Assembly (NCBI RefSeq): GCF_001506165.1 | Contig: NZ_CP011427.1 | Span: 3,596,001 to 3,660,000, forward strand | Reading direction: 5' to 3' | Origin: Pantoea vagans | GTDB taxonomy: Bacteria > Pseudomonadota > Gammaproteobacteria > Enterobacterales > Enterobacteriaceae | DNA: 64,000 nucleotides | In this document: positions 1 to 64,000 of the stretch, piece after piece | Numbering within the stretch: the stretch's first letter is position 1 | Layout of the letters: every line of letters starts with the position of its first letter | The notes under the pieces: generated by a model | Database searches by the model: none | Seen by the model: only the letters and a program-made list of their open reading frames with translations | Told to the model about the DNA's origin: nothing | Program-made: the position numbers and the translations under genes

Positions 1-39
1 AGGCCCTCTGTAAATATTGAACTGGTAATAGCCAAAAAA

Positions 40-1068
40 ATGGCAAACATTGTAACCCTAAATCCCCCCATCAGAGAAGATTGGTTGCAGCAACTTGCTG
101 ATGTTGTCACCGATCCTACTGAATTACTGCAACTTTTATCTCTCGATCATCATGCAGATTTGGCCGCAGGCCACGATGCGCGCAAGCTTTTTGCCCTGCG
201 CGTGCCTCGCGCCTTCATTCAGCGTATGGCGATCGGTGATCCACAAGACCCTCTGTTGCTGCAAGTTTTGACCAGCCGTCAGGAATTTAATGATGCGCCA
301 GGTTACAGCACCGACCCGCTCGACGAACAGAGCAGCGTGGTGCCGGGTTTACTGCATAAGTATAGAAACCGTGCGCTGCTGCTGGTGAAAGGCGGTTGTG
401 CCGTCAACTGCCGCTACTGTTTCCGCCGCCATTTCCCCTATCAGGATAACCAGGGCAATAAACGCAACTGGCAGGCTGCGATTGATTACATTGCGGAACA
501 TCCAGAACTGGATGAGATCATCTTCTCCGGTGGCGATCCGCTGATGGCGAAAGATCATGAGCTGGCGTGGCTGGTTGGCGCGCTGGAAAAAATTCCGCAT
601 CTGAAACGTTTGCGTATCCACAGCCGCTTGCCGGTGGTGATCCCTGCTCGCATCACTGAAGGATTGTGTCAGATTCTGGCTGAGACGCGCCTGCAAGTGT
701 TAATGGTCAGTCATATCAACCACGCGCAGGAGATTGATGACGAGCTGCGCTATGGCATGCAGATGTTGAAGCGTGCAGGTGTGACGTTGCTCAATCAGAG
801 TGTGCTGCTACGTGGCATCAACGATGATGCGCAAGCACTGGCCAACCTGAGTAATGCGTTATTTGATGCGGGCATTCTGCCTTACTACCTGCACGTGCTG
901 GATAAAGTGCAGGGTGCCGCCCATTTCTTTGTTTCCGACGATGAAGCCCGTGCGCTTGTGCGTCAATTGTTGACGATGGTGTCAGGCTACATGGTGCCGA
1001 AGCTGGCGCGTGAGATTGGTGGTGAACCCAGCAAAACGCCGCTGGATTTACAGCTCCGTCAGGAATAA
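40..1068 (+). CDS. epmB: EF-P beta-lysylation protein EpmB (lysine 2,3-aminomutase family)
   Basis: Radical-SAM aminomutase that converts (S)-alpha-lysine to (R)-beta-lysine, the group EpmA attaches to elongation factor P. It is 342 aa, the family's usual length, and aligns end to end with E. coli EpmB from memory. The radical-SAM cluster motif CxxxCxxC is visible at C120, C124 and C127 (GGCAVNCRYCF). The C-terminal EIGGEPSKTPL segment is characteristic. In E. coli efp lies directly beside epmB in divergent orientation, so efp is expected just before the window starts; only 39 bases are visible. A strong terminator follows immediately. Confidence 0.97.
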   Translation: MANIVTLNPPIREDWLQQLADVVTDPTELLQLLSLDHHADLAAGHDARKLFALRVPRAFIQRMAIGDPQDPLLLQVLTSRQEFNDAPGYSTDPLDEQSSVVPGLLHKYRNRALLLVKGGCAVNCRYCFRRHFPYQDNQGNKRNWQAAIDYIAEHPELDEIIFSGGDPLMAKDHELAWLVGALEKIPHLKRLRIHSRLPVVIPARITEGLCQILAETRLQVLMVSHINHAQEIDDELRYGMQMLKRAGVTLLNQSVLLRGINDDAQALANLSNALFDAGILPYYLHVLDKVQGAAHFFVSDDEARALVRQLLTMVSGYMVPKLAREIGGEPSKTPLDLQLRQE

Positions 1069-1093
1069 AAAAAGCCGCATCAGCGGCTTTTTT
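1067..1093. terminator. Bidirectional terminator between epmB and yjeI
   Basis: The stem AAGCCGC/GCGGCTT is flanked by an A run on the left and a T run on the right, so it can terminate both epmB (+) and the convergent lipoprotein gene (-). Confidence 0.9.
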
Positions 1094-1111
1094 CATATTC
1101 ATTCCGTGCCA

Positions 1112-1459
1112 TTAAGGGCACTTATACACCTGACCAGACATTTTGCTGTCAAGCGGTGCAAAAGCAGACAGCAGGTTCTGCGTTGGGCTGGTTGCACCGT
1201 AAATCACGTTGCCGCCCATTTCTGCCGCACGGTTACGCAGGTCATTGGCTGCGCCACGCAGAGAACTGCCTTCACCGCCTGAACCGCTCAACCAGTTGCT
1301 CTGTGAGCCGGTGACGTTACCCAGAAGCTGACATTGGCTGCCAGGCTGTTGGTCGACGAAGGTCACACGTTCGCCGCCTGAACTCAGTTGATTGGAGCTG
1401 CTGCAGCCCGCCAGCAGTAAAGTCCCTACCGCCAGTCCGAGCAAGAGGTTAATCCGCAT
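1112..1459 (-). CDS. yjeI: DUF4156 lipoprotein YjeI
   Basis: Small outer-membrane-type lipoprotein of unknown function, 115 aa from the chosen ATG. A hydrophobic signal ends in the lipobox LLAGC and is followed by SSSN, so a lipidated mature N-terminus is expected. The body, with RGAANDLRN, GGNVIYG and a C-terminal VYKCP, matches E. coli YjeI, which sits at the same locus between groEL and epmB. An in-frame ATG four codons upstream is possible, but MRINLLLG gives the normal signal-peptide start. It is transcribed toward epmB and shares its terminator. Confidence 0.9.
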   Translation of the reverse strand: MRINLLLGLAVGTLLLAGCSSSNQLSSGGERVTFVDQQPGSQCQLLGNVTGSQSNWLSGSGGEGSSLRGAANDLRNRAAEMGGNVIYGATSPTQNLLSAFAPLDSKMSGQVYKCP

Positions 1460-1541
1460 TGTAATCCCCATTTATTATCATCAGTGTCGGGCGGCAGCGT
1501 AGCAGAAAAACGCACATTTTTTCTGAACATTCATTGCCACC

Positions 1542-1665
1542 TACCCTAAATAGTTCCAGGTGCAGAAAGGCGGCAAGGGCATGAATCCCCAAGAGCTTAC
1601 TCCAGTAAGTGACTGGGGTGAATGAACGCAGCCAACGCATCTGCAGCCAGAAATATGACGGGTAA
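1542..1665. repeat. ERIC element (copy 1)
   Basis: Enterobacterial repetitive intergenic consensus element of about 124 bp between yjeI and groEL. The conserved core is present: a GAATCCCC...GAGCTTAC arm and a GTAAGTGACTGGGGTGAA arm form the central stem. The ends are TACCC-like and GGGTA-like. It is one of three copies in the window. An ORF crossing it in reverse is not a gene. Confidence 0.92.
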
Positions 1666-1712
1666 AACCCGCAATATTGCGCTCCTACTTATACCTTGTT
1701 CGCCGCCAAAAG

Positions 1713-1746
1713 AAAAACCCCCGACCGTTTCCAATCGAGGGTTTTT
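1713..1746 (-). terminator. groEL terminator
   Basis: On the minus strand an AAAAACCCTCGA stem pairs with TCGGGGGTTTTT, directly after the groEL stop. This is a canonical intrinsic terminator for the groESL operon. Confidence 0.9.
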
Positions 1747-1773
1747 CACATGACTTAAGCAGTCAGGGGCAAA

Positions 1774-3438
<1,665 letters not shown>

Positions 3439-3471
3439 TTAAATTCGTTTCGTTCAGTGAATTACGCGTAA

Positions 3472-3765
3472 TTACGCTTCGACAATCGCCAGGATGTCGC
3501 TTTCAGAAATGATCAGAACTTCTTCGTTGTCGATCTTTTCAGTTTTAGCACCGTAGCCTTCGCTGAAGATAACCAGATCGCCAACTTTCACGTCCAGTGG
3601 CTTAACATCGCCGTTTTCCAGGATGCGGCCATTGCCAACAGCCAGGACTTCACCGCGAGTGGATTTACCAGCTGCTGAGCCGGTCAGAACGATACCGCCA
3701 GCAGATTTAGCTTCAACTTCTTTACGCTTGACGATAACGCGATCGTGCAACGGACGAATTTTCAT
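3472..3765 (-). CDS. groES: Co-chaperonin GroES (Hsp10)
   Basis: Heptameric lid of the GroEL chamber. From the ATG at 3765 the protein is 97 aa and begins [14 protein letters not shown], the invariant GroES N-terminus. The mobile loop ([12 protein letters not shown]) and the C-terminal SDILAIVEA are intact. A longer frame begins 27 nt upstream, but AGGAGAGC lies just before the chosen ATG. It is the first gene of the groESL operon. Confidence 0.99.
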
Positions 3766-3846
3766 TTGGTAGCTCTCCTTTGAGAAGTCCAATCATTCAT
3801 TTTGGGGTTGAACCGGACTGCATGGCTTCCGGCCTCGTGGAGAGAG

Positions 3847-3875
3847 AGATAGGGTCAGGAAAAACGGCTTTCAAG
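3847..3875 (-). promoter_or_regulatory. Sigma-32 heat-shock promoter of groESL
   Basis: On the minus strand CTTGAAA (3875-3869) is followed after 14 nt by CCCTATCT (3854-3847). The established RpoH consensus is CTTGAAA, an 11-16 nt spacer, then CCCCATnT, so there is one mismatch in the -10. It lies about 80 nt before groES, as in E. coli. Confidence 0.88.
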
Positions 3876-3927
3876 GGGCAAAAAATAAAAAATTTTCGTT
3901 TTTGTAACCGTTGACGAAAAAGACAGC

Positions 3928-3950
3928 AAAAAGGCGGCTTGCGCCGCCTT
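3928..3950 (-). terminator. fxsA terminator
   Basis: The perfect GC stem AAGGCGGC/GCCGCCTT on the minus strand is followed by TTTTGC and more T residues. It lies 8 nt after the fxsA stop. Confidence 0.85.
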
Positions 3951-3957
3951 CGATAAC

Positions 3958-4410
3958 TCAGTGATCTTTGTCGTGCCCGATACGATCCTGATCTTTACGC
4001 TCATATTCACCATCCATGGTGAAACCACTGTCTGGCCCCGCGCCCGGCCCCCGCCACACACGTAAATGTGGCATCAATTTCAGCGTCAGATGCTTCTGCA
4101 CCGGCGGCAACAGCAGCAGTAAACCGAGGAAGTCGGTAAAGAATCCCGGCAGCAGCAATAAGAAACCAGAGATGATGAGTGAAACGCTTTTGGTCATCTC
4201 CGCTGCTGGGCTTTCGTTACGCGCCAGCTTCTCCTGCATCAGGCGGAAGTTCTTCATGCCTTGGTTTTTCACCAGCGAAACACCAATGCAGGAGGTGAAA
4301 ATCACCAGCAGCATGGTGAGCAGCACGCCCAGCGCATGCGCGACCTGAATGAAAATTGAGATCTCAATCCAGGCCAGAACAAAAAAAATCACGAACGGTA
4401 TCCAGCGCAC
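3958..4410 (-). CDS. fxsA: Membrane protein FxsA
   Basis: Inner-membrane protein whose overproduction in E. coli suppresses F exclusion of phage T7; its physiological role is unclear. It is 150 aa with hydrophobic segments near residues 3-23, 26-46 and 78-102 (the last rich in L and GFFTD), then a polar charged tail ending in KDKDH. Its place between aspA and groES is the E. coli order. It is transcribed on the same strand as groESL but ends in its own terminator. Confidence 0.93.
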   Translation of the reverse strand: MRWIPFVIFFVLAWIEISIFIQVAHALGVLLTMLLVIFTSCIGVSLVKNQGMKNFRLMQEKLARNESPAAEMTKSVSLIISGFLLLLPGFFTDFLGLLLLLPPVQKHLTLKLMPHLRVWRGPGAGPDSGFTMDGEYERKDQDRIGHDKDH

Positions 4411-4784
4411 CGATATCTCCTGTGAGTAGAGCTGCCTCGCTATTTGCCAGGCAGCAGAATGGGATGGTCTGTAAGACCGTATTGATAGAGATGGGCATCT
4501 GAACCCATGATTTCAACCGATCCTGCCAAATTTTTCCCACTGACTTAAAATTGCGAACTACATCACATATCGTTATTACCGCTGGGCCAGCAAATGCCCG
4601 TAAAGTGATCTGTGCACAAACAATTCTGTAACAACAGAATATGATCGTGCCCGCCAGCCCGAAGATGGATAAAATGTCGGTGCGGGTATTCCACGACAAT
4701 ATAATTGCTTCACCTGCACAGTGATTGCCGCCGACCATCCCGGTCGCCTGGCAGCCACACCGCAGAAATAATAAGAAGGTAATC
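4411..4784. other. Divergent fxsA/aspA regulatory region
   Basis: This 374-bp gap holds the aspA promoter region, including a CRP-type site. Reverse-strand frames across it lack ribosome-binding sites and recognisable domains, so I call no gene here. Confidence 0.7.
4552..4567. promoter_or_regulatory. Candidate CRP site upstream of aspA
   Basis: TGCGA-N6-TCACA matches the CRP consensus TGTGA-N6-TCACA with one mismatch, 218 bp before the aspA start. E. coli aspA is known to be CRP-activated. The distance is large, so confidence is moderate. Confidence 0.5.
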
Positions 4785-6221
4785 ATGGCGAACAACATTC
4801 GTATCGAAGAAGACCTGTTAGGCATGCGCGAAGTTCCGGCAGACGCTTACTACGGTGTTCATACTCTGCGTGCGATTGAGAACTTCTACATTAGTAATAA
4901 TAAAATCAGCGACATACCGGAATTTGTTCGCGGTATGGTGATGGTGAAAAAAGCAGCCGCGCTCGCCAACAAAGAGCTGCAAACAATCCCTCGCAACATT
5001 GCTAACACCATTATTCAAGCCTGTGATGAAGTGCTGAATAACGGTAAATGCATGGATCAGTTCCCGGTTGACGTCTATCAAGGCGGCGCGGGGACTTCGG
5101 TTAACATGAACACTAACGAAGTGCTGGCGAACATCGGCCTTGAGCTGATGGGCCACCAGAAAGGTGAATACCAGTACCTCAACCCCAACGATCACGTGAA
5201 TAAGTGTCAGTCAACTAACGATGCTTATCCCACCGGTTTTCGTATCGCGGTTTACGCCTCCATCCTGAAACTGCTGGACGGCATTAGCCAGCTGAGCGAA
5301 GGCTTCCAGCGTAAAGCGGTCGAGTTCGAAAACATTCTGAAGATGGGCCGTACGCAGCTTCAGGATGCGGTGCCGATGACGCTGGGTCAGGAGTTCCACG
5401 CCTTCAACGTACTGTTGAATGAAGAAACACGCAGTATTCTGCGCACCGCAGAACTGCTGCTGGAAGTGAACCTTGGCGCGACCGCAATCGGTACCCGTCT
5501 CAACACCCCTGATGGCTATCAGCAACTGGCGGTACAGCGCCTTGCTGAAGTCAGCAACCTGCCGGTGGTGCCTGCAGAAGATCTGATCGAAGCCACCTCG
5601 GACTGTGGTGCCTACGTCATGGTGCACTCAGCGCTGAAACGTCTGGCGGTGAAACTGTCGAAGATTTGTAATGACCTGCGCTTGCTCTCATCCGGGCCAC
5701 GTGCGGGCCTGAACGAAATCAACTTGCCTGAACTGCAGGCAGGTTCATCGATCATGCCAGCCAAAGTGAACCCGGTCGTGCCAGAAGTGGTGAATCAGGT
5801 CTGCTTCAAAGTCATCGGTAACGATATTACCGTCACCATGGCCTCAGAAGCGGGTCAGTTGCAGCTGAACGTCATGGAGCCGGTCATTGGCCAGGCGCTG
5901 TTCGAGTCGATCAGCATTCTGACCAACGCCTGCTTCAACCTGCTGGAAAAATGCGTTAACGGCATTACCGCCAACAAAGCGGTGTGTGAAGCTTACGTAT
6001 TCAACTCGATTGGTATCGTCACCTATCTGAACCCCTATATCGGCCACCACAATGGCGATATCGTCGGCAAGATTTGTGCAGAAACCGGTAAGAGCGTACG
6101 TGAAGTGGTGCTGGAGCGCGGCCTACTGACCGAAGCAGAGCTGGATGATATTTTCTCTATCCAGAACCTGATGCATCCGACTTATAAAGCCAAACGCTAC
6201 ACCGACGAAAACGAACAGTAA
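4785..6221 (+). CDS. aspA: Aspartate ammonia-lyase AspA
   Basis: Cytosolic homotetrameric lyase converting L-aspartate to fumarate and ammonia. It is 478 aa from the ATG at 4785, which follows AAGAAGGT at good spacing; an upstream in-frame start is unsupported. The superfamily signature is present as [11 protein letters not shown] (catalytic Ser in the flexible loop), with the conserved TSVNMNTNE and [10 protein letters not shown] blocks. dcuA follows, giving the standard aspartate/fumarate metabolic pair. The gene is capped by its own terminator. Confidence 0.98.
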
Positions 6222-6242
6222 TCCGTTCCGGATCAAATCGCC

Positions 6243-6279
6243 AAAAGCACGCTTGTATACAATACGGCGTGCTTTTTTT
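6243..6279 (+). terminator. aspA terminator
   Basis: AAAAGCACGC pairs with GCGTGCTTTT and is followed by a run of T residues. It probably limits but may not abolish read-through into dcuA. Confidence 0.88.
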
Positions 6280-6291
6280 CTTATGGCGACC

Positions 6292-6440
6292 ATACCCAAA
6301 ATAATTCGAGACCCCTCATGGGGCCTACTCTTGGTTCAGAAAGGCGGCAAGTGCATGAATCCTCAGGAGCTTACTGAAGTCAGTGACTGAGGTGAATGCA
6401 CGTAGCCAACGCACCTGCACCTTGAAGTAGGAAGGGTATA
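6292..6440. repeat. ERIC element (copy 2)
   Basis: The ERIC core (GAATCCTCAGGAGCTTACTG and the matching GTCAGTGACTGAGGTGAATG arm) lies between aspA and dcuA, with ends TACCC and GGGTATA. The left side is longer than in the other copies because of an extra small CCCC-TCAT-GGGG hairpin. Confidence 0.92.
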
Positions 6441-6487
6441 CAATTTTAAGAGTCTGGATCTCCCCCCATGGCTCAGGAGCGGAATGA

Positions 6488-7789
6488 ATGGTAGGTGTGG
6501 AGTTATTGATTGTTCTGCTGGCAATCTGGCTCGGTGCGCGTTTAGGCGGCATTGGAATTGGGTTTGCTGGCGGATTTGGCGTGTTGGTGCTGACACTCTT
6601 CTTCGGCATGAAACCCGGCGCCATTCCCTTCGATGTGATCGAAATTATCATGGCGGTAATCGCCGCGATTGCCGCGATGCAAATTGCCGGTGGGCTGGAC
6701 TATATGGTGGGTCTGGCCGAACGGTTATTACGTCGACACCCACGGTATGTCACCTTCCTTGCGCCACTGGTCACCTATGTGATGACGTTACTGGCCGGCA
6801 CGGGGCACACCGCATTCTCCACCCTGCCGGTGATTGCTGAAGTCGCTAAAGAACAAGGTGTTCGTCCCTCGCGCCCGCTGTCGATTGCCGTCGTCGCCTC
6901 GCAGATCGCCATCACTGCTTCTCCGCTCTCCGCCGCCGTGGTGTTCTTTGCGTCGATTCTTGAACCGCGCGGCGTCAGCTATCTGGCGCTGCTTGCCGTG
7001 TCAATCCCCGCCACCATGGCCGCCATTTTCTGTGCAGCGGTGATCACCAGCTTCCTCGGCAAAGAGTTGCAAGAGGACGAGGTTTACCAGGCGCGTCTGG
7101 CCAAGGGTGAAGTCACGCTACGCGGCGAACGTGTTTATGACATCAAACCGGGCGCCAAACGTTCTGTGCTGCTGTTCCTGTTGGGGATTGCTGCTGTGGT
7201 GCTGTACGCCACCGCAATCAGTGACAGCGTTGGGCTGATTAGCAACCCAGTGTTGCCACGTAACGAAGCGATTGTGGTCTTTATGCTGACCGTCGCGACC
7301 CTGATCTGCCTAACGTGCAAAGTGGATACCGGCGAGATCCTCAGTGCCAGCACCTTTAAATCCGGCATGAGCGCCTGTATCTGTGTGATGGGCGTCGCCT
7401 GGCTCGGTGATACCTTCGTTAAAGCACATCTGACCGATATCCAGACCGTCGCGGGCGATATGCTGCAAAGCTATCCTTGGATGCTGGCGCTGGTGCTGTT
7501 CTTCGCCGCTACCCTGCTCTACTCACAGGCCGCCACCACCAAAGCGCTAATGCCCGCCGCCCTGATGTTAGGCGTGTCACCGCTGGCAGCCATCGCTTCT
7601 TTTGCCGCTGTCTCCGCGCTGTTTGTTTTGCCAACCTATCCCACGTTGTTAGCGGCAGTAGAGATGGATGACACCGGCTCCACCCGAATCGGCAAGTTTG
7701 TTTTTAACCACTCCTTTATTATTCCCGGCGTGTTGGCAATCGCCTTCTCAGTGGCGTTTGGCTTCCTGTTTGGTAGCCTGATTCTGTAG
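6488..7789 (+). CDS. dcuA: Anaerobic C4-dicarboxylate transporter DcuA
   Basis: Inner-membrane carrier exchanging aspartate, fumarate, malate and succinate. It is 433 aa with about ten hydrophobic segments, matching the Dcu family length. The N-terminus [17 protein letters not shown] and the later [20 protein letters not shown] block are characteristic. AGGAGCGG precedes the ATG at 6488; an overlapping ATG at 6484 is out of frame. The aspA partner lies upstream beyond an ERIC element. Confidence 0.97.
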
Positions 7790-7872
7790 CGCCGTTACAT
7801 CCTGAAAACCTCGAGGCGAGGCGGCCGTGTTATCATCGCGGCCTATTTGCCAACGGAGCTGATTACATCGTC

Positions 7873-9573
7873 ATGGCTGCACGACTCTCCCGCCTGATGG
7901 GCCTTTGCTTTGCGCTGCTGTTTTGCCTTTCCGCGCACGCGAATATTTTCTCACCCAATAACAACAGCCGCTTTGTGCCGGTCGACCAGGCCTTTGGCTT
8001 TGATTTCAGCCAGCAAGGTAATCAGCTGACGCTGAGCTGGAAGGTGAAGGATGGCTATTACCTGTATCGCCAGCAAATTCACGTCACCCCGCAACAGGCG
8101 CAGATAGCCCCCCTTGCCCTGCCAGCGGGCAAGCCGCATGAAGATGAGTTTTACGGCAAAAGCGAAATCTATCCGCAGGATCTGCAACTGCCGATCACGC
8201 TACGTCAGGCCGATGCAGGTGCAACGCTCACGGTCACCTACCAAGGCTGTGCTGCTGCCGGGTTCTGCTATCCACCTGAAACCCGCTCCGTGCCGCTGAA
8301 TCCTGTCGCGCTGAATTCTGCTGCGCCAGCGGTCACGGCTCAACCTGGCCCCTCTTCAACGCCACTGCCCTTTTCACCGCTTTGGGCGCTGCTGATTGGT
8401 ATCGGTGTCGCCTTCACGCCTTGTGTGTTGCCGATGTATCCGCTGATCTCCAGCATCATTCTGGGTGGACCACGTCGCTATTCGGTGGGCCGCCTGTTTG
8501 CGCTGGCAATGGTGTATGTGCAAGGCATGGCGCTGACCTATACCCTGCTCGGCATGGTCGTTGCGGCGGCGGGCTTACGTTTCCAGGCTGCACTGCAACA
8601 TCCGTATGTTTTAATTGGCTTGTCGGTGCTGTTTATCGTCCTGGCCCTGTCAATGTTTGGCCTGTTCACTTTGCAACTGCCCTCCAGCCTGCAAACCCGC
8701 TTGACGCTCTGGAGTAACCGCCAACAAGGTGGCTCGCTGCCTGGCGTGTTTATGATGGGTGCGCTGGCAGGATTGATCTGCTCGCCCTGCACCACCGCGC
8801 CGCTCAGCGCCATCCTGCTGTATATCGCCCAGAGCGGCAATCTGTGGGCCGGTGCCGGCACGCTATGGTTATACGCGTTCGGTATGGGCCTGCCGCTGAT
8901 TGCCGTCACGATGTTTGGTAACAAGCTGCTGCCAAAAAGTGGCCCCTGGATGCAGAGCGTAAAAGAGGGTTTTGGCTTTGTGATTCTGGCATTGCCGGTG
9001 TTCTTGCTGGAGCGCGTCATCGGCGATACCTGGGGGTTGCGTCTCTGGAGCCTGCTTGGCGTGGCCTTCTTTGCCTGGGCGTTCAGCCTCAGCTTGCGTG
9101 CGCAGGGCAAATGGCGCATCCTGCAAATCGTGATGCTGGCGGCGGCACTGGTGGCCGCGCGTCCGCTGCAAGACTGGGCCTTTGGCAGCAGCAACAGCGT
9201 GCAATCCGTTGCCCATCTGCCGTTCAAAACCATTGCCAGCAGCGAACAACTGGATAGCGCCTTGCAGCAGGCACAGGGCCGCATCACCATGGTTGATCTC
9301 TACGCCGACTGGTGCGTGGCCTGCAAAGAGTTTGAAAAATACACCTTCAGCGACCAAGGCGTGCAAAACGATTTGAGCCAGATACAGCTGCTGCAAGCCA
9401 ACGTCACCGCCAACAGTGCGCAAGACAATGCACTGCTACAGCATTTACAGGTGCTCGGATTACCGACCATCCTGTTTTTTGATGCGCAGGGTAAAGAAAT
9501 CCCTGATTCGCGCGTGACCGGTTTCCTGAGTGCCGCAGACTTCAGCGCGCATTTGCACAATCTGCCGCGTTAA
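7873..9573 (+). CDS. dsbD: Thiol:disulfide interchange protein DsbD
   Basis: Carries electrons from cytosolic thioredoxin across the inner membrane to DsbC, DsbG and CcmG. It is 566 aa, against 565 in E. coli. After a signal peptide (cleavage near AHA-N) comes the periplasmic alpha domain with its cysteine pair (QGCAAAGFC). Eight membrane helices follow, with the buried cysteines in [10 protein letters not shown] and CSPCTTAPL, then the C-terminal thioredoxin-like domain with WCVAC (C481 and C484). All six redox cysteines are present. In E. coli cutA lies between dcuA and dsbD; here only 83 bp separate them and cutA is absent. Confidence 0.98.
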
Positions 9574-9595
9574 ACGACACTGGTTGCAGGACACT

Positions 9596-9617
9596 GCCCG
9601 TTCGCCCGCGAACGGGC
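9596..9617. other. Perfect 10-bp hairpin between dsbD and dicD
   Basis: GCCCGTTCGC pairs exactly with GCGAACGGGC across a two-base centre. No T run follows. It ends 12 nt before the dicD ribosome-binding site and may tune read-through or messenger stability. Confidence 0.6.
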
Positions 9618-9639
9618 CCGCACTCCAGAGGAGAGTCAC

Positions 9640-10218
9640 TTGCAACGTGAACAGATTCTTGAGCATGCGCTGAATGTGCTTGAGCAGAGCGGATTAGCCG
9701 CCACCACTTCCCTGCAACAGCTGGCCGGCGAGACCGGGCTAACAAAGGAACAACTTGAGCGTTTCTGGCCCGACCGTGATGCCCTGCTGTATGACGCCCT
9801 GCGTTATCACGGCCAGCAAATCGATAGCTGGCGCCGTCAGGTGCAGCTCAATGAACATCTCACTCCCGCTCAAAAACTGCTGGCGCGCTATGAAGTGTTG
9901 AGTGAACACGTGAATAAAGGGCGCTTCCCCGGCTGCCTGTTTATCGCTGCCTGTAGTTTCTATCCGCAACCCGATCAACCGGTGCATCAACTTGCCGAGC
10001 AGCAAAAACGCAGCTCATGGCAGTTTACTCATGAGATCCTGGTGGATTTGGCGCTGGATAACCCCAGCATGGTGGCCGATCAAATGGAGCTGATCCTTGA
10101 GGGCTGCCTCAGCAAGCTGCTGGTAAAGCGTAACGTACAGGACGTAGCGACCGCTCGCCGCCTGGCCGAGGATGTGCTGAGCATAGCGTTGTGTCGTCAA
10201 AACGGCGCACTGAGCTGA
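9640..10218 (+). CDS. dicD: TetR-family regulator DicD (YjdC)
   Basis: TetR-type DNA-binding protein, 192 aa. The helix-turn-helix lies at about residues 22-45 and the ligand/dimer region is helical. The blocks RFWPD, ALLYDALRYH, QQIDSWRRQ and PGCLFIAAC match E. coli YjdC, which also follows dsbD. The start is TTG at 9640, preceded by GAGGAGA at correct spacing; no ATG fits. The target genes cannot be read from the sequence. Confidence 0.88.
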   Translation: MQREQILEHALNVLEQSGLAATTSLQQLAGETGLTKEQLERFWPDRDALLYDALRYHGQQIDSWRRQVQLNEHLTPAQKLLARYEVLSEHVNKGRFPGCLFIAACSFYPQPDQPVHQLAEQQKRSSWQFTHEILVDLALDNPSMVADQMELILEGCLSKLLVKRNVQDVATARRLAEDVLSIALCRQNGALS

Positions 10219-10314
10219 TCCACGGGCGTGGTAAAGCGCAGGGTGATATTTTGGTCAGCCTGCCTGAAAAGCAAGCAATCAGTCACGATTGCACCGTTTT
10301 TTTGACGAAAGCCG

Positions 10315-10343
10315 TTGACGGTTGTGAGCCATTAAGGTTTAAT
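10315..10343 (+). promoter_or_regulatory. tRNA-Phe promoter
   Basis: TTGACG, a 17-nt spacer, then TTTAAT, followed by a GC-rich discriminator (GCGCCCC) as in stringently controlled stable-RNA promoters. A second TTGACG lies 13 nt upstream. Confidence 0.85.
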
Positions 10344-10353
10344 GCGCCCCGTT

Positions 10354-10429
10354 GCCCGGATAGCTCAGTCGGTAGAGCAGGGGATTGAAAATCCCCGTGT
10401 CCGTGGTTCGATTCCGCGTCCGGGCACCA
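10354..10429 (+). tRNA. tRNA-Phe (anticodon GAA)
   Basis: A 76-nt cloverleaf with CCA encoded. The acceptor stem is GCCCGGA/TCCGGGC, the D arm carries AGCTCAGTCGGTAGAGC, and the anticodon stem GGGGA/TCCCC presents GAA at positions 34-36 (10387-10389). The T arm is GTGGTTCGATTCCGC. It is nearly identical to E. coli tRNA-Phe. E. coli pheU is likewise near yjdC. Confidence 0.99.
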
Positions 10430-10436
10430 ACATTCT

Positions 10437-10467
10437 GAAAACCCAGCTTATAGCTGGGTTTTTGCTT
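10437..10467 (+). terminator. tRNA-Phe terminator
   Basis: AAAACCCAGCT pairs with AGCTGGGTTTTT across a short loop, directly after the tRNA. No integrated element is seen between the tRNA and this terminator. Confidence 0.9.
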
Positions 10468-10534
10468 TTCTGCGTTTGTCATTCTGTTCCCCCCTACCAG
10501 CTATCAACTTACAGCACTGCTTATGTTCCAAATT

Positions 10535-10570
10535 TGGCACTTAACTCGTCCTATACCGATTAAAGTGCCA
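10535..10570. repeat. Inverted repeat TGGCACTT...AAGTGCCA
   Basis: Arms of 8-10 bp separated by about 20 nt, in the AT-rich gap between tRNA-Phe and the cupin gene. Function unknown. Confidence 0.5.
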
Positions 10571-10672
10571 GAAAAGGAACGTTATTAAACTTCATATCTT
10601 GATAGCTAATACAAACAACAGCTGGTTTTGAGACTTTGAATTACGGGATGCCTTTCAGCATCCCTTAATAGA

Positions 10673-11071
10673 CTACAACCGATAATCCTCGTCACTCACC
10701 TGCTCCATCCAGGTCACCGGGCTACCGTCCACCGATTCAGCAATGGCGATATGCGACATCGCGTTATCCGGGGTTGCGCCATGCCAGTGCTTCACACCCT
10801 CTGGGATCCAGATAATGTCACCTTGATTCATCACCTGAATCGCCTCACCTTCACACTGAATCCAGCCTTGCCCATGCACAATAATCAAAGTTTGTCCGAG
10901 CGGATGCGTATGCCATGCAGTCCGCGCGCCCGGCTCGAATGTCACCGTTGCGCCACCTACGCGTGCAGGGGCATCAGCCTGGAAAGGGGCATCCAAACGC
11001 ACCGTACCGGTGAAATACTCTGCTGGACCTTTACGTGAGGGTACGGAGCCGTTTTTGATGAATCGCAACAT
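10673..11071 (-). CDS. Cupin-domain protein
   Basis: Small single-domain cupin, 132 aa from the ATG at 11071, which has AGAGGA upstream; a longer frame adds eight residues without support. Cupin motif 1 ([10 protein letters not shown], two His) and motif 2 ([15 protein letters not shown]) are clear, so a metal ion is probably bound. It resembles the quercetinase-like and (R)-mandelonitrile-lyase-like cupins of unknown substrate. The gene stands alone, downstream of an AT-rich promoter region and pointing to tRNA-Phe. A GGGATGC/GCATCCC hairpin after the stop may end the transcript. Confidence 0.85.
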
Positions 11072-11492
11072 GGTTTTTGTCCTCTGTTTTATCAATGACT
11101 CTACTGTAGCAAAGGGGACTGGATGCGATTAAGACAACAATCACGCAAGCGCCTATGAGCAGGACTCATAAGATCATACCGATTACCGTTACAGGGTCTT
11201 TCAGGGAAGAATAGGATGTTTTAAAACTATTCTTTTAAGGGGAAACAATAAAACAACCTCAGGTCATAATATTAATTTATTCCCCCATAAAAAATTTCAA
11301 TAAAATTATTTATCATATAGTTAACGCATCCCTAAATAATATTTCGTGATCGTGACTTCGTAAGCCGTAACACACACTCCGTAACACGCCATTTATCCCG
11401 TATTCTTGCTCAAACAGAAAAATAACCTCTGATACCCGGCTGTTGATAACAGCCGGGATCCCCCTACTCTGTCATTGCATCGGGAGTGAATT
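11072..11492. other. AT-rich divergent region cupin / MFS carrier
   Basis: About 420 bp with low GC and no supportable gene. It must hold both divergent promoters. A perfect 10-bp hairpin (CCCGGCTGTT/AACAGCCGGG, 11435-11457) lies 36 bp before the MFS start, without a T run, and may act in its leader. Confidence 0.6.
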
Positions 11493-13004
11493 ATGCCTGA
11501 AGAGACGATCGCGTTGCCGTGGTATAAAAGGCTTAACCGCCAGCAATGGAAGGCATTCTGGGCTGCATGGATGGGATATTTGCTGGACGGATTTGACTTC
11601 GTCATTATTACCCTGGTGCTTACCGAAATAATGGCTGAATTTCATGTTTCGACAGCAGAAGCCGCGGCCTTAATTTCCGCTGCTTTTATCTTACGCTGGT
11701 TTGGTGGATTAGCGCTGGGTGCAATGGGTGATAAATATGGCCGAAAAAGCGCCATGATCACCAGCATCATATTATTTGCTGGCGGAACATTCGCCTGCGG
11801 TATTGCGCCGAATTATACATGGATGTTTATTGCCCGTGTTCTGGTCGGGATTGGCATGGCGGGTGAATATGGCACCAGTTCCGCTTATGCCATCGAAACC
11901 TGGCCAAAAGACATGCGTAACAAAGCCAGTGCCTTTCTTAATTCAGGGTTCTCCGCTGGCGCTATTTTATCGGTGCTGGCTTACAGTTGGGTGGTGCCGC
12001 TATGGGGCTGGCGAGCGCTGTTTTACCTCGGCATCATCCCGGTGTTTTATGCCTTATGGCTACGACGTGCCATCCCAGAAGCTGAAGAGTGGGCCGCCGC
12101 GAAGGCGAAAGCCTCACAACCCGCCGTCACCATGATTGATGCGCTGTTTCGCAGCCCCAATCGCTTACGGAATAACCTCAACATACTGCTAGGGATTGTT
12201 GCTGCCGTTGCGCTCTACTTCTGTTTCGATCATCAAAGCTCCGGTTGGGCAACCGCGCTGTTAGCCATCACCACGGCCGCTATTTTTATTCGCTTCCTGG
12301 TGCAGAGTGGCGGCGATCGCTGGCCCACCAGCCTGATGCTAACGGTGACGATTATTTGCGTCTTCCTTTACGGGTGGCCGATCCATGCGCTGTTACCGAC
12401 TTACCTGAAAACCGATCTGCACTATTCACCTGAGGTGGTGGCGTTAGTGTTCTCCTTCAGCCGCTTTGGCATGGGGCTGGGCTGTTGCGTGGCGGGCATT
12501 GCTGCCGATCGGATAGGCACACGCAAAACCTATGTTCTCAGCCTGTTAGTCGCCCAGTTGCTGATCATCCCGGTGTTTATGCTGAACGGCTCGAATGTGT
12601 GGTTGCTGTGCCTGCTCATCTTCTTGCAGCAGCTATTCAGCCAGGGTGTCGGCGGGCTACTGGCGAAAATGATCAGCGGCTATTTCGATACCGAACAGCG
12701 TGCCGCCAATCTCAGCTTTATCTACAACATCGGCTCGCTGGGTGGTGCATTAGCACCGGTGTTGGGTGCACTGATCGCGCAGCATGCGTCGCTGGGCGGT
12801 GCACTGGGTGGACTCTCCTTTGGCTTGACCTTCGTGGTGATGCTGCTGATTGGTTTTGATATGCCTTCCCGCGTGCAGCGCTGGCTGAAACCGCAGGCAC
12901 TTCGCCATTACGACACCGTCGATGGCACGCCACTCTCCGGCGCATTCACCCGTGAAGAGCGAGCCAATCCCTCTCTTACCCCTATAAACCCAAGTAAATC
13001 CTGA
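11493..13004 (+). CDS. NanT-like MFS transporter
   Basis: Proton-coupled carrier of the major facilitator superfamily, 503 aa. The sequence is strikingly close to E. coli NanT, the sialic acid permease: [28 protein letters not shown] at the N-terminus, GDKYGRK in loop 2-3, and GMAGEYG. NanT-type carriers have two extra central helices, consistent with this length. However the next gene is an RraA-like aldolase rather than nanA, so the substrate could be another organic acid such as a gallate- or malate-type acid. GGGAGTG precedes the ATG. Confidence 0.85.
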
Positions 13005-13016
13005 CAGGAGAATAAA

Positions 13017-13712
13017 ATGACCGCAGGAAACCGTATTTATCTTCGTCGCCCAGCTGATGCCGAACCCTTACTGGAAGCCTTTCGCTGTTTACCCGCCGCG
13101 GTGGTCGCGGACTGCATGAGCCGCCTACCCGCGCTGTCAGCGGAGATCAGCCTGAAAACCGCGCCACAAAAACCGATCATGTGCGGTCTGGCAGTCACGG
13201 TGAAAGCACGTTCCGGCGATAACCTGATGTTGCACAAAGCGCTGGATATGGCCGGGCCAAACGATGTGATTATTCTGTCGAATGAGGGCGACCGCAGCCA
13301 GTCATTGATGGGTGAAGTGATGGCCACTTACGCCAGACAGCGTGGCATGGAAGGGATTGTACTTGATGGCCCGGTACGTGACATCGACGGCTTATCACGC
13401 ATGGACTTCCCGATTTATGCCGCTGGGCATACCCCCGGCGGTCCGTTCAAAGATGGCCCAGGCGAAATTAACGTGCCGATTGCCTGCGGCAAGATCCATG
13501 TCTCGCCCGGCGATATTGTGCTGGGGGATGCCGACGGTGTGATTATCATTCCACGTCAGGATGCGGCACGCATTCTTGAAGCGGCACAGGCCTATTTAAT
13601 CGTGGATGAGCGTAACTTCGAGCTGGCAAAAACCGGTTCGCTGGAGCGCGGCTGGCTGGCAGAGACGCTGCACAATAAGCAGGTCGAGATTATTGATGAT
13701 GTTTATCGGTAG
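13017..13712 (+). CDS. RraA-family / HMG aldolase-like protein
   Basis: 231 aa, 12 nt after the MFS gene with AGGAG before its ATG, so it is co-transcribed. The fold family includes 4-hydroxy-4-methyl-2-oxoglutarate aldolase/oxaloacetate decarboxylase and the RNase E inhibitor RraA. The conserved block GIVLDGPVRDIDG carries the Arg-Asp pair typical of the metal-dependent aldolases. GEVMATYA and GDIVLGDADGVIIIP are also family hallmarks. Pairing with a transporter favours the aldolase role, perhaps in aromatic or methyl-branched acid breakdown; the exact substrate is inference. Confidence 0.82.
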   Translation: MTAGNRIYLRRPADAEPLLEAFRCLPAAVVADCMSRLPALSAEISLKTAPQKPIMCGLAVTVKARSGDNLMLHKALDMAGPNDVIILSNEGDRSQSLMGEVMATYARQRGMEGIVLDGPVRDIDGLSRMDFPIYAAGHTPGGPFKDGPGEINVPIACGKIHVSPGDIVLGDADGVIIIPRQDAARILEAAQAYLIVDERNFELAKTGSLERGWLAETLHNKQVEIIDDVYR

Positions 13713-13720
13713 GGGGTTAG

Positions 13721-13798
13721 AGGCGCTACGATTATTTGGTAGGGGCGTGCCTTGGCACGCCCGATGGTGGCGGCGAGCGGCCTAAAGGCCGCCCCCCA
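13721..13798. repeat. Paired-hairpin intergenic repeat (copy a)
   Basis: GGGGCGTGCC/GGCACGCCC followed by GGCGGC...GGCCTAAAGGCCGCCCC, downstream of the RraA-like gene and convergent with the EamA gene. One of about eight related REP-like units in the window. Confidence 0.7.
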
Positions 13799-13807
13799 CT
13801 GTACATA

Positions 13808-14728
13808 TCACGGCGTGGTGCTCACCATCGCCAACTTGCGCTGCCGGTTTTCGCGCCACACCGCAAAAATCCCAGCCAGCGCCACAATCGATGCGCCAAA
13901 GATGGTGGTGCTACCAGGCAAGCTGTTGAGGAACAGATAACCAATCAGCATCGACCATACCAGCGTGGTGTAATCAAAGGGGGCGAGTAATGAGGCATCG
14001 GCATAACGCAGGCTCAGCGTGACCAGAATTTGCGCCAGCCCACCAAACAAGCCACACCCCACCAGCAACAACAGCTGCAAGCCGGTAGGTTTCGCCCAAC
14101 CAAAGAACGCGGTCGCCAGGCCAATCAGCGTGGTCATCAATGAAAAATAGAACACAATCGCGCCGGGCTTTTCGATGCCATTAAGGAAGCGGATCTGCAC
14201 ATTGGAGGTCGCCGTACAGAGTGCCGCAATCAGCGCAAACGCCACGCCAAGGCTGGCCGTCGCACTGCTGGCACCGCCGGCCAGCACACCACCGCTGGCC
14301 GCGAGGCTGGACGAGAGCATGATCAGAATGCCGGATAATCCCACCACGACCGCCACCCAGCGGGACACTCGCACTCGCTCTTTCAGCAGCATCGCCGCCA
14401 TCATCACCGTAAACAAAGGCGCGGCATAGCTGAGCGCTGTGGCATCGGCTAACGAGATATACACCAGCGCCAGATAGTTAAAATACATGCCGCCAGTGCC
14501 GGAAAAACCACGAATGAAATGGCCAAACAGGTTGCGCGTCTTGAGGTTTTCCAGCACGTTTCCCTGGAATTTCAGCCAGATCAGCAAGGGGAACAGCGCG
14601 ATAAAACTGCGGAAAAAGATCACTTCGCCAGTGGGCATTGCGCCATTGAGGCCTTTCACACAGGCCAACATCAAAGTGGCGCAGAGCGCGGCAAATATCT
14701 TCAGTAACACGCCTAAACGGGGATTCAT
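13808..14728 (-). CDS. EamA-family (DMT) transporter
   Basis: Ten-helix inner-membrane carrier of the drug/metabolite superfamily, 306 aa from the ATG at 14728 (AGAAGAG upstream). Two EamA repeats of five helices each are visible, the second starting near residue 158. The N-terminal region, with GANGxMPTGEVIFFRS-type residues, is typical of the S-adenosylmethionine/metabolite-exporter branch. A frame 63 nt longer adds a charged tail and is not preferred. The substrate cannot be assigned. The gene is divergent from the pyroglutamate binding-protein gene. Confidence 0.85.
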   Translation of the reverse strand: MNPRLGVLLKIFAALCATLMLACVKGLNGAMPTGEVIFFRSFIALFPLLIWLKFQGNVLENLKTRNLFGHFIRGFSGTGGMYFNYLALVYISLADATALSYAAPLFTVMMAAMLLKERVRVSRWVAVVVGLSGILIMLSSSLAASGGVLAGGASSATASLGVAFALIAALCTATSNVQIRFLNGIEKPGAIVFYFSLMTTLIGLATAFFGWAKPTGLQLLLLVGCGLFGGLAQILVTLSLRYADASLLAPFDYTTLVWSMLIGYLFLNSLPGSTTIFGASIVALAGIFAVWRENRQRKLAMVSTTP

Positions 14729-14985
14729 GCGCTTTCTCTTCTCTCTACTGCGTGCAATCGGCAGGATTGCCGAGAGGACAACGCGCTTCACACTAAGGAG
14801 AAAACTGTGCGCTGGATAACACTTTTTCGCTCTACCTGAATAGAAATAACTTATCGCCTTGGGTCATATCATTTCCCTATTGCATGCAACGCTTTCCCTC
14901 TTTTTCGACGTAAAACAAAGCCGATATAGTCCAGAAAAGCGAACTTTTGCGCTGCGAGGCAGCATCCACTATTGAGGGAATGCAC

Positions 14986-15825
14986 ATGACCATGAAAAGA
15001 CGTACTACCATCGGGTTGGCACTGCTGCCACTGCTGGCGATTTCGGCGGCGCAGGCAGACATGATGGCGAACATTAAATCCAGCGGCGAACTGAAGTGTG
15101 CCGTTTACTCTGACGTGCCTCCGTTCTCTTCACCGGATCCACAAACGCGCCAGCTGGCTGGGATGGATATCGATCTCTGTACCGCGTTAGCCAAACATAT
15201 GGATGTCAAACTCACGCTGGTGCCGACATCCGTTGAGGCACGTATTGCCGTTATTGCCACCGGCCGCGCCGATGTGTTGATTGCTAACCTCGCTTACACC
15301 AAGACCCGTGGTAATCAGATCCAGTTCAGCGATCCCTACTACGTAGCGAAGGAGATGTTGCTGGTCAAAGCTCCGCTGGCGGATAAGCCGTTGAGCTACT
15401 TCCAGGGCAAACGCATCAGCGCCACCAAAGGCACCACTTCTGAGCAGTCGATCCATATCAAGGGTGGCAAAGCCGTGACCTTCCAGGATTCCGCTTCGGC
15501 GTTCCTGGCGCTGGAACAGAACAAGTCTGTAGGCTTCGTCACCAACACCATGACCGGTATCAAAACCATTGCTCAGGCGAAAAAAGACGGCATCGATCTG
15601 GCGATGATCAAAGAGCCGATGGCGCTGGAGCCGATTGGTGTCGGCATGAAGAAAGATGAACCGGCGCTGCTCGCCAGCGTCAACAGTGGCCTGAAAGCCA
15701 TGGACGATGACGGCACCATCGATAAAATCTGGAACACCTGGATTGGGCCAAACACCGAATACAAGATGGTGCGTGAAGAGCGCGTACAGCCGCTCTCCAG
15801 TCTGAAATTTGAACCGCTGGAATAA
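14986..15825 (+). CDS. Amino-acid-type ABC substrate-binding protein (5-oxoproline cluster)
   Basis: Periplasmic solute-binding protein of family 3, 279 aa. The signal peptide (KRRTTIGLALLPLLAISAAQA) is followed by the typical lobe sequence beginning GELKCAVYSDVPPFSS. The second ATG of a cluster at 14980/14986/14992 has GAGGGA at the best spacing. It heads the pxpBCA operon, 2 nt before pxpB. The matching permeases and ATPase lie at 22.7-24.9 kb, so it probably delivers 5-oxoproline or a related amino acid to that transporter. Confidence 0.9.
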   Translation: MTMKRRTTIGLALLPLLAISAAQADMMANIKSSGELKCAVYSDVPPFSSPDPQTRQLAGMDIDLCTALAKHMDVKLTLVPTSVEARIAVIATGRADVLIANLAYTKTRGNQIQFSDPYYVAKEMLLVKAPLADKPLSYFQGKRISATKGTTSEQSIHIKGGKAVTFQDSASAFLALEQNKSVGFVTNTMTGIKTIAQAKKDGIDLAMIKEPMALEPIGVGMKKDEPALLASVNSGLKAMDDDGTIDKIWNTWIGPNTEYKMVREERVQPLSSLKFEPLE

Positions 15826-15827
15826 CC

Positions 15828-16538
15828 ATGCCCGTGATGTCGCCATCTGATATCCAGCCCGCCAGTGCCCCCGCGCTGGCTTGCTCCTCCGCGATTACCC
15901 TTTCCACCATCGGCGCGCGTGCGTGGCTGGTGGAAGCCCCGGGTGGGTTTGATCTCTCCGCCCAACGCCGCATCTGGTCACTGGCACGTCTGCTGCAAGC
16001 GGATGAAGCCGTTGAAGCCTTGATTCCTGGCGTCACCAATTTGCTGGTGCTCTTCCGCCACATCCCTGTTGATGAAGCCGCCGTTCGTCTTAGCCTGCAA
16101 GCGGCGTGGGATCAGGCTCAGGCGACCAGTCCGCAAGGCAAACTGATTGAAATCCCGGTGCATTATGGCGGCGAACACGCGATCGATATCGATGCGGTCT
16201 GCCGCCACACCGGCTTTAGCGCGCGCGAAGTGGTGCGTCGCCACCATCAGAGCGAATACACGGTGTTCGCCCTGGGCAGTGCGCCAGGCTTTGGTTATTT
16301 GCACGGGCTGGATCCGCAGCTGGCTACGCCAAGGAAGAAAGTACCGTCGCTAAGTATGTTGAAAGGCACGGTGACCATTGGTGGCGCGCAGGCGGGTGTG
16401 TCAGCGCTGACCGGCCCCAACGGCTGGAACGCTATCGGCTTTGCCGAACTGGATGTGTTTGATCCCTTGGCATCCTCGCCAGCCTTGATGGCACCGGGCG
16501 ATCGTATTCGTTTCCTGCCGCAGAGGATTGAACTGTGA
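15828..16538 (+). CDS. pxpB: 5-oxoprolinase subunit PxpB
   Basis: Subunit of the ATP-dependent bacterial 5-oxoprolinase that opens 5-oxoproline to glutamate. 236 aa, KipI/allophanate hydrolase subunit 1 family. The signature segments EIPVHYGGEHAIDIDAV, GSAPGFGYLHGLD and GTVTIGGAQAGVSALTGPNGW are all present. Start codon 2 nt after the binding-protein stop, and the end overlaps pxpC by 4 nt, indicating translational coupling. Confidence 0.95.
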   Translation: MPVMSPSDIQPASAPALACSSAITLSTIGARAWLVEAPGGFDLSAQRRIWSLARLLQADEAVEALIPGVTNLLVLFRHIPVDEAAVRLSLQAAWDQAQATSPQGKLIEIPVHYGGEHAIDIDAVCRHTGFSAREVVRRHHQSEYTVFALGSAPGFGYLHGLDPQLATPRKKVPSLSMLKGTVTIGGAQAGVSALTGPNGWNAIGFAELDVFDPLASSPALMAPGDRIRFLPQRIEL

Positions 16539-17521
16539 TTGAGATTGAACAAAGCGGTGCGCTTAACACAGTGCAGGATCTGGGACGCTTTAATTTTCGC
16601 CATATGGGCGTCTCGGTCAGTGGTGTGATGGATCCCCTGGCATTGCGCGCGGGCAATCTGTTGCTGGGGAATGAAGAGAATGCCGCGGCGATCGAAGTTC
16701 AACTGTTCCCGTTTCGCGTACGCTTTCTGCAAGACACCAGTATCGCCGTGACGGGCGCAGACTGCCGTACCACGCTGGATGGCGTCCCCCTGCCGCCTTG
16801 GTGGGGTTGTGGCGTGCGGGCGGGCCAGGTACTGGAAATGCGTTACCCTCGCAGTGGCGCGCGCGGTTATCTTTGCATCGCGGGCGGCATTGACGTGCCC
16901 GTGGTGCTGGGTTCACGAAGCACCGCACTGCGCGGCAGCTTTGGTGGACTGGAAGGCCGTCCATTACAACGCGGCGATCGGCTGCCGCTGGGTGAATCGC
17001 ACGCCTCAGCCCTTCCCGCCAGTGGGATTGGCATCGAACCGCCGGACAGCGCCCTGAGCGCGCATTTCCCGCGTAACAGTGCCGGTGAGATTCAGCTACG
17101 CGCGATTCCATCGGGTGAATATCCGCTGTTTGCTGCTGATGCACCGCGCTTCTGGCAACAATCCTGGCAGGTTTCCAACCAAAGCAACCGTACCGGTTAT
17201 CGGCTGGCGGGCGATCCGATTTTCCCCTCTGAAACCATCGAAATGCGCTCCTATGGCCTGATACCGGGCATTGTGCAGGTGCCACCTGGCGGCGAACCCA
17301 TTATTCAGTTGAGCGATGCTAACACCGCAGGCGGTTACCCGAAGATTGCCGGGGTGATCGAGCAGGATCTGTGGCGTTTGGGACAAGTGCTTCCCGGCCA
17401 GTCGATCCAGCTGATCCAGAGCGATGCGCGTGAAGCGATAGCGATCGATCAGGAAGTCACACGCTGGCTCAGCCGTCTGCGTCTCAGTTGCCCGCCGCTG
17501 CGCAAAGCGTTGACGGCATAA
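16535..17521 (+). CDS. pxpC: 5-oxoprolinase subunit PxpC
   Basis: Second subunit of 5-oxoprolinase, 328 aa, KipA/allophanate hydrolase subunit 2 family. The opening IEIEQSGALNTVQDLGR and the conserved SNRTGYRLAG and GGYPKIAGVI blocks identify it. The start is GTG inside a GTGA overlap with the pxpB stop. It forms the heteromer with PxpB and PxpA in the cytosol. Confidence 0.95.
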   Translation: MIEIEQSGALNTVQDLGRFNFRHMGVSVSGVMDPLALRAGNLLLGNEENAAAIEVQLFPFRVRFLQDTSIAVTGADCRTTLDGVPLPPWWGCGVRAGQVLEMRYPRSGARGYLCIAGGIDVPVVLGSRSTALRGSFGGLEGRPLQRGDRLPLGESHASALPASGIGIEPPDSALSAHFPRNSAGEIQLRAIPSGEYPLFAADAPRFWQQSWQVSNQSNRTGYRLAGDPIFPSETIEMRSYGLIPGIVQVPPGGEPIIQLSDANTAGGYPKIAGVIEQDLWRLGQVLPGQSIQLIQSDAREAIAIDQEVTRWLSRLRLSCPPLRKALTA

Positions 17522-17542
17522 CTTTCGTAAGGAACCCAAACC

Positions 17543-18313
17543 ATGAAGATTGATGTGAATTCCGATATGGGCGAAGGCTTTGGCGTTTATCAACTGTGCG
17601 ATGACGCTGCGTTAATGAAGGTGGTGTCATCAGCCAATATCGCCTGCGGATTCCACGCGGGCGATCCGGCGATCATGACCAGGATGGTACGGCTGGCCAA
17701 AGAGAACGGTGTTGGAATTGGCGCCCATCCCGGCCTGCCCGATCGTCAGGGTTTTGGCCGCCGTGAATTACCGTTCAGCGCCGAAGAGATTTGCCAGCAG
17801 GTGGCGTATCAACTGGGTGCGCTGACGGCGATTGCCCAGGCGGAAGGCACCAAAGTGTCACACTTCAGCTTCCATGCAGCGATGGGCAATATCGTCAATC
17901 GCGATGAGGCACTGGCACAGCAGGTGATGGCGCTGATCGCCCGCATCAATCCAGATCTGATTGTGTTTGCCCAACCCGATACCATTATTGAGCGTGCGGC
18001 GCAGCAGGTGGGACTGAAAACCCTGACGCTGTTCCTGGCAGATCGCGCTTATGATGCGCAAGGACGTCTAGTGCCGCGCGGCATTGCCGGTTCCGTAATT
18101 AAAGAAGAGACCGCGCTGCGCGCCCGCGTGCGCCAGTTCCTGCAGCATGGCACCGTGACCACGTTCGAAGGGGAAGAGATTAGCGTGCGTGCGCGCTCGA
18201 TTCTGGTACACAGCGACACGCCGGGTTCACTGGCGCTCGCGACTATTGTGCGCAGTGAAATTGAAGCCAGCGGCCATCAGGTGGCACCCGCCGCAGAAGT
18301 CGTCGCGCAGTAA
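17543..18313 (+). CDS. pxpA: 5-oxoprolinase subunit PxpA (LamB/YcsF family)
   Basis: 256 aa. The N-terminus KIDVNSDMGEGFGVY and the ANIACGFHAGDP and GAHPGLPDRQGFGRR motifs are diagnostic for the LamB/YcsF family. It completes the minimal PxpABC enzyme. It starts 21 nt after pxpC with AAGGAA before the ATG. No clear terminator follows; instead a large structured element starts right after the stop. Confidence 0.95.
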   Translation: MKIDVNSDMGEGFGVYQLCDDAALMKVVSSANIACGFHAGDPAIMTRMVRLAKENGVGIGAHPGLPDRQGFGRRELPFSAEEICQQVAYQLGALTAIAQAEGTKVSHFSFHAAMGNIVNRDEALAQQVMALIARINPDLIVFAQPDTIIERAAQQVGLKTLTLFLADRAYDAQGRLVPRGIAGSVIKEETALRARVRQFLQHGTVTTFEGEEISVRARSILVHSDTPGSLALATIVRSEIEASGHQVAPAAEVVAQ

Positions 18314-18620
18314 TCACGCCCCAGAAAATGGCCGGTTTGCGCGTAATGATTGTCAGTTAAGCGACTGACGATAACGCCGTCTGGAGCCCCCTCAGGGTTA
18401 TCCGCAGCGCTGAGACTTTTACGTTGGGCCAGGAGCCCCACGCGGGGAGGCGTGGGGCAGTTCGCGGCCGACCATGGATGGTCATCCGCGAACGGTCCGT
18501 CCGGCACGACGTGGAAGTCGAAGGTACCGCGTCAGCGGCGCGAGGACGGCCCAGAGGGGGCAGTAGTGGCGGCAGAGCCCGCACAGACCCGCACAGAAAA
18601 GAAAGGCCACTTATCAATAA
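18314..18620. other. Structured GC-rich intergenic element, possible non-coding RNA or dispersed repeat
   Basis: About 300 nt between convergent genes, rich in perfect stems. GTCAGT/ACTGAC lies at 18352-18369. GCCCCACGC/GCGTGGGGC is at 18435-18443 and 18450-18458. GTTCGCGG/CCGCGAAC is at 18460-18467 and 18486-18493 and encloses GACCA/TGGTC. TTGGGCC at 18424-18430 can close over the domain with GGCCCAG at 18548-18554. Frames are open on both strands across it, but none has a ribosome-binding site or recognisable domain. I do not recognise a named RNA family. It could be a repeat element rather than a functional RNA. Confidence 0.5.
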
Positions 18621-18689
18621 GCAGCCTGAGTTCTTAACGGACAAACATGACCGCTTTACGCGGCCATTTATCTCTCTCGTCTATATCCC

Positions 18690-19892
18690 TTAACGGCAAC
18701 CGGCGCAGAACGCTGCGATGCGATCACAACCGGTTTGCAAACGCTCCATGCTGGTGGCGTAAGAAATACGGAAGAAAGGACTCATCCCGTAAGCGGCGCC
18801 CTGCACCGTCACCACGTGCTGCTCTTCGATCAGCGCCAGCACAAAATCAGCATCATTGGTGATCAATCGTCCACCCGCGCTGGTTTTGCCAATCAATCCT
18901 TCAATATTTACAAACAGATAAAACGCGCCCTCTGGCTTATGGCAGCGTAAACCGTCAATCGAGGTCAGGCGCTCCAGCACGTAATCACGGCGCTCACGGT
19001 AAATACCTGCACGCTCCTGCAGCAGATCCTGTGGGCCTTCCAGTACCGCCACCGCTGCGGCTTGCGTCAAAGTGCACACACCACCACTGTTCTGCGTATT
19101 GACGTTACTCATGGCTTTAATCAGGGGGACAGGGCCACCACAGAAGCCGAGGCGCCAGCCCGTCATTGAATAAGCTTTAGACACGCCGTTCACCGTCAGC
19201 ACACGGTCATACAGGCGCGGCTCAACCTGCGCCAGGGTGTAAAAACGTACGTCGTCATAAATCAGGTGTTCATAGATATCATCGGTCATGATCCACACCT
19301 GCGGATAGCGCAACAGCACCTCGCCCAGCGCCAGTAGCTCAGCTTTGCTGGCAACCGAACCGGTAGGGTTACTCGGATAGTTCAGCAGCAGCCATTTGGT
19401 CTTATCCGTGATGGCAGCATCAAGATCGGCGGGCAACGGCTTAAATCCGTTCTCCTGCGCGCACGGTAGCGGCACGGGCACGCCGCCAGCAAATTTCACG
19501 ATATCGGCATAGCTGATCCAAGACGGCGTAGGGATCACCACTTCGTCACCCGGATTGATGGTGGCCATGATGGCGTTAAAGATGATCTGCTTCGCGCCAC
19601 CCGCGGTCAGAATCTGGCTAACGTCATAATCCAGCTGATTGTCACGCTTGAACTTCAGTTGAATCGCTTTGCGCAGTGCAGGCGTACCGTCGGTTGGTGG
19701 ATAACGCGTATCACCCGCGCGCGCGGCGGCGTAAGCGGCTTCAATAGCATGAGGCGGTGTGGGGAAATCAGGTTCACCGGTGGAGAGCGCCACCACATCC
19801 ACGCCCTGCGCCGCGAGGTCGCGCGCTTTCTGGGTCATGGCTACGGAGGCGGAAACGGTGACATTCTTTAATCGATCGGCTATCTCGGGCAT
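18690..19892 (-). CDS. Class I PLP-dependent aminotransferase (aspartate-aminotransferase type)
   Basis: 400 aa from the ATG of MPEIADRLKNV at 19892; a longer upstream frame is discarded because this start matches the family's usual length. Fold type I residues are visible: ALSTGEPDFPTP substrate region, NYPSNPTGS, TDDIYEHLIYDD, the PLP lysine in GVSKAYSMTGWRLGF, and the C-terminal FFRISYATS carboxylate-binding Arg. It is flanked by pxpA and the Nac-like gene. A likely role is to move the amino group of the glutamate made by PxpABC, but that is inference. The strand is opposite to the cluster. Confidence 0.9.
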   Translation of the reverse strand: MPEIADRLKNVTVSASVAMTQKARDLAAQGVDVVALSTGEPDFPTPPHAIEAAYAAARAGDTRYPPTDGTPALRKAIQLKFKRDNQLDYDVSQILTAGGAKQIIFNAIMATINPGDEVVIPTPSWISYADIVKFAGGVPVPLPCAQENGFKPLPADLDAAITDKTKWLLLNYPSNPTGSVASKAELLALGEVLLRYPQVWIMTDDIYEHLIYDDVRFYTLAQVEPRLYDRVLTVNGVSKAYSMTGWRLGFCGGPVPLIKAMSNVNTQNSGGVCTLTQAAAVAVLEGPQDLLQERAGIYRERRDYVLERLTSIDGLRCHKPEGAFYLFVNIEGLIGKTSAGGRLITNDADFVLALIEEQHVVTVQGAAYGMSPFFRISYATSMERLQTGCDRIAAFCAGCR

Positions 19893-20162
19893 GGTCAATC
19901 CTGGGTTCGGTGTCAGTTTCCCTGAGCATAGGATTAGGGCCGAGGCCACGATAATAGAGCTTTGTTGTGGTGATATAACACAAAGCGATGACTGGACCGA
20001 CTCCACACTTTTGTCATAAAGGTTTGGGATTGGCATAAAATTGCGCGGCAGGTCACGCCCATGCGCCTGACGCAATGTTAATAAAGTGTTACTTTTATCC
20101 GCGAGCCACATCTCGAACCCACGATTTTCCTTGCCCGCCATTGGCAATGCTGATGGGTAAAA

Positions 20163-20179
20163 TGCACCCTTTCGGTGCA
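20163..20179. promoter_or_regulatory. NtrC (GlnG) enhancer site
   Basis: TGCACC-N5-GGTGCA, a perfect 17-bp dyad identical in its arms to the established NtrC consensus. It is centred about 134 bp before the -12 element of the sigma-54 promoter of the Nac-like gene. Confidence 0.85.
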
Positions 20180-20290
20180 TCGCTGCTTTTTTCAACACCC
20201 GCCAGATCGGCGGATCGCAAACTCAGCACCAGCCTCAGGAGGCCCGGTAGCCGTACCCTCCTGTCTGAGTTCAATCACGAAAGCTTATAT

Positions 20291-20306
20291 TGGCATCAAC
20301 TTTGCT
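20291..20306 (+). promoter_or_regulatory. Sigma-54 promoter of the Nac-like gene
   Basis: TGGCATCAACTTTGCT has GG and GC exactly ten bases apart and fits TGGCA-N6-TTGC(A/T). The expected start of transcription is near 20317, 26 nt before the ATG, with GGAGGG between. Confidence 0.88.
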
Positions 20307-20342
20307 TGATACCGATATGCGTTCTTTTGGAGGGAAGTGCCC

Positions 20343-21266
20343 ATGAATCTTCGTCGCCTGAAGTATTTTGTTAAAATTGTTGATGTCGGTAGCCTGACTC
20401 AAGCCGCAGATATTCTTCATATCGCTCAGCCTGCGCTCAGCCAGCAGCTGGCCACGCTGGAGGGGGAAGTCAATCAACAGCTCTTGATCCGTACCAAGCG
20501 CGGGGTCACGCCAACCGAAGCAGGCAAAACACTCTATTCTCATGCCCAGTCCATTTTGCGCCAGTGCGAACAGGCGCAAAGTGCGATTGATTTGGTGGGT
20601 GCATCTCTCAGCGGCAGCGTCTCGGTGGGTCTGGCACCTGGCACCGCCGCGCAAAACCTCGCGTTGCCGCTGATGATGGAAGTGCAGCAACAGCATCCTG
20701 GCATCGTGCTGTATTTCAATGAAAACTTCGGCACCACGCTCAGCGAATTGATCATGAATGGACGCATGGATATGGCAGTGATCTACGATCATCGCAGCAT
20801 CCATGGCCTGCGCTTCATGCCGTTGATGAAAGAAGATTTATGCTTCGTCTGCCCGTTCAGCCTGGCGAAACCGGTTAAAGAAATTCCGCTGGCACAGGTT
20901 GCACAATACGACCTGTTCCTGCCGCGCATTTATAACATCATGCGCAAAGTACTGGATGACGCCTTCACGCAAAACAACCTGCAGTATCGCGTGAAATGCG
21001 AGATCGAATCACAAACCACGCTGAATGCCGCCCTCAGCGCAGGTTTAGGCACCACCATCATGCCGGAGTCTGCCGCACGTGCGCTGCTGAAAAACGGTGA
21101 TACCTGGATGGCGAAGATAGTTGAGCCAGATGTACAGGCCTCACTGTCGTTCTGTATGTCCGACCACCTGCCGCTCTCCCAGCCAGCTGAAGCAGTGAAA
21201 TCGATTCTGCTGTCGTTGATGTCTCGTCGCAATGTCGAGAACCATCCGCTGACCCTGGTGGGATAA
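20343..21266 (+). CDS. Nac-like LysR-family nitrogen regulator
   Basis: 307 aa LysR-type regulator. The first 75 residues (MNLRRLKYFVKIVDVGSLTQ, then HIAQPALSQQ and LLIRTKRGVTPTEAGK) are almost the same as Klebsiella Nac, the nitrogen assimilation control protein; the effector domain is more diverged. The ATG at 20343 follows GGAGGG at 20329. Its promoter is sigma-54 with an NtrC enhancer, the established mode of nac regulation. Whether this is the sole Nac or a cluster-specific paralogue cannot be told. Likely role: activate pyroglutamate uptake and breakdown under nitrogen limitation. Confidence 0.87.
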   Translation: MNLRRLKYFVKIVDVGSLTQAADILHIAQPALSQQLATLEGEVNQQLLIRTKRGVTPTEAGKTLYSHAQSILRQCEQAQSAIDLVGASLSGSVSVGLAPGTAAQNLALPLMMEVQQQHPGIVLYFNENFGTTLSELIMNGRMDMAVIYDHRSIHGLRFMPLMKEDLCFVCPFSLAKPVKEIPLAQVAQYDLFLPRIYNIMRKVLDDAFTQNNLQYRVKCEIESQTTLNAALSAGLGTTIMPESAARALLKNGDTWMAKIVEPDVQASLSFCMSDHLPLSQPAEAVKSILLSLMSRRNVENHPLTLVG

Positions 21267-21282
21267 GACCCGCTTATTACCG

Positions 21283-21369
21283 CAAAGCGAAACCCTCTTA
21301 CAGCCCGCCTGGCGAACGCGCTAGATTGATTTGGTCTGTTGCCCGCTAAGGCGGGCGTGTTTCGCTTTG
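21283..21369. other. Inverted repeats between the Nac-like gene and the biotin-carrier-like gene
   Basis: CAAAGCGAAAC (21283-21293) pairs with GTTTCGCTTTG (21359-21369). Inside, GCCCGC-TAAG-GCGGGC (21341-21356) is followed by GTGTTT and may serve as a weak terminator of the LysR gene. Confidence 0.55.
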
Positions 21370-21380
21370 ACGGGAACCCC

Positions 21381-21794
21381 ATGGAAAAAACCGCGATACC
21401 GCTGCCCACGCTGCGTGCGTTGGCGCGCAAAATGCAAAGCTCCGGCCTCAACAGTCTGGCACTTGAGGGCAAACAGTGGTCAGTACGTCTGACCTTCGCC
21501 CCAGCATGCCCCTCCCCCGTTATCCTGGCAGAGGAAACCCCACCGGCGACACAGGCGATTGGCGCCCCCATGCCGGGTACGCTGCTGCGCCGCCATCCTC
21601 TTAGCCAACAGGATTTTGTTCAGCCCGGTCAGCAGGTAGAAGCTCAGGATCTGCTCGCCGTGGTGCAGGTTGGCCCCTTGTATGTTCCGGTGCTCAGCCC
21701 GCTAAAAGGGCGTGTACACCAACTGACTCAACCCTCGAACAGCCCGGTTGAATATGCGGAAGAAATCATGACTATTCAGTCAGATAGTGAGTAA
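21381..21794 (+). CDS. Biotin/lipoyl-domain protein without the acceptor lysine (BCCP-like)
   Basis: 137 aa. The layout is that of the biotin carboxyl carrier protein: an N-terminal helical part, a Pro/Ala-rich linker, then a biotinyl-like beta domain (about residues 60-130) with GAPMPGTLLRR and VQPGQQVEAQDLLAVVQ. The biotin-accepting E-A-M-K-M motif is replaced by Q-V-G-P-L, with Pro99 where the lysine should be, so it cannot be biotinylated in the usual way. Such proteins often neighbour pxpABC-type genes together with a biotin carboxylase, but none is here. It may be a non-catalytic adaptor or a decaying remnant. The ATG at 21381 is preferred over an upstream start. Confidence 0.75.
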   Translation: MEKTAIPLPTLRALARKMQSSGLNSLALEGKQWSVRLTFAPACPSPVILAEETPPATQAIGAPMPGTLLRRHPLSQQDFVQPGQQVEAQDLLAVVQVGPLYVPVLSPLKGRVHQLTQPSNSPVEYAEEIMTIQSDSE

Positions 21795-21922
21795 ATAATC
21801 GGGTTATAAGGGGCACTTATCGCCTCAAAGTTTTTATGTCTTATGCCCTTGCGGCATAACTGCATAAAGTCAAAAAAGACCAATTACGCCGACAACACCT
21901 TCGGCGAGACGAGGAGAGGCAA

Positions 21923-22675
21923 ATGCCATTTTCAGATTATAAAACCGCGCTGGTCACTGGCGCATCCGCCGGTATGGGCGAAGCGATTGTTGAGCGTCTG
22001 TGCAAAGAAGGCATCACCGTGCACGCCGTCGCGCGTCGCAAGGAACAACTGGCCGCACTGGCCGATCGCACTGGCTGCATTCCCCATGCGGTGGATGTCA
22101 GTGACGTTAATGCGCTGACGGCACTGTGCAAAGATCTCGAGATCGACATTCTGGTGAATAACGCTGGCTTGTCGCACCCTGGCTCAATCCTCGACGCAGA
22201 TGAGAATGTGGTGGAGACGCAAGTTGACGTCAACCTGCGTGCGGTTTTACACCTGTGCCGTTTGCTGGTCCCTGGCATGGTGGCTCGTGACCGTGGCCAT
22301 GTGTTCAACATCACGTCGATTGCCGCGATTTACAACTTCAACGGCAACTCGGTGTACCACGCCACCAAAGCCGGTGTGCATGCCCTGTCACGCCAGCTGC
22401 GCGTTGACTGTTATGGCAAACGCGTGCGTATCACCGAAATCTGCCCTGGCCGTGTCGCCACCGATATCTTCGGCAATGTCTCTGGCGACCACGATGACGC
22501 TCGCCGCCGCTTCATTGATGGCTTCGAACTGCCGCAGGCCAAAGACATCGCCGACTGCGTAGCCTTTGCGCTCTCTGCCCCGGTGGCGGTGAATATCGGC
22601 AACATCGAAATCACCCCGACGCTGCAGGTGCCGGGCGGTCTTTCCACTATGCGACCGGGCGACCGCACCGCGTAA
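21923..22675 (+). CDS. SDR-family oxidoreductase
   Basis: Classical short-chain dehydrogenase/reductase, 250 aa. The cofactor motif TGASAGMG is at residues 12-19, NNAG is present, and the catalytic Ser and YHATK (Tyr/Lys) lie near 132-156. RBS GAGGAGAGG precedes the ATG. It resembles the YdfG/serine 3-dehydrogenase branch (EICPGRVATDIFG). It is followed by the permeases at 22 nt and so is part of the transporter operon. The substrate is unknown; an amino or hydroxy acid made around 5-oxoproline metabolism is plausible. Confidence 0.88.
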   Translation: MPFSDYKTALVTGASAGMGEAIVERLCKEGITVHAVARRKEQLAALADRTGCIPHAVDVSDVNALTALCKDLEIDILVNNAGLSHPGSILDADENVVETQVDVNLRAVLHLCRLLVPGMVARDRGHVFNITSIAAIYNFNGNSVYHATKAGVHALSRQLRVDCYGKRVRITEICPGRVATDIFGNVSGDHDDARRRFIDGFELPQAKDIADCVAFALSAPVAVNIGNIEITPTLQVPGGLSTMRPGDRTA

Positions 22676-22697
22676 TACCGTACTAAGAGGTAACTGT

Positions 22698-23393
22698 ATG
22701 GCACTTGATTTCAGCAGTGTGATAACCGGCCATTACGGCCAGATGATCGTTGACGGAACGGTGGTCACCCTTGAACTGGCGTTAGGTGCCTGGCTGCTGG
22801 CAATGGTTCTTGCCCTGCTGCTGGTGGTGATCCGCCTGACGGAAAATCGTATTGCCGTTGGGCTGGTCAAAGCGTATGTCTCCTATCACCGTAATGTGCC
22901 CACCTTAATTCAGTTAATGATGTGGTACTTCGCGATCCCTACGCTGCTGCCGGAATCCGTGCAGATGCTGATAGTCGATTACAACGCTGAGTTTCTGTTC
23001 TCACTGGTTGCGCTCGGACTGTGTCAGGCCGCGTATTTCTCCGAAGACATTCGCAGCGGCCTGCGCGCCATTCCTGATGGACAAAACGAAGCGGCTCGCG
23101 CACTGGGCATGAGCTATGTGCGCGCCATGCGTTCCGTGATCCTGCCACAGGGCATTCGCAACGCGCTGCCATCCGTCATTAACCACACCGTGCTGCTGTT
23201 TAAAAACACCAGTCTGGCGATGGTCATCGGCGTGGCGGAGCTGACCTATGTCACCCGTGATATTGAGAACCAGACTTTCCGTACCTTCGAGTCCTACTTA
23301 GTGGCAACCGTGGGTTACCTGTTCTTCTCCCTGCTGCTGATGGGCCTTGGCGCGCTGCTGGCCCGCCGCTTCCAACGCGTCTACGCGAGGTAA
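22698..23393 (+). CDS. Polar amino acid ABC transporter permease
   Basis: Inner-membrane permease of the His/Glu/Gln family, 231 aa, with about five helices. The EAA-loop region reads GQNEAARALGMSYVRAMRSVILPQ, the usual contact for the ATPase. It overlaps the next permease by one base (TAATG). Together with the next gene it forms the heterodimeric channel. Confidence 0.93.
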   Translation: MALDFSSVITGHYGQMIVDGTVVTLELALGAWLLAMVLALLLVVIRLTENRIAVGLVKAYVSYHRNVPTLIQLMMWYFAIPTLLPESVQMLIVDYNAEFLFSLVALGLCQAAYFSEDIRSGLRAIPDGQNEAARALGMSYVRAMRSVILPQGIRNALPSVINHTVLLFKNTSLAMVIGVAELTYVTRDIENQTFRTFESYLVATVGYLFFSLLLMGLGALLARRFQRVYAR

Positions 23394-24160
23394 TGGCAAT
23401 GTTTGAGATTTTCACCATTTTGCATGACAACGGCATGCTGCTGTTAATGGGCCAGTACCCTAATGGCCCGCTGGGCGGCGTGCTCTGTACCCTGCTGATT
23501 TCAGTGCTGGCCGTGCTCTTTGCTTTCCCCATCGGGGTGCTGCTGGGTCTGGCGCGACTGTCTCCGTGGCGCTGGCTGAGCTGGCCTGCCACCTGCTGGG
23601 TCTATTTGCTGCGCGGCATTCCCCTGATGATGGTGGTGTTCTGGACCTACTTCTGCGTACCGCTACTGATTGGCCACAACATCAGCGGCTTCGCCACCAT
23701 GCTGTGTACGCTGGTGATTTACGAAAGTGCCTACATCGCCGAAATCGTACGTGGCGGCATTCAGGCCTTGCCACACGGACAGTATGAGGCCTCACGTGCG
23801 CTGGGTATGAGCCACCTCAAAACCTTGCGTTTGGTGATTCTGCCGCAGGCGCTGTTCAACACCTTGCCAAGCCTGGTGAGCCAGTTGGTGTCGATCATCA
23901 AAGACTCGACGCTCGGCTACGTGATTAACGTACCGGAGCTGACCTTTGCCGCGAATCAGGTGAGCAACCAGTTACTGACGAAACCGTTCCAGGTATTTGC
24001 GATTGTGGCGCTGAGCTATTACATCATCTGCTTCAGCCTCACCTGGCTTGCCAATAAACTCGAAGCGCATATTGCGCAGAAACGTCGCCAACCGCCGCAG
24101 GCCAATGCCAATGCCAATGTGGCACCCGCGGTGATGCTGACTAAAACCTCTTCGCAATAA
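23393..24160 (+). CDS. Polar amino acid ABC transporter permease (second subunit)
   Basis: 255 aa permease of the same family. The EAA loop (GQYEASRALGMSHLKTLRLV) is followed by LPQALFNTLPSLVSQLV. The start codon shares its A with the stop of the upstream gene, so translation is coupled. The C-terminal tail is polar and Ala/Asn rich. Confidence 0.93.
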   Translation: MAMFEIFTILHDNGMLLLMGQYPNGPLGGVLCTLLISVLAVLFAFPIGVLLGLARLSPWRWLSWPATCWVYLLRGIPLMMVVFWTYFCVPLLIGHNISGFATMLCTLVIYESAYIAEIVRGGIQALPHGQYEASRALGMSHLKTLRLVILPQALFNTLPSLVSQLVSIIKDSTLGYVINVPELTFAANQVSNQLLTKPFQVFAIVALSYYIICFSLTWLANKLEAHIAQKRRQPPQANANANVAPAVMLTKTSSQ

Positions 24161-24169
24161 GGAAGCTTT

Positions 24170-24907
24170 ATGAGCCCAATGATCATGTTTAATCAGGTCA
24201 ACAAATGGTACGGCGCTTATCAGGCGCTGACTGACCTGAGTGCCGAAATCAACACCGGTGAAGTAGTGGTGGTGTGTGGTCCGTCCGGTTCGGGTAAATC
24301 GACACTGATCCGCACCGTCAATCGCCTCGAACCGATTGATAACGGCCAAATTGTGTTTAATGGCATTGATATTCACGGCAGCAGCACGCGGTTGAACCAT
24401 CTGCGCACCCGGATTGGCTTTGTGTTTCAGAGCTTCAACCTGTTCCCACACGTCTCGGTGGCTGAAAACATCATGATGTCGCCGATGAAAGTGTTGGGTG
24501 TGAAACGTGCCGAGGCGCGCCAGCAGGCGGGGGAGTTGCTGGAGCGAGTGGGGTTATCCCATAAAGCGGATGCCTACCCGGCACAGCTCTCCGGCGGCCA
24601 GCAGCAACGCGTGGCGATTGCCCGTGCGCTGGCGATGAAACCACCGGTGATGCTGTTTGATGAACCGACCTCCGCGCTCGATCCCGAGATGGTCGGCGAA
24701 GTCTTGTCGGTGATGCGCAGTCTGGCGCAGGAAGGCATGACCATGATGTGTGTGACGCACGAAATGAATTTTGCCCGCGAAGTGGCGGATACCATCTGGT
24801 TTATGGATCAGGGGCAAATTCTGGAGAAAGCGACGCCTGAGAACTTCTTCAATCAGCCACAGCACCCGCGTGCGCAGCGCTTTTTGAGTGATTTGCGATC
24901 GCATTGA
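24170..24907 (+). CDS. Polar amino acid ABC transporter ATP-binding protein
   Basis: 245 aa GlnQ/HisP-type ATPase. Walker [10 protein letters not shown] (about residues 38-46), the signature LSGGQQQR, Walker [15 protein letters not shown] and the switch His in CVTHEM are all intact. It ends the pyroglutamate-cluster transporter operon and is followed by a good terminator. With the binding protein at 15.0 kb and two permeases it makes a complete importer. Confidence 0.95.
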
Positions 24908-24911
24908 TGTA

Positions 24912-24965
24912 ACGTCGCGGCGCAATTCATTGCGCGTATTTCAACCTCGCGCGATACATCGCGCC
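24912..24965. repeat. Paired-hairpin intergenic repeat (copy b)
   Basis: GCGCAATTCATTGCGC and GCGCGATACATCGCGC form two adjacent short hairpins of the type seen elsewhere in the window. Confidence 0.55.
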
Positions 24966-24992
24966 CGAACGAAATGCGGCACGAAAACAGTG

Positions 24993-25020
24993 TAAGGTCG
25001 GCAGTTATGCCGACCGTTTT
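24993..25020 (+). terminator. Terminator of the amino acid ABC operon
   Basis: GGTCGGC pairs with GCCGACC over a six-base loop and is followed by GTTTT. It separates the operon from the convergent dehydrogenase gene. Confidence 0.8.
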
Positions 25021-25036
25021 CATCACCGAGCTATCT

Positions 25037-26206
25037 TTAGCAATCCACCCACACCGCACCGGCATCCGCTGACTGCACACACTGCTCAACCCAGCGCACG
25101 CCCATCAAACCGGCATGCACATCCGGATACCAGAAATCAGCAAGGAATGCCTCATCGCCCCGGTCGGTGGCATCCATCGCCAGCGCAAAACGACGATAGA
25201 GATTTGACCAGGCTTCAAACATCCCTTCTGGGTGGCCACCGCCAATACGATCGTCCGCCAGTGCCGTGCGATGCAGGTAACCCATCCCTCGCTCCAGTAT
25301 CTGCACCGGTTCACCCTGCACTTCATAACGCAGCTGGTTTGGCTGCTCATCCCACCACTCCAGGCTGGCCTTCTCGCCAATCACGCGCACCTTCTGCCCG
25401 TGCATCGAACCACAGTTGACGGCGGAAGCCCACATGGTGCCCACCGCACCGTTGTCATACTCCATCATGACAAAGGCATTATCTTCCAGCGGTGCGCGGG
25501 TTTTGACAAAGCTCTGGCGACTGCACAACAGGCGTTTCACCTGCAGTTTAGGCACCATGGTTTCGGCGATAAACAGCGGATGCGTTGCCAGATCCCCCAG
25601 CACATAGCTTGGTCCGACAAACCGCGGATCGACACGCCATTTGGTGCTTTCGTTTTGCAACTCGACAGCTTCATTATGGAAACCGTGCGCGAACTGCATA
25701 TTGATAATGCGAATTTCACCCAGTAGCCCTTCAGCGATCATCTCGCGTGCCTGATGAATCAGCTGATGTCCGGCATAACCGTAAGTGACACCAATGATCT
25801 TTTTCTTCTCGGCACAGAGTTTTTCCAGCTCGTCCGCTTCTGCAGTGGTGAAACAGAGCGGTTTCTCACACACCACATGCAGGCCTGCATTGAGTGCAGC
25901 ACGGCAGATGGTGAAATGGGTATTGTTGGGGGTCGCGATGGACACCGCTTCGATGCCATCTTCACGCGCGGCCTCAGCGGCGAACATCGTTTCGTAGTCG
26001 GGATAACAGCGCTCGGCATCGACCCCCAGAGAGGCACCAAAGGCGCGACCACGCTCAGCATTAAGATCAAACGCGCCAGCCTGGAGGACAAAGTTGCCAT
26101 CACGTAGTGCTGCAGAGCGATGAATGTAACCTATCTGGCTGGTGCCACCGCCGCCGACCATGCCCCAGCGCAGGGAACGATTCAGTGCTTTAATGCCGTT
26201 AATCAT
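25037..26206 (-). CDS. Gfo/Idh/MocA-family oxidoreductase
   Basis: NAD(P)-dependent sugar or cyclitol dehydrogenase-like protein, 389 aa. The Rossmann motif GMVGGGGTSQIG is near residue 15, the active-site CEKPL lies near 120, and VGPSYVLGDLATHPLFIAE matches the substrate-domain position. The family oxidises sugars, often at C1 or C3, or inositols. It is 10 nt downstream of a TIM-barrel isomerase gene, the usual pairing for 3-keto-sugar or inositol pathways. Exact substrate unknown. Confidence 0.88.
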   Translation of the reverse strand: MINGIKALNRSLRWGMVGGGGTSQIGYIHRSAALRDGNFVLQAGAFDLNAERGRAFGASLGVDAERCYPDYETMFAAEAAREDGIEAVSIATPNNTHFTICRAALNAGLHVVCEKPLCFTTAEADELEKLCAEKKKIIGVTYGYAGHQLIHQAREMIAEGLLGEIRIINMQFAHGFHNEAVELQNESTKWRVDPRFVGPSYVLGDLATHPLFIAETMVPKLQVKRLLCSRQSFVKTRAPLEDNAFVMMEYDNGAVGTMWASAVNCGSMHGQKVRVIGEKASLEWWDEQPNQLRYEVQGEPVQILERGMGYLHRTALADDRIGGGHPEGMFEAWSNLYRRFALAMDATDRGDEAFLADFWYPDVHAGLMGVRWVEQCVQSADAGAVWVDC

Positions 26207-26216
26207 GATGTTCTCC

Positions 26217-27140
26217 TTAGAATCCGACCGATTGCAGATAGTGCAGGCTGGCAGTCACGTCACGCAGACTGGTGTCCGCGTTGCGCGGATCGCGCTCTTG
26301 CTCAATGGTGATCCAGCCCTGATAGTTGCGCTCAGCGAGGAAAGCACGCACCGCTGGATAATCAATCGCCCCTTTGCCAATTGGGCACATCACGCCTTCG
26401 GCGCAAGCGGCAAAGAAGTCCACCCCACGCGCAATCACATCGCGCCAGACGGCGTCGTTCACGTCTTTGAAATGCAGATAATCGATACGATCCCAATAGC
26501 GGCTTAGGTACGGAATCGGGTCCATGCCGGAGTAATACAGGTGTCCGGTGTCGAGGCATAAGCCAGCCACCTCGTGTGGGATATCCTGCACCAACTGCGC
26601 CAGTTCGTCGGCAAACTCAATGCAGCCGCCAGCATGCGGGTGGATCACTGCACGTACGCCATACTCGTTCCAGGCGATCTGGCTCAGGGTGGTGATGTGC
26701 TGCATCATGCGCTGCCAGTCATCGCGGGAAAGGCGAGGCGCTTTATCTGACTGCCCGGCGTATTTCGCGCGTTCTGGATTACCAAAATCGATAATCACCA
26801 GATAGGGCGCGGGAAGGTTATCCGCGTGCGTTTTCTCAGCAGTCGGCACTTGTGACAGGTTGCGGCAGATGTTGTGGGTCAACTCGACCATGGCGGGGAA
26901 GTTCGCCTCGCTGACCAGATCATCAAAGATCGTGCCTGCCACCAGCGAAAGCTGATGCGCCTCTAACTGCTGACGCAGTTCACTGGCATCGGTGGGCAGA
27001 TAACTCCACGGGCCGAGTTCAATGCTTTTGTAACCCGCCTGAGCTGCCTCGGTGAGGACTTTCTGCCACGGCGGCAGAAAAGGATTTTTCGGATCGTCGA
27101 CACCCCAGCTGCAGGGTGCGTTAGCAATATGAATAGTCAT
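26217..27140 (-). CDS. Sugar phosphate isomerase/epimerase-like TIM-barrel protein (IolE type)
   Basis: 307 aa xylose-isomerase-like TIM barrel. The N-terminal IHIANAPCSWGVDDP strongly recalls myo-inosose dehydratase IolE and relatives. Metal-ligand positions appear around VIHPHAGG, LCLDTGHLYY and LHFKDVN. The ATG at 27140 has AAGGAACG upstream. Divalent-metal isomerase or dehydratase activity on a keto-sugar or inosose is the likely role. First gene of a two-gene operon controlled by the LacI operators at 27.17-27.27 kb. Confidence 0.85.
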   Translation of the reverse strand: MTIHIANAPCSWGVDDPKNPFLPPWQKVLTEAAQAGYKSIELGPWSYLPTDASELRQQLEAHQLSLVAGTIFDDLVSEANFPAMVELTHNICRNLSQVPTAEKTHADNLPAPYLVIIDFGNPERAKYAGQSDKAPRLSRDDWQRMMQHITTLSQIAWNEYGVRAVIHPHAGGCIEFADELAQLVQDIPHEVAGLCLDTGHLYYSGMDPIPYLSRYWDRIDYLHFKDVNDAVWRDVIARGVDFFAACAEGVMCPIGKGAIDYPAVRAFLAERNYQGWITIEQERDPRNADTSLRDVTASLHYLQSVGF

Positions 27141-27171
27141 GATCGTTCCTTGCGGTAGTGGATAGCGCAAG

Positions 27172-27271
27172 TATCAAATAAAAATTTCACCTTCAGCAAT
27201 CATGAAACTTTCATTTTTTGATAGCGATCAAGTTATTTTTCATCATTAATTTGATAGATTATCTATCAAAT
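27172..27271. promoter_or_regulatory. LacI-type operators before the isomerase operon
   Basis: A TATCAAATAAAA box lies at 27174, TTTTGATAG at about 27214, and a perfect palindrome at 27249-27271 with 11-bp arms ATTTGATAGAT around one T. The same TTTGATA half-sites recur before the divergent dehydrogenase gene at 28.4-28.7 kb. The neighbouring LacI protein (27394-28422) is the natural candidate to bind them. Confidence 0.75.
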
Positions 27272-27280
27272 GCAGCCAGA

Positions 27281-27348
27281 GTGCGCATAAATGCGCACCC
27301 TACGAGATCGGTGCACAATCGTTGTAGGGTTGCCATTCATGGCGACCG
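27281..27348. repeat. Paired-hairpin intergenic repeat (copy c, intact reference copy)
   Basis: GTGCGCAT-AA-ATGCGCAC, then CCTACGA, a spacer, TGTAGGG and a hairpin TTGCCATTCATGGCGACC. This intact copy shows what the copy interrupted by the IS at 54.7-56.1 kb looked like. A further CGCCATTTGTGGCG hairpin lies at about 27375. Confidence 0.75.
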
Positions 27349-27393
27349 GGAAACGAATAACTGTGTAGCAGTCCGCCATTTGTGGCGACAGGC

Positions 27394-28422
27394 TCACAAA
27401 TTCTCCCGCGTGATGATCGCAAACGGCAGCGTCACCAGCGAGAAGTGATCGCCTGATTCCGTGGCCTGCTGCTGCACCGTACGCGCCAACTGCCGTGCCA
27501 TATCATCGATATCATGGCGGATCATCACCGTAATGCTGCCGTCAATCAGCGCCAGATCCCCCTCTTTCACCGGACCATGGCAAACCAGTGCCACCTTCCG
27601 CTGTGGCTGTTGGCGTAGCGCATGGATCACCCCCTCAATTCCGCCACAGGGGGCGTAAATCAATGCGAGATCAGCATGCTCATCCAGTAACTGGCGCGTG
27701 GCATGATAGCCACCATCAATTGACTCATGGGTTTTCAATGGCTCCAGCACCCGGCGGGCACTGTCTTGTTCCCGCAGATAGGATCGGAAGCTGATCTCAC
27801 AGCTCTCCTGACAGGTAAAACGATGGTCACCGACCAACACGCCCACCGATCCCGGCTGATGCAGCAGATGCGAGGCCACCCAACCGGCGGTGCGCCCGGC
27901 TTTCTGATTATCCAGCCCAAAATAACCGGCGTGGCCGCAGGGAGAAAAATTCGAAAACAGCGCATAAACCCGCACGCCCTGCCGCGAGATATGCTCAATC
28001 GCATGGCGAATCAGCGGATGGTCCAGCGCCACCAATCCAATAGCATCCACTTGCTCAGCCAGCTTATGCAGGGATGCCACCACCGCAGCAACATCATCAA
28101 TATCGTGCCAGTAAAATAACGGCTCACTGCCGGCAGGATGGAGCGGCTGGGTATGCTGCCGCAGTGCGTCAGTGAACGCATGATAGAAAGAGTAAGATTT
28201 GGAGAGCAGGATGAAACCCATACGTAACGTCACGCCTGCCGTTTGCTGTGTTTCGTGGAACGCCGCGACGGGGCCAACGCGATACCCCAGGCGATTCGCG
28301 GCTTCAAGTACCTTTTGCTCGGTGGCTGCGCGAACCGGTGCGCGACGGTTCAGCACGCGATCTACGGTCGCAACACCCACACCCGCCGCATCGGCAATGG
28401 CATTCATGGTGATTTTACTCAT
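27394..28422 (-). CDS. LacI-family transcriptional regulator (first)
   Basis: 342 aa. The N-terminal helix-turn-helix reads ITMNAIADAAGVGVATVDRVLNRRAPV, with the hinge helix at about residues 45-55, followed by a periplasmic-binding-protein-like sensor domain. The long form VGPVAAFHETQQ and the C-terminal domain resemble the YurK/AraR-independent inositol-type LacI group, but the effector is not readable. It sits between two divergent sugar-oxidoreductase operons, and TTTGATA palindromes surround it, including one 18 bp before its own start, which suggests autoregulation. Confidence 0.9.
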   Translation of the reverse strand: MSKITMNAIADAAGVGVATVDRVLNRRAPVRAATEQKVLEAANRLGYRVGPVAAFHETQQTAGVTLRMGFILLSKSYSFYHAFTDALRQHTQPLHPAGSEPLFYWHDIDDVAAVVASLHKLAEQVDAIGLVALDHPLIRHAIEHISRQGVRVYALFSNFSPCGHAGYFGLDNQKAGRTAGWVASHLLHQPGSVGVLVGDHRFTCQESCEISFRSYLREQDSARRVLEPLKTHESIDGGYHATRQLLDEHADLALIYAPCGGIEGVIHALRQQPQRKVALVCHGPVKEGDLALIDGSITVMIRHDIDDMARQLARTVQQQATESGDHFSLVTLPFAIITRENL

Positions 28423-28439
28423 CAATAGCTTCCAGTAAA

Positions 28440-28732
28440 TTGATAGTTAATTATCAAAAATAATGCCCGAATTCGTTTTAGAGTGCGAATCTGTTGTTGG
28501 ATAAGTCGTCATCAAATCTCACTATTTGATAGAAAGCCTCTCAGTATTTTGATCCCCCTCGCAAAAATGAAATGATTCATTTCATTCAGATACCATCCAG
28601 AATAAATGTTTGATATTTATTCTCCCGACACCTGTGCTTCAGGCTGATGGATTTACATCAGGAAAGGATTAGAGGGTGCGGTTGCCGCTTCCTATATTTG
28701 ATGGCTGGCTCCCGGTTCATTAGGTATCAAAT
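28440..28732. promoter_or_regulatory. LacI-type operator cluster in the divergent promoter region
   Basis: The 324-bp gap between the LacI gene and the 28747 gene carries TTGATA-GTTAAT-TATCAA (28440-28457), ATCAAAT-N6-ATTTGAT (28511-28530), GTTTGATATT at about 28603, ATTTGATGG at about 28696 and TATCAAATAAAA at 28725. The last box is shared with the isomerase promoter region. These explain joint control of both operons. Confidence 0.75.
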
Positions 28733-28746
28733 AAAACGGAGATGAT

Positions 28747-29784
28747 ATGTTCCCTGCAACCCTACCTGCACCTCGTCGTCACCCTGAAAACCAGATTCCT
28801 GCATTACGCTGGGGTATTGTTGGTCCTGGCTGGATAGCCGACCACTTTGCCAACGCATTGCGCCACCACACTCAGCAGCAGCTGATCGCTGTATCGTCAC
28901 GCAGCCTTGAGAAAGCCCAGGCCTTTGCCAGTAAGTGGGATATCCCGCATGCCGTGGAAGGGATAGATGCACTGCTCAGCCGCTCTGACATTGATGTGGT
29001 GTATATCGCCACGCCGCACAATCACCACTTCCCGGATGGTCTGCGCACGTTACAGGCAGGCAAACACGTATTAATCGAAAAGCCGCTGGCGTTGAATGCG
29101 CAGCAAGCCTGGCAGTTACAGCAAGAAGCGCTAAAGCAGCAACGCTTGTGTGTCGAAGCGATGTGGTGCGACTTCGCGCCAAAATATGATGTGATCCGTC
29201 AACTGCTGGCCGATGGCGCTTTAGGTGATGTTCATACGCTGATCGCCGATCATGGCGAATATTTCACCCAGGATCACCGCATCTTTAATCTCGATCTGGC
29301 TGGCGGCCCGATGCTCGATCTCGGCAGTTATTTGATCGGCTTCAGCGTGTTTGTTGCCGGCGCGCCCAACAGCATTGTCGCCAAGGGACAGCCCGCACCG
29401 GGTGGGGTTAACGGCCAGACCTCGATGCTGCTGACGCACAGCAATGGTATGCATTCGGTACTCAACACCACCCTGTTCAGCAACACGCCTGGCACCGCAG
29501 TCATCGCTGGCCGCGATGCCACGCTCTACCTTGACGGCCAGTTCTACGCGCCGGGCAATTTCCGTCTCACCTCCAGTGATGGCCGACACACGCTGCGCTG
29601 GGAGGAGCCGACCAACCGCTATATTCAGCTCAGTCATGAAATCGAACATACCGCCTGGTGTATTCATCAGGGCCTGCTCGACTCGCCTGTTCGTCCGCTT
29701 GCCACTTCTCTGGCGACGCTGCGGGCAATGGATGACGTCAGACAGCAGATTGGTGTGGTGTTTAATGAAGAGCGCACCGCTTAA
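28747..29784 (+). CDS. Gfo/Idh/MocA-family oxidoreductase
   Basis: 345 aa. Rossmann motif GIVGPGWIADHFA (about residue 24), IATPHNHHF, and the active-site IEKPLAL motif are intact. The body (GGPMLDLGSYLIGF) resembles dihydrodiol/D-xylose dehydrogenase-type members. It is the first gene of a + strand pair under the TTTGATA operators. GGAGATGAT precedes the ATG. The substrate is probably a sugar or glycoside. Confidence 0.88.
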   Translation: MFPATLPAPRRHPENQIPALRWGIVGPGWIADHFANALRHHTQQQLIAVSSRSLEKAQAFASKWDIPHAVEGIDALLSRSDIDVVYIATPHNHHFPDGLRTLQAGKHVLIEKPLALNAQQAWQLQQEALKQQRLCVEAMWCDFAPKYDVIRQLLADGALGDVHTLIADHGEYFTQDHRIFNLDLAGGPMLDLGSYLIGFSVFVAGAPNSIVAKGQPAPGGVNGQTSMLLTHSNGMHSVLNTTLFSNTPGTAVIAGRDATLYLDGQFYAPGNFRLTSSDGRHTLRWEEPTNRYIQLSHEIEHTAWCIHQGLLDSPVRPLATSLATLRAMDDVRQQIGVVFNEERTA

Positions 29785-29800
29785 CGCTCAGGAGAACAAA

Positions 29801-30682
29801 ATGAAAATCGCTTTTGATGTGGATGTCATCAGAGACCTTGGTATCACTCGCATGGTGCATCAGGTGGCTGAGTGGGGCTATAAGTACATTGAGCAATCCC
29901 CGCATCCGCAGATCAACCCGTTCTATAAACATCCCAAAGCCAGCCGCGAAATCATGCGCGAATACAAAAATGCGCTGAATGCCACCGGCGTGGAGATCTC
30001 TTCGTTCATTACCGTATACCGTTGGTCCGGCCCAGACGAGTTGCGCCGTCAGGCTGCGGTGAAGAACTGGAAACGCATGATTGAAATCGCCGTTGAGATG
30101 GGCGTACAGGTGATCAACACCGAGCTGTCGGGCAACCCGAATGAGCCGGAAATCTGTGAAGAGATGTTCTATCGCTCAATGGATGAGTTGCTGCCCATTT
30201 TCGAGCGTGAAGGCATCCGCGTCGAAATTCAGGCCCATCCATGGGATTTCTGCGAACAAAGTAATGAAACGGCGGACATCGTGAAATCCTTCCGTAGCGA
30301 CAACGTCAAATACATCTACAGTGCGCCGCACACCTTCTATTACGACAAGGGCGTAGGTGATGTGAAAAGCATGCTGCATTACGCAGGCGACGATCTGTCA
30401 CATATGCTGATTGCCGATACCATGAACCACACCAAGCACTGCCGCTATATCGTTAACCCACCGGGTGTCGATGCGACGATTCATCAGCACGTGGCTGTAG
30501 GTGAAGGCGAAGTGAACTTTGATGGGCTGTTTGAGGCACTGCGCGAGATGGATTTTGCCAACCGCACTTACAAGGTGGGCGGCGAGTCGATCATCTCGGC
30601 GGCGCTGTTCGGCTATCCGGAGAAGATGAAGTACCAGGCAGTAGAAACACGTGAATTGATTGAGCGTGAACTGCTGAAATAG
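29801..30682 (+). CDS. Sugar phosphate isomerase/epimerase-like TIM-barrel protein
   Basis: 293 aa from the ATG at 29801, preceded by CAGGAGAAC; a much longer open frame upstream overlaps the previous gene and is rejected. The sequence MKIAFDVDVIRDLGITRM and the likely metal-binding positions (NTELSGN, IQAHPWDF, IADTMNHTKH, GEGEVNF) fit xylose-isomerase-like epimerases. It is 16 nt after the dehydrogenase. Such dehydrogenase plus epimerase pairs work on 3-keto-glycosides or inososes in known systems. Here that is inference. Confidence 0.87.
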   Translation: MKIAFDVDVIRDLGITRMVHQVAEWGYKYIEQSPHPQINPFYKHPKASREIMREYKNALNATGVEISSFITVYRWSGPDELRRQAAVKNWKRMIEIAVEMGVQVINTELSGNPNEPEICEEMFYRSMDELLPIFEREGIRVEIQAHPWDFCEQSNETADIVKSFRSDNVKYIYSAPHTFYYDKGVGDVKSMLHYAGDDLSHMLIADTMNHTKHCRYIVNPPGVDATIHQHVAVGEGEVNFDGLFEALREMDFANRTYKVGGESIISAALFGYPEKMKYQAVETRELIERELLK

Positions 30683-30690
30683 GTGCGGCT

Positions 30691-30807
30691 TGATGCCCTC
30701 ACCCTAACCCTCTCCCACAGGGAGAGGGGACTGGATAGTGTGGACGACATGCTCTCTCGATCGGCCCCCTCGCCCGCTTGCGGGAGAGGGTTGGGGTGAG
30801 GGCATCA
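30691..30807. repeat. Long inverted repeat CCCTCACCCTAACCCTCTCCC type
   Basis: A 117-bp element with about 25-bp arms: TGATGCCCTCACCCTAACCC on the left, and the complementary GGGTTGGGGTGAGGGCATCA on the right. This CCCTCACCC/GGGTGAGGG hairpin class recurs in many proteobacterial genomes. It separates convergent genes, can act as a bidirectional terminator, and its right arm supplies the stop codon of the minus-strand gene. Confidence 0.85.
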
Positions 30808-31815
30808 GATAGACACCCGCTCCACATCCACAAACTCACCGCGTGTCAGCGAAAGCTGCGCCGCTTCCGCAATCGCCTGCGCACGCAGACCATCAATCAA
30901 TCCCGGCAGCCCTTCCACCTTCTCCCCGCCGATGTAACGCACAAACGCATCCAGATGCGTGTAATACGTCTCTTGCACACGGCTAAACCAGTCGGCATAA
31001 AGTCCAGGCTGAGTAATCCCTTTCCCCTGATACAAGGTGGCACCGCGCGCCGATTGACTCTCTGACGCCAGCATCCCTTCGCTGCCCATCACGCTAATGC
31101 GTTCGTCGTAGCCATAAGCCGTGCGGCGTGTACTATCCAGCTGAGCCAAGGCGCCTTGCTGCATACGCATGATAAGCACCGAAGTATCGACATCGAAATC
31201 ACGTATCTCGGGCATGGCCAGCGCGGCCCCCATTGCACCCACCGTGCTGACTTCATCCTCGGTGAGCCAGCGCAGCAGATCGAAAAAGTGAATCGCCTGA
31301 TCGCGCATCTGCCCGCCCGAAGCCTGAAGATAACTCAGCGGTGGCAGCTCAGAAGCCCGGCACACCATCTGGATCAGCTCGGTGCGGCCAATCAGCCCCT
31401 GCTTTAACTGCGCTTTCAGCTGCTGATGGCTGAGATCAAAGCGACGATTAAAGCCCACGGTAACGGGCACCTGCAGCGGTGAAATCTTTTCCACCACTTC
31501 GCGCGCACGTTGCAGCGACAGATCAATCGGTTTCTCACAGTACACCGCCTTACCCGCGCGCACCGCCTGCTCCAGCAATTCGGCATGGGTCGGCGTGGCA
31601 CTGGCGATCAGCACCGCGTCAATCGCATCGCGGTTGAGCGCCTGCTGTACGCTTGCCGCTCGCGCACCAAACCGCTGCGCCACCGCTTCTGCTCGTGAGA
31701 CATCGATATCGCACACCAGCGCCAGTTCTACACCGGGATGAGCCGCCAGGTTTGCGGCATGTACCTGGCCAATAAATCCACTGCCAATCAGGGCAAAACG
31801 CTGCGGCGTCCGCAT
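30805..31815 (-). CDS. Inositol 2-dehydrogenase-like Gfo/Idh/MocA oxidoreductase
   Basis: 336 aa from the ATG at 31815 (AGGAGCG upstream). Motifs: ALIGSGFIGQVHA Rossmann, ASATPTHA, CEKPIDL active site, VGFNRRFD and MRDQAIHFFDLLRWL. This combination is that of IolG-type myo-inositol 2-dehydrogenases. It is a single-gene unit divergent from the second LacI regulator, which probably represses it. The stop codon lies in the arm of the long inverted repeat. Confidence 0.88.
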   Translation of the reverse strand: MRTPQRFALIGSGFIGQVHAANLAAHPGVELALVCDIDVSRAEAVAQRFGARAASVQQALNRDAIDAVLIASATPTHAELLEQAVRAGKAVYCEKPIDLSLQRAREVVEKISPLQVPVTVGFNRRFDLSHQQLKAQLKQGLIGRTELIQMVCRASELPPLSYLQASGGQMRDQAIHFFDLLRWLTEDEVSTVGAMGAALAMPEIRDFDVDTSVLIMRMQQGALAQLDSTRRTAYGYDERISVMGSEGMLASESQSARGATLYQGKGITQPGLYADWFSRVQETYYTHLDAFVRYIGGEKVEGLPGLIDGLRAQAIAEAAQLSLTRGEFVDVERVSI

Positions 31816-31826
31816 CTTAACGCTCC

Positions 31827-31863
31827 TTTTGTTCACATTTTGGAATAACCAATGTTGTCAAAA
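31827..31863. promoter_or_regulatory. Imperfect palindrome, candidate operator of the second LacI regulator
   Basis: TTTTGTTCACATT and AATGTTGTCAAAA form 13-bp arms (10 matching) in the 85-bp gap between the divergent IolG-like and LacI genes. It differs from the TTTGATA motif. Confidence 0.5.
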
Positions 31864-31900
31864 TAGCGCTTTGTGGCAGGCTAGCTGAACGCGGTTTTTG

Positions 31901-32935
31901 ATGGAATTACCTCAGATGAAAGCACTGACGCTGGCGGAGCTGGCGAAGCAGGTTGGCGTAGGCGTGGCCACGGTTGATCGCGTCCTGAACGATCGTGGTG
32001 GCGTCTCGCCTGCGATGACCAAAAAAATTCTACAGGCAGCGCGCGAGGCGGGTTTAAAGCGTATTTTGCCGGAGGAGCATCGCCACACCTGGCAGGTTGA
32101 AGTGCTGCTGAGCGGCAATGGCTCGTTCTTCTTCCAGCAACTGGCACAGGATTTCGCCCATCTCGCTGATGAGCTTGGCTATCGCCGTTTGCGGTTGCAT
32201 CGCACCCTGATCCCAGAAAACGCGCCCGAGAAGCTGGCAGCACATATTGCAGCCAGTAGCAAAAAACGGGACGCGCTGATTGTCTTTGCCCACGAAAACC
32301 CTCTGATTTATGAGGCGTTAGCCGCTTGCAAAGCGCACGGTGTGCCGGTAATCACCCTGGTCACCGACCTGCCCGATGCGGCGCGCTTGTGCCATGTGGG
32401 TATTGATCAATACAAAGCGGGTCGCACTGCCGGGCTGATGCTCGGCAGTATGACCGCCACCGCGGGTGATGTGGTGCTGGTGAGTGGCCGCGCCGACTAC
32501 TCTGCGCATCGCCAGCGTATCGAAGGCTTTCAATCGGTACTGGCTGAACGCTTCCCGCAACTGCGCTTGCGCGAGATTCTGGCCGGGCAGGATGAGCGTG
32601 AGCGCATCAGCCGTCTGCTGGAGAAAACCCTTGCCGGCTCGCAGCACATCGTTGGGCTGTACAACACGGGCATGGGCAATACGCAGATCCACGAAGCCCT
32701 GGCGCGTCATCGTCTGAACGGCAAACTGGTGTACGTCACCCATGAGCTCTATAGCACCACGCGCCAGCTGTTAGAAAAACGCGTGTTGACGCTGACCCTC
32801 GATCAAAACACCCTGCGCCACGCGCAGCTGGCGCTCACCCTGCTGCTCAAACATCTGGAAGAGGGTGAACAGCCCGACACCTACGCGCCCGGTAAAGTGG
32901 ACTTTATGCTTTTTACGCAAGAGAACTTCGCTTAA
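31901..32935 (+). CDS. LacI-family transcriptional regulator (second)
   Basis: 344 aa from ATG 31901; an ATG at 31916 (MKALTLAELAK) is also possible and neither has a strong ribosome-binding site. The helix-turn-helix LTLAELAKQVGVGVATVDRVLNDRGGV is clear, followed by the sensor domain with ALIVFAHENPLIY and HVGIDQYKAGRTAGLMLG. It is divergent from the IolG-like gene, its likely target. It is related to but distinct from the first LacI (both contain VGVATVDRVLN). Confidence 0.9.
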   Translation: MELPQMKALTLAELAKQVGVGVATVDRVLNDRGGVSPAMTKKILQAAREAGLKRILPEEHRHTWQVEVLLSGNGSFFFQQLAQDFAHLADELGYRRLRLHRTLIPENAPEKLAAHIAASSKKRDALIVFAHENPLIYEALAACKAHGVPVITLVTDLPDAARLCHVGIDQYKAGRTAGLMLGSMTATAGDVVLVSGRADYSAHRQRIEGFQSVLAERFPQLRLREILAGQDERERISRLLEKTLAGSQHIVGLYNTGMGNTQIHEALARHRLNGKLVYVTHELYSTTRQLLEKRVLTLTLDQNTLRHAQLALTLLLKHLEEGEQPDTYAPGKVDFMLFTQENFA

Positions 32936-33037
32936 TCACACTTGGCTTCGCACCGCCAGCGCGGTTAAATCGCCTTCATCTCGCGCTGCTACACTCAGTA
33001 GCAGCAAAAAACGCAATCACAACAAGGCGAAATCACT

Positions 33038-33919
33038 ATGTCGGAAAATCAGTATCAGCCCGCGAAAGTCTGGACCTGGGACCCGGAAGCCAAAGGTAAC
33101 GGTGCGAAAACCAACCGTCCGTTCGCCGGGCCGACGCATGAGAAGACTCTGCCAGTGGGCAAACATCCGCTGCAGCTCTATTCACTTGGCACGCCGAACG
33201 GCCAGAAAGTCACTATTCTGCTGGAAGAGTTGCTGGCCGTGGGGGCTAAAGAAGCCGAGTACGATGCCTGGCTAATCCGCATCGGGGATGGTGATCAGTT
33301 CTCAAGCGGTTTTGTTGAGGTTAACCCGAACTCTAAAATCCCGGCCTTGAGTGACCACTCTGTCACCCCGCCGCTGCGCGTATTTGAGTCAGGCAATATT
33401 CTGCTCTATCTGGCCGAGAAATTTGGTCACTTCATTCCTGCCGATATCGCGGGCCGTACCGAAACCCTCAACTGGCTGTTCTGGTTGCAAGGTTCAGCGC
33501 CCTACCTCGGCGGCGGCTATGGCCACTTCTATTTCTACGCGCCAGAAAAAATCGAATACGCCATCAACCGCTTCTCGCTGGAAGCCAAACGCCAGCTTGA
33601 CGTGCTGGATCGTCGATTGGCCGATAATCGCTTCCTCGCCGGTGATGAATACACCATTGCGGACATCGCCACCTGGCCTTGGTACGGCAATCTGGTACTG
33701 AATAACATCTATGGCGGCGGCGAGTTCCTCGACGTGCAGTCGTATAAAAATGTGGTGCGTTGGGCTAAAGAGATTGCCGAACGCCCAGCGGTAATCCGTG
33801 GTCGTAAGGTGAATAAAGCGTTCGGTGCAGAGCCGCAAGACCAACTGCTGGAACGCCACGATGCCGCTGATTTCGATAACAACACCGAAGATAAACGCCA
33901 GGCTCGAGGAGAGAAGTAA
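33038..33919 (+). CDS. yghU: Glutathione-dependent disulfide-bond oxidoreductase YghU
   Basis: Cytosolic Nu-class glutathione transferase, 293 aa. It carries the YghU N-terminal extension (YQPAKVWTWDPEAKGN), the thioredoxin-like domain with VNPNSKIPAL (glutathione site) and FESGNILLYLAEK, then the helical domain with WLFWLQGSAPYLGGGYGHF. These features define YghU/YfcG, which bind two glutathiones and reduce small disulfides. The next gene overlaps it by one base. Confidence 0.93.
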   Translation: MSENQYQPAKVWTWDPEAKGNGAKTNRPFAGPTHEKTLPVGKHPLQLYSLGTPNGQKVTILLEELLAVGAKEAEYDAWLIRIGDGDQFSSGFVEVNPNSKIPALSDHSVTPPLRVFESGNILLYLAEKFGHFIPADIAGRTETLNWLFWLQGSAPYLGGGYGHFYFYAPEKIEYAINRFSLEAKRQLDVLDRRLADNRFLAGDEYTIADIATWPWYGNLVLNNIYGGGEFLDVQSYKNVVRWAKEIAERPAVIRGRKVNKAFGAEPQDQLLERHDAADFDNNTEDKRQARGEK

Positions 33920-34209
33920 TGGCTGCCTATGTGGTGATGATTAAGGACGAAACGCTGGATAAGGATGAGCTGGCGACCTATGCGCAGAAAGCGGGCGAGG
34001 CGCGCGGCGATCATCAGATCAACCCGCTGGCCTTTTACGGCGATCTACAGGTGCTGGAAGGCCGTGATGCGGAAGGCGTGGTGGTACTGGAATTTGCCGA
34101 TGCTGACGCCGCAAAAGCCTGGTACTTCAGCCCGGCATATCAGGAAGCCAAAGCGCACCGCCTTAAAGGTGCCAATTACCGCGTGCTGTTGGTGAACGGC
34201 GTAGCTTAA
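33919..34209 (+). CDS. DUF1330 protein
   Basis: 96 aa ferredoxin-like dimeric alpha-beta barrel protein of unknown function. AAYVVMIKDETLDKDELATY, then LEG-DAEGVVVLEF and AKAWYFSPAYQEAKAHR, match the DUF1330 pattern. Its ATG shares a base with the yghU stop (TAATG), so the two are translationally coupled. Perhaps a stress-related partner of the glutathione enzyme. Confidence 0.88.
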   Translation: MAAYVVMIKDETLDKDELATYAQKAGEARGDHQINPLAFYGDLQVLEGRDAEGVVVLEFADADAAKAWYFSPAYQEAKAHRLKGANYRVLLVNGVA

Positions 34210-34215
34210 TGTGTT

Positions 34216-34233
34216 GGCGGCCTGCAGGCCGCC
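34216..34233. repeat. Paired-hairpin repeat, half unit (copy d)
   Basis: GGCGGCC-TGCA-GGCCGCC, a perfect stem between convergent genes. It is the shared right-hand hairpin of the intergenic repeat family. Confidence 0.65.
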
Positions 34234-34236
34234 CAC

Positions 34237-35688
34237 TCAACCCAGCCTGAACAACGAGATCGACTGCTGTAACTGATTCGCTTGCCGTTGCTGCTGCTCG
34301 ACCACCTGCATGGTTTCAGCTACGTGCTGCACATTGTGATGCACGCTGTGATCGATGCTATTGATGCTCTGCTGTATCTGCTCGATGCTGAGATTCTGTT
34401 GCTCACTCATCTCCGATAATTCCGTCACCAGCTGCGATAAACCGCTAATGCTGCTGTGAATCGAGCGCATCGTTTGGGCCGCATGCTCAACTTGCACGGC
34501 CCCATGCTGGGTGCTGGCAGAACTGGCATCGATTAACTGCCGGATTTCACGCGCCGCATTTTCACTGCGCATCGCCAGATTGCGCACTTCGCTGGCCACC
34601 ACCGCGAAACCACGCCCTTGGTTCCCCGCGCGGGCGGCTTCCACCGACGCATTGAGTGACAAAATATTGGTCTGGAATGCAATGCCGTCAATCAGCTCCA
34701 AAATCACCTTCACCCGCTGTGACTCTTCGCTGATCTTCGCCATCGATCCCATCGCCGACTGAATATTCTCTTCACCGCGCGTTGCCACCGTGCGCGTTTC
34801 ACTGGCCAGTTCGCGGGCACTTTGGGCTTTATCACGGGTTAAGCTGGCGGCGATACTGATCTCCGTCATCGCGCTGGCAGCCACCTCCAGCGCCTGCGCC
34901 TGCTCATCGGTTCGACTTGACAGCGCGGCGTTGCGTTGCAGAAGCGTGTCCGACTCCACTAACAACGCCCCCACACGCTGACTGACCTGCGAGAGCGTGC
35001 CATGCAAGGTGCCTAGCGTGGTGCTAAAGGTACGCGCAAAGGGCGTCTCACTCTGCTGTGTATCGGCGGTGAGCGTCAGATAACCGCTTTGCTGATTGAT
35101 CTGGGCGGCCAGTGCTGCCACTTCGCTGGCGGAACGCGCATCAGCGGCCATCTGGCGAGCAATCACCAGCAGTATGATGGTTTGCGCGACAACAAACAGC
35201 GCATGGAAAAACACCATGTCCCAACCTGGGTGATGGAAGACCACCACGCCAAACAGATCGTTATCTTGTAGATAGTTAAACAAAATATGATGCGTCGCCG
35301 CTGCTACCGCTCCCATGAGCAGCGGACGTATATCGCGCCACGCCAGGAGTACGGACATCAGCACAAATACCGAGAAGTGATATTCGGTTTCCCCTTCACC
35401 GAGCTGAATCAACAAGCCAGCCCAGCCAATCAGCAAAGTGGAAAGAAGTAACCTGGAAGTCAGTGAGCCGCGCATCACCGTTGCGCAAAACGTGGCCAGC
35501 AATACCAGTATCAGCCCCACGATTAGCGCCACCATCACGCTGTTGTTCATCCACCCTACGCCAAGCGCAATCGGCCACAGTGTCCAACACAGCAGCATGG
35601 CAAGCGTGTCTGCGCGCTGTGCAATACGTTTAAGCGAAACCATTTCTACCGGCGCGGCGTCCGGGCCTATCAAGGGCGTTGCGATCAT
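34237..35688 (-). CDS. Methyl-accepting chemotaxis protein with membrane-embedded sensor
   Basis: 483 aa from ATG 35688 (a GTG four codons earlier is possible). Residues 20-200 form about six hydrophobic helices with almost no periplasmic domain. Two His pairs lie in and beside one segment ([11 protein letters not shown] and FHHPGWD), a pattern of a membrane sensor class that may bind a ligand or metal inside the bilayer. The C-terminal half is a classical signalling domain with the CheA/CheW hairpin tip [22 protein letters not shown] sigma-28 promoter precedes it, which ties it to the flagellar regulon. Confidence 0.92.
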
Positions 35689-35762
35689 GACACTTTCCAC
35701 ACCAGAAGTTGATCAGGCTGCCCCAAGGATGCAGGGCAAGGCGCACAGACTGAGTGGAGAAA

Positions 35763-35789
35763 TTATCGACAAGCGCGGGAAATAATTTA
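35763..35789 (-). promoter_or_regulatory. Sigma-28 (FliA) promoter of the chemoreceptor
   Basis: On the minus strand TAAA (35789-35786), exactly 15 nt, then GTCGATAA (35770-35763). The established FliA consensus is TAAA-N15-GCCGATAA, so there is one mismatch. It lies 75 nt before the start codon. Confidence 0.85.
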
Positions 35790-35997
35790 GCGCCGTCTGA
35801 AGCTAAGGTGATGAGATGTGATCTTTTTCACTGTTACAGCTCGCAGCGAGCTGCCGTTAGGCTTATAGCGGGGGTTTTCTTAGTACTAATCTGACTTTAC
35901 CAGAAGATGTGCACCACTTCATGAATTCGCTCACCCCCGATGATGTACCTATAGTAATATTAATCGTGATGTCTCTTATAAAAGATAGCGGATAATT

Positions 35998-36924
35998 ATG
36001 GCTTCTCCTTATGTTATTAGTGTCTTACTCACTGCACACAACTGTGAAAATTTTCTTGAAGACACCTTAGAGAGCTTGAAAAATGCCTGCATTGGGGTGC
36101 AGGAATTAGTTGAGATCATCCTTGTTAATGACGCCTCTGCGGATAACACCAGTAAAATGCTGCACGCGTTCGCAGCCGAAAATGCCCATGCCAGCGTATT
36201 TGATATTTCATTACGAAATATCGGCAAGGTAAGAAACTTTGCAGTCAGTCAATGCCGCGGTCAGTACGTTATGATGCTGGATGGTGATGACCAACTGTTG
36301 AAAAATTCATTAGCGGATATTGTTAACTGCTTAGAAAAAGAGAGTCCAGATGCCTTGTTTGCACCACTCAATGAGGTTTATGAGAATAAGCAGCGAGTTG
36401 CAAAATGGCATGGATTAATCACAACGCCATTGAGTCAGCATCAGGCTATTGAAAAATTCCTGATTCATCGTGAATTACAGGCACATTTTATCGGTCAATT
36501 CATTAAGCGAGAAATCCTGGAAAAATTTCAATTCCCTGATTTAACCTGCTATGAAGATGCATGGCTCTTCCCTACTGTATTAGAAGTCAGCCACCATATC
36601 CTTTACGCTCAACATAGCCCGTATCTTTATTTTAAAAGGGCGAAAAGTTTGTCGAACGACCTGGATGCTGAAAAGATCGCCATGCTAATTCTTGCCACAC
36701 AGAAAATGGATGATGTTTTTCAGGAAAAATATCGCAATCTCCTGTCATGCCATTGGATTAATATTGCCCATAAGTATTATCCGATGATCAAAAACGAAAA
36801 TGACCTGGTAACAGTGAAAAATGCCATCAGTAAAATACCCGTCATTTCGTTTCTCGCTGACACCAAAGTGCGAACCAGTTTCAAGAAAAAATACTTCAAA
36901 ATGAAGCTTAAAGGTCTCTTTTAA
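35998..36924 (+). CDS. Family 2 glycosyltransferase
   Basis: 308 aa GT-A fold enzyme. VISVLLTAHNCENFLEDTL, IILVNDASADNTS and the metal-binding DXD-like VMMLDGDDQL are present; the C-terminal part is helical and lysine rich. It probably adds a sugar to lipopolysaccharide or another surface glycan. Base composition is clearly lower in GC than the flanks, shared with the next gene, suggesting horizontal origin. It is convergent with the O-antigen-ligase-like gene. Confidence 0.88.
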   Translation: MASPYVISVLLTAHNCENFLEDTLESLKNACIGVQELVEIILVNDASADNTSKMLHAFAAENAHASVFDISLRNIGKVRNFAVSQCRGQYVMMLDGDDQLLKNSLADIVNCLEKESPDALFAPLNEVYENKQRVAKWHGLITTPLSQHQAIEKFLIHRELQAHFIGQFIKREILEKFQFPDLTCYEDAWLFPTVLEVSHHILYAQHSPYLYFKRAKSLSNDLDAEKIAMLILATQKMDDVFQEKYRNLLSCHWINIAHKYYPMIKNENDLVTVKNAISKIPVISFLADTKVRTSFKKKYFKMKLKGLF

Positions 36925-36931
36925 CACGCTG

Positions 36932-36959
36932 AAAAAAGCTCCCGTTAAGGAGCTTTTTT
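36932..36959. terminator. Bidirectional terminator between glycosyltransferase and ligase genes
   Basis: AAAAAAGCTCC pairs with GGAGCTTTTTT over a short loop. It overlaps the last codons of the minus-strand gene. Confidence 0.85.
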
Positions 36960-38189
36960 ATTACCCTCTGCGTTCTCAATCAGCGACAGCAACACCACTA
37001 ATACACCGAACATGGCGATAAACTCGACTGAGGTTAGCAATACATCGGTCATACCATATAACAGCATGGCAACGCTGGCTATGGCCAATGGCGTGATGGT
37101 TTGATGAGATCTTATTTCAACCACGATAAGAGTGAAAAAGAAATACAACAACATCAAGACACCCACCACACCAAATAATGAAGCGAATTGAATAAACTCA
37201 TTATGCAGATGAACATTAATATAAATTAACGCCCAGGAATCCGATTGATGATGTTCATCAAGGTAGGTGGTAATGAATTTATTACGCTGATCCTGCGTCT
37301 GACCTAATGGTGCATGTTCAAAGGCCAGAATGCCGGTTTTCCACATGGTAAAGCGCGATCCCAGCGATGTTTTGTCATTGCCCTGCTGATAATCCGTGTA
37401 CTCCGTCACGGTCGTATCAACACGGGTTTCAATCAGTTTATAGCTAAGGCCTACCGCTAACAGCAGCAATAGCGCTACACACCCTATGAATTTCACATTA
37501 CGTGTCACCGCAAAGAGTCTCACGGTCATGTAAGCAAGGAATAAAGTATGGATGGCCATAGCCGAGCGCGTTTGCGTCAGCATAATCACGTACAGTGAAA
37601 TGATCGAAACGAACAGGAAAAAGGCTTTCTTTAGCTTGCTGTCAGGCATTCTCAATATCAGTGATATTAACGCCAGCATCACGATAGAGTAGGCATAGGC
37701 CGTCATTGTTGCGCGGTTAATGCCGAGCACAATGCGCTCATCGGTGGTTATCGATTGGAAGATCGCAAAGCAACTTGAGGTGATAAATGCCAAGGATAAA
37801 GAGAGAAAAGCATAGCGCACAGCCAATTTTTTGTTCAGCGACCCAGTGCGGAAGCAGTGCATCATGTACACCATAATAAGCCAGGCAAGGATAAATCGCT
37901 TCCCAGCGGTATAATACAAGCCATCTACGGTATGCATGACATATTGGAAGTATATTGACCACCCAACGTAAATCACACCCAGCAATAATATCGCCAGAGC
38001 TTTTTTATCCGTTAGCTTAACCTTCTTTCTTTGCCATAATTCAATAACTACACCAGCCAATGAAAAATAAGCACAATAATAAAATAATACCCGCCCCCCT
38101 TTCTCATACAGAAACGCAACGGGAAGCATACAAAAAAGTGCGGCAAAAGCCAGCCAAGGCAGTGCCATGCCAAGATTTTTTCTCTTCAT
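36945..38189 (-). CDS. O-antigen ligase-like (WaaL/Wzy family) membrane protein
   Basis: 414 aa from ATG 38189; an 18-codon longer frame would need a TTG start. About ten to twelve hydrophobic helices, and a large periplasmic loop between the late helices (about residues 250-330) with conserved-type Arg (GSRFTMWKTG) and HLHNEFIQFASLFGV, the H-x(3)-F pattern seen in O-antigen ligases and polymerases. It would join O-antigen to lipid A-core or polymerise a glycan at the periplasmic face. Low GC, like the adjacent glycosyltransferase. Confidence 0.82.
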   Translation of the reverse strand: MKRKNLGMALPWLAFAALFCMLPVAFLYEKGGRVLFYYCAYFSLAGVVIELWQRKKVKLTDKKALAILLLGVIYVGWSIYFQYVMHTVDGLYYTAGKRFILAWLIMVYMMHCFRTGSLNKKLAVRYAFLSLSLAFITSSCFAIFQSITTDERIVLGINRATMTAYAYSIVMLALISLILRMPDSKLKKAFFLFVSIISLYVIMLTQTRSAMAIHTLFLAYMTVRLFAVTRNVKFIGCVALLLLLAVGLSYKLIETRVDTTVTEYTDYQQGNDKTSLGSRFTMWKTGILAFEHAPLGQTQDQRNKFITTYLDEHHQSDSWALIYINVHLHNEFIQFASLFGVVGVLMLLYFFFTLIVVEIRSHQTITPLAIASVAMLLYGMTDVLLTSVEFIAMFGVLVVLLSLIENAEGNKKAP

Positions 38190-38575
38190 TACTGGTGATA
38201 ATATACTCAAAATTCGCTTAGCCTCAGTAACCTTTACTCTCAAAATGACCGACGGAACATTAAGTATAATCCTAAATACTTTATTTATGATTTTTACTTA
38301 CTGTCACCCATCCTCACGTTTTGATGCCTCTCAAAGTAGGAATAACCCCTGTCTCTGATTCATTCAACGATAATATCGCCAATGCGCTGCTGATAATGCC
38401 GCACTGATTGTTCAACGTCCAGCAGTCAACGGCTTATTTACTTCGCCTCATCAACGTTAAATTGGATCCGTTAATGGATTATGGGGCGGTACATAGAGGG
38501 GAGTTGGCTTACAGGGAGTGAGGATGAGGTGGAGAAGAAATTCCCCTCTTGCATGATGAAGAGGGGATAAGCGCA
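38190..38575. other. Non-coding gap before the ligase gene
   Basis: About 385 bp. The part nearest the ligase gene is AT-rich and should contain its promoter. The distal part ends in a hairpin serving the sugar-binding-protein operon. No gene is supported. Confidence 0.6.
38543..38566 (-). terminator. Terminator of the inositol-type operon
   Basis: CCCCTCTT pairs with AAGAGGGG on the minus strand, 9 nt after the binding-protein stop, followed by a modest T-rich stretch (AATTTCTT). Confidence 0.65.
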
Positions 38576-39490
38576 TTAATTCGCAGCAAACTGCGCGTAG
38601 TTATCCTGTGTTATGGTTTTGTACGGAACCCAGTTGTACTCCTGCACTTTCTGCTTATCCAGCAGCGCCTTGGTGACCTGAACCGCGCCGGTTGCCTGGC
38701 CTTTGGCATCCTGGAAGATGGTCAGGGTCATTTTGCCGTTTTTCACAAACTGCTGACCATCAGGCGTGCCATCGATACCCGCTACCAGAATTTTTTCATT
38801 CTTCGCCTGGTTGAGCGCCATGATGGCGCCAATCGCCATTTCATCGTTATTGGCGGCGATAGCATCAATTGGACGCTGGTTCAGCAACCAGCTCGACACC
38901 ACATCCACCGCTTCATTGCGCTGCCATTTGGCACTCTGCTTCTCAATCACTTTCATATCTTTGTATTTGGCGATGACCGCTTCGACCGCTTTGGTGCGTT
39001 CACGCGCTTCCTCGTTCGACAACGCACCCATTAAAATCGCCACGTTACCCTTGTAGTTCATCTTCTTCGCCAGTGCTTCCATCTGCATCTCGCCGCCCAG
39101 CGCCGAATCGGAACCGACATAAGCCATGTCACCTGGCAACTTCACTTCCGGCTTACGATTGACAAAAATCAGAGGGATATTGGCGTTTTTCGCTGCGGTA
39201 ATCATCGGCAACACGCCCTGGGTGTCCACGGGGTTGAGAATAATGGCGTCAACGCCCTGGTTGATAAAGTCATCAACCTGCTGCACCTGCAACGCCACAT
39301 CGCCTTTGGCATCGACAAACTGGCCGTTAAGTTGGTTAGCCTTCAGCTCTTCCTGCATCTGGGTACGCAGGATGGAGACGAAGTTAAGATCGAAATTAGC
39401 CAGGGCGACGCCAACGGTGAAGGTTTTCGCACTGACGCTCAGACTCAGTAACAACGAGCACAGGCACAGCATGAGGTTTCTGATATTCAT
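38576..39490 (-). CDS. Ribose/inositol-type periplasmic sugar-binding protein
   Basis: 304 aa from MNIRNLML with a signal peptide (LCSLLLSLSVSA cut before KTF). Periplasmic-binding-protein family 4 (RbsB/IbpA type): GVALANFDLNFVS, DDFINQGVDAIILNPVDTQGV, and GIDGTPDG are typical. It is the last gene of the sigma-54-driven operon. No permease or ATPase accompanies it, so it must feed a transporter encoded elsewhere or serve sensing such as chemotaxis. Confidence 0.9.
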   Translation of the reverse strand: MNIRNLMLCLCSLLLSLSVSAKTFTVGVALANFDLNFVSILRTQMQEELKANQLNGQFVDAKGDVALQVQQVDDFINQGVDAIILNPVDTQGVLPMITAAKNANIPLIFVNRKPEVKLPGDMAYVGSDSALGGEMQMEALAKKMNYKGNVAILMGALSNEEARERTKAVEAVIAKYKDMKVIEKQSAKWQRNEAVDVVSSWLLNQRPIDAIAANNDEMAIGAIMALNQAKNEKILVAGIDGTPDGQQFVKNGKMTLTIFQDAKGQATGAVQVTKALLDKQKVQEYNWVPYKTITQDNYAQFAAN

Positions 39491-39564
39491 GGGTTCATTC
39501 CTGTAGGGTTGAGGTTTTATTGTTATGACGCCGGGCAACAGGCAAATACCCGGCGGTAGAACGC

Positions 39565-40344
39565 TTAAATCGTGAAGTGATCGCGGAACTGTTGCAGTGC
39601 GAGCGTGCTATCACCGCTGGCCCAGCCCTCCATCGCGACAGTGCCGGTATAGCCCACCTCGTGCAGCGCACGGGCGATGGCGCGGTAGTTGATTTCACCG
39701 GTACCGGGCTGTTGACGCCCCGGCACATCCGCCACCTGAATTTCACCGATGGCCGTACCGCAGCGGCGAATCAGCTCGATGAGATTTCCTTCACCAATCT
39801 GCGCGTGGTAGAGATCGAGGTTCATTTTTAGCGCCGGACTGTTGACGGCTTCCACCAGCGCACGCGTGTCGGCGGCCAGCGCAAACGGCGTGCCGGGATG
39901 ATCAACAGGCAGATTCAGGTTTTCCAGCGTGAATACGCGTCCGGCGCGCTCACCCAGCTGTGCCACTTTACGCAGCGTCTCGACGGCTTTGAGCCACATC
40001 TCCCCCGTGACAATCTCCACGGGTTTCACCGGTAAACCTTTGTCATCCAGCCCGGTGCCGTGCAGGTTAAGCCCTGGGCAGTTAAGCCGCTCAGCCACGG
40101 CCAGCGAGGTTTCCGCACTCTCCAGCAACTGCTGAATTTCACTGTCATCGGTCAGGTTACCGGTGAGATAGCCGGTCATCGAGGTAAAGCGCGCCCCGGT
40201 CGCCACCAGCGCATCAATGTCTTTGTTGGCCCAGCCCCAGATTTCAACGCCAAACCCCAGCTCATGAATGCGTTTTACCCGCTCGATGAACGGCAGATCG
40301 AGAAATACCATTTCGGCACAGACAGAGAGTTGATAAGTCGCCAT
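39565..40344 (-). CDS. Hydroxypyruvate-isomerase-family TIM-barrel protein
   Basis: 259 aa. LSVCAEMVFLDLPFIERVKRIHELGFGVEIWGW is the Hyi/IolE-like opening; LENLNLPVDHPG, MNLDLYHAQIGEG and GEIQVADVPGRQQPGTGEINY are close to hydroxypyruvate isomerase and OtnI 2-oxo-tetronate isomerase. The start overlaps the stop of the dehydrogenase gene (TAATG). Likely isomerises the keto-product of the neighbouring dehydrogenase. Confidence 0.88.
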   Translation of the reverse strand: MATYQLSVCAEMVFLDLPFIERVKRIHELGFGVEIWGWANKDIDALVATGARFTSMTGYLTGNLTDDSEIQQLLESAETSLAVAERLNCPGLNLHGTGLDDKGLPVKPVEIVTGEMWLKAVETLRKVAQLGERAGRVFTLENLNLPVDHPGTPFALAADTRALVEAVNSPALKMNLDLYHAQIGEGNLIELIRRCGTAIGEIQVADVPGRQQPGTGEINYRAIARALHEVGYTGTVAMEGWASGDSTLALQQFRDHFTI

Positions 40345-41363
40345 TAGCGCGCTCCTAAGGTAACAGGCAGGTTCTGTTTGACGGACTCGATACAGGCCAG
40401 CGCAATCGCCAGCGCATTGCGCGCATCTTCGCCGGTGGCGCGTGGTGTTTCGCCGTTGCGAATACAGCGTGCGAATTCGGCCATCTCCGCCACATAGGCT
40501 TCACGCAGCAGATCGGAATCCATTCTGGAGGTATCAATGGCAATACCGTCGGCGTGGTAGCGCACGCAGTGGTTGGCGTTGATATGGCCGGCCTGCAACA
40601 TGCCTTTGCTGCCAAATACTTCACCGCGCACATCGTAGCCGTACACCGCCTGGAAATTGGCTTCGGCAATGGCAATCGCACCGTTGTCGAAACGAATCGT
40701 CACCACGGAGGTATCTAACAGCCCTTTGTCTTTGAAGTCTGGGCGCACCAGAGCATCAGCAATCGCGTACACTTCGACCGGCTTCGCGCCGTGGTTGAAG
40801 TGCAGCAGCGTATCGAAATCGTGGATCAGGGTTTCCAGGAAAATAGTCCACTGCGGGATCGGGGCCGGATCGTGCAGCTTCGGATCGCGCGTGACCGAAC
40901 GGCTCAACTGCGTGGTGCCGTTTTCGCCGGCTTTCACTGCCGCGATGGCGGCCGCAAAGCCGGAATCAAAGCGGCGGTTGAAACCTACCTGTAGCACGAC
41001 GCCCGCGCTTTTGGCCGCCGCAATCGCGCGATCCGCTTCATCCAGCGTCACCGCCATCGGTTTTTCACAGAACACATGCTTGCCCGCATTGGCCGCGGCG
41101 ATCACCCACTCGGCGTGCGTCCGCGCCGGTGCCGCGATAGCAATGGCATCTATCTCAGGATCCTGCAGCAGCGCATGCAAATCGCTGTACGCTTTGGTCA
41201 CACCTAATTTGCTGGCCAGTTTCTCTGCGGCACCCGGCAGCGGATCGGCTACGGCAGCCAGGATAGCGCCCGGTACACGATACGCGAGGTTTTCGGCATG
41301 GAAGCTGCCCATGCGGCCCGCACCAATCAGGCCAACGCGTACAGGGTCAAGATGATATGTCAT
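40344..41363 (-). CDS. Inositol 2-dehydrogenase-like oxidoreductase (IolG type)
   Basis: 339 aa Gfo/Idh/MocA enzyme. RVGLIGAGRMGSFHAENLA, PARTHAEWV, CEKPMAV (active-site Lys), VGFNRRFD and ETLIHDFDTLLHF are the IolG hallmarks. First gene of a three-gene minus-strand operon (dehydrogenase, isomerase, binding protein). A consensus sigma-54 promoter lies 60-75 nt upstream, and the divergent gene encodes a sigma-54 activator. Substrate: an inositol or related polyol, by inference. Confidence 0.9.
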   Translation of the reverse strand: MTYHLDPVRVGLIGAGRMGSFHAENLAYRVPGAILAAVADPLPGAAEKLASKLGVTKAYSDLHALLQDPEIDAIAIAAPARTHAEWVIAAANAGKHVFCEKPMAVTLDEADRAIAAAKSAGVVLQVGFNRRFDSGFAAAIAAVKAGENGTTQLSRSVTRDPKLHDPAPIPQWTIFLETLIHDFDTLLHFNHGAKPVEVYAIADALVRPDFKDKGLLDTSVVTIRFDNGAIAIAEANFQAVYGYDVRGEVFGSKGMLQAGHINANHCVRYHADGIAIDTSRMDSDLLREAYVAEMAEFARCIRNGETPRATGEDARNALAIALACIESVKQNLPVTLGAR

Positions 41364-41422
41364 GGTTCATTCCTTAGGTTTCTGGATATACCCAATCGGG
41401 CCTTGCGATGTCATCAAGACAT

Positions 41423-41438
41423 TGCAAAGCCAATGCCA
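41423..41438 (-). promoter_or_regulatory. Sigma-54 promoter of the IolG-like operon
   Basis: On the minus strand TGGCATTGGCTTTGCA: GG and GC are exactly ten bases apart and the match to TGGCA-N6-TTGC(A/T) is complete. Transcription should begin near 41411, about 48 nt before the start codon. Confidence 0.87.
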
Positions 41439-41455
41439 ACCCATATCGCGGTGAT

Positions 41456-41488
41456 TTTGTGAGACAGAACACAGTGTTGGCTCACAAA
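41456..41488. promoter_or_regulatory. Nested palindrome, candidate activator-binding site
   Basis: Outer arms TTTGTGAG/CTCACAAA (41456-41463, 41481-41488) enclose AACAC-A-GTGTT (41468-41478). It starts 18 bp upstream of the sigma-54 -24 element, between it and the activator gene, so it is a good candidate for the activator's binding site, although closer than most enhancers. A pair of direct CATGTCAA boxes lies further right (about 41505 and 41519). Confidence 0.6.
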
Positions 41489-41560
41489 CTGGCAATAAAA
41501 TTTACATGTCAACTTTGCATGTCAATAAAATGGACATTCCACCGCCAGCAGGAGTGTCCG

Positions 41561-43528
41561 ATGCGTACCATTGAGCGTTTACCCTTTAAAGATGAAAGCG
41601 ACCCCATCTTCAGCCTGCCCAACAGTGCAGAAGTGGGCGAATGGGATACGCTGCTGTGGCAGGGTTGGCACAGTTTTGAACGAGGTGAGCAGCCGCGCTG
41701 GATGCGGCGAAGCATTTTGCACTCCTGGCAGCGCTCGCAGCAGCGTGCCATCGACCCCACGACCTTTGTTTATACCTCTCCGCCCGGCGAGGAGCTGGCG
41801 GCGATCCTGGAACACAATGCCGAGCTGATCCTGGTGGCACGCAACGTGATGGAGAACCTGCTGGCCTACAACCCGGACGGCCATATCAATCTCACTGATG
41901 CGCAGGGTGTCACACTGCATTTCTGCGGTTCCGATCTGACACCTGTTGGCAGCATCCTCAGTGAAGAGGTGCTCGGCACCAATTGCACGGCACGCTGCCT
42001 AATCGAGCAACGCCTGGTGTATGTGCTGAGCGGGGAGAACTGGAAGATCGATTTACGCAATCGCCACTTTCAATGCGCCGCCGCACCGGTACGTGACGCA
42101 AGCGGTCAAATGCTAGGCGTGCTGACACTGACCGCTACGCCGGATAACTTCAATACCCACACGCTGGGTACCGTACAAGCCGCTGCGGAAGCAGTGGGAC
42201 AGCAACTGACGCTGCGCCGTTTACTGGCCGAGCAGCAGTCGATTCTCGAAACCTTGAATGAAGGCGTGATCGTCTGCGATCGCCACGGTCGCATTAAAAC
42301 CCTGAACCGCTATGCACGGCAGATTTTCAGCGGCCTCGATCCCGATGCCGGGCCGATCGATGTCCTGCTGCAGCCGCAAGGTGGATCGTTACTTACCATG
42401 CCGTTTTGCAACGACCGCGAGATGCAGTTCATCCCGGATGGCATCCAGCCCCTCTCCTGCCTGATTTCCCTTATGCCCGCGCCCGATGGCGGTCGCGTGC
42501 TCTCTCTGCGTGAGAACCAGCGTATCCGCGCGATCACACGCCGCGTGATGGGGGCCAGCGCCAGCTACACCTTCGAGATGATTCGCGGCCACGCCCCGCT
42601 TGTGCAGCAGGCGATTCAGAAAGCGCGCGCCAGCAGCCGCACAGACAGCACAGTGTTGTTAAGCGGTGAAAGCGGTACCGGTAAAGAGTTGTTTGCCCAG
42701 GCGATTCACAATGCCAGCCCGCGTCATCAGGAACCGTTTATCGCGCTCAACTGCGGCGCACTGCCACGCGATCTGGTCCAGAGTGAACTGTTTGGCTATG
42801 TCGATGGCGCATTTACCGGCTCACGGCGTGGTGGCTCAGCCGGTAAATTCGAACTGGCAGAGGGCGGCACGCTGTTTCTCGATGAGATTGCCGAGATGCC
42901 GTTAGAGGCGCAAACCAGTTTGCTACGCGTCTTACAGGAAGGTGAAGTGGTGCGCATCGGCGCGGCGCATCCGCTGAAAGTGAACGTACGCATCATCGCC
43001 GCCACGCACTGCAATCTGCTGGATGCCGTGGAGAAAGGCGCCTTTCGTCGCGATCTCTACTACCGCCTTAACGTTATTTCGCTGGAGATACCGCCACTGC
43101 GCCAGCGTCAGGAGGATATTCCAGGATTGGTGAATACCTTTATTGTCGCGCTCTGTACCCGGCTGAAACGCATTGCCCCCCAAATGTCGCCTGAAGCGAT
43201 GAGCTGTTTGCAGGCGTGGCACTGGCCGGGCAACGTGCGTGAATTGGAGAATCTGGTCGAGCGTATGGTGAACCTGTGTGAAGGGCTGGAGATCGGCAGG
43301 CAAGATTTGCCCGAGGAGATGACGCGACGGGCTTCAGTGACCGACACCAGTACATTGACGTCATTGCAGGATAAAGAGCGCCAGCATGTCTTGCAGGTAG
43401 TGAGTGAACACAAAGGCAATCTGCGCCAGTCCGCGCAGCTGCTGGGGATTTCCCGCACGGCGCTGTATAACAAATTGAAGTTGTGGCAGGTGGACGTGGC
43501 CGCAATAAGAAATGGATTAGCATTGTAA
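41561..43528 (+). CDS. Sigma-54-dependent activator, AcoR-like
   Basis: 655 aa from the ATG at 41561, preceded by CAGGAG. An N-terminal GAF-type sensor (about 60-220: VMENLLAYNPDGHINLTD, SEEVLGTNCTARCLIE) is followed by a PAS-like segment (about 230-330). The AAA+ domain has Walker A GESGTGKE (369-376) and Walker B LFLDEIAEM, and a Fis-type helix-turn-helix ends the protein (NLRQSAQLLGISRTALYNKLK). The sigma-54 contact loop reads GAFTGS (416-421) where most activators have GAFTGA. Divergent from the sigma-54-driven IolG-like operon, its obvious target. Confidence 0.92.
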   Translation: MRTIERLPFKDESDPIFSLPNSAEVGEWDTLLWQGWHSFERGEQPRWMRRSILHSWQRSQQRAIDPTTFVYTSPPGEELAAILEHNAELILVARNVMENLLAYNPDGHINLTDAQGVTLHFCGSDLTPVGSILSEEVLGTNCTARCLIEQRLVYVLSGENWKIDLRNRHFQCAAAPVRDASGQMLGVLTLTATPDNFNTHTLGTVQAAAEAVGQQLTLRRLLAEQQSILETLNEGVIVCDRHGRIKTLNRYARQIFSGLDPDAGPIDVLLQPQGGSLLTMPFCNDREMQFIPDGIQPLSCLISLMPAPDGGRVLSLRENQRIRAITRRVMGASASYTFEMIRGHAPLVQQAIQKARASSRTDSTVLLSGESGTGKELFAQAIHNASPRHQEPFIALNCGALPRDLVQSELFGYVDGAFTGSRRGGSAGKFELAEGGTLFLDEIAEMPLEAQTSLLRVLQEGEVVRIGAAHPLKVNVRIIAATHCNLLDAVEKGAFRRDLYYRLNVISLEIPPLRQRQEDIPGLVNTFIVALCTRLKRIAPQMSPEAMSCLQAWHWPGNVRELENLVERMVNLCEGLEIGRQDLPEEMTRRASVTDTSTLTSLQDKERQHVLQVVSEHKGNLRQSAQLLGISRTALYNKLKLWQVDVAAIRNGLAL

Positions 43529-43549
43529 CTGCGGCCACAGACAGCGTTA

Positions 43550-43577
43550 TTGTCAGGCCTGGAGGCCGCCCCTACGA
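43550..43577. repeat. Paired-hairpin repeat, half unit (copy e)
   Basis: AGGCCTGGAGGCCGCCCCTACGA lies between the convergent activator and SDR genes. It shares the GGCC...GGCCGCCCCTACG core with other copies. Confidence 0.6.
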
Positions 43578-43600
43578 ACACCCGCATCTATGAACAATAG

Positions 43601-44278
43601 TTACAACGACGCCCCCCCACAAATCACCAGCTCCTGCCCGGTGATGGCGTCAGCAGCCGGCGACAGCACAAAACCTGCCAGTGCAGCGACCTCTTCTGGT
43701 TTGATATAGCGCCCCATCGGCGGCAGCTTGGGCGGTGAGCTGGCGCGCCCCGGTTGCAGCAGCATCGGCGTTTCGGTGGCGCCCGGCGCAATCACATTCA
43801 CTGTAATACCTTGCGGCGCTAGCTCTGCCGCCCAGCTGCGTGCCATTCCCACCATCGCCGCTTTGGTACTGACATACTGACTGCGATTGGCTGCACCGCG
43901 TGACGTTCGACTGCCGATCAGCACAATACGATCGCCCTGTGTCATCTGTGGCTGCAAGGCATTGGCCATGATTTGCGCCACCTGCACATGCAGATACCAC
44001 AAGCGGGCGCTCTGCTCTTCATACAGATCGCCAAGTGGTGCTGCCGCCATCATCCCCGCCGCATGCACCAGCGCGTTGACCTTCGGCAGAGCGGCCAGCG
44101 CCTGTTTCAGCAGGTTGGCATCAAACAGGTCGACGCTCACCGAGGTAAAGGCGGGATGATCTTTTTTCACCGGCGTGCGGCTGAAACCCGTCACCTGCCA
44201 GCCTTGCGCCAGCAAGTGATCGGCAATCGCCGCGCCGATGCCGGAACTGACACCGGTAACCAGCGCGTGTCGACTCAT
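43601..44278 (-). CDS. SDR-family oxidoreductase
   Basis: 225 aa from ATG 44278, preceded by GAGGGG. TGVSSGIGAA cofactor motif (near residue 8), VHAAGMM, and catalytic Tyr/Lys in YVSTKAAM are present. The C-terminal GAADAITGQELVICGG-type end is usual for NADP-dependent SDRs. It starts 2 nt after the BNR-repeat gene, so it is the third gene of the SSS-BNR-SDR operon. The substrate is unknown. Confidence 0.88.
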   Translation of the reverse strand: MSRHALVTGVSSGIGAAIADHLLAQGWQVTGFSRTPVKKDHPAFTSVSVDLFDANLLKQALAALPKVNALVHAAGMMAAAPLGDLYEEQSARLWYLHVQVAQIMANALQPQMTQGDRIVLIGSRTSRGAANRSQYVSTKAAMVGMARSWAAELAPQGITVNVIAPGATETPMLLQPGRASSPPKLPPMGRYIKPEEVAALAGFVLSPAADAITGQELVICGGASL

Positions 44279-44280
44279 GC

Positions 44281-45462
44281 TTATCCCCTCACCCATGCTT
44301 CGTTGACGCGCACATATTTAATCGCCTGACGGAAATAGGTATAGGCGATGTGCAGCGCACCGTCTTCGCTCTGTTTGATACTGGGGTAGGAGAACTCGCG
44401 GTTCAGCTTCTGCTGTGAGTTATTGGTCATGCAGTAGCCATCCCCCTCGTCGAGGTTGCGCTGCCACGGCCAGCTTTTGCCGCCATCGGTAGAGATCGCC
44501 AGCGTCATCGGCGCGCGCGGCGCCCCCCAAAATGCCGTGCGCCCGGTGTGCACCACCGGTTCCGCCGCCACCGCCACATCGTCATCCTCGTCTTCAATTT
44601 CATCGTACAACGACCGACGGCGCTCGCTGGCATCTTTGGCGCTCATCGCATTGAACACCAGTGCCAAATGGCCGTTGTTCAGCGTGGTGACCTGAATCGA
44701 AGAGTTGTTATTAGGCAGTTCGGTCGCCAGCGGCGCACTCCAGCTCTCTCCGCCGTCAACGGAGCGGCTTTGGTAGATAAAATCTGCCCAACGGCTGCGA
44801 TACAGCGCTAACAGGCTGCCATCCTGCAACAATGTGATATTCATGTGTACACAGCCCATACTCTCCGGCACCGCGACATCACGCCAGCTTTTCCCTTTAT
44901 CACTGGAGATCTTCACCGCGCTGATATCGTCATTCCCTACCCACTTCACGCCCGGCTGGGTGCGGCAATAAAACACCGGCAGCAACCAGTTGCCATTCGG
45001 CAGCACCACAATCGGCTGGCGAATAAAGGTGCCAGGCTGATCGAGCAGCGTTTCAATGGCACTCCAGCTGCGGCCAGAATCGCGAGACTGACGATAACGC
45101 ACAATGGCGGTGTCCTGATTACCCGACTTCTGGGCAGTCCAAAGCAGCCACAGCACCTGATCGGGATCGAGGAACAGCACCGGATTTTGCTCCGAACGGG
45201 TGGAATCATCAGAGAGTTTTTCTGCTTCGCTCCACTGCGTACTGCCCTTCTCCAGACGCGAGCACCACACCGAAATATCCGCGATCCCCTCCTGAGTGCC
45301 ACCAAACCAGACGCACAGCAGATCGCCGTTCGGCAGGGGCAGCAAATTCGCAGCATGGTTCTGCGGACAGACCGAAGGCAGCATGGCCGTCAGCTGCTGT
45401 GCATCCTGGGCGTGTGGATGAAGGTTACCGTTACGTTCTACGGTAATCGTTGAATCGGTCAT
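44281..45462 (-). CDS. BNR/Asp-box sialidase-family protein
   Basis: 393 aa, six-bladed propeller type (BNR_2 family). Four Asp-boxes can be read: SRDSGRSW, SSDKGKSW, SVDGGESW and STDGGKSW. QNHAANLLPLPNGDLLCVWFGG at the start is typical of the sialidase-like family found beside sialic acid genes. No signal peptide is visible, so it acts in the cytosol, if catalytic at all; a classic GH33 FRIP motif is not seen. Acidic insertion EIEDEDDDVAV near residue 290. Upstream SSS symporter stops 1 nt before its start. Confidence 0.85.
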   Translation of the reverse strand: MTDSTITVERNGNLHPHAQDAQQLTAMLPSVCPQNHAANLLPLPNGDLLCVWFGGTQEGIADISVWCSRLEKGSTQWSEAEKLSDDSTRSEQNPVLFLDPDQVLWLLWTAQKSGNQDTAIVRYRQSRDSGRSWSAIETLLDQPGTFIRQPIVVLPNGNWLLPVFYCRTQPGVKWVGNDDISAVKISSDKGKSWRDVAVPESMGCVHMNITLLQDGSLLALYRSRWADFIYQSRSVDGGESWSAPLATELPNNNSSIQVTTLNNGHLALVFNAMSAKDASERRRSLYDEIEDEDDDVAVAAEPVVHTGRTAFWGAPRAPMTLAISTDGGKSWPWQRNLDEGDGYCMTNNSQQKLNREFSYPSIKQSEDGALHIAYTYFRQAIKYVRVNEAWVRG

Positions 45463-45463
45463 A

Positions 45464-46885
45464 TCAGGCTCCACTGTTTTGCATTGACGATTTTGGGGCT
45501 TTTTTCTCAAGCGTCTGGCGCGAGGGGATCAAACGGTCAATCACCATGATCACCGCAGGCGTAATCAGCGCAACGTACATGTTATTGATGCCGAACGGAT
45601 CACCCAGCAGGTACCAGACCGAAGTCACCACGCAGGCACCAATCAGGCCCGCATTGGCACCGCGCGTGCTTTTATAGAACGGCAGGTAGAAAGCGATAAT
45701 GGCGACAACCGAGATCGACAGGCGAATCGCGCGAGTAAAGAAGGATAACTTCAATACTTCCGGCACAAACAGCACAAAGATCAGCGGTAAGAAACCAATC
45801 AGCAGCGATAACCAGCGTGTCATACGGAACTCACGTTCTGGCGTAGGGTTGCGGTAAGGCACGTAGAAATCTTTCACCACCAGCGAGGCAATCGCCAACG
45901 CCACGGTGCTCACGCTGACAAAGATTGATGCCACCAGCGAGGTCGTCACAATCCCTGCCAGCCATGGGCTCATATCCTGCAGGAACACCGGCAGCGCATA
46001 GAGGCTCTTAATATCCGGATGCAGGTACTTAGCCGCCACGCCGATCAGTGCAATGGCGATGGCAATCGGCATACAGAAGAAGAAGGCGACCCAAGTGGCG
46101 CGTTTGGCAGACTCCGCGCTTTTGGTGGAGGCAATCGCCTGAATCACGAACTGGGTGCAGAAGATCGAGCCGATAGTGCCAATCATCCACGCGAAGATAG
46201 TGCTGGCACCGACATTGCCATCCCAGGTCCAGTAGAAGTGCGGCATATCCTTGATCATCGGCTTAACACCGCCGGTCATGTGCAGCGCCACACCGAGAAT
46301 GATCAGAATGCCGATATATTTCAGTCCGCTGTGCAACAACGTAACCCAGGCAATGCCCTTCATGCCGCCAAACATAAAATAGAAAGTACTGACGATCGCG
46401 GTGATCACCGCCGCCGTGGTGAGATCCAGGTTTAACACCGTGGAGATCGCCGCCGCGCCGCTCACATAGTTACCGACGTTCACCAGCAGCAGCGCGTAGA
46501 TCATAATGATCGAGATAATATTTTTGGTCGAGGTACCGTAGCGCTCGGCAATCGCGCCTGAAATGGTGATTTTTCCGGTGTTGTAAATGCGCTTCACCAG
46601 CAGGAAACCAAACAACGGGAAGCCAATAGCGGCACCAATCACGGACCAGGACGCGGCAAAACCGTCTTCAAAAGCGGCTTGCGCCGTACCGATCGTGGAT
46701 TTCGCGCCGATATATTCTGACATCAGCATTACGCCCACCACAAAAGCCGGCATCACGTTGGATCCCGCCATAAAGTCGCCGCTGTTTTTACTGCGCAGAC
46801 GCCAGGTCAGCCAGGTGGTAAACAGAATGTACGCGATGACAATCCCGACAATAATCATCATCCCTTCTGCAGAGAATTGTTTCAT
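45464..46885 (-). CDS. Sodium:solute symporter (SSS family)
   Basis: 473 aa with about 13 hydrophobic helices. GDFMAGSNVMPAFVVGVMLMSEYIGAKSTIG matches helix 1-2 of SSS carriers, and the sodium-site Ser/Thr region is near SVSTVALAIASL. First gene of the operon with the BNR-repeat and SDR genes, so it likely imports a sialic acid or other sugar acid that they then process. GAGGC precedes the ATG. An ERIC element lies in its upstream region. Confidence 0.9.
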   Translation of the reverse strand: MKQFSAEGMMIIVGIVIAYILFTTWLTWRLRSKNSGDFMAGSNVMPAFVVGVMLMSEYIGAKSTIGTAQAAFEDGFAASWSVIGAAIGFPLFGFLLVKRIYNTGKITISGAIAERYGTSTKNIISIIMIYALLLVNVGNYVSGAAAISTVLNLDLTTAAVITAIVSTFYFMFGGMKGIAWVTLLHSGLKYIGILIILGVALHMTGGVKPMIKDMPHFYWTWDGNVGASTIFAWMIGTIGSIFCTQFVIQAIASTKSAESAKRATWVAFFFCMPIAIAIALIGVAAKYLHPDIKSLYALPVFLQDMSPWLAGIVTTSLVASIFVSVSTVALAIASLVVKDFYVPYRNPTPEREFRMTRWLSLLIGFLPLIFVLFVPEVLKLSFFTRAIRLSISVVAIIAFYLPFYKSTRGANAGLIGACVVTSVWYLLGDPFGINNMYVALITPAVIMVIDRLIPSRQTLEKKAPKSSMQNSGA

Positions 46886-46967
46886 TTTAGCCTCATCGAT
46901 AACGTAGGGTCGTGGCAGGCGCTGGGCTTAACGCATGCCGTTAATGAGGTCGCCAACTTTGTTATTT

Positions 46968-47094
46968 TATACCTTTCATACTTCAAGCTGCAGGTGCGTT
47001 GGCTACGTGCATTCACCTCAGTCACTTACTTCAGTAAGCTCCTGAGGATTCATGCACTTGCCGCCTTCCTGAAGCTCGAATTATTTTGGGTATA
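46968..47094. repeat. ERIC element (copy 3)
   Basis: 127 bp in reverse orientation to copies 1 and 2. Core arms CACCTCAGTCACTTAC and GTAAGCTCCTGAGGATTCAT; ends TATACC and GGGTATA. Lies between the SSS gene and its candidate CRP site, so it falls in the promoter or leader region. Confidence 0.92.
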
Positions 47095-47129
47095 GTGTCT
47101 TTGCACTCTGACCACCCCCTGCTTTATTT

Positions 47130-47145
47130 TGTGATTCATTTCACT
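47130..47145. promoter_or_regulatory. Candidate CRP site upstream of the SSS operon
   Basis: TGTGA-TTCATT-TCACT, nine of ten consensus bases. It is about 245 bp from the symporter start, with the ERIC element between, so its target is uncertain. Confidence 0.4.
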
Positions 47146-47262
47146 CACCGCAGAATGAATTCACGCACAAGCAGGGCAATTTATAGGCTAAATGAAGTAA
47201 TATTTGTTTGATCATGCTCACAAACAGTCAATGATGATTATAAATAATCAAAATCAACTTAA

Positions 47263-48171
47263 CTATTTCAGCGCGGACTGCAAAAAGTCGACAAAGGCGC
47301 TAATGCGAGCGGGCAACTGGCGCTGTGGCTGCCACACGGCAAAAATATCACCGTCCACCGCGCTCCATTCAGGCAGCACATGCAGCAGTTCCCCGCGCTC
47401 AATGCTGTGCTGAGCGTCCCACCAGGAACGCAGCAGAATACCGTGTCCATCCATCGCCAATTGCACCGCCACCTCACCATCGTTGGTGATCAGACTGCCG
47501 TGCACCTTTTGCGTCAACTGCTGCTCGCCGTTGCTCAAACGCCACAGGGCAAAATCACTCTCATACTGACGCAGTAAAATACAGTTGTGTTGTGACAGAG
47601 CAGCAATATTCTCAGGCAGCCCATAGCGTTCGGCGTAGATCGGCGCGCAGCATAACACGCGCGGATTGGTGCGCAACTTACGCGCCATCAGCCGTGCATC
47701 GGGCGGCTCGCCCATGCGGATATCGATATCAATGTGCGCATCGAGGAAATTGAGTGGCTGGCTGCTGAGCTGCAATGACATAGAGACTTCAGGATGCAGC
47801 GCGGCAAAACGTGAGACACAAGGCGCCACGTGCCGTCGGCCAAAGCCGAACGAGGCGTTAATGTTGAGCGAGCCACGCAGCACCGCGGTTTGGCTGCTGA
47901 CCGCCTCTTCCAACTCTGCCAGCTGATCCAGCAGCGGCCGCGCCCCTTCCAGATAGCGCTTGCCCTCGGCGGTCAGTTCCAGCCGTCGTGTCGTGCGGCG
48001 CAGCAGTTGAACACCCAGCCGCTGTTCCAGTTGGCTCAGGCGTTTACTGACCGCAGGCAGCGACAGGCCCAGTTCCCGCGCCGCAGCGGTTAAGCTCTCC
48101 AGCGTTGCCACCCGGACAAAGAAGGCCAGATCGTCGGTTGAAGTGCGCGATTCTCTACTTTTATTCAACAT
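47263..48171 (-). CDS. LysR-family regulator, DmlR-like
   Basis: 302 aa from ATG 48171. Helix-turn-helix with SLTAAARELGLSLPAVSKRLSQLEQRLG, then LLRRTTRRLELTAEGKRYLEGAR, typical of the DmlR/YeaT branch. The effector domain includes DIDIRMGEPPDARLMARKL. It is divergent from dmlA with an 85-bp gap, the same arrangement as E. coli dmlR-dmlA. It probably activates dmlA in response to D-malate or a related acid. Confidence 0.87.
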   Translation of the reverse strand: MLNKSRESRTSTDDLAFFVRVATLESLTAAARELGLSLPAVSKRLSQLEQRLGVQLLRRTTRRLELTAEGKRYLEGARPLLDQLAELEEAVSSQTAVLRGSLNINASFGFGRRHVAPCVSRFAALHPEVSMSLQLSSQPLNFLDAHIDIDIRMGEPPDARLMARKLRTNPRVLCCAPIYAERYGLPENIAALSQHNCILLRQYESDFALWRLSNGEQQLTQKVHGSLITNDGEVAVQLAMDGHGILLRSWWDAQHSIERGELLHVLPEWSAVDGDIFAVWQPQRQLPARISAFVDFLQSALK

Positions 48172-48256
48172 TGGCTTGCCGCTCAGGCTAATTATTTCCC
48201 AGTGATGCATGGTTATACTGCGTTCAGAACATCAACAGCAACCTGCGAGAGACCCT

Positions 48257-49327
48257 ATGAGCGGCAAAACCTATAAAATCGCCGTCATCCCTGGCGATGG
48301 CATTGGCAAAGAAGTGATGCCTGAAGGCATCCGTGTGATGGATGCAGCGGCGAAGAAATTCAATATTTCACTGGAGTGGCAGTGGTTTGACTTTGCCAGC
48401 GCCGAATACTGGCAGCAGCACGGTAAAATGCTGCCGGATGATTGGTTCGCCACCTTAAGCCAGTTCGATGCCATCTATTTTGGCGCCGTGGGCTGGCCGG
48501 ATGTGGTGCCCGATCATGTGTCACTGTGGGGATCGCTGTTGCAGTTCCGTCGCGAGTTCGATCAGTACGTCAACCTGCGTCCGGTGCGTTTAATGCCAGG
48601 CGTGAAAGCACCGCTGGCAAACCGCCAGCCGGGCGATATCGATTTCTACGTAGTACGCGAAAACACCGAGGGCGAGTACTCGTCCGTGGGCGGCACCATG
48701 TTCCCCGGCACCGAGCGTGAAGTGGTGATTCAGGAGACGGTCATGACGCGCACTGGCGTCGATCGTATTCTGAAATTTGCTTACGAGTTAGCGCAAAAGC
48801 GCCCGAAAAAACACCTGACATCGGCCACCAAATCCAACGGCATTGCTATCACCATGCCCTACTGGGACAGCCGTGTTGAAGCGATGGCACCGAGCTACCC
48901 GGAAGTAAAAGTCGATAAATACCATATCGATATTCTGACCGCGAACTTCGTGCTGCATCCTGACTGGTTTGATGTGGTGGTCGCCAGCAACCTGTTTGGC
49001 GATATCCTGTCGGACCTCGGCCCCGCCTGTACGGGTACCATCGGGATTGCACCTTCGGCCAATATCAACCCGGAGGGCAAGTTCCCCAGCCTGTTTGAAC
49101 CTGTGCACGGTTCTGCGCCCGATATCGCGGGTAAAGGCGTGGCCAACCCGATTGGACAGATTTGGTGTGGCGCGATGATGCTGGAACATCTGGGTTACGC
49201 TGAAGCGGGTGCCGCAGTGCTTGATGCGATTGAGCGCACGCTGGCTGCGGGCAATAACCTGACACGCGATCTCGGCGGCAGCGCCTCAACGGAAGCGCTG
49301 GGCGTGGCCATAGCGGCTGCGTTGTAA
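48257..49327 (+). CDS. dmlA: D-malate / tartrate dehydrogenase (decarboxylating)
   Basis: 356 aa member of the isocitrate/isopropylmalate dehydrogenase family from the ATG of MSGKTYKIAVIPGDG. Conserved: GDGIGKEV, RPVRLMPGVKAPL, ENTEGEYSSVGG (phosphate-site region typical of tartrate/malate enzymes), DWFDVVVASNLFGDILSD metal-site Asp residues and EPVHGSAPDIAGKGVANP. It converts D-malate to pyruvate and CO2 with NAD. Length is close to E. coli DmlA (361). The adjacent regulator supports the call; a tartrate-preferring enzyme is the main alternative. Confidence 0.9.
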   Translation: MSGKTYKIAVIPGDGIGKEVMPEGIRVMDAAAKKFNISLEWQWFDFASAEYWQQHGKMLPDDWFATLSQFDAIYFGAVGWPDVVPDHVSLWGSLLQFRREFDQYVNLRPVRLMPGVKAPLANRQPGDIDFYVVRENTEGEYSSVGGTMFPGTEREVVIQETVMTRTGVDRILKFAYELAQKRPKKHLTSATKSNGIAITMPYWDSRVEAMAPSYPEVKVDKYHIDILTANFVLHPDWFDVVVASNLFGDILSDLGPACTGTIGIAPSANINPEGKFPSLFEPVHGSAPDIAGKGVANPIGQIWCGAMMLEHLGYAEAGAAVLDAIERTLAAGNNLTRDLGGSASTEALGVAIAAAL

Positions 49328-49334
49328 CGTTAAA

Positions 49335-49395
49335 ATGCGCGATGAGTCGCGCCGCTACGGTAATGTCGGTTACGGGCGACCTGAAGGCCGCCCCT
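49335..49395. repeat. Paired-hairpin intergenic repeat (copy f)
   Basis: GCGCGATGAGTCGCGC, CGCTACGG, a spacer, TTACGGGCGACCTGAAGGCCGCCCCT. Situated between convergent dmlA and the sugar permease gene. Confidence 0.65.
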
Positions 49396-49423
49396 GGCAA
49401 TGATGGATATTCTGAACGCCCAA

Positions 49424-50239
49424 CTACTTCACTGCCCCTTCTGTCACACCACTAATAAACTTGCGCTGGAACACCAGGAACACCGCCACCAGCGGCATAA
49501 TCACGATCATCGCGCCTGCCATCAGCACCGGAATGTCGATGGTGTTTTTGTTCTGGAAGAACATCATGCCGATGGGCAAGGTGCGTAGCTCATCTTTGTT
49601 GACCAGAATCAGCGGGATAAGAAATTCGTTCCACGTCCAAATAAACAGCAGCAGCGCGAGCGTAGAGAGCGTGGGCCAGATAGCGGGTACCAGAATGCCC
49701 CATAGAATTTTGCGGCGTGATGCCCCATCCATCACCGAAGCTTCCACCAGTTCACGCGGCACTTGCTGCAGTGCGGTGGCAATCATCAAGGTGGTAAACG
49801 GCAGCGACAGCGCAATTTGCGGCAGGATCAGCGCCAGATAGGTGTTGGTCAGCCCCATCCAGCGCAATTCGTGATACAGCGGAATAATAAAGGCTTCACT
49901 CGGCAGCACCATGCCCAGCCCCAGCATCGCTGCGACCACTTTCTTGCCGGGGATCTTCAACCAGGCAAAACCGAATCCCGCCAGAATACCGAGCAGAATA
50001 CTGCTGATCACCACCGGAATCACCACCAGCACCGAGTTCATGAAGTAGACGTTGAAGTGACCCTGCTGCCAGGCAGTGATATAGTTTTTGAAGTTCAGCG
50101 ACGAGGGCAGCGTAAACACGCCCTGAAACAACTCAATCTGGGTTTTGAATGAGGTCATCAGCGCCATCAAAAACGGCAGAATGGTCATCAGCGCGACAAT
50201 CCAGATCAGCGCGCGAGAGGCTATTGGCGTGCCACGCAT
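49424..50239 (-). CDS. Carbohydrate ABC transporter permease (MalG type)
   Basis: 271 aa, six helices. The EAA loop reads PRELVEASVMDGASRRKILWGILVPAIWP, typical for family 1 carbohydrate transporters. Its ATG overlaps the stop of the partner permease by one base. Third gene of the binding protein-permease-permease operon. The cognate ATPase is likely the MalK-like protein at 53.6 kb. Confidence 0.93.
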   Translation of the reverse strand: MRGTPIASRALIWIVALMTILPFLMALMTSFKTQIELFQGVFTLPSSLNFKNYITAWQQGHFNVYFMNSVLVVIPVVISSILLGILAGFGFAWLKIPGKKVVAAMLGLGMVLPSEAFIIPLYHELRWMGLTNTYLALILPQIALSLPFTTLMIATALQQVPRELVEASVMDGASRRKILWGILVPAIWPTLSTLALLLFIWTWNEFLIPLILVNKDELRTLPIGMMFFQNKNTIDIPVLMAGAMIVIMPLVAVFLVFQRKFISGVTEGAVK

Positions 50240-51111
50240 CAGTGTCTCTCCCGAATGGCAAAGTGAATTAATGCGTTGATCATCAATACAATCAACATGC
50301 TGAACACCGCCACCGCGGAGGCATAGCCAAAGTAGTGCAGGTCGAAGCCCTGCTTATACATAAAGATGTTGGTCACCATGGTTGAAGTGCCAGGCCCGCC
50401 TTGCGTCATCACGTAGACCAGGTCGAAAGCCTTGAGGCTGGCAATCACCGTCAACAGCAGCGCAATACGCAGCTCCGGACGCAGCGAGGGCAGCGTAATC
50501 CGGATAAATTTCTGACGACGTGAGGAGCCATCTAAATCGGCTGCCTCAAGCAGCGACGGATCCATGCGCTGCAAACCGGCCATAAACAGCACCAGGCAGA
50601 AGCCGAAGAAGTACCAGGTCGCCACTAGCCCGACCGCTGGCAGCGCCCAGGTAAAATCGCCCAGCCAGGAGAGTGCCAACTGCGGTAAACCGATAGCGCG
50701 CAGAAACTGATCGATGGGGCCAAACGCCGGGTTGTACAACCAGCGCCACACCACGCCCAGCACCGCCATGGGCATGATATACGGCAGGAAAAAGAGGATG
50801 CGCAATACGCTACGCTCTTTGGCATTGCGCGTGTCATACAGGAAGCTGCACAGCAGCAGGCCTACGCCAATCGGTAGCAGGGTGTAAAACAGCATCAGCA
50901 GCGCATTGTTGCCCAGCGCCACCCAGAACACCGGATCCTGGAACATGCGCATATAGTTGCTAATGCCCGTGAAAATCGGCCAGGAGGTGCCATCCCACTC
51001 GGTGAAACTGATGCCAAGCGATGCCAGCAGCGGCAGAAGTAAAAACACCGCGTACACCAGCACGGCGGGCAGAAGATAGAGCGCATTGCGCCAGGCAGAT
51101 TTGTTCAGCAT
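50239..51111 (-). CDS. Carbohydrate ABC transporter permease (MalF type)
   Basis: 290 aa, six helices, without the long MalF periplasmic loop. FTEWDGTSWPIFTGISNYMRMFQDP and the EAA loop MDPSLLEAADLDGSSRRQKFIRITLPSL identify the UgpA/MalF family. Coupled to the downstream permease by stop/start overlap. It lies 58 nt after the binding-protein gene. Confidence 0.93.
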   Translation of the reverse strand: MLNKSAWRNALYLLPAVLVYAVFLLLPLLASLGISFTEWDGTSWPIFTGISNYMRMFQDPVFWVALGNNALLMLFYTLLPIGVGLLLCSFLYDTRNAKERSVLRILFFLPYIMPMAVLGVVWRWLYNPAFGPIDQFLRAIGLPQLALSWLGDFTWALPAVGLVATWYFFGFCLVLFMAGLQRMDPSLLEAADLDGSSRRQKFIRITLPSLRPELRIALLLTVIASLKAFDLVYVMTQGGPGTSTMVTNIFMYKQGFDLHYFGYASAVAVFSMLIVLMINALIHFAIRERH

Positions 51112-51169
51112 AACCTTACTCGCTTGCGGGCCTGTTCACGGCCCGGCGTGGTGGCCGGGCCGGACGTCA

Positions 51170-52513
51170 TCAGTGCTTCAGGGTTTTCAGGTAACGTTGG
51201 TAGTTGTTATCGAAATTAATGACCATTTGATCCGGCGTCTGCCGTCCTGCCAGCAACAGCTGAACATTCTGATTCAACTCCGCGTTCATGGTCGGCGTGG
51301 CCCAGTCAAGATAATGGCCAAGACCATCATGATCGTTGAGGGTCACCCAAACTTGATAGGCTTCAGCCAGCAGTGGGTTGTCCGCTGGGATCTGCGCGTT
51401 TTTGCTGGTGCCCGCAGGCAGGAAGCCGACTTTCAACCAGCGGTTAGCCATCTCATCCGAGACGATGTAATCGATGAATTTGGCAGCCGCATCTTGCTGC
51501 TCTTTGGTTTTCGCGGTGTTGGTAATCGAGAACGCCAGGTCTGTCCCGCCGACCATCAACGCATGCTGCACTCCCTCGCCCATCGGCATCGCCGCAAAGT
51601 GCAGATCTTTGTTGTCTTTAAACTGGCCGAGATACCAGGTACCGCTCACCAGGAAAGCTGACTGACCATTCTGGAACAGCGTGGCGGCATCATCATGCCC
51701 AATACCTTCGAAACCCGGGAAGAGGTAGCCTTTGTCTTTCCAGCTCTTCATCATGGTTGCCGCTTTCACCAGCTTATCGTCTTTGAAAGTCCCCCCGACG
51801 TCGTAAATCAGATCGTCCAGCGCCTTGCGGTCTTTACTCTCTATTTGCGCTTCCCACAGGGTACTCAGCAACTGCTGCCCCATGTTGCCATCCAGCAGAC
51901 CAAGCATCATCGGCGGCGTACCCGCTGCTTTCAGCTTCGCCATTGCTGCTTCCAGTTCCGGCAAGGTTTTAGGGACGGCCACACCCGCTTTATCCAACAA
52001 CGCTTTGTTGTAATAGAGCCCGACCATTTCACCCAGGCTCGCCACGCCATACAGGTTACCGCTGCCAAAATCCTGCTTATCAGACCAGCGGTTGCGTTTG
52101 AGAATCGAGTCCGGGAAGCGTGTGGTCCAGCCGTAGGTCTTGGCGTAATCATCCATCGGCCACAGCAACTTATCTTTCACCAGCGATCCCATATCGCCAC
52201 CGCCCTGATTGACCTGAGCGATTTGCGGGCCATCACCGGCGGTCAGCGCCAGCTTGAGTGGGATGCGCGTATCTTCAAACGAGTGCACCGAGCGCTGGAT
52301 CGTGATGCCCGGATTTTTTTGCTGGAACGCCTTAACCGCTTCATCCACCGCTTCGGTCTGCTGCGGATAGTTGTAAATATCCCATTCATTCAGCGTCACC
52401 GCCTGGGCCGCCGCCATGGTTGCGCCGAGCACGATCCCGGCTGAAACCAGACGCGACAGGCCGCGCAGTGAGCTTTTCATACGGGACGAACGCTGGGTTG
52501 AATCACACATCAT
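51170..52513 (-). CDS. Extracellular sugar-binding protein (family 1)
   Basis: Periplasmic component of the importer. I take ATG 52513 because GGAG lies nine bases upstream (447 aa); ATG 52480 ([12 protein letters not shown], 436 aa) gives a more standard signal peptide and is a fair alternative. Signal ends AAAQA-VTL. The mature part starts [20 protein letters not shown] and carries [17 protein letters not shown] and [12 protein letters not shown], as in UgpB/MalE-type proteins. The substrate is likely an amino sugar or oligosaccharide, judged from the nearby kinase and ROK genes. Confidence 0.9.
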
Positions 52514-53029
52514 GCTCGGTTTCTCCAACAGATGACTGGCATCCCTTCATCTCGACACCTGCCTGTCCTGACAGGTTGATTCAGCTGCAATAACACCGTT
52601 AATTCATACTTACTTTATGAACAAAAGAAAGTCAAACATCGCCAATGTGGAATTTTTGCTCTGTGATGCAGTGCAAAAAGTGAGAAGAAAAGCGGCTTAA
52701 ACAGCAGAGAACCCTGTGGTTTCGTGCAGATATCGCACATTAAACGAGCATCACCCTTGTGCATCAGCATAAACCACCAATACAATTAAACCACTGACAT
52801 ATCATATGAAAATTCTATAGTTATCGAGTCAATCACTGGGCCCTACAGGGACAGGCAGCACGGATTACCGCATAGCGTGGGCGGATGCGGCTATCAAAGC
52901 TTCAAAGGTCATAACCGTAAATTAGGGTTGATGTCTGCTTTGTGCGCCAGGTCAATTATTACACCTTGAAAACTAAGTCAGCTTTCTTTACCGTGAAATC
53001 TGTTCATCTCCTGACCACAGAGGCACCCC
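52514..53029. other. Divergent promoter region, binding protein / GNAT genes
   Basis: About 515 bp, mostly AT-rich. It must contain both promoters. I looked for CRP, sigma-54 and long palindromes and found none convincing; one short CCGCAT/ATGCGG stem is at 52868-52890. Confidence 0.6.
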
Positions 53030-53629
53030 ATGACGGCCGAAGGTGTTATTCGTCGCGCGAACGAGGCTGATTTTCCCGCCCTGTCGCGTATTTGCTTAGA
53101 AACCGCCAACGCCGGAACCGACGCTACGGCGCTCTACTCGGATCCGGCGCTGCCCGGCCTGCGTTTTGTTATTCCGTACGCGCGCTTTGCACCTGAGTTT
53201 GCTTACGTACTGGAACAACAAAGTGAGGTGGTGGGCTATGCCGTCGCTGCACCCGATACGCGCGCATTTGAGGCTGAGCTAAACACATCGTGGTGGCCTC
53301 GCCTGCAACAGCAGTACCGCGATTACACGCCTCGCGCCCCGCTGGATAGCAAAGTGCTGGATGCGATTCACCAACCCGATGAAGCCGCAGAACAGCTGGT
53401 GAGCCAGTGGCCCGCACATCTGCACATCAACCTGTTGCCCGCGGCACAACAAGGTGGCTGGGGACGTAAATTGATTGAACAGTTGCTGCACGAGCTGCGG
53501 GCAGCAGGCGTACCCGGGGTTTACCTTGGTGTCAGCCTGCAAAATGAGAAAGTCTGTGGCTTTTATCAGCGCCTCGGCTTCACGCCGATTCTGCGCAGCA
53601 ACGCCATCTACATGGGCCAACTACTCTGA
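53030..53629 (+). CDS. GNAT-family acetyltransferase
   Basis: 199 aa. Opens IRRANEADFPALSRICLETA; the acetyl-CoA site region is HLHINLLPAAQQGGWGRKLIEQLL, and GVYLGVSLQNEKVCGFYQRLGFTPI closes the fold. The N-terminal part resembles the acetyltransferase-like domain of some O-GlcNAcase proteins. It is 12 nt upstream of the MalK-like gene, so is co-transcribed with the transporter ATPase. A role in acetylating an amino sugar is an attractive inference. Confidence 0.85.
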   Translation: MTAEGVIRRANEADFPALSRICLETANAGTDATALYSDPALPGLRFVIPYARFAPEFAYVLEQQSEVVGYAVAAPDTRAFEAELNTSWWPRLQQQYRDYTPRAPLDSKVLDAIHQPDEAAEQLVSQWPAHLHINLLPAAQQGGWGRKLIEQLLHELRAAGVPGVYLGVSLQNEKVCGFYQRLGFTPILRSNAIYMGQLL

Positions 53630-53641
53630 TTGAGGCACCGC

Positions 53642-54733
53642 ATGACTAGACTGCACCTGCAAAACGTGAAGAAGTCCTATGACCATGTCAACGTCATCCA
53701 CGGCATCGATCTCACCATTAACAGCGGTGAGTTCGTGGTGTTTGTGGGCCCATCCGGCTGTGGTAAATCAACCCTGTTGCGCATGATTGCCGGGCTGGAA
53801 GAGATCAGTGACGGTAAGTTGCTGATTGAAGGTGCAGATATGACTCAGCAACCCGCCACTGAACGCGGGATTGCCATGGTATTTCAGTCTTATGCCCTTT
53901 ATCCCAACATGACGGTGCGCGGCAATCTGGCTTATCCGCTGGAGGTGATGAAGAAATCCAAAGCTGAGATTGAGCAGGCGATTAACAAGACGGCAGCGAG
54001 CCTGCACCTGACTGAACTGCTGGACCGTCTGCCGCGCGCCCTCTCTGGCGGCCAACGCCAGCGTGTCGCCATTGGTCGCGCCATTATTCGTCATCCGCGT
54101 ATTTTCCTGTTCGATGAACCGCTGTCGAATCTGGATGCGGAGCTGCGTTTACAGATGCGCATTGAAATCGCGCGCCTGCATAGCTCGCTGGGTAATACCA
54201 TGATTTACGTTACACACGATCAGTTGGAAGCGATGACCTTAGCCGATCGCATCGTGGTGCTGCGCCAGGGCCGCATCGAGCAAGTAGGTGCGCCGATGGC
54301 GCTGTATCACGATCCTGATAACCTGTTCGTCGCCGGATTTATCGGTTCACCAAAGATGAACTTCCTGCAGGCAGAAGTCGCGGCAGTTGCGCCTGGTGCG
54401 GTGCAGTTGCGCGTGCCCGCCTTGGGCATTCACTCGCTGACCATGAAGATTGATGCCGCTTGCCGCGAGGGGCAAAAGGTCACGCTTGGCGTGCGTCCGG
54501 AGCATTTTGCACCGGCCAGTCACAACGCTGAGGCCCTGAGCTTTAGCGCCGATTTGTCCTTTAGCGAGATGCTCGGGCACACCAATTACCTCTATCTTGA
54601 TATTGGCGAAGAGAAGTTATTGGTCATTGAGGAGCGTAACGCGGCGGAGCATGAGATTGGCGAACGTGTGAGTTATCAGATTTGCGCTGAGCGCGGCATG
54701 CTGTTTGATGAGCAGGGATTGCGGTTGCGTTGA
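53642..54733 (+). CDS. Sugar ABC transporter ATP-binding protein (UgpC/MsmX/MalK type)
   Basis: 363 aa from the ATG at 53642. Walker A GPSGCGKST (about 36-44), LSGGQRQRVAIGRA, Walker B IFLFDEPLSNLDAELR and VTHDQLEAMTLADR are intact; the C-terminal regulatory (TOBE) domain includes GVRPEHF. This ATPase is separated from its permeases by the divergent promoter, but there is no other candidate nearby. The 3' end lies only 17 bp from the repeat carrying the IS. Confidence 0.94.
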   Translation: MTRLHLQNVKKSYDHVNVIHGIDLTINSGEFVVFVGPSGCGKSTLLRMIAGLEEISDGKLLIEGADMTQQPATERGIAMVFQSYALYPNMTVRGNLAYPLEVMKKSKAEIEQAINKTAASLHLTELLDRLPRALSGGQRQRVAIGRAIIRHPRIFLFDEPLSNLDAELRLQMRIEIARLHSSLGNTMIYVTHDQLEAMTLADRIVVLRQGRIEQVGAPMALYHDPDNLFVAGFIGSPKMNFLQAEVAAVAPGAVQLRVPALGIHSLTMKIDAACREGQKVTLGVRPEHFAPASHNAEALSFSADLSFSEMLGHTNYLYLDIGEEKLLVIEERNAAEHEIGERVSYQICAERGMLFDEQGLRLR

Positions 54734-54741
54734 TGTTCTCC

Positions 54742-54752
54742 GGTGCGCATGA
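54742..54752. repeat. Left part of intergenic repeat interrupted by the IS (copy g)
   Basis: GGTGCGCATGA is the left hairpin arm; the right arm GAATGCGCACC resumes at 56049. Removing the IS and one GA restores GGTGCGCATGAATGCGCACC, the same hairpin as the intact copy at 27281. Confidence 0.75.
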
Positions 54753-56048
54753 AGGTGCAAACCGGGCACATAGGTAACACTTTAGACCGGGCACATGGGT
54801 AACAGTTATAAATTGGTATAGCAGAGGAGACTCACTATGCCCTGGACTGAGACTGTTACCATGCAACGCCTTCATTTCATCCTCGCCTGTCAGGCAGGCG
54901 AGAAATCCATGACCGAGCTTTGCCACCTTCACGGCATTAGTCGAAAAACCGGCTATAAATGGCTTAAGCGATTTAATGCTGAAGAGCTCTCCTCTGTTGA
55001 AAATCGCTCCCGTGCCCGTCTCACGCAGCCAGAAAAAATCCCTCCGGATATCGCCGGACAACTCGTCCTCTTTCGCCAGCAGCATCCCGACTGGGGGCCT
55101 AAAAAAATTCGCCACTGGTTCCTCAATAACAACGCTGACTTCATCGTTCCCGCGGCCAGCACGATAGGGGACCTTTTGAAAGAAGAAGGGCTGGTTTCTC
55201 CACGGATAAGGCGCAAGCGTACGCCGGGAAATCTGAACGAACTCACCGATGCGAACAGGAATAATCACGTCTGGAGCGCTGACTTTAAGGGCCGCTTTCG
55301 CCTGAAAGACGGCAGCTGGTGCCGCCCGTTCACCCTCACCGACAACCACAGCCGCTACCTCCTGTGCTGTGAGCCCGGCACGTCAGAGACCACGACATTC
55401 GTGCGTGGCTGTATGGAAGCCGCCTTCCGCGAAGGTGGACTCCCCGACATTATCCGCACCGATAACGGCTCTCCCTTCGTCGCGCCGGGCATCCTGGCGC
55501 TGACACAGTGGAGCGTGTGGCTGATGAAGTTGGGTATTAAAACAGAAAGAACCACGCCGGGATGTCCGGGGCAAAATGCCCGTCACGAGCGCATGCATCT
55601 CTCGATGAAGACCGCGATGAGCCACCATGATGTGTTTGGCTCGCTGTCGGAACAACGGGTGTGGTGTAACGGATGGCGTAATGAGTTCAATCGGGAGAAG
55701 CCGCATGAGGCTCATGGACAGGTACCGCCCGCAAAAATATGGGTGCCCTCACCGCGAAGTTGGGATGGAAAAGTGCCTGAGGTGAACTATCCGGAGGGGG
55801 CAAAGCTATATAAAGTCGGAGAAAAAGGTGACCTGAGCCTGAACGGGCGCACGTTCCTGAGTTCGGCATTACGGGGTGAGTACGTGAGGTTCCTGGAAGT
55901 GGATGACGGAGTTGACGTCATCCTCTTCGACAGGGTGATACTGGCGTATTATGACCGGGCAGAAAAAAGTATTATTCGAATCGACTGAGCACAAAAGTGT
56001 TACCTATGTGCCCGGTCTGATCTGTTACCCATGTGCCCGGTTGTACCT
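54753..56048 (+). mobile_element. IS481-family-like insertion sequence, 1296 bp
   Basis: One full-length transposase gene between related ends. Both ends start AGGTnCA and then AACCGGGCACAT, and each end carries the GACCGGGCACATxGGTAACA unit twice, one copy per end differing by G/A. A 2-bp GA flanks both sides as a possible target duplication. The precise ends are inferred by comparing the interrupted repeat with an intact copy. The family (IS481, DDE with ARHERMH) is inferred from the transposase. Confidence 0.82.
54837..55988 (+). CDS. IS481-family transposase
   Basis: 383 aa DDE transposase. An N-terminal helix-turn-helix (GEKSMTELCHLHGISRKTGYKWLKRF) is followed by the RNase H-like domain with D149 (WSADFKG), D209 (RTDNGSP) and E251 (ARHERMH). 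The reading frame is intact and all catalytic residues are present, so the element may be active or recently inserted. It starts about 84 nt inside the left end. Confidence 0.92.
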   Translation: MPWTETVTMQRLHFILACQAGEKSMTELCHLHGISRKTGYKWLKRFNAEELSSVENRSRARLTQPEKIPPDIAGQLVLFRQQHPDWGPKKIRHWFLNNNADFIVPAASTIGDLLKEEGLVSPRIRRKRTPGNLNELTDANRNNHVWSADFKGRFRLKDGSWCRPFTLTDNHSRYLLCCEPGTSETTTFVRGCMEAAFREGGLPDIIRTDNGSPFVAPGILALTQWSVWLMKLGIKTERTTPGCPGQNARHERMHLSMKTAMSHHDVFGSLSEQRVWCNGWRNEFNREKPHEAHGQVPPAKIWVPSPRSWDGKVPEVNYPEGAKLYKVGEKGDLSLNGRTFLSSALRGEYVRFLEVDDGVDVILFDRVILAYYDRAEKSIIRID

Positions 56049-56107
56049 GAATGCGCACCCTACGAAAACCGCTTACGATTGCCATAGGGTTGCCATTTAT
56101 GGCGACC
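56049..56107. repeat. Right part of intergenic repeat interrupted by the IS (copy g)
   Basis: GAATGCGCACCCTACGA, a spacer, ATAGGGTTGCCATTTATGGCGACC. Nearly the same as 27289-27348. Confidence 0.78.
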
Positions 56108-56112
56108 TGAGA

Positions 56113-57231
56113 CTAAACGACTTCCTCATCCGCCTTCGCCGCCAGTAAATCCAGCAACTTATTCACCGCGAACCCTGCCGCACCTTGCGCCCACATACGA
56201 TTGGACTCAGTGAGGAACTGCAGCGGTGTCATGTGTGGCGTCAGCTTCAGACGGTAAGTCTGGAAACTCTGGGTGATGTGATCGAGCAAAATGCGTGATG
56301 CCATTTGCGGCTCCATCGCCAGATACACCACATCGGGATCGTACGCCACGGAAAGGTTTGCCAGGGATATGCCCAGATGCTGCCCTGCCTCCGCCAGTAT
56401 GGTTAATACCTCAGGCGTGGGCTGCAGGTCCAGATCGCGCAGTGTCTGTGGCGCCGCCTCTTTCATCGTCACAGCCACGCGCTGCAAAATAGCCTGGGAT
56501 GAGGCAACATCCTCCAGCAACCGTTCAGAGCCATCACCCAGCAGCGAGACGCCAATTTCTCCGGCTTTACCATGGCGACCGCGATAGAGTTGACGGTCAA
56601 GCAAGATCCCCGCACCGATGCCTTTACCGAATGTGGCAATCACCGCTGACTGCGCATGCCCCAACTGACCAAACACCAGCGCCGCCATCGCCAGCGCGTT
56701 GGCATCATTTTCAATAAATACCGGCAGCGAAAAACGCTCTTCCAACAGGCGTGCAATCGGTACATTGTTCCAGCCCAGCGCGCGGGATAATACGCAAACA
56801 CCGTTACTGGCATCCACCAGTCCGGAGAGCGCCAGACCAATAGCGCCGACTTTTTTGCCTTCCACACCACGCAGAAACTTTGCCAGTGCATCACCCAGCT
56901 GTTTAGGCGTCATGGCGCCGGAAGGGATTTGCTGCTCGCCGATAATATTGCCGCTGAGATCGGTTAAGACAATGAGGTTACGTTCGGCGTTGAGCTGAAT
57001 GCCGACCACGCTGGCGTGATCTGGATTCAAACCCAGCAGCGTTTTGGGTCGACCCATTGAAACGCGACGCAGCCCCAGCTCTTGCACAATGCCACCGGAG
57101 AGCAGGCGATTCGTGGCCTGAGAAACCGTCGACATGCTCAGGCCGCTTCGCACTTTGAGATCGGATTGGCTGATCGGTGCATTTTCGACAATCAGCCGCA
57201 AGATGCGGGCAGTGACGTTGGGAGCGGTCAT
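56113..57231 (-). CDS. ROK-family transcriptional regulator (NagC/Mlc type)
   Basis: 372 aa from ATG 57231 (AAAGAGAT upstream). The N-terminal winged helix (APISQSDLKVRSGLSMSTVSQATNRLL) is followed by a ROK sugar-binding fold with GIGLALSGLVDASNG and FIENDANALAMAALVFG. NagC and Mlc have a Cys-rich zinc motif after the EIG(H) motif; here GKAGEIGVSLLGDG continues without those cysteines, and the usual His is Val. The kinase gene immediately upstream and the transporter suggest it controls this amino-sugar cluster. Confidence 0.87.
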   Translation of the reverse strand: MTAPNVTARILRLIVENAPISQSDLKVRSGLSMSTVSQATNRLLSGGIVQELGLRRVSMGRPKTLLGLNPDHASVVGIQLNAERNLIVLTDLSGNIIGEQQIPSGAMTPKQLGDALAKFLRGVEGKKVGAIGLALSGLVDASNGVCVLSRALGWNNVPIARLLEERFSLPVFIENDANALAMAALVFGQLGHAQSAVIATFGKGIGAGILLDRQLYRGRHGKAGEIGVSLLGDGSERLLEDVASSQAILQRVAVTMKEAAPQTLRDLDLQPTPEVLTILAEAGQHLGISLANLSVAYDPDVVYLAMEPQMASRILLDHITQSFQTYRLKLTPHMTPLQFLTESNRMWAQGAAGFAVNKLLDLLAAKADEEVV

Positions 57232-57257
57232 GGATCTCTTTATCTGCAAGTAAAGGG

Positions 57258-58133
57258 TTAAGCCGGTTGCTGACTGAACTGGCTTGCCAAACGTAACGCG
57301 CCGCTAAGCGCATCCTCCTGTGGCGGCACCAACTGAGCAACAATCGCGGCCGACAGCCAGGGTTGAATCGGTACGGCTAAGCCGCCCATCAGCGCCAGCT
57401 TGCCATGGCTGCGGGCCAACAGCGGCTGCACCATCTGCTCAATCTCGGCTGCCGTTTGCTGCAGCAGTGCCACCGCGTGTTCATCGCCCTGCTGCGCAGT
57501 GGCGAAAATCTCTGGCACCACCCGGCCCCAGTCAGCGGGCGTTGCCTGCTGTGACCAAATGAGCATCTGTTCCGGGCTGTGTTGATGAAGTGCCATGATG
57601 CGATCGGTCAACGGTGACGCGGGCACAATACCTTCCTGCGCCAACAGCGCCAATCGCCGTGCGCGCCGTCCGAGAATCGCACCTGAGCCGTCATCGGACA
57701 AGGCAAAACCCCAACCGCCCAGCAAGGTAAACTGTACGCCATCCCAGGCGGCCCCCTGGCTGCCCGTCCCGACAATAAACACCGCCCCCGGCGCACCGGC
57801 ATGTGCGCCCGCGCAGGCGATCTCAACATCGGTAAACAAGTAACGTGCCTGTGAGCGTGGCTGCCAGCTCTGTAGGCGGGCGTGAACCGATGCCACATTA
57901 ACACCCGCCAGCCCCGCCACCAGGGTGGTGCGATCACGTACCTCAGCGGCTAAGCCAGCTTGCAGAAACAGCTCATCAATAACGTTTTCAACCGCCTGAA
58001 TAGCCCCATCAAACTGCGACCAGACATTGGCAGGCCCGCCTGTGGCTTCAGCCAGCACACGACCGGCGCTATCTGTCAGGCGTCCACGACAGTGCGTACC
58101 ACCGCCATCAATTCCCAGCAAAAGTGATTGCAC
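57258..58133 (-). CDS. BadF/BcrA-type ATPase, N-acetylglucosamine or glucosamine kinase-like
   Basis: 291 aa starting at a GTG (58133) that follows AGGAGGAAAC; longer frames are rejected. The ASKHA-fold phosphate motif LLLGIDGGGTHCRG, a LVAGLAGVN segment, and VFIVGTGSQGAAWDG plus GGWGFALSDDGSGAILG match eukaryotic-type GlcNAc kinases and the bacterial GspK glucosamine kinases. It should phosphorylate an imported amino sugar. 26 nt upstream of the ROK gene, forming an operon. Confidence 0.88.
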   Translation of the reverse strand: MQSLLLGIDGGGTHCRGRLTDSAGRVLAEATGGPANVWSQFDGAIQAVENVIDELFLQAGLAAEVRDRTTLVAGLAGVNVASVHARLQSWQPRSQARYLFTDVEIACAGAHAGAPGAVFIVGTGSQGAAWDGVQFTLLGGWGFALSDDGSGAILGRRARRLALLAQEGIVPASPLTDRIMALHQHSPEQMLIWSQQATPADWGRVVPEIFATAQQGDEHAVALLQQTAAEIEQMVQPLLARSHGKLALMGGLAVPIQPWLSAAIVAQLVPPQEDALSGALRLASQFSQQPA

Positions 58134-58400
58134 GCGTTTCCTCCTGCCTGCCGCACACGGCATGACGCTTATAGATGTGCGAAAGATAGGGGAAAAAAAC
58201 TTAAATCGCAATCACAAATAAATACGCATTCCCTATAGTTAATTAATTTTCATATAAAACATAAAGATAATTAAATTTAACAGTTTGAGATCTGGGTTAC
58301 TGATTGACATTAGTTTTTCTGGCGTAATAAGTTAACGGTCAGATTATCAGCAGCCTGATGGGTCGGGCAGCTAACAGGCAACGGGCTTCAGGGGTACAAC

Positions 58401-59561
58401 ATGAAAGTGGGTATTATTGGTCTGGGCTTTCGTCTTTCCCATGTGGTGAAAGAGTTCAACAAAGCCGACGCAAAGTTCTCCGTAGTGGGTTACGTCGATC
58501 CAGCACCTGCTGGCTTGCCGAATCTTCACACCTTTGGCATTGATGCAGGCGTGGCATTCGACAGCGTTGACGCCCTGTTACAGCATGGTGGCTTTGATCT
58601 GCTGCTGGTGGGTTCACCGAACTTCATGCACCTTGAACACATTCGTCAGGGTCTGGCTGCGGGTTACACCGTCTTCACGGAAAAGCCGGTAGTGATCAAT
58701 GAAGAGCAGACCATGGCGATGGCGCAACTGGTGCAACAATATGGCCATGAGCGAATTCTGGTGGGTCTGGTGCTGCGTTATTCCCCGCTGTATCACGATT
58801 TGCTGAACGCACGTGATGAGCAGCGTCTGGGCGAAATCACCTCCATTGAAGCCACTGAGCACATCAAGCCCTATCACGGTGCCTTCTTCCAGCGCGACTG
58901 GCGTCGTCTGGAGAAGTATGCCGGTCCTTACATTCTGGAAAAATGCTGCCACGATATCGATCTCTATCAGGGGTTAGTGGGTGAGCGCCCAATACGGGTG
59001 GCCAGTTTTGGCGGACGTAAAAACTTCACGCCACAGCATGCGCCTACCGGCGCGGTCACGCCGCAGTCGGAGGTGTATCACGTCAAACCTAGCGGCTGGT
59101 CGAGCACCGATGCGGTGTTTGATGGCGATGCGGATATTGTGGATTATCAAACCGCACTGATTGAGTACGCCAACGGCGCCACCCTCGCCTTCCACGCCAA
59201 CCTCAACGTCCCGGATGAGTTCCGCCGCTTCTGCGTTATGGGCACTGATGGCATGGCTGAGGGGGATTTTGTGCGTAACTACTTCCGCGTACACAACGCC
59301 CGCACTGGCGAACGCGAAGTGGATACCACCTACAGTGGCAATGCCTATGATGGCCACTACGGTGCCGATGCGCTGATGGCAGAAGAGATCGTCAAACACA
59401 TTAAACAGGGCACCCCGCTGAAAGTCTCAGTCGTGGATGCCCTGGAAGCGGGTCTTACTGCGATTAAAATCGATGAAGCGCGAAAATCGAAAACCGTGGT
59501 GGATATGACAGAGAGCTGGAAACAATTTGACGCCAGCCTGGGGAAAACCGCGACCGTTTAA
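58401..59561 (+). CDS. Gfo/Idh/MocA-family oxidoreductase
   Basis: 386 aa. KVGIIGLGFRLSHVVKEF is the nucleotide-binding site (with R where most have G-x-G spacing), VGSPNFMHLEHI and TEKPVVI mark the active site, and ILEKCCHDIDLYQGL occupies the substrate-His position. The long C-terminal domain and GGRKNFTPQHAPTG resemble members acting on amino or keto sugars. Divergent from the kinase-ROK operon over a 267-bp AT-rich gap containing TTGACA at 58303. Fifth member of this family in the window. Confidence 0.87.
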   Translation: MKVGIIGLGFRLSHVVKEFNKADAKFSVVGYVDPAPAGLPNLHTFGIDAGVAFDSVDALLQHGGFDLLLVGSPNFMHLEHIRQGLAAGYTVFTEKPVVINEEQTMAMAQLVQQYGHERILVGLVLRYSPLYHDLLNARDEQRLGEITSIEATEHIKPYHGAFFQRDWRRLEKYAGPYILEKCCHDIDLYQGLVGERPIRVASFGGRKNFTPQHAPTGAVTPQSEVYHVKPSGWSSTDAVFDGDADIVDYQTALIEYANGATLAFHANLNVPDEFRRFCVMGTDGMAEGDFVRNYFRVHNARTGEREVDTTYSGNAYDGHYGADALMAEEIVKHIKQGTPLKVSVVDALEAGLTAIKIDEARKSKTVVDMTESWKQFDASLGKTATV

Positions 59562-59586
59562 TCAGTGCGAGTATTGGTGGGCAGCG

Positions 59587-59671
59587 ACGGGCGGCCTGAG
59601 GGCCGCACCTTACCAACCGCATCCCACAAACCGCAAAGGATAATAACCCAAGAGCGCACCTTGGTACGCCC
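59587..59671. repeat. Paired-hairpin intergenic repeat (copy h)
   Basis: GGGCGGCCTGAGGGCCGC, then a variant spacer, then GCGCACCTTGGTACGCCC. Between convergent dehydrogenase and MFS genes. Confidence 0.6.
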
Positions 59672-59678
59672 GACAGAT

Positions 59679-60914
59679 TTAAACGGTTTCATTCTCCAGC
59701 TTCTGCCGTTTACGCAGATGAGGGAAAATTGTCATCCATACCGCCACCACCACCAGCGTGCCGATACCGCCGAGCGCTGCCGCTGGCACCGCCCCCATCC
59801 AAGCCGCCAACATGCCTGATTCAAACTCGCCCAGCTGGTTAGAGGTATTAATGAAGATGGCATTGACCGCATTAACACGTCCACGCATGTCATCCGGCGT
59901 ATCCAACTGCACCAACGCACCCCGGATCACCATACTTACCATATCGAAGCCGCCGAGTGCCGCCAGCGCCAGCAGCGACAGCCAAAGTTGGGTAGAGAGC
60001 GCAAACACCAGTGTCGCGACGCCAAAACCAGCAACCGAGCCGAACATGATCATGCCGACGTGCTTTTCCAGTTTATGACGGCTCAACCATACGCCCACCA
60101 GCAGTGCTCCGACAGAAGGTGCACCGCGCAGCATGCCCAATCCCCAAGGCCCAGTATGCAGAATGTCCTGGGCAAAAATAGGCAGCAGTGCAGTTGCTCC
60201 ACCGAGCAATACGGCAAACAGATCGAGAGAAATGACCCCGAGCACATCCTTACGCTCGCGAATAAACCGTACACCTGCAAACATATTGGTGAGGTTCATC
60301 GGCATACGCACCTGCGGTGGGCGCTCGTACCGCAATCGACTGACCAGCACGAGAGAAATCAGGTAGAACAATGCCGCGACGCCGTACACCACATCGGGGC
60401 CCGCAACATACAGCAGACCACCGAGAGTCGGTCCGATAATTACCGCCGCCTGACCGCCAACGGAGCTGGCGGCCATCGCTCGCGCCAGAATCGACGGCGG
60501 CACCAGCGCTGGCAGCATAGAGGTAATGGAAGGCCACTCAAGGGCTTTAGCAACGGAGATCAAAAAGACCAATCCCCAAATTTCGAGCTTATCCGCCCAG
60601 TGCAGTAGCGTCAGCACCACCAGTCCCAACAAGGCCAGACACTCAATCAACTGCCCCAATAAGACAATGCGACGACGATCAAACTGGTCAGCCAGATGGC
60701 CTGCAGGCAGAGCCAATAGTACAGAAGGCAAGAATTGCATCAGTCCTATCATGCCAAGCGCCATCGCACTGTGGGTGATGGCATAGATTTGCCAGCTGAC
60801 CGCAACGGAGAACATCTGAAAACCAAACGATGAACAGGTGCGTGCCAACCAGAAGGCGACAAACGACCTGTGCCGCAACAGCGAATCATCTGCTGCGGAT
60901 ACCTGTGAACCCAT
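59679..60914 (-). CDS. MFS transporter, DHA3/EntS-like
   Basis: 411 aa from ATG 60914 (GGGAT upstream); a 42-codon longer frame is unlikely. Twelve hydrophobic helices; WQIYAITHSAMALGMIGLMQFLPSVLLALPAGHLADQFDRR is the loop 2-3 motif of the DHA3/EntS branch. Likely an exporter of drugs, siderophores or metabolites. No siderophore genes are near, so the substrate is open. Confidence 0.87.
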   Translation of the reverse strand: MGSQVSAADDSLLRHRSFVAFWLARTCSSFGFQMFSVAVSWQIYAITHSAMALGMIGLMQFLPSVLLALPAGHLADQFDRRRIVLLGQLIECLALLGLVVLTLLHWADKLEIWGLVFLISVAKALEWPSITSMLPALVPPSILARAMAASSVGGQAAVIIGPTLGGLLYVAGPDVVYGVAALFYLISLVLVSRLRYERPPQVRMPMNLTNMFAGVRFIRERKDVLGVISLDLFAVLLGGATALLPIFAQDILHTGPWGLGMLRGAPSVGALLVGVWLSRHKLEKHVGMIMFGSVAGFGVATLVFALSTQLWLSLLALAALGGFDMVSMVIRGALVQLDTPDDMRGRVNAVNAIFINTSNQLGEFESGMLAAWMGAVPAAALGGIGTLVVVAVWMTIFPHLRKRQKLENETV

Positions 60915-61334
60915 AGTTTTTATCCCATCCTCAATCACTGTTCCGGCTGGCGTCATTGCACCAACCTGGTGAAAAGCCCTTTGCTGGCTCTCATTATGTT
61001 TTTCCGGCCACAGAGTGCGGCATCTTGCAGGTACAGGCAATGGCTAGCCGTGCGCTTTAAAAACAGTTGCTTATCTTAAATTCTGCTAAGCATAGAGTTC
61101 TGAATATTAGCAGGCTGATTGTTTTTAACCGAAAATATCCAAATCATTCCGAAAGTTCCAATAACTATTTAATTATTACCGCTTCGCTGGCGATTATCTC
61201 TTTATCAGAGACAGCTAAAAAACGTGATCTTTTCAAACAAATCGGTCTATATTGGAAGTGTAAAAATCACAGCAGTCTTGCCGTCCTTATAATAATTAAG
61301 ACGCTCCAATTAATTAATTTATTCGCAGAGATAA
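60915..61334. other. AT-rich gap between MFS and the EAL-like gene
   Basis: About 420 bp, low GC. A 100-codon frame (61067-61369) overlaps the next gene, has poor start context and no domain, and is rejected. It probably holds both divergent promoters. Confidence 0.6.
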
Positions 61335-61934
61335 ATGGAAAACAGTTCATACAATCCTTATGTTACTGAGCGTATCCGTCGCTTCGACGGCGCACTGACC
61401 GGTGTCTGTTATTCAGCACCCTTTATGCATTGTGAACAGGAAAGCCCGAGATTACTTAACGGATGCAACATAATTTCACTGCACAATCAGTTGCCCGATA
61501 CGCCTGAATTAATAATCATCCCTTTAGCGGGAAATATACTGACGCGCTTTTTACAGGCACCGGAAATTTATTCCAGCCTGCAGTCAGAGAATGTGCGTCT
61601 GGCAATCAACTATACCGGTTTACTTCAGCAGGATAAGGCCTTGCGGGAAGCAGCTCAGCATTTTTCTTTCTGGCTTTATGATTTGGCGCCACCGGGTACT
61701 TGCTGGAAGAATATTGCTTCATTTCCCTTTAGTGGAATAGTTCTGACTGATGAATTCTTCAACGATAATTATCTCAAGTTTAGCTTTCCATTTCTGCTTG
61801 GCTCATGCCGGGAAAGAGAAGCAGAAGTGATATTACGCACGCCGCAGCTATCCCTGCCGCTGGCGAAGTATGAAGACTTACAGCTTTCTGGCTGGCAGGA
61901 ACAACGCACCAGCAGCGTCCTGATTGAAGTGTAA
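61335..61934 (+). CDS. Hypothetical protein, possible degenerate EAL-domain protein
   Basis: 199 aa, no signal peptide or membrane helix. I do not recognise it by name. The middle part aligns by eye with EAL phosphodiesterases: INYTGLL where EITESAL-type residues occur, FWLYDLAPPG where LxLDDFGTG occurs, then FPFSGIVLTDEFF where LPVDxxKIDRSFV occurs. The metal-binding and catalytic residues are not conserved, so it would not hydrolyse c-di-GMP. Such proteins can act as binding or regulatory domains. It precedes gcd on the same strand with a 283-bp gap. The base composition is lower in GC than gcd. Confidence 0.5.
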   Translation: MENSSYNPYVTERIRRFDGALTGVCYSAPFMHCEQESPRLLNGCNIISLHNQLPDTPELIIIPLAGNILTRFLQAPEIYSSLQSENVRLAINYTGLLQQDKALREAAQHFSFWLYDLAPPGTCWKNIASFPFSGIVLTDEFFNDNYLKFSFPFLLGSCREREAEVILRTPQLSLPLAKYEDLQLSGWQEQRTSSVLIEV

Positions 61935-62217
61935 ACGGTTACACAAAACTCCGCACCTTGGCGTAAAGGCCCGATCTCTTCGGGGATAACGCTTTAATTT
62001 CCTCATAAAATGTCGCACTACTACCATTCCAGAAGTGCAAAGCACTAAAAAAATCAAACCCGTTAACGTTTTTAAGATAAAATTTAACGCAAAGGGATCA
62101 TCTGGCGTCATGGAAGCGCGCCGATCGTACATCTTAAGTCACTTCGTACTCTATGTCGGAAAACAACCCAATGCGTTGTTTTCTTTTAAGTTTATGGCAA
62201 AGAAAGAGGTTAATATT

Positions 62218-64000
62218 ATGGGGAAAGCTTCCTCATCTTTTGGCGTGATTCGTTTCCTGACAGTGCTGTTCGCACTGCTCACGGGCGCATTTATGCTGGT
62301 TGGCGGCGTTTGGTTAGCCGCCATTGGAGGTTCCTGGTACTACGTTATTGGCGGTGTGATTATGTTGATCACCGCTGTCCTGCTGTGGCGTCGTAGCGGC
62401 GCAGCAATCATGCTGTATGCCTTACTGCTGTTGGCTACGCTGGTGTGGGGTGTCTGGGAAGTCGGTTTCGACTTCTGGGCGCTGGCACCACGTACCGATG
62501 TGCTGGTGATCTTCGGCATCTGGTTGATTCTGCCGTTTGTCTATCGCGGCCTGAACCATGCGGGTAAAGGTGCTCTCGGTCTGATGGCCGTTGCATTGAT
62601 TGCCAGCATACTGGTTCTGGCGTGGGCGGTATTCCACGATCCGCAGGAGCTGAATGGTGAAATCCCTGCGGCGGCGGATAATGCCCCGCAAGCGCAGCCA
62701 TTGAGCAACATCAAGGATGCTGACTGGCCAGCCTATGCGCGTGACCAGCAAGGCACCCGCTTCTCACCATTAAAGCAAATCAACAGCGGCAACGTGAAAG
62801 ATCTGCAGGTGGCCTGGCAGTTCCAGACCGGCGATCTCAAGACCCCGAACGATCCGGGTGAAATCACCGACGAAGTAACGCCGATTAAAATCCGCGACAC
62901 CTTGTATCTGTGTTCACCGCACCAGATTCTGTTTGCGCTGGATGCGACCACCGGTAAGCAGAAATGGAAATTCGATCCGGGCTTGAAGCCGAATCCAACT
63001 TTCCAGCACGTTACCTGCCGTGGTGTTTCTTATCATGAAATGCCTGCTGCCGCTGATGCAGCCAACACCCAGCCTGCGCTGTGCTCGCGCCGTATTTACC
63101 TGCCGGTAAACGACGGTCGTCTGTTCGCACTGGATGCCGAAACCGGTGAGCGTTGCCCATCATTCGGTAACAACGGTGAGCTGGATCTGCAGCACAAACA
63201 GCCGGTGCTGACCCCAGGTCAGTATGAGCCGACTTCCCCACCGATCATCACTGATACCACTATCGTGATTGCCGGTGCGGTCACCGATAACTATTCAACC
63301 CGTGAGCCGTCAGGCGCCATCCGTGGCTTTGACGTCAACACCGGTAAGCTGCTGTGGGTGTTTGATCCGGGCGCGAAAGATCCTAACGCGATTCCAGATG
63401 ACGAACACAGCTTCACCATGAACTCGCCTAACTCTTGGGCACCGGCGGTGTACGATCCAAAACTGGATACCGTTTACCTGCCGATGGGCGTTTCCACTCC
63501 AGATATCTGGGGCGGCAACCGTACACCTGATCAAGAGCGTTATGCGAGCAGCGTGCTGGCCCTGAATGCCACTACCGGTAAGCTGGTATGGTCATATCAG
63601 ACGGTGCATCACGATCTGTGGGATATGGACCTGCCGTCACAGCCGACGCTGGCCGATATCACCGACAAAGAGGGCAACACCGTACCGGTGATTTATGCCC
63701 CGGCGAAAACCGGTAACATCTTTGTATTGGATCGCCGTACCGGTAAGCCTGTCGTGCCAGCACCAGAGACGCCAGTGCCGCAGGGTGCTGCGAAAGGTGA
63801 CCACGTTTCTCCTACTCAGCCGTACTCCGAACTGACCTTCCGTCCGAAAAACAATCTGACGGACAAGGACATGTGGGGCGCGACTATGTACGACCAGCTG
63901 GTGTGCCGCGTGATCTTCAAGCGTCTGCGCTATGAAGGTCCGTTCACGCCGCCGTCTGAGCAGGGTACGTTGGTATTCCCAGGTAACCTCGGCATGTTTG
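62218..64000 (+). CDS. gcd: Membrane-bound PQQ-dependent glucose dehydrogenase Gcd (partial, 3' end cut by the window)
   Basis: Oxidises D-glucose to gluconate in the periplasm and passes electrons to ubiquinone. 594 codons are visible of about 800. Five N-terminal helices (residues 10-145; GGSWYYVIGG, VWGVWEVGFDFWALAPR) are followed by the PQQ beta-propeller with DWPAYARDQQGTRFSPL, NPGEITDEVTPI-type residues, SPPIITDTTIVIAG, and the cofactor region PDIWGGNRTPDQERYASS and TVHHDLWDMDLP. The ATG at 62218 follows AAGAAAGAGG; an in-frame ATG at 62194 is possible. Gluconate production is a known phosphate-solubilising trait of plant-associated enterics. Confidence 0.97.
   Translation, partial: MGKASSSFGVIRFLTVLFALLTGAFMLVGGVWLAAIGGSWYYVIGGVIMLITAVLLWRRSGAAIMLYALLLLATLVWGVWEVGFDFWALAPRTDVLVIFGIWLILPFVYRGLNHAGKGALGLMAVALIASILVLAWAVFHDPQELNGEIPAAADNAPQAQPLSNIKDADWPAYARDQQGTRFSPLKQINSGNVKDLQVAWQFQTGDLKTPNDPGEITDEVTPIKIRDTLYLCSPHQILFALDATTGKQKWKFDPGLKPNPTFQHVTCRGVSYHEMPAAADAANTQPALCSRRIYLPVNDGRLFALDAETGERCPSFGNNGELDLQHKQPVLTPGQYEPTSPPIITDTTIVIAGAVTDNYSTREPSGAIRGFDVNTGKLLWVFDPGAKDPNAIPDDEHSFTMNSPNSWAPAVYDPKLDTVYLPMGVSTPDIWGGNRTPDQERYASSVLALNATTGKLVWSYQTVHHDLWDMDLPSQPTLADITDKEGNTVPVIYAPAKTGNIFVLDRRTGKPVVPAPETPVPQGAAKGDHVSPTQPYSELTFRPKNNLTDKDMWGATMYDQLVCRVIFKRLRYEGPFTPPSEQGTLVFPGNLGMF

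Follow-up and report, generated by a model that had tools for sequence, protein, structure and literature searches.

What is a Nac-family regulator doing inside a gene cluster for lactam use? In the 64,000-nucleotide stretch of Pantoea vagans DNA analysed here (the window), a LysR-type gene, called nac2 in the following, is embedded among pxp and ABC-transporter genes, which raises the question of whether the enteric nac has moved into such a cluster or whether the cluster-bound form came first. Read from sequence, and with considerable confidence, the locus would encode a two-step nitrogen cascade in a lactam cluster, the lactam being probably 5-oxoproline, and the linked regulator would be older than the stand-alone Nac of enteric bacteria.

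In having a dedicated regulator adjoining pxpABC and an uptake gene, the locus resembles PxpR-pxpTABC of Corynebacterium glutamicum, as that system is presented in the accessible text of a 2026 paper (PMC13274462). According to the same text, PxpR is a GntR repressor that senses 5-oxoproline and is accompanied by an NRAMP-type transporter, whereas Nac2 combines a LysR helix-turn-helix (HTH) with an effector domain. The accessible part of that paper also describes the C. glutamicum pxp system as absent from the nitrogen starvation stimulon, and the regulation of bacterial 5-oxoproline metabolism as previously unstudied to its authors' knowledge (PMC13274462). No Nac-type regulator in a pxp cluster is described in the open-licence literature, among the matches listed, and the accessible portions of five further papers contain nothing on a Nac-type regulator of pxp (PMC8443478, PMC12316311, PMC8282354, PMC9068703, PMC9731577). 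The link of nitrogen starvation control to pxp-type lactam use is apparently new.

The pxp cluster and its distribution

The order of the cluster in Pantoea is SBP-pxpB-pxpC-pxpA, a divergent aminotransferase gene, nac2, a biotinoyl-like gene, an SDR gene, two permease genes and an ATPase gene. A preliminary description of this DNA had placed the regulator in a pxpABC and ABC-transporter setting, and family profile matches at the locus agree. Coordinates are those of the window unless prefixed C1, the single contig of the 4.31-Mb genome.

14986..15825, + strand: ABC amino-acid-type substrate-binding protein, SBP (Pfam SBP_bac_3)
15828..16538, + strand: PxpB-type subunit (TIGR00370, 159 bits, cut-off 145.55)
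16535..17521, + strand: PxpC-type subunit (TIGR00724, 308 bits, cut-off 230; equivalog model NF045499, 295 bits, cut-off 500)
17543..18313, + strand: PxpA-type subunit (NF003814, 330 bits, cut-off 226)
18690..19892, − strand: aspartate-type aminotransferase, divergent from nac2 (family profile matches)
20343..21266, + strand: Nac2, second Nac-family LysR regulator (NCBIfam NF008410, 505.1 bits, cut-off 309; Pfam HTH_1 and LysR_substrate)
21381..21794, + strand: biotinoyl-domain protein without the biotinyl lysine (family profile matches and alignment)
21923..22675, + strand: SDR-family dehydrogenase (family profile matches)
22698..23393, + strand: ABC amino-acid permease 1 (family profile matches)
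23393..24160, + strand: ABC amino-acid permease 2 (position and homology)
24170..24907, + strand: ABC amino-acid ATP-binding protein, GlnQ-like (family profile matches)

The nac2 gene starts with the ATG at 20343, preceded by GGAGG, and its product passes the curated NAC equivalog model NF008410. The closest named records, at 98% protein identity, belong to Pantoea rodasii, Ca. P. formicae, P. rwandensis and Pantoea sp. alder81; two records labelled Enterobacter cancerogenus and one from Erwinia sp. S63 also stand at 98%. Nac2-type genes occur as well in Erwinia, Brenneria, Lonsdalea and others. The search for a second nac elsewhere in the genome, proposed in the preliminary description, locates the host's canonical copy at C1:1414220, with cbl downstream and 58% identity to Nac2. 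Because the two fall into separate clades and are separate genes, nac2 is not the orthologue of the cbl-adjoining nac of Klebsiella and Escherichia coli. Among 36 members of the genus, this one included, 34 carry a gene at 57–59% identity, taken as canonical; the window-type nac2 (at least 83% identity) is found in 15 of the 36, and 14 of those 15 carry both.

Alpha-, beta- and gammaproteobacteria alike have nac linked with genes of the pxp, aminotransferase, SDR and ABC types. Pxp genes are present in the fetched stretch of 65 of 80 Nac-family loci and absent from that of 13, which come from Rahnella, Rouxiella and one Serratia sp. (L080, L095, L107, L111, L119, L121, L122, L124, L129-L132 and L134); the remaining loci, L096 and L126, have other cluster genes only, with no pxp gene in the fetched stretch. 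The Pantoea-group loci L041-L066 hold Nac2 and the cluster genes together. Burkholderia, Bradyrhizobium, Microvirga and most loci of Pseudomonas and Variovorax have the regulator first and the other genes behind it, all in one direction and with accC in between; another arrangement, without accC, is seen in Pseudomonas L097, L110 and L113. The accC gene occurs in 38 of the 65 pxp-linked loci. The Nac-annotated LysR genes in the accBC-pxp clusters of Pseudomonas, Variovorax, Burkholderia and Bradyrhizobium are comparable to nac2 in their kinds of neighbours and in operator geometry (see below), whereas the Pantoea cluster is split into several units and accC is found in none of the 24 enterobacterial loci among the 65. 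More distant relatives in Rhizobium and Sinorhizobium, 42–46% identical, still lie with pxpABC, aminotransferase, SDR and ABC genes. On a Rhizobium leguminosarum plasmid (L170), a Nac relative of 43% identity has an aminotransferase gene on one side and, in place of pxpABC, a hydantoinase/oxoprolinase gene on the other. A Neorhizobium relative lies near an aminotransferase gene and SDR genes, and its 10.9-kb stretch contains no pxp gene.

Some cluster genes show peculiarities of their own. The biotinoyl-domain protein at 21381-21794 has VQVGPLYVPV in place of the EAMKM motif; an alignment of the 'second' carrier proteins from alpha, beta and gamma clusters shows that these lack the lysine too, while EAMK is retained by the first accB in the clusters of Bradyrhizobium and Burkholderia. 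In P. rodasii (L041/L055) two adjacent SBP matches of 93% each indicate a tandem copy or a split gene.

The nac2 promoter

Two elements precede nac2:

20163..20179, no strand assigned: NtrC-type dyad TGCACC-N5-GGTGCA, TGCACCCTTTCGGTGCA, centred at about −146 from the predicted start
20291..20306, + strand: sigma-54 −24/−12 element TGGCATCAACTTTGCT, predicted start at about 20317

The preliminary description had called the dyad perfect, the −24/−12 element consensus and the distance between them 134 bp. The dyad TGCACCCTTTCGGTGCA has no mismatch, and 134 bp do separate its centre (20171) from the C of the −12 element. The sigma-54 element retains the GG-N10-GC arrangement (GG at 20292-20293, GC at 20304-20305) but is only near-consensus, as TGGCATCAACTTTGCT departs from TGGCACG-N4-TTGCW at two positions. 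Three perfect NtrC dyads exist in the whole genome, and about 3e-4 would be expected by chance per 450-bp intergenic stretch. Judging the −24/−12 element by its own statistics was abandoned, matches with at most two mismatches numbering 27 in the window against 19.4 expected, which is not significant; the dyad and the sigma-54 element gain significance as a pair because they are conserved among relatives.

This conservation is seen within the genus and beyond it. In the 15 genus loci with nac2, own locus included, the −24/−12 element is always present, at −51 to −53, and the dyad is recognizable with at most two mismatches in 13 and with three in the other two. It lies at −179/−180 in 12 loci and between −128 and −158 in the three that diverge more, with free variation in the five bases of its spacer. 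The wider comparison covered the upstream regions of 97 Nac-family genes, thinned at 96.5% identity; a sigma-54 match was defined by at most three mismatches with GG and GC required, and a dyad by at most two mismatches at 60–250 bp upstream of the element. Sigma-54 matches precede canonical nac (20/20), enterobacterial pxp-linked genes (26/26), the unlinked genes of Rahnella, Rouxiella and Serratia sp. (11/11) and those of Pseudomonas (11/11), together with 13/21 beta/alpha and 1/8 outgroup genes. The dyad and sigma-54 pair is found in 18/20, 18/26, 10/11, 3/11, 0/21 and 0/8 of these groups, respectively, where shuffles predict at most 0.04 per group. Gammaproteobacterial Nac-family genes therefore have a sigma-54-type element in 68/68 cases, joined by a suitably placed NtrC dyad in 49/68; a paired dyad at no more than two mismatches is lacking in 8/26 enterobacterial linked genes and 8/11 Pseudomonas genes. 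Beta/alpha linked members are often without a clear sigma-54 element, and 9 of their 13 matches lie only 26–28 bases before the start codon. Such a placement is seen in Variovorax (L085, L090, L093, L096, L098, L099, L103, L114 and L120), where the element, if used, would give an almost leaderless mRNA; these matches may be due to chance.

The trans-acting components are encoded in the same genome, which has one NtrC gene over the cut-off (C1:4160116, near glnA) and one RpoN gene (C1:3571082). One-mismatch dyads precede both glnA and the host's canonical nac. The nac2 promoter has a single NtrC site, with no second one at up to four mismatches in 400 bp. A sigma-54 promoter with an NtrC enhancer is a criterion of Nac; sequence and conservation in relatives point to a promoter of this type at nac2, as had been proposed.

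Other candidate elements of this kind occur outside the cluster. The two further perfect dyads of the genome, C1:845255 and C1:454243, each precede a sigma-54 match, by 59 or 81 bases; the former is near an SsuA-like binding-protein gene and the latter near a gene without an NCBIfam match at E 1e-30. Within the window, a one-mismatch NtrC-like dyad, TGCACCAACCTGGTGAA, is located at 60957-60973, and an NtrC-family AAA+ domain at 42560-43438, in a 716-amino-acid open frame, marks a candidate further sigma-54 activator.

Predicted Nac2 operators and rival readings

Boxes of the form ATAAG-N5-CTTAT, or the looser ATA-N9-TAT, are associated with three units of the cluster:

14840..14854, no strand assigned: predicted Nac2 operator 1 of SBP-pxpBCA, ATAGAAATAACTTAT, looser ATA-N9-TAT form (upstream alignment)
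14866..14880, no strand assigned: predicted Nac2 operator 2 of SBP-pxpBCA, ATATCATTTCCCTAT, looser form, 59 bases start-to-start before the −10
14925..14930, + strand: −10 hexamer TATAGT of the SBP-pxpBCA unit (in 17/17 distinct sequences among box-bearing loci)
21263..21277, no strand assigned: predicted Nac2 operator ATAAGACCCGCTTAT, overlapping the nac2 stop codon (motif match)
21322..21327, + strand: −10-like hexamer TAGATT, 59 bases past the box start
21806..21820, no strand assigned: predicted Nac2 operator ATAAGGGGCACTTAT, before the SDR-ABC unit (motif match and conservation)
21865..21870, + strand: −10-like hexamer TAAAGT, 59 bases past the box start

The motif emerges from an unbiased enumeration of all 5-gap-5 words with gaps of 0–12 and no motif named beforehand: ATAAG-N5-CTTAT is the top word, present in 53 of 55 thinned SDR upstream regions, and the best shuffled word reaches 2. 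All SDR loci scored are near a Nac-family gene; the ATA-N9-TAT core is upstream of SDR in 86/86 of them (some genomes repeated) against 2.6 expected, and ATARG-N5-CTTAT stands within 150 bp in 70 of 73 non-repeated loci. Elsewhere in the clusters, no strict box was found within 150 bp upstream of permease 1 (0/71), permease 2 (0/71), the ATPase (0/80), SBP (0/69), the aminotransferase (0/72), RraA (0/25) or EamA (0/18); the counts are 1/45 for accC, 1/71 for pxpC, 3/72 for pxpA, 3/70 for pxpB and 22/88 for nac. A box at the nac stop codon or up to 250 bases beyond it is shared by 64 of 88 loci; all 13 unlinked copies lack one. SBP genes carry the looser form: among 38 upstream regions, some from repeated genomes, 30 have at least one ATA-N9-TAT box and 28 have two (expected 1.7 and 0.03). 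The eight with no loose box before SBP are L068, L073-L076, L083, L092 and L127, and in all of these except L068 the SBP gene sits at the cluster's far end.

The host genome has seven perfect ATAAG-N5-CTTAT sites, two of them inside the cluster and 543 bases apart. The operator is not enriched genome-wide (52 matches at no more than one mismatch versus 87 for the reversed control), and genome-wide counts were dropped as evidence. No ATA-N9-TAT box is present in nac2's own promoter (window 19880-20345).

Spacing to a −10 hexamer recurs in all three promoter classes, the distance from box start to −10 start being most often 59 bases. A hexamer with A at position 2 and T at position 6 occurs at this offset in 66/69 SDR, 52/60 nac-stop and 17/17 distinct SBP sequences, the last class consisting of loci with a box, and 59 is the best of the offsets 40–75 in each class. 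Enterobacterial nac-stop sequences follow the rule in 15 of 23 cases, the remaining 8 having the hexamer one base later. The box centre lies 57 bases before the end of the −10, or at about −64 if transcription starts 7 bases further on, which is the position of Nac at hutU of Klebsiella. Nac activates sigma-70 promoters through ATA-N9-TAT type sites near −64. A plain sigma-70 scan detects none of the three −10 sites, presumably because a matching −35 is absent.

Canonical nac promoters contain the box as well: 14 of the 20 have it with no more than one mismatch, where 0.2 would be expected, and those of E. coli and Klebsiella have it with two. There it is situated between the NtrC dyad and the sigma-54 element, a placement that fits the repression of nac by Nac. 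Since the box is common to canonical nac promoters, both Nac proteins may share targets. Of the 11 representatives of the unlinked Rahnella, Rouxiella and Serratia sp. genes, 10 have an ATA-N9-TAT box that is adjacent to the NtrC-like dyad or overlaps it. A G+C-rich hairpin with a weak T-run at 21340-21357, between the −10 at 21322 and the biotinoyl-like gene, is a candidate nac2 terminator or leader attenuator.

These sites admit other readings. The dyad at 20163-20179 could be an intrinsic terminator or an incidental hairpin, in view of a mechanical scan in which 20162-20180 resembles a + strand terminator. This is scarcely credible: the upstream aminotransferase is on the other strand, so nothing on the + strand needs ending there, and the dyad recurs before a −24/−12 element in relatives, with one-mismatch versions preceding glnA and canonical nac. 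The notion that canonical Nac (Nac1) mainly controls the cluster through the shared operator, with Nac2 as a minor or antagonistic paralogue, draws on the nearly identical DNA-binding domains and on the same box in canonical nac promoters. It is unlikely all the same, as box and linked regulator co-occur in Pseudomonas, betaproteobacterial and alphaproteobacterial loci, although an unlinked copy may exist there too, and Nac2 shares one locus with the cluster genes throughout Pantoea-group L041-L066.

A further reading accepts the boxes and turns on the substrate, which might be a lactam or carboxylated amide other than 5-oxoproline. Another lactam is conceivable because PxpC, at 295 bits, is below the equivalog cut-off of 500 and because the genome holds a further pxpBCA set (C1:2816369-2818643, L186), 38–40% identical to that of the window and with no ATA-N9-TAT box in its 8-kb stretch. 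The accB and accC genes of related clusters and the hydantoinase/oxoprolinase gene that replaces pxpABC in one relative lean the same way. PxpA and PxpB, however, pass their curated cut-offs, and an amino-acid-type ABC transporter suits a small amino-acid-like lactam. A different substrate is a serious but lesser possibility, and 5-oxoproline, which the preliminary description suggested as a dedicated nitrogen source, is the likely one.

The proposed two-step cascade would begin with nitrogen shortage, when phosphorylated NtrC would bind the dyad at 20163-20179 and activate sigma-54 RNA polymerase at 20291-20306, so that Nac2 is made. Nac2 would then bind the ATAAG-N5-CTTAT and ATA-N9-TAT boxes and activate three sigma-70 units, SBP-pxpBCA, the biotinoyl-like gene and SDR-permease-permease-ATPase, whose products would take up the lactam and open it. 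Directly visible in the sequences are the sites and how they are conserved, the 59-base spacing that recurs, the linkage of the genes, and genes for NtrC and RpoN. Binding, the direction of regulation and the substrate are predicted; the boxes would be occupied by Nac2 rather than Nac1, or possibly by both, and Nac2 may respond to an effector.

Relationship of Nac2 to the stand-alone Nac

Nac2 resembles Nac of Klebsiella and E. coli (nac-cbl) in its NtrC/sigma-54-type promoter, its near-identical DNA-binding domain and the same type of box. Canonical nac, unlike nac2, lies beside cbl and outside any pathway cluster, and its effector domain has diverged. In E. coli, nac-cbl is among the tabulated NtrC ChIP-seq targets in the accessible text of one study (PMC4066584), and Nac belongs, as far as the available part of another goes, to a network expanded relative to Pseudomonas (PMC6053447).

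The near-Nac DNA-binding domain noted in the preliminary description is borne out: it is 88.7% identical to that of canonical Nac in the host, and the figure for Klebsiella Nac is 90.3%. Effector domains tell the proteins apart: identity to Nac2 is 41–49% for three canonical Nac proteins, 51% for a linked Bradyrhizobium protein and 57% for a linked Pseudomonas protein, whereas the DNA-binding domains of all five are 89–90% identical to that of Nac2. A Rhizobium relative has 40% and 65% identity in the effector and DNA-binding domains, respectively. In the alignment, 140 columns have the same residue in 93% or more of the 58 linked rows; for 14 of them, that residue is never present in the 20 canonical rows. 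A single one of the 14 falls in the DNA-binding domain, and several involve mild substitutions, V to I for example. The divergence of the canonical effector domain resembles what loss of a ligand could look like. Nac is not known to need a co-effector.

In the main tree of 97 rows, with rhizobial relatives as the outgroup, canonical Nac forms one clade (100/100) on a long branch, nested in the linked family next to Enterobacterales members. Forcing all ingroup non-canonical rows into one clade is rejected (p-AU 0.00067, dlnL 42), and forcing the pxp-linked rows alone together gives p-AU 0.0028, the groups for these tests having been named only after the tree was inspected. An early tree with three distant LysR outgroups placed the root inside canonical Nac, with branch lengths near 10, and rooting on those three proteins alone was dropped for saturated branches. 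A quick tree under a simpler model, with seven distant LysR proteins and the rhizobial rows, again has canonical Nac inside an Enterobacterales clade (98) and a gammaproteobacterial clade (94); it was not rooted on the seven far LysR rows because they are not one clade. The sister-group relationship of A and B is weak, at 90/53 in the main tree and 15 in the seven-LysR tree.

That nac was duplicated from the canonical enteric gene into the pxp cluster, as the preliminary description had offered as an option, would agree with the 88.7% identity of the DNA-binding domains and with the common promoter plan. It is nevertheless very improbable. The canonical copy remains beside cbl at C1:1414220, and the tree with canonical Nac outside a non-canonical clade is the one rejected above. 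The linked form is moreover widespread, being present in Pseudomonas, Variovorax, Burkholderia, Bradyrhizobium, Microvirga and Rhizobium, so no enteric nac donor is needed there.

The linked state is probably ancestral as well as widespread, and comparison among relatives suggests that the stand-alone enteric Nac of E. coli and Klebsiella descended from older, cluster-bound regulators. On balance, Nac is somewhat more readily seen as an escaped pathway regulator than otherwise. An ancestral LysR protein would have run a pxp/aminotransferase/SDR/ABC lactam cluster through ATAAG-N5-CTTAT, and by the time gammaproteobacteria arose its gene would have acquired an NtrC/sigma-54 promoter. A copy would then have left the cluster in Enterobacterales with its promoter and operator specificity kept and, as its effector domain diverged, become an adapter for nitrogen control at large; the original would survive as Nac2.

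These comparisons provide a testable origin for Nac, a classic global regulator, and a candidate operator with recurring promoter geometry that is common to three classes of Proteobacteria. They also bear on annotation: outside the enterics, a gene that automatically receives the NAC label may be a cluster regulator and not the global regulator, and the same may hold for Nac2 inside that group.
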